From: Bacteroidales bacterium | GTDB taxonomy: Bacteria; Bacteroidota; Bacteroidia; Bacteroidales; UBA932 | NCBI GenBank assembly: GCA_024692185.1 | Contig: JAILMV010000028.1 | Location: 1 to 43,273, forward strand | Direction: 5' to 3' | DNA: 43,273 nucleotides | Shown here: positions 1 through 43,273 of the stretch, piece after piece | How the letters are laid out: each line of letters opens with the position of its first letter | Numbering within the stretch: position 1 is the stretch's first letter | Made by a program: the position numbers and the translations under genes | Notes under the pieces: model-generated | Database searches by the model: none | Seen by the model: only the letters and a program-made list of their open reading frames with translations | Told to the model about the DNA's origin: nothing

Positions 1-270
1 TTTGCCATCCACCGACACCGGATCCCCGGTCACTATGCCCATGACATTTCCGTTCTGCTTTACGGTGGCCTCGATATCGCGGACCTGGAAGGAAGGAGCA
101 GGGTTGTTTATGCCTACAGCCACCACCAAATTCGCACTTCGCAGACTGGTAGGCACTACGGATTCCAGCGCAAACGACGACACTGAAATTTTCTTGAACT
201 TGCTCACGCAGCCCGTAAGCAGCAAGCCTGCCAGAAGCAGAAAGATGGATATTCTGATTGCCTTTCTCAT
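1..270 (-). CDS. Lipoprotein, LEA14-like (5' part only, runs off the window start)
   Basis: Reverse-strand frame from ATG at 270 reads MRKAIRISIFLLLAGLLLTGCVSKFKKISVSSFALESVVPTSLRSANLVVAVGINNPAPSFQVRDIEATVKQNG..., with a lipobox (LLTGC) and an LEA14-like pattern. Open to window edge. Confidence 0.7.
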   Translation of the reverse strand, partial: MRKAIRISIFLLLAGLLLTGCVSKFKKISVSSFALESVVPTSLRSANLVVAVGINNPAPSFQVRDIEATVKQNGNVMGIVTGDPVSVDGK

Positions 271-283
271 TTCTTTAATCTCA

Positions 284-313
284 CAAATATAACATAATTT
301 TTGCATATCTTTG
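284..313. promoter_or_regulatory. Divergent Bacteroidota-type -7 boxes between lipoprotein and miaB
   Basis: CAAATATA at 284-291 (minus-strand TATATTTG) and TATCTTTG at 306-313 match the TAnnTTTG consensus. No clear -33 element for either. Confidence 0.5.
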
Positions 314-317
314 CGAC

Positions 318-1622
318 GTGAAAAAAGTGTACATCGAAACATACGGCTGCCAGATGAACGTCAACGACACCGAGGTCGTTTTCTCCATACTGGCCGCTCA
401 CGGCTATGCCAGGACAGAGGAAATAGCCGAAGCCGACGTTATCATGGCCAACACCTGCTCGATACGCGACAATGCCGAGCAGCGCATCTGGGGCCGCATC
501 GATTATTTCAATACTTTCCGCAAGGCAAAAGCGGATCTGGTAGTAGGAATCCTGGGCTGCATGGCCGAGCGCCTGAAGGACGCCCTGCTGGATACCGGCA
601 AGGTGAACATAGTTGCCGGACCCGATGCCTACAGGAGCCTTCCCGCTTTGCTGGATGCCGTCTGCGAGGGGCATCCCCAGATGAACGTGGAGCTCTCCCG
701 CGAGGAGACCTACGGGGACATCTCCCCCGTCCGTATCGACAAGAACGGAGTGTCCGCCTTCATCTCCATAATGCGCGGATGCAACAATGTCTGCTCCTAC
801 TGCGTAGTTCCCTACACCCGCGGGGCGGAGCGCAGCAGGGACTATCATACCATAGTCCGCGAGGCCTGCGAATGCGTGGAAAAGGGATATAAGGAAGTGA
901 CTCTCCTCGGCCAGAACGTGGACTCCTATCTGTATGAGGACGTGAATTTCGCGAAACTGCTTGAGATGGTGGCCCAGGTCTCCCCCAGCCTCCGCGTAAG
1001 GTTCAGCACCTCCCATCCCAAAGACATCTCCGACGAAGTCATAGACACTATGGCCGCCTGGCCCAACATCTGCCACCATATCCACCTTCCCGTGCAGAGC
1101 GGAAACGACCGTATCCTGGAAAAGATGCGCCGCCGCTACAGCAGGGAATGGTATCTGGGAAGGGTGGCCCGCATCCGCCAGACCATGCCCGACTGCGGAA
1201 TAACCACCGACGCCATCGTGGGATTCTGCTCCGAGACGGAAGATGAATTCCGCGACACCCTGAGCATATTCGAGGAAGTGGGCTACGATGCCGCCTTCAT
1301 GTTCAACTACTCCGAACGCCCGGGCACCCTGGCTTCGAAGAAGTATCCCGACGACATCCCCCTGGATGTCAAGACCCGCCGCCTTAACGAACTGATCGAG
1401 CTTCAGAACCGCCTTTCGCTGGAAAGCAACCGCAGAGACCTGGGCAAGGTCTTCGAAGTTCTTGTGGAAGGCCCTTCCAAGAAGAATGATGCAGAGCTTT
1501 GCGGCCGTACCGGTTCCAACAAGATGTGCGTATGGGCCGATAGCACCCACAAAGCCGGGGACTACGTGAAAGTCCGCGTCAATGACTGCACCTCCGCCAC
1601 ATTGCTATGCGAACTCGCCTGA
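318..1622 (+). CDS. miaB: tRNA-2-methylthio-N6-dimethylallyladenosine synthase MiaB
   Basis: MKKVYIETYGCQMNVNDTEV N-terminus, radical SAM motif RGCNNVCSYCVVPYTRG, C-terminal TRAM-like region. GTG start. Confidence 0.95.
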   Translation: MKKVYIETYGCQMNVNDTEVVFSILAAHGYARTEEIAEADVIMANTCSIRDNAEQRIWGRIDYFNTFRKAKADLVVGILGCMAERLKDALLDTGKVNIVAGPDAYRSLPALLDAVCEGHPQMNVELSREETYGDISPVRIDKNGVSAFISIMRGCNNVCSYCVVPYTRGAERSRDYHTIVREACECVEKGYKEVTLLGQNVDSYLYEDVNFAKLLEMVAQVSPSLRVRFSTSHPKDISDEVIDTMAAWPNICHHIHLPVQSGNDRILEKMRRRYSREWYLGRVARIRQTMPDCGITTDAIVGFCSETEDEFRDTLSIFEEVGYDAAFMFNYSERPGTLASKKYPDDIPLDVKTRRLNELIELQNRLSLESNRRDLGKVFEVLVEGPSKKNDAELCGRTGSNKMCVWADSTHKAGDYVKVRVNDCTSATLLCELA

Positions 1623-2980
1623 CATCGCTGATACTGCTGGCCTCCCTGGCCTTCGCTTGCAGCAAGGATCCCGTCCCGGAACAGGAGGGGCAACCTTCGC
1701 GCAGCGATCTGGTAAAGGCCGGCACGGAGTACGTATTCGATTCTTTGGCCGTCAGCGAAATCCACATAAGCATCAGTTCCGCGGAATGGAAAAAACTGCT
1801 GGACGCATACGACAAGAACTCCAACACCAGGGAATATGTCTGCGCCAGGATGGTCTTTGTCAAGGACGGCGAAATGACGGTTGTCGACAGCATAGGCCTG
1901 CGCCTGAAGGGGAATACTTCCCGCCGGCGCCCTCAGGATGGGAATGGCCGTTACCGTCACGTCCATTTCGGTATAGACACCGACCGCTATGTGGAAGACC
2001 GGGACCTGAAAGGCCTGCGGCGCTTCGACCTTAAATGGTTCAAGGACGATCCCGCCTACGTGCGAGAGATATACTGCTACGACCTCTTCCGCCGCAGCGG
2101 AGTCTGGACCGGGCTTCGCGATGTCTATACCCGGCTATGGCTGAAGGTCGGCAGCGAAAAAGAAATTTATTATGGAGTTTACGGCCTGCTGGAGCACATA
2201 AACAAGGATTATCTACGGATACGTAAGGATGCCTTCGGCGGCAAGGACGGGAATATATGGAAATGCGCGCATGGGGCCAATCTGGCAAACGTGAATGCCG
2301 ATTTCGGGCAGGATGACGGCTACCATGACCACACATATGTGCGCAAGACGGGATCCGAGGAGGATTATCCTCAGGCACTGGAACAGATAAAGGATTTCGT
2401 AGGGAAGATAAACACCATGCCAGGAGCCATTTTCCATAATTGGATTTCGACTGTGATGGATGTGGATCTTTTCCTTAAGACCTATGCGGTGAATGTGGCC
2501 GTGGGCATGTGGGACGATTACTGGAACAATTCCAACAACTTCTATCTCTATTTCAATAGTAACGACCCTTCAAACTACAAAGTCTGGTTCATCCCCTACG
2601 ACTACGACAACACCCTAGGAACATGCCTCAACTGCGGAGTGCAGAGCGATGCCGGAAGGCAGAACCCTTACAATTGGGGCAGCGCCAACAATCCTCTCGT
2701 AAAGAAGATTCTCGAAAATTCTGCCTGGAAGCAGACTTACAAGAGATATCTGCAGGAGCTATGCTGCGACGGAGGCCTTTCCAGTCCTGAGGTAGCGACA
2801 GCGAGGATTGCTTCGATGCAGGCATTGATTAAAGACTATGTGGCTAACGATACCGGCGACGACAATTATCTTTACGACAGCCCAGCCTACTGGGGCTCCC
2901 ACGGAGAGTATAGGATAATGAGCAGCGGCCCCGACAATTTCTTCACTGTCAAGGCCGCCGTCGTATCTGCAATGAAATAA
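1607..2980 (+). CDS. CotH kinase family lipoprotein
   Basis: Signal with lipobox (SLAFACS), IHISISSAEWKKLL, GLRLKGNTSRR and IPYDYDNTLG resemble the CotH family. Overlaps miaB by 16 nt. Confidence 0.75.
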   Translation: MRTRLTSLILLASLAFACSKDPVPEQEGQPSRSDLVKAGTEYVFDSLAVSEIHISISSAEWKKLLDAYDKNSNTREYVCARMVFVKDGEMTVVDSIGLRLKGNTSRRRPQDGNGRYRHVHFGIDTDRYVEDRDLKGLRRFDLKWFKDDPAYVREIYCYDLFRRSGVWTGLRDVYTRLWLKVGSEKEIYYGVYGLLEHINKDYLRIRKDAFGGKDGNIWKCAHGANLANVNADFGQDDGYHDHTYVRKTGSEEDYPQALEQIKDFVGKINTMPGAIFHNWISTVMDVDLFLKTYAVNVAVGMWDDYWNNSNNFYLYFNSNDPSNYKVWFIPYDYDNTLGTCLNCGVQSDAGRQNPYNWGSANNPLVKKILENSAWKQTYKRYLQELCCDGGLSSPEVATARIASMQALIKDYVANDTGDDNYLYDSPAYWGSHGEYRIMSSGPDNFFTVKAAVVSAMK

Positions 2981-2984
2981 GCTG

Positions 2985-4766
2985 CTATTCCACGAAGGCT
3001 ACAATCTCTCCCTTCACTACGTTCTTTCCCTGCTTTCCGGTGACGGCCACTACTCGGCCATCGCGGGCGGGAACTATTTCTTCGCGGCCATAATAGGTCT
3101 GGACATAGCCCATGGCCTCCCCTGCCTTGACGGCAGTGCCGGCAACGGGGGCTGCGGATTCATCATCCACATCTACTTGCCAGAGCAGCTGGCCCTTGAC
3201 GGGAGCCTGCACAGGAACGGCGTGAGGGTATTTCTGGGCATATTCTTCTGCGCTGAATTCGGGCATATCCACCACGGGGCGAACCACTTTGATGGGAGCG
3301 CCGGCCTTGGCACGGAAGTCCTCGAGTTCGGTGTTGAAGCGCTGCTTGGCGAGGCCGGAGCGGAAGTCGCGGTATTGCCTCTCGTGCATTGCGAACTCGA
3401 AGAGCTCCTCCTGGTCCTCTCCTTCGTCCCAACCTTCTTCCTTCATCATCTGACGGAACTTGGGCAGTTCATCCGGATACATGTCCTGAGGGTTGCCGGT
3501 ATAGAATTCCATTCCCTTTTCCTTAGCCAGGGCCACAATCTCCGGAGCGAGTTCGCCGGGGAGCTTGCCCATCTTGCCCAGGATCATTCCCCAGGTATCC
3601 TTGTCGATGGTAGTCCAGCGAGGATTGCCCTTGATTACGTTCAGCAGGTTCATAAGAGCGGTATTCTTCACGTACTGGCTGAACGGGGTCACGAGCGGAG
3701 GATATCCGAGGCGGGGCCACACGTACTGGACCTCTTCGAAGAGCTTGACCATCAGGGTGTCCAGGGTCATATCCGGACGACCTGCAGCACGCTCGGCGGC
3801 ATTCACGGCGCCGAGGAAAGGCTTAAGGTCGGCCATCATCGACCCCATCATTCCGCCGGGAAGGCCGCAGCCTACCAGCAAAGAGGTCATCTGGGCATTC
3901 GTAGGGTTGATCCAGTATCCGAGGAAGTCGTCGATGAATTCCTGGGTAAGGGCGCGGACCTGCATATAGGCATCCATGTTGATGTCCTTCACCAGGAATC
4001 CGTCGGCCTTGAGCATTTCGCGTATGGTAATCACGTCCGGATGGACCTTGCCCCAGGAGAGGGGTTCCACTGCCACGTCGAGGTAATCGGCGCCGGCGCG
4101 GGCGACTTCCAGCATGGAGGCCGGGCTGAATCCGGGGCCGCTGTGGCCGTGATACTGCACTTTGATATGCGGATATTTCTTCTTGATCTCGGCGGTGAGC
4201 TGGGCGAGGAAGGTCGGGCGGCCTACGCCGGCCATGTCCTTGAGGCAGATTTCATCGGCTCCGTATTCCACCAGATGGTCCACTACGCCCATATAGTACT
4301 CCACGGTATGGACGGGAGAGTTGGTGATGGAGAGGGCGGCCTGGGAGATCATGCCGGCCTTCTTGGCATATTCTACGCTGAGTTTGAGGTTGCGGTGGTC
4401 GTTAAGGCCGCAGAAGGAGCGGGAGATGTCAGTGCCCTGGGCTTTCTTGACCTTGAACATGAGTTCGCGTACGTCGGCAGGCACAGGATTCATGCGGAGG
4501 GCATTGAGTCCGCGCTCCAGCATGTGGGTTTGGATTCCGGCCTTGTGGAAGGGTGCAGTCCACTTCCTCACGGAAATGTTAGGGTTCTCTCCGTAGAGGA
4601 GGTTCACCTGTTCGAAGGCTCCGCCGTTGGTTTCCACGCGGTCGAAGCATCCCATATCTATGATTGCAGGAGCTACTCTTACGAGCTGGTCGACTCTAGG
4701 CTGGTATTTGCCTGAAGACTGCCACATATCCCTGTAGACCAGGGAAAATTTGATTTCTTTTGCCAT
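2985..4766 (-). CDS. Oxaloacetate decarboxylase alpha / pyruvate carboxylase subunit B-like carboxyltransferase with BCCP-like tail
   Basis: MAKEIKFSLVYRDMWQSSGKY..., VETNGGAFEQV, ICLKDMAGVGRP, YHGHSGPGF; C-terminal lipoyl/biotinyl-like fold. Start moved from 4820 to the ATG at 4766. Confidence 0.8.
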   Translation of the reverse strand: MAKEIKFSLVYRDMWQSSGKYQPRVDQLVRVAPAIIDMGCFDRVETNGGAFEQVNLLYGENPNISVRKWTAPFHKAGIQTHMLERGLNALRMNPVPADVRELMFKVKKAQGTDISRSFCGLNDHRNLKLSVEYAKKAGMISQAALSITNSPVHTVEYYMGVVDHLVEYGADEICLKDMAGVGRPTFLAQLTAEIKKKYPHIKVQYHGHSGPGFSPASMLEVARAGADYLDVAVEPLSWGKVHPDVITIREMLKADGFLVKDINMDAYMQVRALTQEFIDDFLGYWINPTNAQMTSLLVGCGLPGGMMGSMMADLKPFLGAVNAAERAAGRPDMTLDTLMVKLFEEVQYVWPRLGYPPLVTPFSQYVKNTALMNLLNVIKGNPRWTTIDKDTWGMILGKMGKLPGELAPEIVALAKEKGMEFYTGNPQDMYPDELPKFRQMMKEEGWDEGEDQEELFEFAMHERQYRDFRSGLAKQRFNTELEDFRAKAGAPIKVVRPVVDMPEFSAEEYAQKYPHAVPVQAPVKGQLLWQVDVDDESAAPVAGTAVKAGEAMGYVQTYYGREEIVPARDGRVVAVTGKQGKNVVKGEIVAFVE

Positions 4767-4809
4767 AGTTTGTAGTTGCGATTCCCGGCACGACCGAAAA
4801 TCTGAATTA

Positions 4810-4817
4810 CAAATATA
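4810..4817 (-). promoter_or_regulatory. -7 box for the carboxyltransferase gene
   Basis: CAAATATA on plus = TATATTTG on minus, about 44 bp upstream of the ATG. Confidence 0.45.
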
Positions 4818-4826
4818 CAAAATAAA

Positions 4827-4857
4827 CTTGCAGGGTTAAAATATTTTCGTACCTTTG
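4827..4857 (+). promoter_or_regulatory. Bacteroidota-type promoter for tRNA-His
   Basis: CTTG at 4827-4830 and TACCTTTG at 4850-4857, 19-nt spacing, just upstream of the tRNA. Confidence 0.65.
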
Positions 4858-4870
4858 CAGTCCTTAACAC

Positions 4871-4947
4871 GGTGCGATTAGTTCAGTTGGTAGAGCACCA
4901 GATTGTGGTTCTGGTTGTCGTGGGTTCGAGCCCCACATCGCACCCCA
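4871..4947 (+). tRNA. tRNA-His (anticodon GTG), with encoded G-1 and CCA
   Basis: Acceptor arms GTGCGAT (4872-4878) / ATCGCAC (4937-4943); anticodon stem-loop CCAGA-TTGTGGT-TCTGG; T-arm GTGGGTTCGAGCCCCAC; G-1 at 4871, C73 at 4944, CCA at 4945-4947. Confidence 0.96.
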
Positions 4948-4956
4948 ACAAAAAAA

Positions 4957-4981
4957 GGCCTCCTCGACGGAGGCCTTTTTT
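4957..4981 (+). terminator. Rho-independent terminator after tRNA-His
   Basis: GGCCTCC-TCGAC-GGAGGCC-TTTTTT, preceded by an A-tract. Confidence 0.9.
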
Positions 4982-5019
4982 CGTTGGGTGCATATATTCT
5001 CATTCTCAAAATAAATCGC

Positions 5020-5027
5020 TACCTTTG
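5020..5027 (+). promoter_or_regulatory. -7 box upstream of the small membrane protein gene
   Basis: TACCTTTG matches TAnnTTTG, 25 bp before the ATG at 5053. Confidence 0.45.
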
Positions 5028-5052
5028 AATGGACGATAAACTCTAGATTGAG

Positions 5053-5241
5053 ATGAAAAACTACCTTATCCATGCCTTGGTATCGGCTGTAGTATATACA
5101 GCCATCCTGGTAGCCGTCAATGCCATCTTCGGCGAACTGCAATCATTCTGCTTCTATCTTGTTTCTGCCGTTATTTTCGGAGTAGTATTCGGCGTTTACC
5201 ATTACCTGGTGGAAAAGAAAAGCGCGAAAAAGTCGAAGTAA
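5053..5241 (+). CDS. Small membrane protein (62 aa), unknown function
   Basis: MKNYLIHALVSAVVYTAILVAVNAIFGELQSFCFYLVSAVIFGVVFGVYHYLVEKKSAKKSK: two predicted hydrophobic segments and a Lys-rich tail; preceded by a -7 box. Confidence 0.7.
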   Translation: MKNYLIHALVSAVVYTAILVAVNAIFGELQSFCFYLVSAVIFGVVFGVYHYLVEKKSAKKSK

Positions 5242-5242
5242 T

Positions 5243-5725
5243 ATGCATAGAATCCTGGCCTTAGTTATCGTAGCTCTGCTTTCCGCTTTCTGCAGCAATG
5301 CCCCTGAGGCACCGTCGCAGGAGTGCTGTGAGCAGGCGTTTTCGCAGATTCCCGACCATAAGCACTTCAGCAAAGTGGACAAGAATGCCTTTTCGGCCGA
5401 GTTCCGGGAGCTTTTGGAAAAGGCTTATGCCGCAGCGGATAAGGAAGAGCAGGAGAATCCGGGAGAAATCGGGGACTATGAATTCCTTAGCTACTGGTAC
5501 GATGGCAACGGCGATTCCCTGCTGGAAAGCGAAGGCAGCAGCATAGTTTTCGAACCAGGCGAGGTGAAGGACGGCAGGGTCAGGGTGGATATCTGCATTA
5601 ATACGGAACACAAATTCGCCATGCTCCTGCTATATGAAGACAAGGCATGGCGTATAGATGACTGGATCGATCCCGCCTTCGGGAAATCCATGAAAACGAT
5701 GACCAAGGACTACTTGGCGCGATAG
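5243..5725 (+). CDS. Secreted/lipoprotein-like hypothetical protein, possibly DUF3828-like
   Basis: Signal-like N-terminus MHRILALVIVALLSAFCSNAP; C-terminal LLLYEDKAWRIDDWID resembles DUF3828-like endings. Follows previous gene by 1 nt. Confidence 0.6.
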   Translation: MHRILALVIVALLSAFCSNAPEAPSQECCEQAFSQIPDHKHFSKVDKNAFSAEFRELLEKAYAAADKEEQENPGEIGDYEFLSYWYDGNGDSLLESEGSSIVFEPGEVKDGRVRVDICINTEHKFAMLLLYEDKAWRIDDWIDPAFGKSMKTMTKDYLAR

Positions 5726-6555
5726 CAGCGCAGGGTATTCTTCATCAGCATGGCGATGGTCATTGGCCCTACTCCTCCGGGAACAGGGGTAATCCAGGAA
5801 GCCAGATCCACGCAAGAATCAAAATCCACATCTCCACAGAGCTTTCCTTCGGGCGTGCGGTTGATACCCACGTCGATGATGATGGCACCGGGCTTCACCA
5901 TATCTCCGGTGATAAGGCCGGCCTTGCCCACGGCAGCTACCAGCACATCTGCCTGACGGCAGACGGAGGCCAGGTCGGCGGTACGCGAATGGGCTATCAC
6001 CACAGTGGCATTGCGGTCCAGAAGCAGCTTGGCAACGGGTTTGCCTACGATATTGCTGCGGCCTACGACCACAGCGGTCTTGCCGCAGAGATCGACGCCG
6101 GTGCTATCCAGAAGGCGCATCACGCCGGCAGGGGTGCAAGGCACTATGCAATCCTTTCCAAGCCAGAGTCCGGAAACATTTGAAGGATGGAATCCGTCCA
6201 CGTCCTTTGCGGCGGAGATGGCATCAATGACCTTCTCTTCGTCGATATGCTTGGGAAGAGGCAGCTGAACCAGCAGGCCGTCCACCGCAGGATCTGCGTT
6301 CAGTTCGGCTATCTTGGCCAGGAGTTCCTCCTCCGAAACCGAGGCGGGCAGTTCTATCAGCAAGGATTCCATTCCGGTATAGGCAGCAGCCTTGACCTTG
6401 TTGCGCACATACACCTGGCTGGCAGGGTTCTCCCCCACTATGATTACGCAGAGGCAGGGTTTGCGCTCTCCGCGGGCTTCTATTTCCGCCACTTCGGCAC
6501 GGACCTCGTCCTTGACGACCGCGCTCAATGCTTTTCCATCGAGAATCTTTCCCAT
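5710..6555 (-). CDS. folD: Bifunctional methylenetetrahydrofolate dehydrogenase/cyclohydrolase FolD
   Basis: MGKILDGKALS..., PASQVYVRNKVKAAAYTGM, DGLLVQLPLPKHI, KDVDGFHPSNVG-like, VVGRSNIVGKPVAKLL, TPVPGGVGPMTIAML. Start set at internal ATG (6555). Confidence 0.95.
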   Translation of the reverse strand: MGKILDGKALSAVVKDEVRAEVAEIEARGERKPCLCVIIVGENPASQVYVRNKVKAAAYTGMESLLIELPASVSEEELLAKIAELNADPAVDGLLVQLPLPKHIDEEKVIDAISAAKDVDGFHPSNVSGLWLGKDCIVPCTPAGVMRLLDSTGVDLCGKTAVVVGRSNIVGKPVAKLLLDRNATVVIAHSRTADLASVCRQADVLVAAVGKAGLITGDMVKPGAIIIDVGINRTPEGKLCGDVDFDSCVDLASWITPVPGGVGPMTIAMLMKNTLRCYRAK

Positions 6556-6556
6556 A

Positions 6557-7885
6557 TTATTTCTCAAGTGCGCAGTGCGCAATATCATTCCTGTAAAACA
6601 AATTGTCGCATTTCAGCTTGGCGACCTCGCGATACACGTTCTCGCGGGCATCTGCCACGTCGCGCCCGCTTCCGACCACCATCAGCACACGGCCGCCGGC
6701 AGTCACCAGCACGTTGTCGCGGTAGGCTGTTCCCATATGGTAAACCTTGCCCTGCACGGCCTCCAGGCCGGAAATCACGGCGCCCTTCTCGTACTTGCCA
6801 GGATAGCCCTTAGAGGCAAGCACCACGCCCAAGGTCACGGCATCTTTCCAAACAGGGGCGGAGGTTTCACGCCCGGACGCAACGGCTTCAAAGATATCGA
6901 AAATATCGCTTTCCAGCAAAGGCAGCACCACTTCCGTCTCGGGATCCCCGAAACGGGCGTTGAACTCTATCACCTTAATTCCCTGCGGAGTCTTCATAAG
7001 CCCTCCGTAGAGCACGCCGCTTAGCGGGCATCCCTCCGCAACCATCGCGGAAGCAGCCTTGCACATAATTTCCTTGAACGCGAAGTCCTTGTCCTCTACG
7101 CTGATGAACGGCAGGCCGGTATAGGCTCCCATTCCTCCGGTATTAGGACCTTTGTCGCCATCGAAGGCGCGCTTATGATCCTGGGAGAGAGGCATGGGAT
7201 ACACTCGTTCCCCGTCCACGAAGCAGAGGAAGGAGAATTCAGGGCCGGTAAGATAATCCTCGATCACTACCCTGCCCTTTCCGAAAGAAGCATCCAGCAA
7301 CATATCGGAGAGGGCCGCGCGAGCCTCTTCAAGATCCTGGGCTATCACCACCCCCTTGCCCGCAGCCAGCCCGTCGTACTTGATGACTGCGGGGAATGGC
7401 CTCCCGGACACATAGGCCAGAGCATCGTCGTAAGAATCGAAGCTCTTGTAGCCAGCGGTGGGAATACCGTACTTGGACATAAGTTCCTTGGCGAATTCCT
7501 TGGAACTCTCGATGCGGGTCGCGGACTGGGTATGCCCGAATATCTTGAGTCCTGCTGCACGGAAGGCATCCACTATGCCGGCGGCCAGCGAGGCTTCGGG
7601 ACCGACGATGGTAAGATCCACCTGATTCTCCAGCGCAAAAGCCTTCAGACCCTCGACATCGGTATCTTTAAGCTGTACATTGAACGCCTGTTCAGCTATG
7701 CCCGCATTTCCAGGAGCGCAATAAATACGCTCCACCTGCGGACTGCGGCTGAGGGCATCCACTATGGCATGCTCACGTCCGCCGCCACCTATCACCAGGA
7801 CAGTTTTCCCGAGGCAGTCCTCCAGGAGGATATCCTTGGCGGCCTTGGCAAATCTCTGTGTAGGAAGAGGATATACTAAACCCAT
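6557..7885 (-). CDS. purD: Phosphoribosylamine-glycine ligase PurD
   Basis: VLVIGGGGREHAIV, APGNAGIAEQAF, KYDGLAAGKGVVIA, GPNTGGMGAYTGLPF, NARFGDPETEVVLPLLESD. Start uncertain (24-aa extension before the usual domain start). Confidence 0.95.
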   Translation of the reverse strand: MGLVYPLPTQRFAKAAKDILLEDCLGKTVLVIGGGGREHAIVDALSRSPQVERIYCAPGNAGIAEQAFNVQLKDTDVEGLKAFALENQVDLTIVGPEASLAAGIVDAFRAAGLKIFGHTQSATRIESSKEFAKELMSKYGIPTAGYKSFDSYDDALAYVSGRPFPAVIKYDGLAAGKGVVIAQDLEEARAALSDMLLDASFGKGRVVIEDYLTGPEFSFLCFVDGERVYPMPLSQDHKRAFDGDKGPNTGGMGAYTGLPFISVEDKDFAFKEIMCKAASAMVAEGCPLSGVLYGGLMKTPQGIKVIEFNARFGDPETEVVLPLLESDIFDIFEAVASGRETSAPVWKDAVTLGVVLASKGYPGKYEKGAVISGLEAVQGKVYHMGTAYRDNVLVTAGGRVLMVVGSGRDVADARENVYREVAKLKCDNLFYRNDIAHCALEK

Positions 7886-7890
7886 GACTA

Positions 7891-9420
7891 TTAATGTTTA
7901 AAATGACGTACGCCCGTAAAGAGCATCACTATTCCAAGTTCATCCGCTTTGGCAATCGCATCTGCATCGCGTATGCTGCCGCCGGGCTGGACTATTGCTG
8001 AGACTCCGTATTCCGCAGCAAGGGCCACGGTATCGTCGAAGGGCAGGAAACCGTCGGAGGCCAGGATGAGCCCGGACTCGAATCCGGCTGCCTTAGCCTC
8101 TTCCAGGGCGATGTGGGCGGAACCCACGCGGTTGGTCTGGCCTGCGCCTATGCCTATGGTGTGGCAGTCGCGGACCACTGCTATCGCATTGGATTTCACG
8201 TGCTTGACTATCTTCCAGCCGAATTCCAGATCCTTCATCATGGCTGCTGAAGGCTTGGCCTTGGTGACGCACATCTCGGCAGTGACTTCCTCAACCTGGG
8301 TGTCCAGCTGCTGCACCAGCAGGCCTCCGGTCACGCCCACATACTGGGGCACGGGGGCTCCGGTGCGGGTCATATCGACCTGCAGCACGCGGAGATTCTT
8401 CTTCGCAGAAAGGATCTCCAGGGCTTCGGGAGTATAGGAAGGAGCGATTACTATCTCCAGGAAGATGGGCTTCATACCCAGGGCGACCTCGGCAGTAAGC
8501 TCGCGGTTCACTCCGACTATACCTCCGTAGATGCTCACCTTGTCGGCCTCATAGGCGGCCTGCCAGGCTTCCTCGATGCTGGGAGCGACTGCGGTTCCGC
8601 AGGGATTCATATGCTTGAGGGCCACGCAGCAGGGCTCCTCGAAATCGCGGAGCACGTTCAGGGCTGCATTGGCATCCTGGATGTTATTGTAGGAAAGCTC
8701 TTTGCCCTGGATCTGCTTTGCGAAGGCCAGAGAGAAGGGAACCGGCTGCATATCCGCATAGAAAGCTGCGCTCTGGTGAGGATTCTCGCCGTAGCGGAGC
8801 TCCTGCTTGAAATCGAATTCCAGGAAAAGCTTCTCGGGAAGACCTGCCTTGGCACGCATATAAGTAGCGATGCAGCTATCGTATTCGGCAGTGTGGGTGT
8901 AGGCCTTGGCTGAGAGCTGCAGGCGGGTTTCCTGCGAGGTCTTGCCATTTGCGCGGAGTTCCTCCAGCACGCGGCCGTAATCCGAAGGATCGCAGACAAT
9001 TGTCACGTCCTTCCAGTTCTTGGCTGCGCTGCGCACCATCGAAGGACCGCCGATGTCGATGTTCTCGATGGCTTCCTCGAGGGTCACGCCCTCCTTTGCT
9101 ATGGTCTGGCGGAAAGGATAAAGGTTGACGCATACCAGGTCGATGGTTTCTATCCCATTCTCCTCCAGGGTGGCCATATGTTCGGGGAGATCGCGGCGGG
9201 CAAGTATTCCACCATGCACCTTGGGATGCAGGGTCTTCACCCTTCCGTCCAGAATCTCGGGGAATCCCGTAACCTCGCTGATGCCTATGGTCTTCACTCC
9301 TTCGCTCTCGAGGAGCTTCTGGGTACCGCCGGTGGCAATTATCTCCCAGCCCAAATCTACAAGGCCCTGCACGAAGGCAACCAGGCCCGTCTTATCGCTT
9401 ACGCTTACTAATGCTCTCAT
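7891..9420 (-). CDS. purH: Bifunctional AICAR formyltransferase/IMP cyclohydrolase PurH
   Basis: MRALVSVSDKTGLVAF, RVKTLHPKVHGGILARRD, ELRYGENPHQSAAFY, ALKHMNPCGTAVA, FDDTVALAAEYGV..IVQPGGSIRD. Confidence 0.97.
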   Translation of the reverse strand: MRALVSVSDKTGLVAFVQGLVDLGWEIIATGGTQKLLESEGVKTIGISEVTGFPEILDGRVKTLHPKVHGGILARRDLPEHMATLEENGIETIDLVCVNLYPFRQTIAKEGVTLEEAIENIDIGGPSMVRSAAKNWKDVTIVCDPSDYGRVLEELRANGKTSQETRLQLSAKAYTHTAEYDSCIATYMRAKAGLPEKLFLEFDFKQELRYGENPHQSAAFYADMQPVPFSLAFAKQIQGKELSYNNIQDANAALNVLRDFEEPCCVALKHMNPCGTAVAPSIEEAWQAAYEADKVSIYGGIVGVNRELTAEVALGMKPIFLEIVIAPSYTPEALEILSAKKNLRVLQVDMTRTGAPVPQYVGVTGGLLVQQLDTQVEEVTAEMCVTKAKPSAAMMKDLEFGWKIVKHVKSNAIAVVRDCHTIGIGAGQTNRVGSAHIALEEAKAAGFESGLILASDGFLPFDDTVALAAEYGVSAIVQPGGSIRDADAIAKADELGIVMLFTGVRHFKH

Positions 9421-9977
9421 TTAATTAGTTTTGATATTGTTTCTACGTATAATTGATGTTCTATCTTCTGCCCTATGCGGTGCACCTCCTCCGGGTCGTT
9501 CCCGTCGTATTCGAAGGCCTTCTGCGCAATTATGCGCCCGCCATCCAGGTCGCTGTTGACCCAGTGGATGGAGATGCCATACACCTTGACTCCGTATGCC
9601 ACGGCCTGCTCCACCGCATGTGCGCCCTTGAATGCGGGCAGCAGCGAGGGATGGATGTTGATTATCCGCCCCTCATAGGCCTTCAGCAGCACATCTCCTA
9701 CGATGCGCATATATCCTGCGAGACAGATGAGGTCCACGCCTTCGGTGTCCAGCCTGGCGACTATCTCGGTCTCGAAAGCCTCCTTGGACGGATAATCTTT
9801 TGGAGAGAAGACGAAGCTGGGGATGCCCCTGGCTGCGGCCTTCCCTACCACGGCTGCGGCCGGCTTGTCGCAGACCATCAGCACCACCTTGGCATCCAGC
9901 CTTCCATCCGCGCAGGCATCCGCAATCGCTTCGAAATTGCTCCCCGTTCCGCTCGCAAAAACTGCTAGTTTCTTCAT
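9417..9977 (-). CDS. purN: Phosphoribosylglycinamide formyltransferase PurN
   Basis: MKKLAVFASGTGSNFEAIADA, LAGYMRIVGDVLLKAYEGRIINIHPSLLPAFKG. Start moved to ATG 9977 because the longer ORF start lies in an inverted repeat. Confidence 0.95.
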   Translation of the reverse strand: MKKLAVFASGTGSNFEAIADACADGRLDAKVVLMVCDKPAAAVVGKAAARGIPSFVFSPKDYPSKEAFETEIVARLDTEGVDLICLAGYMRIVGDVLLKAYEGRIINIHPSLLPAFKGAHAVEQAVAYGVKVYGISIHWVNSDLDGGRIIAQKAFEYDGNDPEEVHRIGQKIEHQLYVETISKLIK

Positions 9978-9994
9978 TTCCATATGTTCTTCTG

Positions 9995-10016
9995 GTGGTG
10001 GAATACATTCCACCAC
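9995..10016 (-). repeat. Perfect inverted repeat/hairpin between purM and purN
   Basis: GTGGTGGAAT (9995-10004) - AC - ATTCCACCAC (10007-10016), 10-bp arms, 2-nt spacer. Confidence 0.9.
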
Positions 10017-10022
10017 ATAAAA

Positions 10023-11054
10023 CTATAGCATATTAATGACAACTCCTGGCTTGTCTGTAACAATACCGATAACCGATGCCTTTTCGCCGCAAGCCTCGAG
10101 GATACTGACGACCTTGGGAGCATCTGCAGCATCCACCACGGCAACCATCCCAATACCCATGTTGAAGATATTGAACATCTCCCGATGAGGCACGCCACCC
10201 CACTTCTCCAGCATCCTGAACACCGGAAGAATCTCCCAAGTCCCCTCGCAGATCTCCAGCCCCTGGCCCTTCTGCAACACGCGCGGAATATTCTCGTCGA
10301 AACCGCCGCCGGTAATATGGCAGATTCCGTGAACGTCGCAATTGCGGATGACCTCCAGCATCTGCTTCACATATATCTTGGTAGGAGTAAGCAGGACCTC
10401 ACCAAGCTTGCGCCCGCCGAATTCGGGAATCTCGTCCTCGTACTTCAGACCCGCATCCGCTACTATCTTGCGCACCAGGCTGAAGCCGTTGGAGTGCACA
10501 CCGCTGGAAGCAACGCCAACCAGAACGTCCCCGACTTTTACCTTGGAACCGTCGATCAGCTTGGACTTCTCCACCACACCTGTAGTGTAACCTGCAATAT
10601 CGTATTCGCCGTCGGAATACATACCCGGCATCTCGGCAGTCTCGCCTCCCACCAGGGCGCATCCGGCCTGGCGGCAACCTTCCGCAACACCGGCCACTAT
10701 GGCTTCGACCTTGGCAGGGACATTATGTCCGAGGGCCACATAATCCAGGAAGATGAGGGGCTCCGCTCCCTGGGCCAGCACATCGTTCACGCACATTGCC
10801 ACGGCATCGATGCCTATGGTGTCGTGCTTGTCCATAGCGAAGGCTATCTTGAGCTTGGTACCCACGCCGTCGGTGCCGCTCACCAGCACAGGCTCCTTGA
10901 CTCCGAGGGCCGAAAGGTCGAACATCCCTCCGAAAGAGCCGATGTTGCCCATGGAACCGGTACGGGCGGTGGAAGCCACGTGCTGTTTGATTCTCCTGAC
11001 TACTTCATAGCCGGCCTCGAGATTCACGCCGGCTTTTTCGTAACTAACTGCCAT
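10023..11054 (-). CDS. purM: Phosphoribosylformylglycinamidine cyclo-ligase PurM
   Basis: [71 protein letters not shown]. Confidence 0.97.
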
Positions 11055-11057
11055 ATC

Positions 11058-12416
11058 TTATTCGTTTGTTATTGCATCATCATAAAGAAGGGTGGGATAA
11101 TTGCCCGTGAAGCAGGCCTGGCAGGGATCTGCGCAGCCGAAACAAGAATCACGGGTAGATTCCGGGCTGAGGTAGCCCAGAGAGTCGGCTCCGATGGCCT
11201 TGCAGGCCTCCTCGAGAGTGCGGTGCGAGCAGAGCAACTCTTCCGGAGTGGAAGTGTCCACGCCATAATGGCAGGTGAAGCGCATCATAGGGCTTGCTAT
11301 GCGCACGTGCACCTCGGAAGCGCCCGCCTCGCGGAGAAGCTTGACTATCTTGAGGGAGGTGGTGCCGCGGACGATGGAGTCGTCGATCAGGGCTATCCTC
11401 TTTCCTTTGACTATGCTGCGCACGGGGCTCAACTTCATCTTAACGCCAAGTTCGCGCATGGACTGCACAGGCTGGATGAAGGTACGGCCTACATATTTAT
11501 GCTTGACCAGACCCATTTCGTAGGGAATACCGCTCTCTTCGGCATAACCCATCGCAGCGCTGAGGCTGGATTCGGGCACGCCCACCACTATGTCGGCATC
11601 TGCCGGGCATTCGCGGTACAGACGGCGGCCGGCCTCCTTGCGGTAGGCATGCACGTTGCAACCATCGATGTCGCTGTCCGGACGGGCGAAGTAGATGTAC
11701 TCCATCGCGCACATCCTGTGGCGGGAGAAACGGGAGTAGAGGGTACTGCGGAGGCCGTTGGTATCGAAAGATACAATCTCTCCGGGCTTTACGTCGCGGA
11801 GGAACTCGGCACCCATTATTTCGAAGGCACAGGACTCGCTGCCCACCACGAAACCATCACCCAGCTTGCCAATGCAGAGGGGCTTGATGCCGTATTTGTC
11901 GCGGCAGGCATATACGCGGCTCTTGGTCATGATGACGAAGGCGAAACCGCCCTCCACCATATTCAGGGCCTTGACTATCTTGTCGATGCGGTCCTCGTTG
12001 GAATTCTTCTTGATAAGATGGGCCAGCAATTCGCTGTCGGTATCGGACTGGAAGATGGTGCCATGCTTCTCCAGATACTCGGCTATCTGCTTGGAGTTTA
12101 CGAGATTACCTTCACCTGCGATGGCGAAGTTCCCGCTCTTGTGATGGAAGAACAGGGGTTCCACATTTTCGGGACCGCCCTTGGAGGCATTGGCATACTT
12201 CACGCTGCCTATTCCCATATGGCCCTTCAGACCGGCAATGATATTGTCGTTGAACACCTCGTTGAGCAGGCCCAGACCGCGATAACGGTAGGACTGTCCA
12301 TGCTCGTCGAAGGTCACCATGCCACCGCCTTCCTGCCCGCGGTGCTGGAGATTGTGAAGTCCGTAATAGAGAAGGGTTGACGCGTCTTTTACGCCATAAA
12401 CTGCGAGAACTCCCAT
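11058..12416 (-). CDS. purF: Amidophosphoribosyltransferase PurF-like, with degenerate glutaminase active site
   Basis: YYGLHNLQHRGQEGGG, SRHRMCAMEYIYFARPDSDIDGCNVH, PRPP loop ALIDDSIVRGTTS, CFGCADPCQACFTGNYPT. N-terminus MGVLAVYG aligns where (M)CGVFGI is expected. Confidence 0.93.
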   Translation of the reverse strand: MGVLAVYGVKDASTLLYYGLHNLQHRGQEGGGMVTFDEHGQSYRYRGLGLLNEVFNDNIIAGLKGHMGIGSVKYANASKGGPENVEPLFFHHKSGNFAIAGEGNLVNSKQIAEYLEKHGTIFQSDTDSELLAHLIKKNSNEDRIDKIVKALNMVEGGFAFVIMTKSRVYACRDKYGIKPLCIGKLGDGFVVGSESCAFEIMGAEFLRDVKPGEIVSFDTNGLRSTLYSRFSRHRMCAMEYIYFARPDSDIDGCNVHAYRKEAGRRLYRECPADADIVVGVPESSLSAAMGYAEESGIPYEMGLVKHKYVGRTFIQPVQSMRELGVKMKLSPVRSIVKGKRIALIDDSIVRGTTSLKIVKLLREAGASEVHVRIASPMMRFTCHYGVDTSTPEELLCSHRTLEEACKAIGADSLGYLSPESTRDSCFGCADPCQACFTGNYPTLLYDDAITNE

Positions 12417-12417
12417 A

Positions 12418-13140
12418 TTATGATTCTTTTATTGATTCAAGCCTTTCGAGCACGGTCTTGTAGGATGCCACCACGTCGCTGAGGTCCAGACGGAAGCGGT
12501 CCTTGTCCAGGCGTCGTCCGCTTTCCTCGTCCCACATACGGCAGGTATCCGGGCTGATCTCGTCGGAGATGATTATCTCCCCATTGTCGGATGCGCGGCC
12601 GAACTCCAGTTTCATGTCCACCAGCTCGATTCCTGCCTTGTGCAGCAGCGCGGAGAGCAGTTCTCCGGAGCGGCGGGCCTCGGCGAACATGTAGTCAATC
12701 TCCTCATAGCTGGCAAGCCCCAGGGCAACTGCGTGGTGCTTGTTGATGATGGGGTCGCCGAGTTCATCGCTATTGTACTGCAGATCCACTATGGTGTTCG
12801 GAGTGGGCGTTCCGTCCTCAACCCCGAGCAGGCTGGCCAGAGTGCCGGCGATGCGCTTCCTCCAGGTGACTTCCAGGGGGATGATTTCGATCTTGCGGCA
12901 GAGCTGCTCGCGCTCCCCTACCTTCTCGATGAAGTGGGTCTTGACTCCGCAGTTGTTCAGATATCCCAGCAGGATAGCCGAAATGCTGTTGTTCAACACC
13001 CCCTTACCGTCGAAACGGGCGCGCTTGATGCTGTCGTAAGCGAGGGTCACATCCTTGTATCGGAAAATGACCTTATTGGGATCGTCGGTTGCGTAAACCT
13101 GTTTTTCGTTCCCATCGAATACTAGTTCTTTCTTTATCAT
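12418..13140 (-). CDS. purC: SAICAR synthetase PurC, copy 1 (E. coli-like length, divergent N-terminal loop)
   Basis: DGNEKQVYATDDPNKVIFRYKD, IIPLEVTWRKRIAGTL, DPIINKHHA, DMKLEFG, SDEISPDTCRMWD, LDKDRFRLDL. Confidence 0.9.
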   Translation of the reverse strand: MIKKELVFDGNEKQVYATDDPNKVIFRYKDVTLAYDSIKRARFDGKGVLNNSISAILLGYLNNCGVKTHFIEKVGEREQLCRKIEIIPLEVTWRKRIAGTLASLLGVEDGTPTPNTIVDLQYNSDELGDPIINKHHAVALGLASYEEIDYMFAEARRSGELLSALLHKAGIELVDMKLEFGRASDNGEIIISDEISPDTCRMWDEESGRRLDKDRFRLDLSDVVASYKTVLERLESIKES

Positions 13141-16100
13141 TTTTTACGGAAATAAGTTACGGCATTGTCGAAGATGGGCTGGAATCTGTCCCCGCTGATG
13201 TTCTTGAAGAGGTTCTTCTCGTAGCGCTCGCTGTGACCCATCTTACCGAGTATATGCCCGTCCGGGCTGAGGATTCCTTCGATATCGTAGTAGGATCCGT
13301 TGGGATTGTCCACATAACGGAAGGCCACCTGTCCCTTGGCAAATAGCTCGCGGGCCAGCTTTTCTTCCACCACGAACTTGCCTTCGCCGTGGCTGAAGGC
13401 TATGCTGTGGCGCTCTCCCTTGCTGAACGAGGCCAGCCAGGGAGAGTTCACCGAAGCCACTTCGGTGGTAGCGATGAGGGAAACGTGGCGGTTGATATCG
13501 TTGCGGAAAAGTGTAGGAGAATCCGGACCTGTGCAGCCCAGCTTCCCATAAGGCAGCAGGCCGCTCTTGACCAGGGCTTGGAAACCGTTGCATATGCCCA
13601 GGATAAGGCCTCCGCGCTTCAGCAGCGCGCTGATGGCGGCACCTACCTTGGCATTGTTGATGACGTCTGCAATGAACTTGCCGCTGCCGTCGGGCTCGTC
13701 GCCGGAGGAGAATCCGCCGCTGAAGGCCAGTATATGGCTTTCGTCGATACGGGCGGCAAGGGCGTCGATAGAGGCGAGCACATCCTCCGGACGTAGGTTC
13801 CGGAAGATGAAGGGGCGGACTTCGGCACCGGCGCGGCGGAAGGCCTTGGCGGTGTCATAATCGCAGTTGGTACCGGGGAATACCGGCAGGCAGACCACGG
13901 GAGTCTGTACCGGGGCTCCGGGCCAGCTCATATTGTCGGCCGCAGGCTTCTCTGCCTCGACCTCGGGAGCGGGCTCGTCGAAGAGGGGCTTGACCTTCGC
14001 GGGATAGAGCTTGGAATAGCGTCCTTCGTAGGCCTTCTCCAGCTTTTCGAGGGAGATTAGCTGTCCGTTTATGCAGATGTCTGCGTCCGTGACTTCGCCC
14101 AGCAGTTCGGCTGCGGGGAAATCGAGGCAATCCTTGCTCTCCACCAGCACCGAGCCATAGCCCAGGTCGAAAAGTTCGTTTTCGGGAATCTCTACCTTGA
14201 CTCCGAGCTTGTTGCCGAGGCTCATCTTCACCAGGGCTTCCGCCACGCCGCCGTAGCTGAGGGACCAGGCGGATACTATGCTTCCGGCCTCGATGCGGGA
14301 GTGGATGTAGTTCCAGTTCTCCTGTAGTGCATCGGTATCGGGCATATAGTTCGCGAGGGCCTTGTGGCGGATGAGGTAGAGCTTGTTGCCGGCCTTCTTG
14401 AATTCGGGAGATATGACCCTGCCGGCATCTACCGTAGTTATGCCGAAGGCCACGAGGGTGGGAGGAACGTGGATGTGTTCGAAGGTTCCGCTCATGGAAT
14501 CCTTGCCTCCGATGGAAGGAAGGCCGAGGGCCTCCTGCATCTTGAGGGCGCCCAGCAGGGCGGCCAGAGGCTTACCCCAGCTGTGGGGATCCTTGGTCAT
14601 CCTCTCGAAATATTCCTGATAGGAGAAACGCATTCCGGACCAGTCGGCACCTGCGCAGACCACCTTGGTGCAGGCCTCCACCACTGCATAAGCAGCTGAA
14701 TGATAAGGGCTCCAGATGGCTATGTCGGGGTTGTAGCCGAAGGCCATCACGCTGGCGGTATCGGTGTATCCGCTGACGGGCAGCTTCTGCACGCTTACCT
14801 GGGTCTCGGTGGCCTGGCGGCTTCCGCCGTAAGGCATCAGCACGGTAGAACGGCCGATGGTGGAGTCGAACATCTCCACCAGACCCTTCTGGGAGGCTAC
14901 GTTGGGAGAGCCCATCACGGAAATCATCTTCTCTTCGAGCCCGGCTCCTTCTATCTTGCGATCGAAGGGATTGCGGTCCTCGACGGAGGAGATGGCAGCC
15001 TTGGCATAGTGCTTTGCGCCGGCGCTGTCGATGAAGGAACGGGCCAGGTCGCAGACCTTGGAATCACCGTAGAACATGCGCATACGGCCGCTGTCGGTAA
15101 CATTGGCGACGTGCGTGACTTCTATATTGTCGGCTGCGCAGAGGGCCTTGAAAGCCTCCACGTCGGCCGCATCTATCACCACTGCCATACGCTCCTGGGA
15201 CTCGCTGATGGCGAGTTCGGTAGCATTCAGGCCGGCGTACTTGGTCGGGACCCTGTCCAGCCAGATGTCCAGCCCGTCGGCGAGCTCGCCTATGGCTACA
15301 CTCACTCCTCCGGCGCCGAAGTCGTTGCTCTTCTTTATAAGGCGGGTAGCCTCCGGACGGCGGAACAGCCTCTGCAGCTGGCGCTCCTCGGGTGCATTAC
15401 CTTTCTGGACCTCGCTGCCGCAGGTTTCCAGCGATGCTTCGGTGTGCTCCTTGGAGGAACCGGTGGCACCGCCGATTCCGTCACGGCCGGTACGACCGCC
15501 GAGAAGCAGCACTACATCGCCCGGTACAGGATCTTCCCTGCGTACGTCGGAGGCCTTCACGGCGCCTACCACGGCGCCTATCTCCATTCGCTTGGCGGTA
15601 TAGCCCTCGGAGTAGATTTCACGGACGTGGGTGGTGGCGAGGCCTATCTGGTTGCCATAGCTGGAATAGCCTCCCGCTGCCTTGCGGCTGATCATCTTCT
15701 GGGGAAGCTTGCCGGGGATGGTGTCGGCCACTGCCGCACAAACATCTCCCGCACCGGTAACACGCATCGCCTGATATACGTAGGCCCTGCCGGACAGAGG
15801 GTCGCGGATGGCTCCGCCGAGGCAGGTGGCAGCGCCTCCGAAAGGTTCTATCTCGGTAGGATGGTTATGTGTCTCGTTCTTGAACTGCAGCAGCCATTTC
15901 TGGGGTTCTCCGTCCACCGTTGCGGTGATGAAGATGCTGCAGGCATTGTTTTCTGAGCTCTGCTCCAGGTCGTCCAGCTTGCCCTTGGCCTTGAGATAGC
16001 GGGCGCCGATGGTGGCTAATTCCATCAGGCAGTAGGGTTTCCGGCTGCGGCCGAGTTCCTCGCGCATCCTGGCTACCATCTCCAGGGAAGCCTGAAGTTC

Positions 16101-16823
16101 GGGCTTGAGGAAGGAATCGTCGATGTCTATCTCTTCTATCTCGGAAGTGAAGGAGGTGTGACGGCAATGGTCGCTCCAGTAGGTGTCCAGTATGCGGAGT
16201 TCGGTTTCGGAGGGGCAGCGGCCCTCGGCCTTGAAGTACTTCAGGACCTCGCGGAGGTCATCGGTATTCATTGCCAAACCATGGCTGCGGCAGAAATCCG
16301 CGAACTTGCTTTCATCCATATCCAGGAAGGAGGAAAGGTCCTCCAGAGGCTTCACGTCCGCCCTTTCATTGAGGGAAAGGACGCTGAGGTCCTTGCGGCG
16401 GCTTTCTACCGGATTGATGAAATAATGTGCTATCTTTTCAAGCACGGCGGCATCCAGATCGTCGTCGAAGACTAGCAGGCGCGAACTCCTGATACGGATA
16501 TCGGCTGCAGGGTCGATCAGATGCACGCAATCGACTGCGGAAGATGCCCGCTGGTCGAACTGCCCCGGAATGTATTCCACGGCAAGATATTTTTTCCCGG
16601 AGAGGTCCAGGCTGTCGCTGACATTGTCGGTAACGACTTCCCCGAATACGCTGTAGCGGCATTTTTCCACCAGCTCGTCGGAGAAACCGAAAAGGTCGTA
16701 GACGTTGATCAGACGCAGCGACCTAAGGTTCAGTGACAGGTTCTCGTTGAATTCTGCGAGGAGGCTCTGCGCCTCCACGCTGAAAGAAGCTTTTTTCTCT
16801 ACGAATAAACGTTTGTTAGCCAT
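13137..16823 (-). CDS. purL: Phosphoribosylformylglycinamidine synthase PurL (single-chain)
   Basis: 1228 aa; SDHCRHTSF, FKNETHNHPTEIEPFGGAATCLGGAIRDPLSGRAY, C-terminal glutaminase FPGTNCDYDTAKAF and GICNGFQALVKSGLLP. Confidence 0.97.
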   Translation of the reverse strand: MANKRLFVEKKASFSVEAQSLLAEFNENLSLNLRSLRLINVYDLFGFSDELVEKCRYSVFGEVVTDNVSDSLDLSGKKYLAVEYIPGQFDQRASSAVDCVHLIDPAADIRIRSSRLLVFDDDLDAAVLEKIAHYFINPVESRRKDLSVLSLNERADVKPLEDLSSFLDMDESKFADFCRSHGLAMNTDDLREVLKYFKAEGRCPSETELRILDTYWSDHCRHTSFTSEIEEIDIDDSFLKPELQASLEMVARMREELGRSRKPYCLMELATIGARYLKAKGKLDDLEQSSENNACSIFITATVDGEPQKWLLQFKNETHNHPTEIEPFGGAATCLGGAIRDPLSGRAYVYQAMRVTGAGDVCAAVADTIPGKLPQKMISRKAAGGYSSYGNQIGLATTHVREIYSEGYTAKRMEIGAVVGAVKASDVRREDPVPGDVVLLLGGRTGRDGIGGATGSSKEHTEASLETCGSEVQKGNAPEERQLQRLFRRPEATRLIKKSNDFGAGGVSVAIGELADGLDIWLDRVPTKYAGLNATELAISESQERMAVVIDAADVEAFKALCAADNIEVTHVANVTDSGRMRMFYGDSKVCDLARSFIDSAGAKHYAKAAISSVEDRNPFDRKIEGAGLEEKMISVMGSPNVASQKGLVEMFDSTIGRSTVLMPYGGSRQATETQVSVQKLPVSGYTDTASVMAFGYNPDIAIWSPYHSAAYAVVEACTKVVCAGADWSGMRFSYQEYFERMTKDPHSWGKPLAALLGALKMQEALGLPSIGGKDSMSGTFEHIHVPPTLVAFGITTVDAGRVISPEFKKAGNKLYLIRHKALANYMPDTDALQENWNYIHSRIEAGSIVSAWSLSYGGVAEALVKMSLGNKLGVKVEIPENELFDLGYGSVLVESKDCLDFPAAELLGEVTDADICINGQLISLEKLEKAYEGRYSKLYPAKVKPLFDEPAPEVEAEKPAADNMSWPGAPVQTPVVCLPVFPGTNCDYDTAKAFRRAGAEVRPFIFRNLRPEDVLASIDALAARIDESHILAFSGGFSSGDEPDGSGKFIADVINNAKVGAAISALLKRGGLILGICNGFQALVKSGLLPYGKLGCTGPDSPTLFRNDINRHVSLIATTEVASVNSPWLASFSKGERHSIAFSHGEGKFVVEEKLARELFAKGQVAFRYVDNPNGSYYDIEGILSPDGHILGKMGHSERYEKNLFKNISGDRFQPIFDNAVTYFRKK

Positions 16824-16836
16824 TTCTTAAAAGTAT

Positions 16837-16868
16837 ATGCCCACCGGCGCAGTGGCGGGGGTGGGCAT
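16837..16868 (-). repeat. Inverted repeat/hairpin between purE and purL
   Basis: ATGCCCACC (16837-16845) ... GGTGGGCAT (16860-16868), perfect 9-bp arms, 14-nt spacer. Confidence 0.85.
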
Positions 16869-16872
16869 GGTG

Positions 16873-17343
16873 TCAAATTACGGTGTTCAAGACCTTGTCG
16901 CTCTGAGCTTTGCGGAATTCCTGGAGCTTTGCCGAGAGGCCCTCATCCTTGAGCGCAAGTATGGCCACGGCGTAGAGGGCGGCATTGCGGGCCCCGTCGA
17001 TCGCCATGGTGGCGACGGGGATGCCCGAAGGCATCTGGACAATGGAAAGCAAGGAATCCAAGCCGTTGAGAGCCTTGGATTTAACGGGTACGCCGATCAC
17101 AGGCATGGTGGTGAGGGCGGCGATAACCCCGGGAAGATGGGCGGCACCGCCTGCTCCCGCAATGATTATCTCGACGCCTCGGTCCTTAGCGGAACCCACA
17201 TATTCGGCGAGGGGGCCGGGATTGCGATGGGCACTGAGGACCTTCTTCTCGTAAGGAACACCAAATTCCTCGAGCGCAGCGCATGCGGGGGACATGACTT
17301 CCCAGTCGCTTGCACTGCCCATTATGATTGATACTTTACTCAT
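16873..17343 (-). CDS. purE: N5-carboxyaminoimidazole ribonucleotide mutase PurE (class I-like)
   Basis: [75 protein letters not shown]. Confidence 0.96.
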
Positions 17344-18020
17344 GCGAAGAAGAGTTTGGAAAGGGTCATCGGATCTATGTACTGCCCGTCCTTATAGACG
17401 CGCATATTGCCGGATGCTATCTCATCGATAAGCATTACTTTTCCATCCTGGTCGTAGCCGAACTCGAACTTGATATCGTAGAGCACGAGGCCCTTGGCTT
17501 TAAGGTCGTCGGCAACCACCTGGGTAATGCGCTGGGTCATGTCTTTGATGGCGTCGTACTGCTCCGCCGTCATCACGCCCAGCACCACGAGTCCGTCCTT
17601 GGTAACCAGAGGGTCACCCTTGGCATCGTTCTTGAACGTCATTTCCACATAAGCGGGGAGATCGGTACCGGGTTCGATATATTCCCCGTAACGTTTAATG
17701 AAACTACCCACCGCCTTATGACGGCAGATAACCTCCAGACCATGGCCGAATACCTTGGCAGGAAGCACCTCCATAGTAGTGTCGGAAAGATTCGCGCTCA
17801 CATAATGGGTGCGTATGCCGGCGGCATTGAGCTTTTCAAAGAAATACACGGACATACGGAGATTCACGTCGCCGACACCCTCGATGGTAAGGCCCACGGA
17901 ATTCTCGCCCGGATCGAACACGCCGTCCTTGCCAGTGCAATCATCTTTGAATTTCAGAAGGAAATGACCGTTGTCAAGGGCAAAGACATCTTTTGTCTTG
18001 CCTGTGTAAACTCGTTTCAT
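17340..18020 (-). CDS. purC: SAICAR synthetase PurC-like, copy 2 (distinct subtype)
   Basis: [33 protein letters not shown]..., [56 protein letters not shown]. Start moved from 18101 to ATG 18020. Confidence 0.88.
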
Positions 18021-18062
18021 ATATAAAATATAGGTACTGATGATTCTACCAACAACGGGACA

Positions 18063-18090
18063 CAAATTTACTAAAAAAATCGTAAATTTG
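18063..18090. promoter_or_regulatory. Palindromic divergent promoter between pur operon and WG-repeat gene
   Basis: CAAATTTAC (18063-18071)-TAAAAAAATC-GTAAATTTG (18082-18090): perfect inverted repeat; each arm carries an outward-facing TAAATTTG -7 box. Confidence 0.65.
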
Positions 18091-18117
18091 AAAGTTCTCA
18101 AAAAGACTTATTAACAA

Positions 18118-20154
18118 ATGACTAAGAGTTTTCAACATGTACTTGCCCTTTTTTGCGGCGTAGCACTCTGCCTGTCTTTCACCGCTCAGGCTCAGGACCT
18201 GAAACCCGTCAAAGACAAAGCCACGAAGAAGTATGGCTATCAGATGAAAGGCAAGAAAAAGGTCTGGGTAATCCAGCCTCAATATGACGATGCGAAGCGT
18301 TTCGTGGACGGTTATGCTGAAATCGAAGTGGGCGGATACACCGGACTGATCAATGAATACGGCGAGATGATTTTCGCCCCTAAGTACACCAATATAAGCA
18401 AGTTCGACAAATTCGGGCTGTGCGAACTGACGCGCAGGACCAGCAATGGGAAGTTCCACGGAATAGGCGACATGGCCGGCAACATAATCATCCCGGTAGA
18501 AGCCGAGAACGTGAGCGTGGACCGTTACGGCAACTTCCTCTATGCCAAATATATCACCAAGGTTCCCAACTTCAAGCCGGTTCCCCTGTGGGGCGTGTAT
18601 GACAGGACGGGCAAAGAGGTGTTCGAGCCTCAGTTCTCCGGCATTCCCAGCTTCCGCGAAGGCGTAGGCATAGTCAAATCCGGCATTAACGGTCTTTACG
18701 GGATGGCCGGAGCCGACGGCAGCATCCTCCGTCCTTTCAAGTATCTTTACATCTACTACTCCTCCGGAAATTACGAGGCCCTCGGGACCGACCTCAGCCA
18801 TCATGTATGGGGCTTCGATCTCAGGAGCAGCAGCACTATGCGCCAGATAGGTGCAGTCATCCCCTACGATGTAAAAAATGACCCCGTACGCCTGGCAGCC
18901 TGGCATAAAGGTCCCGTGGGAGAACGCTTGCACAGCAACAACGTCAAGATAATGGAGACCCATATGGGTTACTACGGGGCACAGACTGCCTGCCGTAATA
19001 TCCCTATCGACTGGGGCTTCAAACGCTTCATCCGCCTCGAGCCCTGCATAGTACCCGCAGGCACGCCGGATGCCATGTACTATAGCACCGGGCAGCGCTA
19101 CTACACCCTCAAGGCCCTGCTTTACGAGGCCGACGGGACCTTTGTCCGCGAGGTCTGCAGCCGAGGCTGGTTGGAGGGAGATTGCGCCGAAGGAGCCATC
19201 TACAATGCAGACGGCAAGGAGCGCTGGATGATCTTTGCGAACCCCAACACCATAGCCCTTCCCGCATTCACTACCGATCTTTACGATTACAGGCCCTTCG
19301 GCCATTCCGACATTTATGAAGGTCTGGGAATCAGCATCCAGGAGATGAACGAGCTGCGCAGCGTATATGACTTCTCCAATAGGACAAGGGCCCTTTATGA
19401 GGCCGAGAACCTCGGAGTAAGCTCCTACACTCCCCGCATCCCCAGTTCGGTCCACGCAAGGGCCGAGTTCAATGCCAGCAGGTCCCCCATCTTCCATTAT
19501 CCTTTCCACATGGGCGAGGTGGTCAACTGCGCCGTGCATGAGAAGGACGGAAAGATAGAGGTAGAGCTCAGCGACGACCTCGTATGCATGTTCAGGGACA
19601 GGATTTCGGATCCTAGCTACACCTTCAGCGAAGGCCCCGAAGTCATCTACTGGGGCCCCAACAATGCCCGTACCGTAAGGCTCAGCCTGGAAGCCATGCC
19701 TCACAGTGGCAATTATACCCAGGACGACCTTTACGGGACTGGTTATGCCTATATGCTCGTGCTGAACATGTATGAGGAGGATGGCAGCTGGCTGCGTACC
19801 CTGGGAGCAGCTCCCTGGGTAGATTTCCTGCAGGACGGCATACTGGTTTTCGAACCTCTCGGAATTGCGCTGATTTCTCCTTTCACCGGCCTGGACAGTT
19901 ACAACAAGGATTACAGCCATCATCAACCGCAGTACCATCAGCCGCAGAGCCACAGCCAGTCACCGAGTCGCAGCCAGACAGCGAGTCGCAGTTATGGCAC
20001 CAGAGTCAGCGGAGGAGCCCGCAACAGTGTTGCAGGGGCCGGTACTGCTAATCAAGAGCCAGTCAGCAAAGCAGCTCCTATGGTCCGTTTCAAGCCGGTT
20101 CCCCACAGCCTCTCGGCTCTCGAATCAGCACTCAGACACGGCAACGTCCAGTAA
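18118..20154 (+). CDS. Secreted WG-repeat-containing protein
   Basis: Signal peptide (MTKSFQHVLALFCGVALCLSFTAQAQ); WG-like repeats (YGYQMKGKKKVWVIQPQYDDAKRFVDGYAEIEVGGYTGLINEYGEMIFAPKYTNIS...); His/Gln/Ser-rich C-terminus. Confidence 0.75.
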   Translation: MTKSFQHVLALFCGVALCLSFTAQAQDLKPVKDKATKKYGYQMKGKKKVWVIQPQYDDAKRFVDGYAEIEVGGYTGLINEYGEMIFAPKYTNISKFDKFGLCELTRRTSNGKFHGIGDMAGNIIIPVEAENVSVDRYGNFLYAKYITKVPNFKPVPLWGVYDRTGKEVFEPQFSGIPSFREGVGIVKSGINGLYGMAGADGSILRPFKYLYIYYSSGNYEALGTDLSHHVWGFDLRSSSTMRQIGAVIPYDVKNDPVRLAAWHKGPVGERLHSNNVKIMETHMGYYGAQTACRNIPIDWGFKRFIRLEPCIVPAGTPDAMYYSTGQRYYTLKALLYEADGTFVREVCSRGWLEGDCAEGAIYNADGKERWMIFANPNTIALPAFTTDLYDYRPFGHSDIYEGLGISIQEMNELRSVYDFSNRTRALYEAENLGVSSYTPRIPSSVHARAEFNASRSPIFHYPFHMGEVVNCAVHEKDGKIEVELSDDLVCMFRDRISDPSYTFSEGPEVIYWGPNNARTVRLSLEAMPHSGNYTQDDLYGTGYAYMLVLNMYEEDGSWLRTLGAAPWVDFLQDGILVFEPLGIALISPFTGLDSYNKDYSHHQPQYHQPQSHSQSPSRSQTASRSYGTRVSGGARNSVAGAGTANQEPVSKAAPMVRFKPVPHSLSALESALRHGNVQ

Positions 20155-20177
20155 TGGATACGACATAACAAAAAAAA

Positions 20178-20205
20178 GAGATCGGCGGGTGCCGATCTCT
20201 TTTTT
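20178..20205. terminator. Bidirectional terminator between WG-repeat gene and dnaK
   Basis: A7-GAGATCGGC-GGGT-GCCGATCTC-TTTTTT between two convergent genes. Confidence 0.9.
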
Positions 20206-20221
20206 ATCGTATGGCCGAGGC

Positions 20222-22126
20222 TTACTGCTCGTCGGGAGCATTGTTTCCGCCGCCGTAGTCAGGACCCGGACCCTGAGGGCCACCCTGAGGGCCCTGAGGA
20301 CCGGCCTGGGGGCCGCCCTGGGCACCTGCCTGCTGACCAGCCTGGTACATCTTCTCGAAAGCCTTGCTGAGAGCAGCCGAGTACTTGTCGATGTCTTCCA
20401 GATTCTGGTTCTTGACAGCCTCCTTAAGAGGATTCAGGTTGCTTTCGACCTCTGCCTTAACGTCTGCAGGAACCTTGTCCCCGTTGTCCTTGAGGAACTT
20501 CTCTGCCTGGAAGCAGAGGGCATCTGCATTGTTGATCTTGTCCACCTTTTCCTTGGCAGCCTTGTCGGCATCCTCGTTGGCCTTGGCCTCATCGCGCATA
20601 CGCTTGATTTCGTCCTCGCTCAGGCCGCTCGATGCTTCGATGCGGATGTGCTGCTCCTTGCCGGTGCTCTTGTCCTTTGCGGATACGCTCAGGATACCGT
20701 TGGTATCGATGTCGAAGGAAACTTCGATCTGAGGGATTCCACGAGGTGCAGGTGCGATTCCGTCGAGGTGGAAGATACCGATCTGCTTGTTGTCTTTGGC
20801 CATCGGACGCTCGCCCTGGAGGACGCGGATCTCGACTGAAGGCTGGTTGTCGGCAGCGGTGCTGAACACCTGCTCCTTATGCACAGGAATGGTAGTATTG
20901 CTTTCGATGAGCTTGGTCATCACTCCGCCGAGGGTCTCGATACCGAGGCTCAGAGGGGTAACGTCGAGCAGGAGGACATCCTTCACGTCGCCGGCGAGCA
21001 CGCCGCCCTGGATGGATGCGCCGATTGCCACGACCTCATCGGGGTTGACGCTCTTGTTGGGTTCTTTTCCGAAGAAGTTCTTCACGAGTTCCTGGATCTT
21101 GGGGATACGGGTGGAACCGCCCACGAGAAGGACCTCGTCGATGTCGGAGGTATTGAGATGTGCATCCTGCAGGGCCTTGCGGCAAGGCTCGATACTGCGC
21201 TGGAACAGGTTGTCGCAGAGGGCTTCGAACTTGGCACGGGTAAGGCTCTTCACGAGGTGGCGGGGAACGCCGTCAACTGCGGTGATGTAAGGCAGGTTGA
21301 TCTCGGTGCTGGTCTGGTTGGAGAGCTCGATCTTGGCCTTTTCGGCAGCTTCCTTGAGGCGCTGGAGGGCCATAGGGTCCTTCTTGAGGTCGAGACCGCT
21401 GTTCTCGGCAGCGAACTCGCTGGCGAGCCAGTCGATGATGACCTGGTCGAAATCGTCACCTCCGAGGTGGGTGTCACCGTTGGTGGACTTGACCTCGAAC
21501 ACACCGTCGCCGAGTTCCAGGATGGAGATATCGAAGGTACCGCCGCCCAGGTCGTACACAGCGACCTTCATGTTCTTGTTCTTCTTGTCCAGACCGTATG
21601 CAAGAGCTGCTGCGGTAGGCTCGTTGATGATACGCTTCACATCGAGGCCTGCGATCTTGCCGGCTTCCTTGGTAGCCTGACGCTGGGAGTCGGAGAAGTA
21701 TGCAGGGACGGTGATGACAGCCTCGGTAACAGGCTGGCGGAGATAATCTTCCGCAGTCTTCTTCATCTTCTGGAGGATGATGGCGGAAATCTCCTGAGGA
21801 GAATACATACGGCCGTTGATGTCCACGCGGGGGGTATTGTTCTCGCCCTTCACCACGCTATAAGGTACGCGGGAGATTTCCTTGCCTACCTGGTCGTAGG
21901 TCTCGCCCATGAACCTCTTGATGGAGAATACTGTATTCTTAGGATTGGTGATGGCCTGACGCTTGGCAGGATTACCCACCTTGCGCTCGCCGTCGTCGGT
22001 GAAAGCGACCACCGAAGGAGTGGTGCGCTGACCTTCGTTATTGATGATTACGGTAGGCTGGTTGCCTTCCATGACCGCTACGCAACTGTTGGTTGTTCCG
22101 AGGTCGATTCCAATGATTTTTCCCAT
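20222..22126 (-). CDS. dnaK: Chaperone DnaK (Hsp70)
   Basis: [80 protein letters not shown]. Gly/Pro/Gln-rich C-terminal tail. Confidence 0.98.
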
Positions 22127-22216
22127 GATATTGTGTTTTTCTTGTTTTTCTGTTAATCTGTCACACTACAGGCGACGCTTTTCATTACAACTAAAGCTGT
22201 GCCACCCGAGCAATTG

Positions 22217-22238
22217 TGACAAATTGTCATTATCTTTG
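22217..22238 (+). promoter_or_regulatory. Palindrome plus -7 box upstream of RluA-family gene (dnaK/rlu divergent region)
   Basis: TGACAA-A-TTGTCA (22217-22229), immediately followed by TATCTTTG (22231-22238). Confidence 0.5.
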
Positions 22239-22245
22239 CACGCAT

Positions 22246-22941
22246 ATGGATTATTCCGACATCGCATCCCGTATTGTCTATGAGGACAACCACCTGCTTG
22301 TAATCGACAAGAAGGTCGGGGAGATAGTCCAAGGGGACAAGACCGGGGACGAGCCTCTAAGCGAGACCCTGAAAGCATTCATAAAGGAACGTGACAACAA
22401 GCCGGGGAACGTGTTTCTCGGAGTTACCCACCGTCTGGACAGGCCTGTGAGCGGGCTGTGCATCTTTGCCAAGACATCCAAGGCCCTGGAAAGGCTGAAC
22501 GCGATGTTCCGCGACGGTGAGGTGCACAAGACCTATCTGGCCCTGTGCTGTGCTGCGCCTGCCGAAAAGGAGGGCCTGCTGGAAGACTGGATGGAGCGCA
22601 ACGAAAAACTGAACAAGAGTTTCATCACCCGCAAACCCGGGCCCAAGGCCAAGCTTGCAAAGCTTCGCTACCGCCACATTGCGGATACTGACAGATACTT
22701 TCTGTTGGAAGTGGAGCTGCTGACCGGCCGCCATCATCAGATACGCTGCCAGCTCTCGCACATGGGTTGCCCCATCAAAGGCGACCTGAAATACGGTGCC
22801 CCGCGCTCGAACCGCGACGGAGGCATCTGCCTACAGGCCCACAGCATCAGATTCATTCATCCTGTGAAGAAAGAAGAGCTTCTTCTCGAGGCATCCTTAC
22901 CTCAATCTTGGAAATTGCCGGACGAGGTTTTGAAAGCCTGA
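22246..22941 (+). CDS. RluA-family pseudouridine synthase
   Basis: MDYSDIASRIVYEDNHLLVIDKKVG, GVTHRLDRPVSGLCIFAKTSKAL (catalytic Asp), LLTGRHHQIRCQLSHMGCPIKGDLKYGA. Confidence 0.92.
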   Translation: MDYSDIASRIVYEDNHLLVIDKKVGEIVQGDKTGDEPLSETLKAFIKERDNKPGNVFLGVTHRLDRPVSGLCIFAKTSKALERLNAMFRDGEVHKTYLALCCAAPAEKEGLLEDWMERNEKLNKSFITRKPGPKAKLAKLRYRHIADTDRYFLLEVELLTGRHHQIRCQLSHMGCPIKGDLKYGAPRSNRDGGICLQAHSIRFIHPVKKEELLLEASLPQSWKLPDEVLKA

Positions 22942-23908
22942 GGCGGGTCAGCATGTCCGACGGGGCCTCGTCCATGAACATCCTGAACGACATATTGAAA
23001 GTTACCTGGGAGTGGAAACCTGACATGAATGCCAGTTCTATCACCTTCAGGTAGGGGTCTTCTCTCATCATCTTGACAGCATAGGCCACGCGGTGCCAGT
23101 TCACGTACTGGCGGAAGTTCTTGTTGGTGTACTTGTTCACGGCGCGGCTGATATAGACCTTGTTCACCTTCAGTATGTCAGCCATCTCCACCAAGGTGAA
23201 CTTGTCGTTCAGATAGGGTTTCTTGTCCCTCATCAGCTGCTCCACCCTGTTGTATATCTTGTTGAGTATGTTCGTCTCTACCTCAGGGACCGAGCCGAGA
23301 CTATTACCGTTGGATATTATTATAGACTGTATGCGCCTCTCTTTCTTTTGCCTGATTATGACGGTGTGCCCGGTCAGGGTCCTGTAATGCAGGAAGACGT
23401 CCGTAATGAATATGGCTACGGCCGCAACGATGAAAGGGACCGGGGACTGGCTCTTTTCGTTCATGAACATGAGCAAGGGCACGAAAAGCATTATGTCCAG
23501 GTTGAAAAGGGCTCTGGAATCCTCCTCGGCGCTGCACCAAGGGGCGTCTTTGCGGAAAAGGGATGCCGGTTCCTTGTATTTCCTGTAAACCCATTCACTG
23601 AGGATAATTGCCGAGATGAAGGCGCTGGGCAGCAGGAAGAGAATTACGCAGTCATCCGCATCGGCCACGAAAAAATTTGCGGTCAGATAATATACCGACA
23701 CCGAAGCGCACATATACGCCGATGTTTTTGCGTCTTCCCTGGTTAGCGGGTTGGACACATATATTACCGCCGCAGCCAGAAGGTAGCAACAAAGTTTCAA
23801 AACCTTAAGTCTGGCGTCCGTATCGACCCCTCCCGTCAACATCAGCAGCACGAACAGCACGATCGGCGTGAACCTCAGGGCCATGTGAATAGTGAAGATT
23901 TTTTTCAT
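22853..23908 (-). CDS. Membrane-associated AraC-family transcriptional regulator
   Basis: N-terminal half with about six hydrophobic segments; C-terminal FTLVEMADILKVNKVYISRAVNKYTNKNFRQYVNWHRVAYAVKMM..LAFMSGFHSQVTFNMSFRMFMDEAPSDM = AraC HTH. Confidence 0.85.
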   Translation of the reverse strand: MKKIFTIHMALRFTPIVLFVLLMLTGGVDTDARLKVLKLCCYLLAAAVIYVSNPLTREDAKTSAYMCASVSVYYLTANFFVADADDCVILFLLPSAFISAIILSEWVYRKYKEPASLFRKDAPWCSAEEDSRALFNLDIMLFVPLLMFMNEKSQSPVPFIVAAVAIFITDVFLHYRTLTGHTVIIRQKKERRIQSIIISNGNSLGSVPEVETNILNKIYNRVEQLMRDKKPYLNDKFTLVEMADILKVNKVYISRAVNKYTNKNFRQYVNWHRVAYAVKMMREDPYLKVIELAFMSGFHSQVTFNMSFRMFMDEAPSDMLTRLRLSKPRPAISKIEVRMPREEALLSSQDE

Positions 23909-23942
23909 ATAGTTCCCCCTTTGGCTTGCAATATAATAATAT

Positions 23943-23972
23943 CCCCTGTTTGCAGGTAGTCCTGAACAGGGG
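23943..23972. repeat. Interrupted palindrome upstream of the AraC-type regulator
   Basis: CCCCTGTT-TG-CAGG-TAGT-CCTG-AACAGGGG: 12 bp of stem with a 2-nt bulge. Confidence 0.8.
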
Positions 23973-24027
23973 GTAAAAACTAAAATTTATGTTTGCGTAG
24001 GTCCAAGTTTTTACCTACACATATTAC

Positions 24028-24960
24028 CTACATCTTTTTCTTGATCTCGTCGAAGCCCTTTCCATACACTCCAGTGACCGAAGATACCGAAAGGAAGGCA
24101 TCCGGATCTATCATCTTTATGTAGCGCAGAAGCAGGTTGAGATCGGTCTTGCGGGTCAGGACCATAAGCACCTCGGTCTGCTCCTTGGTGTACCAGCCCT
24201 TGCCGTCCAGGACGGTTACGCCACGGTGCAGGTCCTTGGTGATGGAGTCCGCAATCTTGGCATAATGCTTCGACAGTATGAACAGCTGCACGCTCTGGCG
24301 CGAACCGGTGATTACCAGATCCAGCACCGTGCTGTTTATTGTAATCAATATGAAACCATATACCACCGTGGTCAGTTTCTCGATGAAAGGAACCAGGGTG
24401 CCATCTGCCTTGTAAGAAGGTATCAGCAGCGAGGAAAGGATTACGACCACGTCCATGTAGAGGATGAGCCTGCCCGGGGAAACGTTCCGGTACTTGTTCA
24501 CCATCAGGGCGATGATGTCGGTGCCGCCCGTACTGCCGCCTGCCACCATGGTCAAACCTATGCCGACGCCTACCATGATACCACCCATAATGGTACTCAT
24601 CAGCTTTCCGTTGTCGAGCGAGATGGCCTGGATGAAATCGGCAGGAATTATGCCCTGGAAGAGGTTCAGGCCTATCGAGGCAAGAATGGTCGCATAGATG
24701 GTCTTCCAACCGAAACTGAAGCCCAGCACGAATAGGGCCGCAATTATCAACGCGACATTGATCACGAAGTAGGAATAACCTATCTTGATGACACCATGGG
24801 TCGCGTATTGCAGAATTGCAGAGAGGCCGGTCACGCCGCCGCCGACCAAGTTGTTGGTGACAAGGAAAATGCTCCATCCTAACACATAGAGCAGTATGCC
24901 CAGGGTAACCAGGGCGTATTCCTTGACCGTACGTCCTACGCTAGTTTGTTTGATCGCCAT
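24028..24960 (-). CDS. YitT family membrane protein (DUF2179), copy 2
   Basis: [68 protein letters not shown]. Confidence 0.9.
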   Translation of the reverse strand: MAIKQTSVGRTVKEYALVTLGILLYVLGWSIFLVTNNLVGGGVTGLSAILQYATHGVIKIGYSYFVINVALIIAALFVLGFSFGWKTIYATILASIGLNLFQGIIPADFIQAISLDNGKLMSTIMGGIMVGVGIGLTMVAGGSTGGTDIIALMVNKYRNVSPGRLILYMDVVVILSSLLIPSYKADGTLVPFIEKLTTVVYGFILITINSTVLDLVITGSRQSVQLFILSKHYAKIADSITKDLHRGVTVLDGKGWYTKEQTEVLMVLTRKTDLNLLLRYIKMIDPDAFLSVSSVTGVYGKGFDEIKKKM

Positions 24961-25879
24961 TATTGTTTTTCTTTTTACCGCTGATTCCGGCTTTTATTTC
25001 TTCGAAACCTTCTCCATATACGCTACCTACGGAGTTCACCGTCAGGAAGGCCTTGTCGTCCAGGGACTTGATAACCTTGGTAACCTCGGGAACCTCATTC
25101 CTGCGCATAAGCAGCAGAAGCACGTCCTTTTCCTTCTTGGTGTACCAGCCTATAGCCTTCAGCACGGTCACTCCCCTCTCCATCTTTCCAATGATGTAAT
25201 CCGCAATCTCTTTCTGCTTGGAAGAGAACACCAGCAGCTGCACGGCGCCTCTGTCACCTACCACCACATAGTCGATTACGCAGGCATAGGTGGCCATCAT
25301 GATATAGCCATAGACCATATCGCCGAAGGCCCTGCCAGGCAGGAACAGAATGGAGGTGATGATGATGAAGTCGGTAATCAGGAACATGAAGCTCAGGGAT
25401 ACCGGCCAGTACTTGTTCACTATCAGGGCAATGATGTCGGTGCCTCCGGTACTGCCACCTTTGCGAATGGTAAGGCCGATACCGACAGCCTCAAGCACAC
25501 CGGCAATTACGGGAATCATCACCTTCTCGGGCACATAGAAGAAGTTGCCCGGGATGGCCTGCATCCAGCCGAGGCCTGCGAAAAGCTTCAGGGCCAGGGC
25601 CTGGATCGCGATGCAGTAGATGGTGCGGAAGCCGAAACCGATGCCGAACACCAGTATGGCCAGGATAATCAAGGCAACGTTTATCACGGCATAGGAGTAA
25701 GAAGCTATGATAGCTCCGCCAGTTGCATACTCGATCACGGCGCAAAGACCCATCAAGCCGCCTGCCGACATGCCGTTAGGTATCATGAAGCACTCCCAGG
25801 CCACCGTCACGAACAGCACGCCCAGGGTCATCACCAGATAATCCGCGAGGGTAGATACTACTTTATTCTTCTGTTTCAT
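24941..25879 (-). CDS. YitT family membrane protein (DUF2179), copy 1
   Basis: [70 protein letters not shown]. Parallel architecture to the next gene. Confidence 0.9.
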
Positions 25880-28608
25880 TTGAGGACTATGTTTACCATC
25901 CTCCCGGGAACCACGATGACCTTCACAATGTTCATTCCGCCCACATACTTGGCGGTCTGCTCCATCTCGCGGATGGCAGCTTCCACCTCGGCGGGTGAGG
26001 CACTCTTGGACATATCTACCGTGAAACGGGTCTTTCCGTTGAACGCGACCGGATAGGTAACAGTGTCCTCGACGGTAAGTTTCTCGTCATAGACAGGGAA
26101 ACTGGCACCGGTGACGCTGCTGTCGTGGCCAAGCCTCTCCCAGAGTTCTTCCGCCATATGGGGAGCAAAAGGAGAAAGCAGCACGACCAGGGGCTCGAGC
26201 ACTTCGCGCGAGCTGCATTTAAGGTCGGTCAGTTCATTCACGGCAATCATGAAAGCACTGATGGTGGTATTGTAGGAGAAGTTTTCTATATCTTCCTGTT
26301 CTTTGCCGATGAGCTTGTGGAGGGCCTTCAGTTCCGCGGGGCTTGCCTTGGTGTCGGTCACCAGGAAGTTCTCGCGGTCGTAGAACAGCCTCCAGAACTT
26401 GCGCAGGAACCTGTTCACGCCGTCGATGCCCTTGGTATCCCAAGGCTTGCTCTGTTCGACGGGGCCGAGGAACATCTCGTACAGGCGCAGGGTATCGGCG
26501 CCGTAGTTCTCGCAGATATCGTCGGGGTTCACCACGTTGTACATGCTCTTACTCATCTTCTCCACGGCCCAGCCGCAGATGTATTCGCCATTCTCGAGCA
26601 CGAATTCGGCATCGTTGTACTCGGGCCTCCAGGCCTTGAAAGCTTCCAGGTCGAGCTTGTCGTTATGGACTATGTTGATATCCACGTGGATCTCGGTGGT
26701 CTCGTACTGGTCCTTGAGGCCGAGGGAGACGAACTTGTTGGTGCCGACTATACGGTAAACGAAGTTCGAACGTCCCTGGATCATGCCCTGGTTCACCAGC
26801 TTGCGGAAAGGCTCGTCCTCGCATACATATCCAAGGTCATAGAGGAACTTGTTCCAGAAGCGGGAGTAGATGAGGTGGCCGGTAGCATGCTCTGTACCTC
26901 CAACATAGAGATCGACATTGCGCCAGTACTTGTCGGCAGATGCACTCACGAGCTCGTTGTCGTTGTGAGGATCCATGTAGCGGAGGTAATAGGCACTGGA
27001 CCCTGCGAAACCGGGCATGGTGCAGGTTTCGATGGGATGTCCCTTATATGTCCAGTTCTTGGCGTTGGCGAGCGGGGGTTCCCCTCCCACTGCCTTGAAG
27101 GACTTGATTTCGGGCAGCATCAGAGGGAGTTCGCTGTCGGGGATGGGAGTGGCTATGCCATCTTTATAGTAGATGGGGAAAGGCTCTCCCCAATAGCGCT
27201 GACGCGAGAAAATGGCATCGCGCAGACGGAAATTGGTCTTGCGCCTGCCGAGGCCGTGAGCCTCAACATAGTCCTTGGCAGCCTCTATGGCCTCTTTGAC
27301 ATCCATTCCGTTCAGGAAGCCGGAATTGATCATCTTTCCTTCCTTTGCGTCGAAGCTCTGCTCGCTTACGTCGGCACCCTCGATAAGAGGGATGATGGGA
27401 AGGCCGAACTTCTTGGCGAAAGCATAGTCGCGGCTGTCGTGGGCAGGGACCGCCATGATGGCGCCGGTGCCGTAGCCGGCAAGCACGTACTCGGAAATCC
27501 AGATAGGAATCTTTTCGCCGGTGAGGGGATTGATGCCGTACGAACCGGAGAATACGCCGGTGACGGTCTTGGTCTCAGAAATACGTTCGCGCTCGGTCTT
27601 TTTCTTGACTTCCTTGATATAGGCCTCGACCGCCTCCTTCTGTTCGGGAGTGGTCAGTTCATCTACCAGATCGCTTTCGGGAGCAAGCACCATGAAGGTT
27701 ACTCCGAAAACGGTATCCGCACGGGTGGTGAAGATGGTGATGGGCTTGTGGACGTCCCCGCAGACGGTGTCGAACACCATTTCGGTTCCTTCGCTCTTGC
27801 CTATCCAGTTACGCTGCATCTCCTTGAGGGAGTCGGTCCAGTCGAGCTTGTCCAGGGAATCCAGCAGACGTCCGGCATAGGCCGATACGCGTAGCTGCCA
27901 CTGGGTCATCTTCTTCTGCTCCACAGGGAAACCTCCGCGCTCGGAAAGGCCGTCCTTGACCTCGTCGTTGGCAAGCACTGTGCCCAGTCCCTCGCACCAG
28001 TTCACGGTCGTTTCGCCCTGATATGCAATGCGATAGCGCATCAGGATGGCAGCTTTCTCCTTCTCGGAAGCGCTCTTCCAGATCTTGGGAGTGATATCAT
28101 CGTAACCGCTGGTCTCGAACTTGGAGACAAGCTCGGTAATAGGGCGGGCCTTGTCCATCTGGGGGTCGTACCAGCTCTTGAACATCTTCAGGAATGCCCA
28201 CTGCGTCCACTTGTAATACTCGGGATCGCAGGTACGGAAGGAACGGTCCCAGTCGAAAGAGAAGCCGATGCGGTCCAGCTGCTCACGATAGCGGGCCACA
28301 TTCTGGGTAGTGGTCTTTTCGGGATGCTGGCCCGTCTGGATGGCATACTGCTCGGCCGGAAGACCGAAAGCATCGTAACCCATTGGGTGAAGCACGTTGA
28401 AACCCTTCAGCCTCTTGTAGCGGGCATAGATGTCGCTGGCTATGTAGCCGAGGGGATGACCCACGTGAAGTCCTGCCCCGGAGGGGTAAGGAAACATGTC
28501 CAGCACATAAAATTTGGGTCTGGAATCATCCTCCGTAGTCTTGTAGGTCTTTTCTTCAGCCCAACGCTTCTGCCATTTCTTCTCTATAGTCCTGAAATCG
28601 TAATCCAT
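25876..28608 (-). CDS. leuS: Leucyl-tRNA synthetase
   Basis: [84 protein letters not shown]. Start moved from 28794 to ATG 28608. Confidence 0.98.
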
Positions 28609-28613
28609 TTTCT

Positions 28614-29834
28614 TTATTTGTTCTTTAACTTGTTCTTTTTCTTTTCCAATACGAAATCCACATATACCGAAAGCGTGCAACGCACCGGTTTTCCGTTCAC
28701 CATACCCGGCTTCCAGTCGGGAGAGGCCTCGATTACCCTGACGGCTTCTTCGTCCAAGGAAGGATGTATGCCCTTCTTCACCTTGACATTGCACACATGG
28801 CCTTTTTCGTCGATGGTGAATTCCACCAGGACCTTGCCCTGTATGCCGTTCTCCTGGGCATATTTAGGATATCTCAGATACACATATACCCAGTTGGCCA
28901 GGAAGAAAGAGGGATTCTTCCTGCCGAGGAAAGAAGGTTTGACGTCACAGTCGTCGAATACTACCACGTCCGCAGGGCCGTCCTCCGAAGGCCAGAAGGA
29001 AGGTTTTCCGGCGCCGGAAAGGCTGACGCAGAAATTGTAGATATATTCTCCCTGGCGGGTAAGCTCCTCATATTCGAGAGGATCTATTCCGCCGCGATAG
29101 GTCTTGCCGGGTTCGGCGGTAGTGAAGAACACTCCGGGAATCTCTTTTCCGTAGAAAGAACGGAAATCCGACTTTGCAGGCTCCCTGCTGGTCAATTCAG
29201 GCAGGGCCGGCTGCAAGCTGGAAGATACGCCGGCAATCAGCCTGTTCATATCCGCGTTGGAGCCGGTGTAGGCATAGAAGCCTTTGTTGGGATTGTCGAA
29301 ATAATCCAGGTTCACGAAGGCATCGATGCGGGAACTCTCTTCGAAAGCACGGTTCAGGAAGTACCAGGAGCCGGAGTTTGCATCCGCAGCTCCCCCGAAT
29401 GCCGCAAACAGGACCGAACGCTGCAGCAGCACCTTGTTGGTGTTGAGCTTTTCCGCAATGGAAAGGAAGAGAGCTATGGCCGTTGCTGAAGATTCCGACA
29501 AGCTGGTACTGATAACTATGTAATTGTCGTGCAGTTGCTTACCGTAACCGGGCAGCCAGGCTATAACATTGTGGCAGGTAAGGGTGTCGCCGTTTTCCTT
29601 CTGGATTCCGAAAGAACGGAAATCCGCACTGGCAAGCAAGTCCAGGCCGGAAGAAGACAGGCGCTTGGCCACGAAATCCGCAAGGGCATCTTCGCCCTTC
29701 AAGGCGGAAAGGGAATCGGCAGTACTGCGCAGGGCGAGGGCATCATCGCCGACGAAAAGCTCGTCGTATGATTGGGCAGCCGAGATTCCGGCGGAAAGCA
29801 GTATGCAGATAGTAAGATAAATAAAACGCTTCAT
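28614..29834 (-). CDS. M28 peptidase-like (degenerate) exported protein fused to TonB C-terminal domain
   Basis: Signal [22 protein letters not shown]28-like middle ([33 protein letters not shown]); C-terminal [63 protein letters not shown] = TonB_C. Confidence 0.8.
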
Positions 29835-29838
29835 TGCA

Positions 29839-30363
29839 TCAGTCATTTACAAGAATCCATACATCCTTAGGGCAAAACGATTCAGTCTTGACCTTCTGGA
29901 GATTATCCCATAAATGTGCCAGAGTGTCGGTTCCGGCAATACCGATGGCGGTAAAACCGTTCCCATAAGGGACTTTCTGCACCGAATATCCGGCGCCCTC
30001 TATCTTGGAGGCGAGCCAGGAAGCGTTGGCGGCATTGGAGAACGCCCCAACTACAATGTAATAGCGTTTATCGAGTTTGAGGGAGTTGGCGCGGCGCAGG
30101 CTGGAAACCGAAAGGAACATCTCTCCGGATTCCTTGATTTTATCTATCAGGGCCAGGGAATCGGCCTTGGCCTTCTCCACGCGCCTCAGGGAATCCATCC
30201 GGGCCTGATGCTCGGCTTCTTCCTTGAGTATGATTTCCCTTTTTGCAGCTATGTCGGCAGAGGTCGGCCGTCCGGCGAGACGGCGGAAGGAATCGCAGCC
30301 CTGCAGCAAGGTAACAGCCAGGGCCAGAAGCATTGCAGCGGATATTATACGTCCTTTCGTCAT
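29839..30363 (-). CDS. SPOR-like domain lipoprotein
   Basis: Lipobox LLQGC; C-terminal YYIVVGAFSNAANASWLASKIEGAGYSVQKVPYGNGFTAIGIAG. Confidence 0.78.
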   Translation of the reverse strand: MTKGRIISAAMLLALAVTLLQGCDSFRRLAGRPTSADIAAKREIILKEEAEHQARMDSLRRVEKAKADSLALIDKIKESGEMFLSVSSLRRANSLKLDKRYYIVVGAFSNAANASWLASKIEGAGYSVQKVPYGNGFTAIGIAGTDTLAHLWDNLQKVKTESFCPKDVWILVND

Positions 30364-30369
30364 AGCTTA

Positions 30370-30377
30370 CAAATATA
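30370..30377 (-). promoter_or_regulatory. -7 box for the SPOR/M28-TonB/leuS/yitT gene run
   Basis: CAAATATA on plus = TATATTTG on minus, just upstream of the SPOR gene. Confidence 0.45.
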
Positions 30378-30387
30378 AGAAAAACTA

Positions 30388-31326
30388 TCAGTCTTCGGCA
30401 TCGAATGCCTTTACTATTTTGCTCACCAGGGGATGTCGTACTATGTCCTTGTCGTCGAAGAACACGGTTGACACGCCCTTCAGATTCTTTACCAGTTCTA
30501 TGCCCCTCAGCAAGCCGGAATCCTCCTTGCGGGGAAGATCGACCTGGGTGGCATCGCCGGTTACTATGAACTTGGCATTGGTACCCATCCTGGTCAGGAA
30601 CATCTTCAGTTGGCCCATGTTGGTGTTCTGGGCCTCGTCCAGTATGACACAGGCTCCGTCCAGAGTCCTGCCTCGCATATATGCCAGCGGGGCTATCTGG
30701 ATGGTACCTCCGGCAATGAATTCCTGCAGTTTGCGGGAAGGAATCATATCTCCCAGGGCATCGTAGAGAGGCTGGAGATAGGGATCCAGCTTGTCTTTAA
30801 GGTCGCCGGGGAGGAAGCCCAGCCTCTCCCCTGCTTCCACGGCGGGACGGGTGAGGATTATGCGCCGCACTTCCCTGTTCTTTAGGGCACGTACGGCCAG
30901 GGCGATGGCTATGTAGGTCTTTCCGGTACCGGCAGGGCCTACGGCGAACAGGAGGTCGTTGTTGAAATAGGCGCGGACCATCTTTTCCTGATTGGCATTG
31001 CGTGCGCGGATGGCCTTGCCTTCATTGGTATGGACTATCACAGCATTGCCGTGTTCGGCAAGCACGGACGAGGATGAGCGACCTGCAAACAAGTCCTCGA
31101 CGTCATAGACGGTGAGGTTGAGCTTATGCTTCCTGACGGCCACGAGCTGGGCGAACTTGGCCACGAAGTCATTAATCTTGTCTTCGTCGCCTTCCACCTC
31201 TATCTCGTTTCCCTTGCCGGATACCTCCAGCCCGGGATAATAGGTGCAGAACTCGTTCAGGATCCGGTTTCCGGGTCCGAGGATGCTCACGGGATCAGCC
31301 GTGTCAAGTGTGATGGTTTTCTTCAT
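30388..31326 (-). CDS. PhoH family ATPase
   Basis: GPAGTGKTYIAIALAVRALKNREVRRIILTRPAVEAGERLGFLPGDLKDKLDPYLQPLYDAL, ILDEAQNTNMGQLKMFLTRMG. Confidence 0.95.
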   Translation of the reverse strand: MKKTITLDTADPVSILGPGNRILNEFCTYYPGLEVSGKGNEIEVEGDEDKINDFVAKFAQLVAVRKHKLNLTVYDVEDLFAGRSSSSVLAEHGNAVIVHTNEGKAIRARNANQEKMVRAYFNNDLLFAVGPAGTGKTYIAIALAVRALKNREVRRIILTRPAVEAGERLGFLPGDLKDKLDPYLQPLYDALGDMIPSRKLQEFIAGGTIQIAPLAYMRGRTLDGACVILDEAQNTNMGQLKMFLTRMGTNAKFIVTGDATQVDLPRKEDSGLLRGIELVKNLKGVSTVFFDDKDIVRHPLVSKIVKAFDAED

Positions 31327-32264
31327 TCTATACCAGTAACAGCTTTAACTCTGTCCAAAGTGGATATCATATTGTCGTAATCCGACTTGTCAATCCAATC
31401 GTCGCGTTTTCCTATCTGCTCCTCCACTACCACTGTGCGGAAGCCTTCCGTTTTCTTTCCCGGAAGAGTGCACCACAGGAAATGCAGTTCCGGTTCCAGC
31501 AGCTCCTTCATCCCGCTCTCCTTGCAGAAGACGAATTTCAGCACTGCAGCCAGTTCCAGGCGGGTATTCACGGCACTCATGTTGGAGACCGCATTCCCCA
31601 GCGAATAGATTACGGGCACTCCGGCGATGTGGGTTGTATCCTGCACCACGTGGGGATGGGCTCCCACAATCGCATCAGCTCCCTGCTCCACCAGCCACCT
31701 GGCCCATTCATCCTGCCTGGCATTGTGCTTCAGCCGGTATTCTTCCCCCCAATGAGGCAGCACCAGCACGAAATCGGCCATTCTCCTGGCCCTCTCCATC
31801 TGCCGGGCTATCTCGTCCTTCTCCATACGGCTTACCTTGGGATATTCTTCGCCGGCGCCAAGGTTGGTGCCGTAGGTAAAGTTCACCAAGGCGAACCTGA
31901 GGCCTTTCACGCTGAGTATCAGAGGGTTGTTCCTGTGATACTGCGCTTCGTCGAGGCCGCTGCCGCTGAAACAATCATACTGTTTCAAGGTCCTTTCAAG
32001 CCCCCTGGAACCCTTATCGAGAATGTGGTTGTTGGCTGTCAGCAGCACATCCACGCCAGCATCCAGGATGCTGTTCCGGTAAGTATCAGGAGCGCTAAAT
32101 GCGGGGTACCCGGTATAGGGTGGCCCCGCAAGTGTAAATTCAGCGTTGGCTATAGCCAAGTCCGCATCCGAAAGGAGCGGTTTCAAATCCTCCAGAAAAA
32201 GGGAGTGGTCGAACTGCAGCTGCTTCGTGTGCATCATCACGTCTCCGATGATGCATATACTCAC
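31323..32264 (-). CDS. CapA family protein (poly-gamma-glutamate synthesis-type metallophosphatase fold)
   Basis: ICIIGDVMMH, LAIANAEFTLAG, DVLLTANNHILDKGSRGLERTL, VLPHWGEEYR, GADAIVGAHPHVVQ, VIYSLGNAV. GTG start, no signal peptide. Confidence 0.85.
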   Translation of the reverse strand: MSICIIGDVMMHTKQLQFDHSLFLEDLKPLLSDADLAIANAEFTLAGPPYTGYPAFSAPDTYRNSILDAGVDVLLTANNHILDKGSRGLERTLKQYDCFSGSGLDEAQYHRNNPLILSVKGLRFALVNFTYGTNLGAGEEYPKVSRMEKDEIARQMERARRMADFVLVLPHWGEEYRLKHNARQDEWARWLVEQGADAIVGAHPHVVQDTTHIAGVPVIYSLGNAVSNMSAVNTRLELAAVLKFVFCKESGMKELLEPELHFLWCTLPGKKTEGFRTVVVEEQIGKRDDWIDKSDYDNMISTLDRVKAVTGIE

Positions 32265-32291
32265 GGTATCGGCAGCTGCCGGGCCCGCACT

Positions 32292-33611
32292 TCATTTGCT
32301 GGAAGCGACTATAGCGTCGAACTTATCGTATTTCTCCTTGTATTCAGGATCCGTGCGGAAACGGAAGCAGGCATTCTTGATGTACTCTGCGACGGTAACC
32401 TTGATTTCGTTGTCCTTAGTTATGTCGTAAGCCTTCTCGAAAGCGACGATGGAGGCCTTCAGGGTCTTGTCGTACTCTTCCACGAGGGCGGCGTACTTGG
32501 CATCGTCCATCTCGATGGAAGCCTTCTCCTGGATTTCCACTGCATGATTGTAAAGATAAATACCCTTACCGATCTCGCCATACTCGTAGTTGGGGTCGAT
32601 TTCTGCGCAATGGTCGTATGCTGCAAAAGCCTCGTCCACCTGAGGAGGATCCATCTTGAGGCGGATATTACCCTCTACATACCAGAGAGATGCATTGTTG
32701 GGCTCATTGGTCTTGGCAACGTCGAGGAGCTCGAAGAGGCGGTCGGTGCTGCCACCGGAAGTGGTGTAGTAGTTGATGAGTCCGATAAGGATGCTCTGGC
32801 TCTTAGGATAGTTCACGAAACCATCCTCGAGATACTTGACGGAAAGCTCTTTGTCGCCTTCTTTCTCTGCGATGGTGGAGAGACGGGCATAAACGTCGCC
32901 GTCCTCACCATAGTAATTGTGCTCCAGGCACTTGGTGAAGAAGGTCTTTGCCCTGGCAATGTCGGCAGCAATCCATGCGGTGAGACCTGCGTTGTAAACG
33001 GCATTGGTATCCATCTTGGCATAAGGCTCAATGAGGGAAGTCTCATATGCGGCCTCGAAGCACTTCGAGGACTTGGCATAATCCTGAAGGGAATATGCGC
33101 TGACAGCATCGGAAGAGAACTTGTCATGGACAGAGATGAGGCCGTCCACGATATCCTTGGTCTTCTTGGCCTTGGTGTCAAGCTCGTAAGCCTTCTGGTA
33201 TGCCTTCACGGCCTCGCAGAGAGGATTCTCCACTGCAGGCTTGGTAGTATTGATGAAAGAGAGCTTGCCTCCGAGGAAGTAATAATCAGCTGTCTCATAA
33301 TGCTGGACTGTCATGGCGTTGCCCTGGATCTGCACTTCTTCGGTGCTGAGAGGTTTCACGCCGGACATCAGGAGGGCGAGTTCAGACTCTGCCGCTCCGA
33401 TATATCCTATACCCTGTACTGCATTGTATGCATCGATATAAGTCTGGCCAAGTTTGATCCATACGGCCGGATTCACAGCCTTCTTTTCGTTTTGGGTAAC
33501 GGCCTTGGCGGCAGCCACCTTCTTTGCAGCAGCCTCAGCATCTTTGATCTGCTGGGCATTGGCTATCTGGACAGAAGCCAGGATTGCAAGCGCGAAAATA
33601 ATCTTTTTCAT
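32292..33611 (-). CDS. Exported TPR-repeat protein
   Basis: Signal MKKIIFALAILASVQIANAQ; TPR-like helical repeats. Start moved to ATG 33611. Confidence 0.75.
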   Translation of the reverse strand: MKKIIFALAILASVQIANAQQIKDAEAAAKKVAAAKAVTQNEKKAVNPAVWIKLGQTYIDAYNAVQGIGYIGAAESELALLMSGVKPLSTEEVQIQGNAMTVQHYETADYYFLGGKLSFINTTKPAVENPLCEAVKAYQKAYELDTKAKKTKDIVDGLISVHDKFSSDAVSAYSLQDYAKSSKCFEAAYETSLIEPYAKMDTNAVYNAGLTAWIAADIARAKTFFTKCLEHNYYGEDGDVYARLSTIAEKEGDKELSVKYLEDGFVNYPKSQSILIGLINYYTTSGGSTDRLFELLDVAKTNEPNNASLWYVEGNIRLKMDPPQVDEAFAAYDHCAEIDPNYEYGEIGKGIYLYNHAVEIQEKASIEMDDAKYAALVEEYDKTLKASIVAFEKAYDITKDNEIKVTVAEYIKNACFRFRTDPEYKEKYDKFDAIVASSK

Positions 33612-33617
33612 ATTATT

Positions 33618-33625
33618 CAAAGTTA
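33618..33625 (-). promoter_or_regulatory. -7 box for the TPR/CapA/PhoH genes
   Basis: CAAAGTTA on plus = TAACTTTG on minus, between gyrA stop and the TPR gene. Confidence 0.45.
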
Positions 33626-33629
33626 GTTG

Positions 33630-36176
33630 TTATTCGTTTTCTTGTGTTACTTCTGCACTTTCCGTGCCATCTGCTTCCACAGCCTCCTCGTCCTCGCTCT
33701 TGGAAACCACGGAAACGGCCGATATTGCATCTCCTTCACGGAGGCTGATAAGCCTTACTCCCTGGGTGGCCCTGCTCAGCACGCTGATGCCGGAAACAGC
33801 CATCCTGATGGTAAGTCCGGAACGGTTGATGATCATAAGGTCGTCATTCTCGGTCACGTTCTTGATGGCTACCACATTACCGGTCTTGTCGGTGATGTTC
33901 AAGGTCTTTACGCCCTTGCTGCCACGGTGGGTAGAACGGTATTCCTCAGGATCCGAGCGCTTTCCGTAACCATTTTCGCTGACCACGAGCACGGTGTGAT
34001 CCGCAGCGTCTTCCGCATTCGGATCGTAGGTAATCACGCCTATTACCTCGTCGTCATCATCTATATCGATGCCTCGCACGCCCGAAGCGCTGCGTCCGAG
34101 TACGCGGACCTCATCCTCTTCGAAGCGTACGCAACGTCCGTTCTTGGCGGCCATCATTATCTGCTCATTTCCGTTGGTAAGCACTGCATCGAGCAATTCG
34201 TCACCCTCGCGGATGGTAAGGGCGATGATACCCTTGTTGCGGCTGCGTTTGTTGGAATAATCCTCCAGGCTGGTCTTCTTGATGATACCCTTCTTGGTGA
34301 CGAGGGTCACGAAGTGGCTCTGCACGTACTCGCTGTCCTCGATGCGGGCGGCATTGAGATAAGTGCGGATGCTATCGTCGGAATCGATGGCAAGCAGGTT
34401 CTGCACGGCTCGGCCCTTGGAAGAACGTACTCCTTCGGGAAGCTCATAGACCTTGAGCCTGTAGCACATACCCTTCTGGGTGAAGAAGAGCATGGTGGAG
34501 TGCATGTTGGCGACGTAGATATGTTCGATGAAGTCCTCGTCGCGGGTGGCACCGCCCTTCTTGCCGACGCCGCCCCTTGCCTGGGTACGGAATTCGGTAA
34601 GAGCAGTACGTTTGATATATCCGAGATGGGAGATGGTGATTACCACGTCCTCGTCGGCATAGAAATCTTCGGGATTGAACTCGTCCGCACTCATGGTGAT
34701 CTCGCTGCGGCGGGCATCGCCATACTTGGCCTTCATCTCGGCGCACTCGTCCTTGACTATCTGCAACTGGAGAGCGTCGCTGCCGAGGATCTCGATGCAG
34801 CGGGCGATGAACTTCTCGAGTTCGTCGTACTCTGCCTGCAGTTTCTCGCGCTCGAGTCCGGTGAGCTGGCGGAGACGCATTTCCACGATTGCCTGTGCCT
34901 GAGCCTCGGTAAAGCCGAACTTGCTCATCAAGCCTTCGCGGGCCTCGTCAACGCTCTTGGAGGCGCGGATGTGGGCGATGATCTCGTCGATGATGTCGAT
35001 GGCCTTCAGCAGACCTTCGAGGATGTGGGCACGCTTCTGGGCCTTGTCGAGATCGAACTTGGTGCGGCGCACCACCACCTCGTGACGGAAATCGACGAAG
35101 TTGGCAATGATCTCCTTGAGGGAAAGGGTGCGGGGACGGCCCTTCACCAGAGCTACGTTGTTGATGGCGAAGCTGGACTGGAGAGGGGTATATTTGAAGA
35201 GGGTGTTCAGCACCACGCTGGTGTTGGCCCCCTGCTTTACGCGGAAGATGACGCGAACGCCCTCGCGGGAAGTCTCGTCGTTCATATAGGTGATGCCCTC
35301 GATCTTCTTGTCCTCGACCATGGAGGCAATACGCTCGAGCATCTCCTTCTTGTTGACCATATAGGGGATCTCGGTAACGACTATGGTCTCCTGACCGCGG
35401 TCGTTGACCTCGATATCCGTCTTGGCGCGGATTACCACGCGGCCACGGCCGGTGGTGTAGGCGTCGATGATTCCCTGACGGCCCATAATGAGGCCACCGG
35501 TCGGGAAGTCAGGACCCTTGATGTGCTCCATCAGGCCCTCGACGTCGATGTCGGGATTGTCGATGTAGGCGCAGATTGCATCGCAGCACTCGCCGAGGTT
35601 ATGGGGAGCCATATTGGTGGCCATACCCACGGCAATACCGGAAGATCCGTTCAGAAGGAGCAGAGGAAGCTTAGTAGGAAGCACGGTAGGCTCTTCGATG
35701 GAGTCATCGAAGTTGAGAGCCATATCGACCGTATTCTTCTCGATGTCGGAGAGCACATCCTCGGCCTTCTTTTCCAACTTTGCCTCAGTATATCGCATAG
35801 CAGCGACGGGGTCACCGTCCATGCTACCGAAGTTTCCCTGGCCATATACCAGCGGATAACGCTGATTCCAATTCTGGGCGAGACGCGCCATAGCGTCGTA
35901 AACGGAACTGTCCCCGTGCGGATGGAACTTACCGAGAACTTCACCCACGATACGGGCGGATTTCTTGGTTTGCCCACCGTAAGACAGGCCCAGCCCGTCC
36001 ATTCCGAAGAGAACCCTGCGCTGAACCGGTTTCAGACCGTCACGCACGTCCGGGAGAGCACGCGAAACGATAACCGACATCGAGTAGTCGATGTATGCGC
36101 TACGCATCTCATGATCAATCTCCACAGGCTCGATGTAACCGTGATTCACTTCGTTGAAATTTCCCTCACTGTCCAT
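33630..36176 (-). CDS. gyrA: DNA gyrase subunit A
   Basis: [90 protein letters not shown]; GyrA-box-like repeats; acidic tail. Confidence 0.98.
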
Positions 36177-36223
36177 ATTTTCTTTCTTAATTTTTACGCT
36201 TATTCATAAACACGCAAATTTAA

Positions 36224-36253
36224 CAAAAATATTCGATTAAATTGTTATTTTTG
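36224..36253. promoter_or_regulatory. Inverted pair of -7-like boxes between gyrA and the Clp-N gene
   Basis: CAAAAATA (36224-36231) and TATTTTTG (36246-36253), perfect 8-bp inverted arms; another minus-strand TAAATTTG at 36215-36222. Confidence 0.45.
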
Positions 36254-36275
36254 CAATCAATAATACCTACTGAAA

Positions 36276-36791
36276 ATGAAGATTTCCGAAGAATTTGACG
36301 CCATCGTCGGATTTGCCCGTGAAGAAGCAATGAGAACCGGCAGCTATAGCATAGAAGCCGACCATCTTTTCCTCGGAATCCTGCGTCACGGCAGCAATGC
36401 GGCAGTGGAAGCCCTCAAGGCCCGCGGCATCGATGCAGCCGAATGCAAGGCGGAAATCGACTCCCAGATTTTCCACGAACACAGCATCCCCTACTCCAAC
36501 GAAGACGACATCCGTCTCGGCCGCGAAGGCAGCAATACGGTCAGCCTGGCGATCGCAGATGCAATTGCCGAAGGAGCCGGAGAAGCAGGGGCCATCAACC
36601 TGATGAAGGCCGTGTGCAAGCAGGAAAGCAGCAGGAGCAGCGAGTATCTGCGCAAGCACGGTCTGTGCAGCAGGGATTTTGGCAAGGCCACGGGAGATAA
36701 ACAGAAGGTAAATATGGAAACCGGCATGAAAGAGATGGCAATACTGTTGTCCACCTTCAATAGCAATTCTAACAAAAATATCGTAAGCTGA
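36276..36791 (+). CDS. Stand-alone Clp N-terminal (Clp_N repeat) domain protein
   Basis: ISEEFDAIVGFAREEAMRTGSYSIEADHLFLGILRHGSNAAVEALKARGID and second repeat SNTVSLAIADAIAEGAGEAGAINLMKAV; no AAA+ domain. Confidence 0.8.
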   Translation: MKISEEFDAIVGFAREEAMRTGSYSIEADHLFLGILRHGSNAAVEALKARGIDAAECKAEIDSQIFHEHSIPYSNEDDIRLGREGSNTVSLAIADAIAEGAGEAGAINLMKAVCKQESSRSSEYLRKHGLCSRDFGKATGDKQKVNMETGMKEMAILLSTFNSNSNKNIVS

Positions 36792-37741
36792 TGAGAAAGA
36801 CAATTTTAAGCCTGACTGCGCTTTGTTTCGCACTGCTAGCCTTCTCACAGAGGGTTCCCTTCAATCTCAGTCCGTCCGGCGAATACATGTTCGCCCAGAG
36901 GGATACCTGCCAGCTGTTCATGTCCGTTTATGATCCTACTCCCGAAAGCGAGACCAGCATAGAGGGCAGACAGAAACCTACCATACTATTTGCTTTCGGC
37001 GGTGGCTTCATCTCCGGAAGCCGCAATTCAAGAGAATACCTCTATTGGTTCCGCCGCCTATGCGACAACGGATACCGAGTCATTACTATGGACTACCGCC
37101 TCGGCCTTAAAGGCAAGGGCAACATCGGCATCACCCAGGTCGGTGCCATCTACGATGCCATCGAAGTCGGCGTGGAAGATATGTACGCCGCCACGGCTTA
37201 CATCATAGACAATGCAGAGGCCCTGGGCGTGGACCCTGCGAACATAGTCATCAGCGGTTCTTCCGCAGGTGCAATCATCTCCCTTCAGGCAGAGTGGCAT
37301 CTGTGCAACAGGAGCGGACACGCCGCAATGCTCCCCAAGGACTTCCGCTATGCCGGAGTCATGTCCTTCTCCGGAGCCATACTCTCCCGTAACGGAAAGA
37401 TACGTTTCGAGCGCGAACCGGCCCCCGTGCTCTTCTTCCACGGCACTACGGACAAGATTGTCACCTACAACAAGATCGCTCTGTTAAAGAACCGTTTCGA
37501 GGGCTCAGGATCGCTTTCCAAGACCTTTGCGAAAGAAGGATACAACTACAACATCTTCCGCTACCAGGGCAACAATCACGAGATTGCGGCATCCTTCATG
37601 AAGAACGTCCCCGAGCAGCTGCGCTTCCTGGAAGAGAACGTGATGCGCGCAAAGAAAAGGATCGTCGACGCAACGGTCAGCGATCCTGATATCAAGGTCT
37701 GGCAGGCTAATTCTACCAAGGACGTTTACAAGAACAACTAG
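36791..37741 (+). CDS. Exported alpha/beta-hydrolase (carboxylesterase-like)
   Basis: Signal MRKTILSLTALCFALLAFSQ; FAFGGGFISGSRNSREY, ISGSSAGAIISLQAEW, VLFFHGTTDKIV, GNNHEIA. Confidence 0.85.
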   Translation: MRKTILSLTALCFALLAFSQRVPFNLSPSGEYMFAQRDTCQLFMSVYDPTPESETSIEGRQKPTILFAFGGGFISGSRNSREYLYWFRRLCDNGYRVITMDYRLGLKGKGNIGITQVGAIYDAIEVGVEDMYAATAYIIDNAEALGVDPANIVISGSSAGAIISLQAEWHLCNRSGHAAMLPKDFRYAGVMSFSGAILSRNGKIRFEREPAPVLFFHGTTDKIVTYNKIALLKNRFEGSGSLSKTFAKEGYNYNIFRYQGNNHEIAASFMKNVPEQLRFLEENVMRAKKRIVDATVSDPDIKVWQANSTKDVYKNN

Positions 37742-38607
37742 GCGGTAAGTTTCTCCATTACCATCTTCACGAGGTCGTTCACACGCGACTTGTAGTCGGT
37801 GTTGGCATCCTTCAGATAACGGTGTGCGATAGCGCAGCACACGGTGATGGCATCGTGTCCGAGTTTGCGGGCCATGCCGGCGAGGGCGGAGCCTTCCATC
37901 TCGAAATTGGTAATCTTATAGCCTTTGTATTCGAACTTCTCGAAATCCTCGAGCATGTCGGGCATGGCAAGGCCCTGGCGCACGACGCGTCCCTGAGGGC
38001 CGTAGAAACCGGATGCGGAGATGGTCATACCCTTTACGGTGCTATCCTTGAACAGCTCGATAAGGCGCTCCGAACCACGCACGAAATACGGGTCGGGCAG
38101 ATGCTTGTTCCACTTGACAGCCTTCTTGAATTCTTCCTCGAAGTCCAGCAGGGCTATATCGTCGCGGCCTTCGTACCAGTTCATAAGGCCGTCGCAGCCG
38201 ACGGAGATATGGCTGAGGATGAAAGATCCGAGAGGAATCTCGGGCTGGATGGCGCCGCAGGTACCGATACGCACGATGGTAAGGGTCCTGTGCTCGGGCT
38301 TGACCTCGCGGGTCTTGAAATCGATGTTTGCAAGGGCGTCGAGTTCGGTCATCACTATGTCGATGTTGTCGCAGCCGATGCCATGGGAAAGGGCCGTGAT
38401 GCGCTTTCCGTTATAAATACCGGTAGCGAAAGCGAATTCGCGGGACTGCCCCTTCACCTCAATCTTCTCGAAGAGAGGTTCGAACATTTTTACGCGTCCG
38501 GGATCTCCGAACACCACTACGATGTCGGCAAGATCCTCAGGCCTCATGTGAATGTGGAATGCCGAGCCGTCGGCATTGATGATGAGTTCTGATTCAGGTA
38601 TTCTCAT
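37738..38607 (-). CDS. Nucleoside phosphorylase (uridine phosphorylase-like)
   Basis: VVVFGDPGRVKMFEPLFEK, ALSHGIGCDNIDIVMTELDALAN, IVRIGTCGAIQPEIPLGSFI, TNFEMEGSALAGMARKLGH. Confidence 0.9.
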   Translation of the reverse strand: MRIPESELIINADGSAFHIHMRPEDLADIVVVFGDPGRVKMFEPLFEKIEVKGQSREFAFATGIYNGKRITALSHGIGCDNIDIVMTELDALANIDFKTREVKPEHRTLTIVRIGTCGAIQPEIPLGSFILSHISVGCDGLMNWYEGRDDIALLDFEEEFKKAVKWNKHLPDPYFVRGSERLIELFKDSTVKGMTISASGFYGPQGRVVRQGLAMPDMLEDFEKFEYKGYKITNFEMEGSALAGMARKLGHDAITVCCAIAHRYLKDANTDYKSRVNDLVKMVMEKLTA

Positions 38608-38619
38608 GTTGAAGCTTTT

Positions 38620-38994
38620 TTATTTACGTTTGGATGCGCGGAGACGCGATGCGCTGCGCACCAGGAATTCATCCCGCAGTATGGCCCTTGCTGCCAGGAA
38701 ATCGAGGATGGCGGCCACTATGGGGAATACGTCCGTAATGCGGAGGCTCGCGGGAGTCTCGGCATTGAAGAAGGAGAGTACCAGCCATATCTGGAGGCCC
38801 AGCAAGATCAATGCTGCAAGATTGGAAAGACGCATCTGCAGGGTACGGGACTTAAGCGCCACTATGGCGATCAGCTGAGCTGCGAGGGCAATGCTGAAAA
38901 GCACTATGAAAGCCGTACCGTACGGATGGAAATACATTGCGACGAGAAGACCCGACGCAATCAGAAGATAAAGTGTCTGTATTCTTTGCCACAT
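38620..38994 (-). CDS. DUF4293 family membrane protein
   Basis: MWQRIQTLYLLIASGLLVAMYF and four hydrophobic segments, as in Bacteroidota DUF4293 proteins. Confidence 0.8.
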   Translation of the reverse strand: MWQRIQTLYLLIASGLLVAMYFHPYGTAFIVLFSIALAAQLIAIVALKSRTLQMRLSNLAALILLGLQIWLVLSFFNAETPASLRITDVFPIVAAILDFLAARAILRDEFLVRSASRLRASKRK

Positions 38995-39000
38995 AGGCAG

Positions 39001-39648
39001 TTATCTTGAATTGAACCTGGAAAGTACCGCCGCCTCGTAGGTCTTGGACACAGGCACGGCCCCGATGCTCTCCACTCCGAGGTCCAGTTGATAGCCGTCC
39101 TTCTCCTTGCTGAGCACCTGTACTTTCGAGATGTTGATTATATATTTCCGATGGCAGCGCACCAGGTCGCTTTCCGTAAAGCTTTCCTCCACGGTCTTCA
39201 GGCGGCAACGCAGCATATACTGCTTCACGCTGCCGGTGTAGTCCTGATACCAGACCTTGATGTAGTTGTCGTCGGATTCTATGTAGTAGATATTCCTCAG
39301 GCGGACGCTGAGTTTCATGGTTCCCTCGTTGTCGGCCATGGTAATGACCTTTTCGTCGGGGGCCGAAGGAGTCTGGTCGCTGACCACCGTGCCCATGTTC
39401 ATAAGGCGGACGGTCTGGCTGCGCTTCTGCCACCTGAACAGCAGCACCACCACGCAAACGGCCAGGATAACTATGGATGCTCCCAGCAGATCGGCCGCTA
39501 TCAGGGCTTCGGGATTGGTCCTGAGGGAGATGAGGGCGCTGCGCCCCGAGGGATGGAAGACCAGGGCGAAACCTGCCAGCAACGCGACGAACGCGGCCAC
39601 AATGGCCACGACAATCTCAGGCAGATATGGCGTCTGGTTGTTCTTCAT
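39001..39648 (-). CDS. Membrane-anchored LytTR DNA-binding protein
   Basis: Two TM segments followed by RLRNIYYIESDDNYIKVWYQD...SVKQYMLRCRLKTVEESFTESDLVRCHRKYIINISKV = LytTR. Confidence 0.88.
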   Translation of the reverse strand: MKNNQTPYLPEIVVAIVAAFVALLAGFALVFHPSGRSALISLRTNPEALIAADLLGASIVILAVCVVVLLFRWQKRSQTVRLMNMGTVVSDQTPSAPDEKVITMADNEGTMKLSVRLRNIYYIESDDNYIKVWYQDYTGSVKQYMLRCRLKTVEESFTESDLVRCHRKYIINISKVQVLSKEKDGYQLDLGVESIGAVPVSKTYEAAVLSRFNSR

Positions 39649-40736
39649 CAGTCTCCGGCTTCTTTAAGACGCTCGGCATTCTCGGCCACCTGGAGGGCAT
39701 CGATGCACTCCCTGATATCGCCATCCATGAATACCGGCAGATTGTACATGCTCCAGCCGATACGATGGTCCGTCACGCGGCCCTGAGGGTAGTTGTAGGT
39801 GCGGATCTTCGCGGAACGGTCCCCGGTAGATACCATGGTCTTACGCTTGGCGGCAATACCGTCGAGGTATTTCTGATGCTCCATATTGTAGAGTCGCGTA
39901 CGGAGTTCCTCCATTGCGCGTTCCGCATTCTTGATCTGGGAACGCTCCTCCTGGCACTGGACCACGATTCCGGAAGGGATGTGGGTAAGGCGCACGGCGG
40001 AATAGGTGGTATTGACTCCCTGACCACCGGGGCCGGAGGCGCAGAAAAGGTCCTTGCGGATGTCCGCAGGGTTGATTTCGATATCGAATTCGTCGGCTTC
40101 GGGGAAAACTGCCACGGATGCGGCAGATGTCTGGATACGGCCCTGGGTCTCGGTCTGAGGCACGCGCTGGACGCGGTGCACGCCGGATTCATATTTCATG
40201 ATGCCGTAAACTCCGTCATTTCCGGAAAGCTTGAAAACAATCTGCTTGTAACCGCCGGAAGTGCCGGGGGCCTGGTCGGATATCTCCAGCTTCCATCCCA
40301 TGTTCTCGGCAAAGTGCTGATACATACGGAAAAGGTCCCCTGCGAAGATTGCAGCCTCGTCACCGCCGGTACCGCCACGGATTTCCACCATGGCATTCTT
40401 GCTGTCGTCGGGATCGGCGGGGATGAGCAGGAGCTTGATGTTCTGCTCGATTTCCGGGATGGAATTCTCTATCTCGGAAATCTCCTCGCGGGCCATCTCC
40501 TTAAGCTCGGGATCGCTCTCGTTCATGAAAACGTCCTTGGCCGAAGCCAGATTATCCAGTTTCTTCTTATAGTCGAGTCCGGCCTTGATGATGGGCTCGA
40601 GTTCCTTGTAGTCTTTGTTGAGCTGGACGTACTTCTTCATATCCGACATCACGTCGGGACTGGAAAGCTGCTCCTGAAGCGAAGCGAACTTGTCCTGCAG
40701 CGAAAGTACCTTTTCCAGTAGTTTGGTATCTGCCAT
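39648..40736 (-). CDS. prfA: Peptide chain release factor 1
   Basis: [72 protein letters not shown] (GGQ). Confidence 0.97.
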
Positions 40737-40742
40737 ATTGTA

Positions 40743-41867
40743 TTATTCTCCTATCTTCTTGATGTAGCAGCGACGCCTCATGAAAGGCTCGTGCTCGTAG
40801 CTGTTCCAGATATTCACGGCGCTGTTGCTCTCTATCTGGGGGTTGGAAATAGCCCAGCGCATGCCCACTCGTATGGCCTTGTCTGCCATCTCCTTGTAGT
40901 ACACTGCGGACACTCCCCTGTTCTGCCACTCCGGAACCGCACCGTTGATCATAAGGTCGGTGGTTTCGAAGTTGTGCATAGCCCTGAGCAGATGGAACCA
41001 GCCGAAGGGGAAGAGTTTGCCCTTGGCTTTCTGCAGAGCCTTGGATATCGTAGGGAAGGAAATGCCGAAGGCCACTATCTCGTCGTTCTCGTCCAGCAGC
41101 AGGCAGCTTGCCTTGTCGCTGATGTAAGGCATGGAATCCTTGGCTTCCTGCTCGATTTCCGCGTCGGTGAAGGGGATGAAGTTATAGACGGTCTCCGAGA
41201 AACTGTCGCTGTAGAGGCGGAAGAACTTGTGCACCATTTCGGGGTTCTTCTTAAGCTTGTCCAGGCTTCCGAAATGGAGTTTGTACCTGTCTTCCACTAT
41301 CTTGGCAACGCGGCGGGCCTTTTCGGGAACACCGTGGTTGGCTACCATGCGGTACTGCAGCCAGTCGCACTCCTTCTCGAAGCCCAGCTGCTCCATGAAA
41401 TCATTGTAATACGGGTAGTTGTAAAGGCAGTTGAAAGGAGGGATGTTTTCGTATCCTTCCACCAGCATGCCCTGCTTACCCAAGGTATTGTAGTAGAGGG
41501 GTCCGTGAATGGTGTCCATTCCGTGGGACTTGGCCCAGGCTTCCGCGGTTTCCACGAGGATGCGGGCCACCTTTATGTCCTTGATAGTGTCGAACCAGCC
41601 GAAACGCACGCATTTCTTGTTGTAGCGCTCGTTGTATCTGGGGTTTATCATTGCGCAGATACGGCCCACAACCTTACTGCCATCGACGACCATCCACATT
41701 TTGTGGATACAATATTCCAGGGCGGCATCCTTGGTGAGGTTGCGGACCTCGCTGGTATGCAGCGCCGGAACATACTGGGGGCAACCCTTGTAAAGGTTGT
41801 CCGGGAAACGCACGAAACGGATGATGTCTTTTGCGTCGTTTACTTCTATAACTCTGTATTCTGACAT
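40743..41867 (-). CDS. GNAT-like N-acetyltransferase family protein
   Basis: 374 aa; MWMVVDGSKVVGRICAMINPRYNERY, AEAWAKSHGMDTIHGPLYYN, two-domain GNAT-like layout. Confidence 0.65.
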   Translation of the reverse strand: MSEYRVIEVNDAKDIIRFVRFPDNLYKGCPQYVPALHTSEVRNLTKDAALEYCIHKMWMVVDGSKVVGRICAMINPRYNERYNKKCVRFGWFDTIKDIKVARILVETAEAWAKSHGMDTIHGPLYYNTLGKQGMLVEGYENIPPFNCLYNYPYYNDFMEQLGFEKECDWLQYRMVANHGVPEKARRVAKIVEDRYKLHFGSLDKLKKNPEMVHKFFRLYSDSFSETVYNFIPFTDAEIEQEAKDSMPYISDKASCLLLDENDEIVAFGISFPTISKALQKAKGKLFPFGWFHLLRAMHNFETTDLMINGAVPEWQNRGVSAVYYKEMADKAIRVGMRWAISNPQIESNSAVNIWNSYEHEPFMRRRCYIKKIGE

Positions 41868-41873
41868 AGCCTA

Positions 41874-41881
41874 CAAATATA
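41874..41881 (-). promoter_or_regulatory. -7 box for the GNAT/prfA/LytTR/DUF4293/phosphorylase gene run
   Basis: CAAATATA on plus = TATATTTG on minus. Confidence 0.45.
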
Positions 41882-41889
41882 ACTCTTTT

Positions 41890-43188
41890 TTATTTTATGG
41901 AATGCCAGTGAGGGCCGAAGCGCTCGAAGGCGGCGCGGTCCAGAGCCTCGCGATCATCCGGATGAGCAATGCTTATCATAAGTTTGGCGCGTTCCTGGAG
42001 AGATTTGCCATAAAGGTCAACTGCACCGTATTCAGTCACTATCCAATGCGCATCGGCACGGGGAGTAACGACGCCTGCTCCGGGATTGAGCTGGGCCACT
42101 ATCTTGTTCTTTCCCTTGTTGGTACGGGAAGCGAATGCGGTGATGCTTTTACCTCCCTCGCTCATTGAGGCGCCACGCACGAATTCCACCTGGCCGCCGG
42201 TGCCGGAGAAGATGCGGGTGCCGATGCTATCGGCGCTGATCTGCCCGGTAATATCCACCTCGGTAGCGGAATTGATGGCCTTCATATGAGGATTCTGGCG
42301 GATGACGAAGGGATCGTTCACATATTTGATGTCCCTCATCAGCACGTCGGGATTATGGTCGATGAAAGAATATACGTCATTGCTTCCGAGCAGGAAGGAA
42401 GCGACTATCTTACCCTTGTCGATCGCCTTGCAGGAACCGTTGATGACGCCCTTCTTGATAAGGCGGAGCAAGCCGTCGGCAAACATTTCAGTGTGCAGGC
42501 CGAGGTTCTTGTGGTCCACCAGCTGGGCGGCCAGGGCGTTCGGCAGGGCTCCGATTCCCATCTGGATGCAGTCCCCGTCTTCCACGAGCGCAGCGCAGTT
42601 CTTGCCTATCAGCACCTCGGTAGGAGTGGGTTCGGCGAAGGCGGCTGTAACCAGCGGAGTATCGTCCCGGACCAGATAATCGAACTGGTCCACGCTGAGA
42701 AGATCGCCATAAGCAAAAGGCACGTTGGGATTGACCACGCCGATTACCAGCTCGGCGCTCTCCACAGCTGCGACCGAGCAGTCCACGGAAGTTCCGAGAG
42801 ATACCCTCCCCTGCTCATCCGGCAGGGAAACCTGCACCAGGGCGGCTCCCAGCTTGATGTGGCCCTCGCGATAGAGTTTCTGGCTCTCGCCGAGATGTAC
42901 GGGAAGATAGTCCGCATAGCCGGCATTCACGTTCGCACGCACATTGGGGCCCAGGAAAAATCCCTGATCGAAGAAGATGCCCTCGTAACGCGGCTCACTG
43001 TAGGGAGCAGGCCCTTCAGTGTGGAAATGATGGAAGTGCAAATCCCTCACATCACCCGCATCGGCCCTGCGGCAGAGTGCGCTGATAAGGCAGTGCGGAA
43101 CGCTGGCCACGCTGCTCAGATGTATGTGGCTGCCGGAAGGAATGTGGCTTACGGCCTCGTCTGCGGAGACGTATTTAATTGCTTTCAT
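41890..43188 (-). CDS. Acetyl-CoA hydrolase/transferase (4-hydroxybutyrate CoA-transferase-like)
   Basis: FFLGPNVRANVNAGYADYLPVHLGE, QMGIGALPNALAAQL, GLHTEMFADGLLRLIKKG (catalytic Glu), FSGTGGQVEFVRGASMSEGGKSI. Confidence 0.92.
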   Translation of the reverse strand: MKAIKYVSADEAVSHIPSGSHIHLSSVASVPHCLISALCRRADAGDVRDLHFHHFHTEGPAPYSEPRYEGIFFDQGFFLGPNVRANVNAGYADYLPVHLGESQKLYREGHIKLGAALVQVSLPDEQGRVSLGTSVDCSVAAVESAELVIGVVNPNVPFAYGDLLSVDQFDYLVRDDTPLVTAAFAEPTPTEVLIGKNCAALVEDGDCIQMGIGALPNALAAQLVDHKNLGLHTEMFADGLLRLIKKGVINGSCKAIDKGKIVASFLLGSNDVYSFIDHNPDVLMRDIKYVNDPFVIRQNPHMKAINSATEVDITGQISADSIGTRIFSGTGGQVEFVRGASMSEGGKSITAFASRTNKGKNKIVAQLNPGAGVVTPRADAHWIVTEYGAVDLYGKSLQERAKLMISIAHPDDREALDRAAFERFGPHWHSIK

Positions 43189-43201
43189 TGCTTATAATTC
43201 T

Positions 43202-43228
43202 TACTTTTGCATTTAATCTACAAATTTA
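43202..43228. promoter_or_regulatory. Overlapping opposed -7 boxes
   Basis: TACTTTTG on plus (43202-43209) and TAAATTTG on minus (43228-43221). Confidence 0.45.
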
Positions 43229-43240
43229 AAAAATATTCTG

Positions 43241-43273
43241 ATGCATACAAAGGAAGAGAAACTTGCGGTCTTC
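43241..43273 (+). CDS. Start of a CDS truncated by the window (possibly MazG-type pyrophosphohydrolase)
   Basis: MHTKEEKLAVF...; only 11 codons visible, resembling Bacteroidota MazG starts. Confidence 0.35.
   Translation, partial: MHTKEEKLAVF

Follow-up and report, generated by a model that had tools for sequence, protein, structure and literature searches.

PurF, a textbook example of a glutamine amidotransferase, commits nitrogen to purine synthesis and contains an internal channel for ammonia. The carbamoyl-phosphate synthetase I of ureotelic animals has an amidotransferase domain without the catalytic Cys and runs on free ammonia. According to the account of Mei and Zalkin (1989) given in PMC3261824, E. 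coli PurF with a replaced Cys1 loses the use of glutamine and keeps its ammonia-dependent activity. The Tyr74 and Ile335 residues of the E. coli enzyme form a wall of the NH3 channel (PMC7953260). For PurF' of Crenarchaeota, an ammonia-dependent activity has been put forward as a hypothesis (PMC3261824). Our literature search in open-access papers found no report of a natural bacterial ammonia-dependent PurF.

The window, a stretch of 43,273 nucleotides of Bacteroidales DNA analyzed here as a whole, belongs, as contig C216, to a 1.8-Mb MAG with a completeness of 70.9%. On its minus strand, at 11058..12416 with the stop codon counted in, lies a gene for a PurF-like protein of 452 aa. The protein matches the TIGR01134 (purF) profile from model position 2 to the end with 452 bits against a cut-off of 350, and its top matches in the PDB are the B. 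subtilis PurF entries 1ao0/1gph (506 bits, whole-length homology). The best fold match of its AlphaFold model is also B. subtilis PurF; at a pLDDT of 69, the domain folds are recovered, while the domain orientation and several loops are unreliable. The N-terminus is MGVLAVYGVKDAS, and the initiator Met codon (12414..12416) stands where the Cys1 nucleophile belongs. An in-frame TAA is located 5 codons 5' of this start, with no Cys codon between them. The canonical GHVRYAT is replaced by GSVKYAN (residues 70–76, 12189..12209), in which the Gln-binding Arg (E. coli R73) has become Lys and the NH3-channel Tyr (E. coli Y74) is retained; the roles of these two residues are taken from PMC7953260. The canonical HNGN is replaced by GEGN (residues 101–104, 12105..12116), with Glu instead of the oxyanion-hole Asn. 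The equivalent of D127 (SDTD) is retained. The PRPP-binding motif DDSIVRGTT (11358..11384), the PRPP loop, the flexible loop and the Fe-S ligands Cys 236, 382, 432 and 435 are intact. An earlier note on this DNA had described the N-terminus as lacking a propeptide, a nucleophile and any alternative upstream start or Cys, had pointed out both altered motifs, and had judged the PRPP loop and the Fe-S-type cysteines to be intact. All of these readings were borne out. Judged from its sequence, the window protein is a PurF homolog by all PRTase criteria, yet it is without the defining glutaminase features. Since these features are absent, the name "glutamine amidotransferase" is unsuitable for it.

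We searched 400 genomes of the genus with this protein. The window type, which aligns from residue 1, was represented by 128 rows (127 genomes), and these homologues are 62–97% identical to the window PurF. In 122/122 distinct genes of this Cys-less type, position 1 is Met, and it is Cys in 23/23 Cys-bearing relatives. The Gln-binding Arg position holds Lys in 92 genes, Gln in 21 and Arg in 3. The oxyanion position, which is Asn in 23/23 Cys-bearing relatives, is Glu in 74 Cys-less genes and Asp in 48, and nothing else occurs there; the Asp127 position is His in about 9/122. It turned out that just 12 columns conserved in the Cys-bearing relatives differ in majority residue in the Cys-less type, and the glutaminase-motif columns among them are Cys1, His70, Arg72, Asn102 and Ser126 (B. 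subtilis numbering). The changes in what used to be the glutamine pocket follow one consistent pattern (invariant Asp/Glu, Thr to Asn, Ser to Thr). On the PRTase side, 71/71 proteins of the Cys-less type have the Fe-S Cys 236/382/437/440 of the B. subtilis subtype, and Lys305, Arg311, Arg321, Lys328 and DDSIVRGTT are invariant in all of them, as are the channel residues Tyr73 and Ile314 (E. coli Y74 and I335). Thus, glutamine chemistry appears to have been dropped, and phosphoribosyl transfer and the checked channel residues appear to have been kept. The conclusion of the earlier note that this enzyme cannot use glutamine itself is strongly supported by the comparison of these genes, and by the known mechanism Cys-less PurF presumably cannot act as a glutamine amidotransferase. 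The same note had named a sequencing error or an upstream start encoding Cys as what could overturn its reading. A sequencing error or an oddity of one genome is excluded because Met1 is common to all 122 distinct homologous genes and none of them has Cys immediately before it. An upstream start containing Cys is likewise rejected, stop codons being located within 10 codons in 107/122 genes.

The Cys-less purF is under purifying selection, and its PRTase half is more constrained than its glutaminase half. The median dN/dS is 0.14 for the whole gene, 0.20 for the glutaminase domain and 0.084 for the PRTase (1847 pairs). The ratio of glutaminase to PRTase protein distances is 2.30 in the Cys-less type versus 0.99 in the operonic Cys-bearing relatives. 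Invariant positions make up 42% of the PRTase in the Cys-less type versus 26% in the Cys-bearing set, the two sets differing in diversity. Selection thus continues to act on the glutaminase domain, and a docking or a regulatory role would also be compatible with this. Nearly all of the 80 named contigs with the Cys-less type come from ruminant-forestomach MAGs (rumen, reticulum, omasum, abomasum), and a few have other origins, among them horse feces and buffalo cecum. Among 295 genomes drawn from the order, no Cys-less member of the clade was found beyond the genus; the close matches there align from residue 2 and carry EECG. All of the genomes compared are MAGs, and gene absences are therefore statistical. 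One genome (G249) has two nearly equal Cys-less purF copies (C73:1514-2866 and C78:25530-26882), which is either a duplication or a strain mixture.

The window purF lies in an operon of purine genes on the minus strand, in the order purC-like, purE, purL, purC-like, purF, purM, purN, purH, purD, folD. The head of the operon is a second purC-like gene (17340..18101; TIGR00081, 125 bits), followed by purE (16873..17343; TIGR01162), by purL for a single-chain FGAM synthase (13137..16823; TIGR01857) and by the purC-like gene directly upstream of purF (12418..13140; TIGR00081, 172 bits, cut-off 189.9). Downstream of purF are purM (10023..11054; TIGR00878), purN (9417..10016; TIGR00639), purH (7891..9420; NF002049), purD (6557..7885; TIGR00877) and, at the end of the operon, folD (5710..6588; NF010786 and related models). 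The two purC-like genes are different: between species, the one adjacent to purF is 41–80% identical and the leading one 77–93%. An Rfam scan of the window for RNA elements upstream of the operon gave a tRNA gene on the plus strand (4872-4944) as its sole match. The class-I glutaminase Cys motif of PurL, GICNG, is intact in the window and in 161/161 loci, and the MCGIV motif of GlmS is intact as well. Because PurL and GlmS retain the catalytic Cys, the loss of the glutaminase is selective. We found no clear purK in 28 genomes with Cys-less PurF, although purE is present. A true purK occurs only in three Cys-only relatives (G013, G074 and G163), and the weaker matches are probably PurT. We considered whether the genomes with Cys-less PurF had lost purK in parallel; its absence is not specific to them, as most Cys-only relatives have no purK either. 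The presence of purE without purK may reflect a CO2-rich habitat.

All 40 of the long loci of the Cys-less type are pur operons with the gene between purC and purM. A phylogeny of 78 proteins, built with IQ-TREE and with archaeal sequences left out, shows the Cys-less type as a single clade (SH-aLRT 100) nested among the operonic Cys-bearing PurFs of the same genus. In G016, G013 and G417, a Cys-bearing PurF fills the same operon slot (purL-purC-purF-purM or purH). The single nested clade and the shared slot indicate one loss of the glutaminase, by an ordinary PurF at its original position in the operon. The Cys-less descendant then spread together with this operon, in which it is found in all 40 long loci.

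The genus contains four PurF types: the window type, a short Cys-bearing type, a long Cys-bearing type (570–590 aa, MxxLKHECG) and a distant 475-aa type beginning with MGGFFG. Dedicated searches revealed no other PurF in 15 genomes with the window type that are 92–98% complete (G023, G119, G129, G165, G173, G280, G397, G071, G390, G231, G358, G069, G188, G370 and G315). Incompleteness cannot plausibly account for all 15. The window's own assembly has more than one PurF. The search for a second purF with an intact Cys, proposed in the earlier note, yielded the first 39 codons of such a gene, MRELHEECGVVGIYG, outside the pur operon at the extreme end of contig C23. In a 97%-identical relative (G399, locus L123), an intact Cys-bearing PurF adjoins the same glycosyltransferase gene, and the C23 fragment is therefore likely genuine. 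The Cys-bearing copy is gained or lost about 13 times on the tree, and the Cys-less gene stays in the operon. Because it is the sole PurF in near-complete genomes, Cys-less PurF is unlikely to be a mere regulatory paralog or to depend on a second PurF. The three options left by the earlier note can thus be narrowed: ammonia dependence stands out, and both a purely regulatory paralog and a glutaminase supplied by a second PurF are disfavored by at least 15 near-complete genomes without another PurF.

We consider it likely that Cys-less PurF is an ammonia-dependent PRPP aminotransferase. In this role, it would join free NH3 to PRPP and so provide 5-phosphoribosylamine to the purine operon in which it lies. 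The nitrogen source may be ambient ammonia, an abundant compound in the forestomach, from which most of these bacteria were sampled. An Asp or Glu invariably takes the place of the oxyanion Asn, beside the mostly kept Asp127, and this suggests that the pocket now attracts NH4+; the emptied glutamine pocket could be an entry or binding site from which NH4+/NH3 passes to the old channel. Species that have only the Cys-less type probably make purines directly from the surrounding ammonia.

Where both PurFs coexist, the Cys-bearing copy is located outside the pur operon. The long Cys-bearing purF forms an operon with PII, amtB, asnB and glmS, whose families were checked. In four loci (L103, L104, L106 and L111), this operon is compact and unites glutamine-dependent enzymes with an ammonium transporter. 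AmtB is encoded in 11/12 genomes with the long type, and in the twelfth the contig ends there. The short Cys-bearing purF adjoins PII-amtB in G001, G336 and G307, and the gene order in G242 is guaB-guaA-carA-carB-purF-glnN-gltB. In many other genomes, the short-type purF is found with carAB, pyrG or glnN or near gltD, and in some it is merely beside purA or a glycosyltransferase gene. Rumen Prevotella respond to ammonium limitation with a 27- to 69-fold induction of the PII-amtB-asnB cluster and of glnN-2/gltBD (PMC5552732). In the genomes whose sole PurF is Cys-less, AmtB was not found (0/23). By simple count, Cys-bearing PurF goes with amtB (20/14 against 0/19, p=1.2e-5). However, this association is confounded by ancestry, and the long-type purF is itself linked to amtB in a single block. 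Among pairs chosen to be independent on the tree, 2 pointed in the same direction, 0 in the opposite direction, and 6 were ties. Since this is not significant, the association is support and not proof. It is possible that the Cys-bearing PurF in the nitrogen loci is a reserve enzyme that draws on glutamine when ammonia is short; the pairs AsnA versus AsnB and GDH versus GS-GOGAT would be comparable.

We also found a GuaA that consists of the ATP-pyrophosphatase and stands alone, the class-I glutaminase domain being absent. It is about 319–327 aa long and occurs as two sequence types (319 aa and 327 aa). Such a GuaA is present in 25/40 genomes with Cys-less PurF versus 1/14 Cys-only relatives (p=0.0004, ancestry ignored). 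One of the genomes, G180, may in part reflect a contig-end effect, and without it the association has p=0.0006. In G023, G129, G231 and G165 (L258:4826-5782, L259:4691-5647, L261:5117-6073 and L260:5006-5986), where the gene follows guaB in three cases, no full-length GuaA was found. In other genomes, the stand-alone GuaA often accompanies a full-length one. No glutaminase subunit is adjacent to the stand-alone GuaA. These observations allow a broader and more tentative proposal, which we hold to be somewhat less than an even chance: a lineage of mainly rumen Bacteroidales may have shifted purine synthesis to free ammonia. In this lineage, PurF would have lost its glutaminase once and gained an acidic ammonium site, GuaA would independently have become free of the glutaminase domain in many members, and a glutamine-dependent PurF would have been kept or regained only in a PII/AmtB/AsnB/GlmS module for nitrogen scarcity.

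The alternative that fares best is that a separate glutaminase, an orphan class-I or class-II subunit or a general one, feeds Cys-less PurF in trans, which would make PurF the synthase subunit of a split amidotransferase. Split glutaminase/synthase pairs exist in other families, and the retained glutaminase domain with its partial constraint could preserve a docking surface. Nevertheless, no extra glutaminase gene accompanies the conserved operon in any of the 40 loci, where the only such domain is that of PurL, which serves its own synthase; a Cys-bearing PurF is no possible partner in the genomes that have none. We therefore regard this alternative as unlikely. We give a rather smaller chance to a regulatory or structural paralog, that is, a pseudoenzyme that forms mixed tetramers with an intact PurF or modulates it. 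The start of a Cys-bearing PurF in the window genome, as in many relatives, is in its favor. It is contradicted by the 15 near-complete genomes, by the coming and going of the Cys-bearing copy while the Cys-less gene remains in the operon, and by a PRTase active site that is more constrained than in the Cys-bearing homologs, the opposite of decay. A changed substrate seems quite improbable. The consistent remodelling of the former glutamine pocket would allow another amine donor, with PRPP kept. However, every long locus has the gene in the pur operon with purC and purM as its neighbors, and in many genomes it is the sole PurF while the rest of the pathway is kept, and therefore 5-phosphoribosylamine must come from somewhere. 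Finally, a degenerate remnant or artefact (a sequencing error, a mis-called start, or a decaying gene in a purine auxotroph), suggested by the fragmented state of the source MAG, is refuted: the 122 genes come from many assemblies, all of them begin with this Met1 without a preceding Cys, their reading frames are fully open, dN/dS is low, and the pathway encoded around them is intact.

If Cys-less PurF is indeed ammonia-dependent, ammonia from the surroundings can feed the step that commits nitrogen to purines, and this lineage offers a natural test of the roles that the channel and the glutaminase domain have without glutamine hydrolysis. It would also be a metabolic innovation linked to high-ammonia life in ruminants, hosts whose microbial nitrogen use is relevant to farming. 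Annotation is affected as well: the Cys-less genes score as ordinary purF, and pipelines and flux models will label them glutamine-dependent.

Among the known systems, carbamoyl-phosphate synthetase I shows the same retention of an amidotransferase domain without Cys, but it is another enzyme with a class-I domain and belongs to another kingdom. The B. subtilis PurF (1ao0, 1gph; Fe-S type) shares with the Cys-less type the PRTase site, the flexible loop and the four Fe-S cysteines; in contrast, the Cys-less type is without Cys1 and a propeptide, and its Gln-binding Arg and oxyanion Asn are replaced. The Bacteroidales MGGFFG type is likewise without Cys1. However, it is only 27–33% identical, has a different PRTase loop and is without the GHVRY and HNGN motifs altogether, which makes it a lineage independent of the Cys-less type; the window PurF does not show its combination of an MGGFFG start and missing HVRY and HNGN. 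The MGGFFG family is present in 101/400 genomes of the genus and extends to other families within the order (L113:3565-4989, L121:3480-4883, L122:5680-7080), and in G060 its gene adjoins purL. No Cys-bearing PurF was detected in G037 and G039 (98–99% complete) and in G369, which have the MGGFFG type, and for this reason it may be another ammonia-dependent PurF. The E. coli Cys1 mutants summarized in PMC3261824 share the loss of Cys1, but they are laboratory mutants, whereas the Cys-less type arose in nature, is under selection and has a pocket that is remodelled further. As a precedent, PurF' of Crenarchaeota comes closest; it is likewise PurF-like, without the N-terminal Cys and clustered with purine genes (PMC3261824). 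The bacterial lineage is nested in one genus and is probably separate from PurF', and its oxyanion Asn is acidic throughout. Moreover, the crenarchaeal PurF' always coexists and clusters with an intact PurF (PMC3261824), whereas in these Bacteroidales the intact PurF is either unlinked or was not found.
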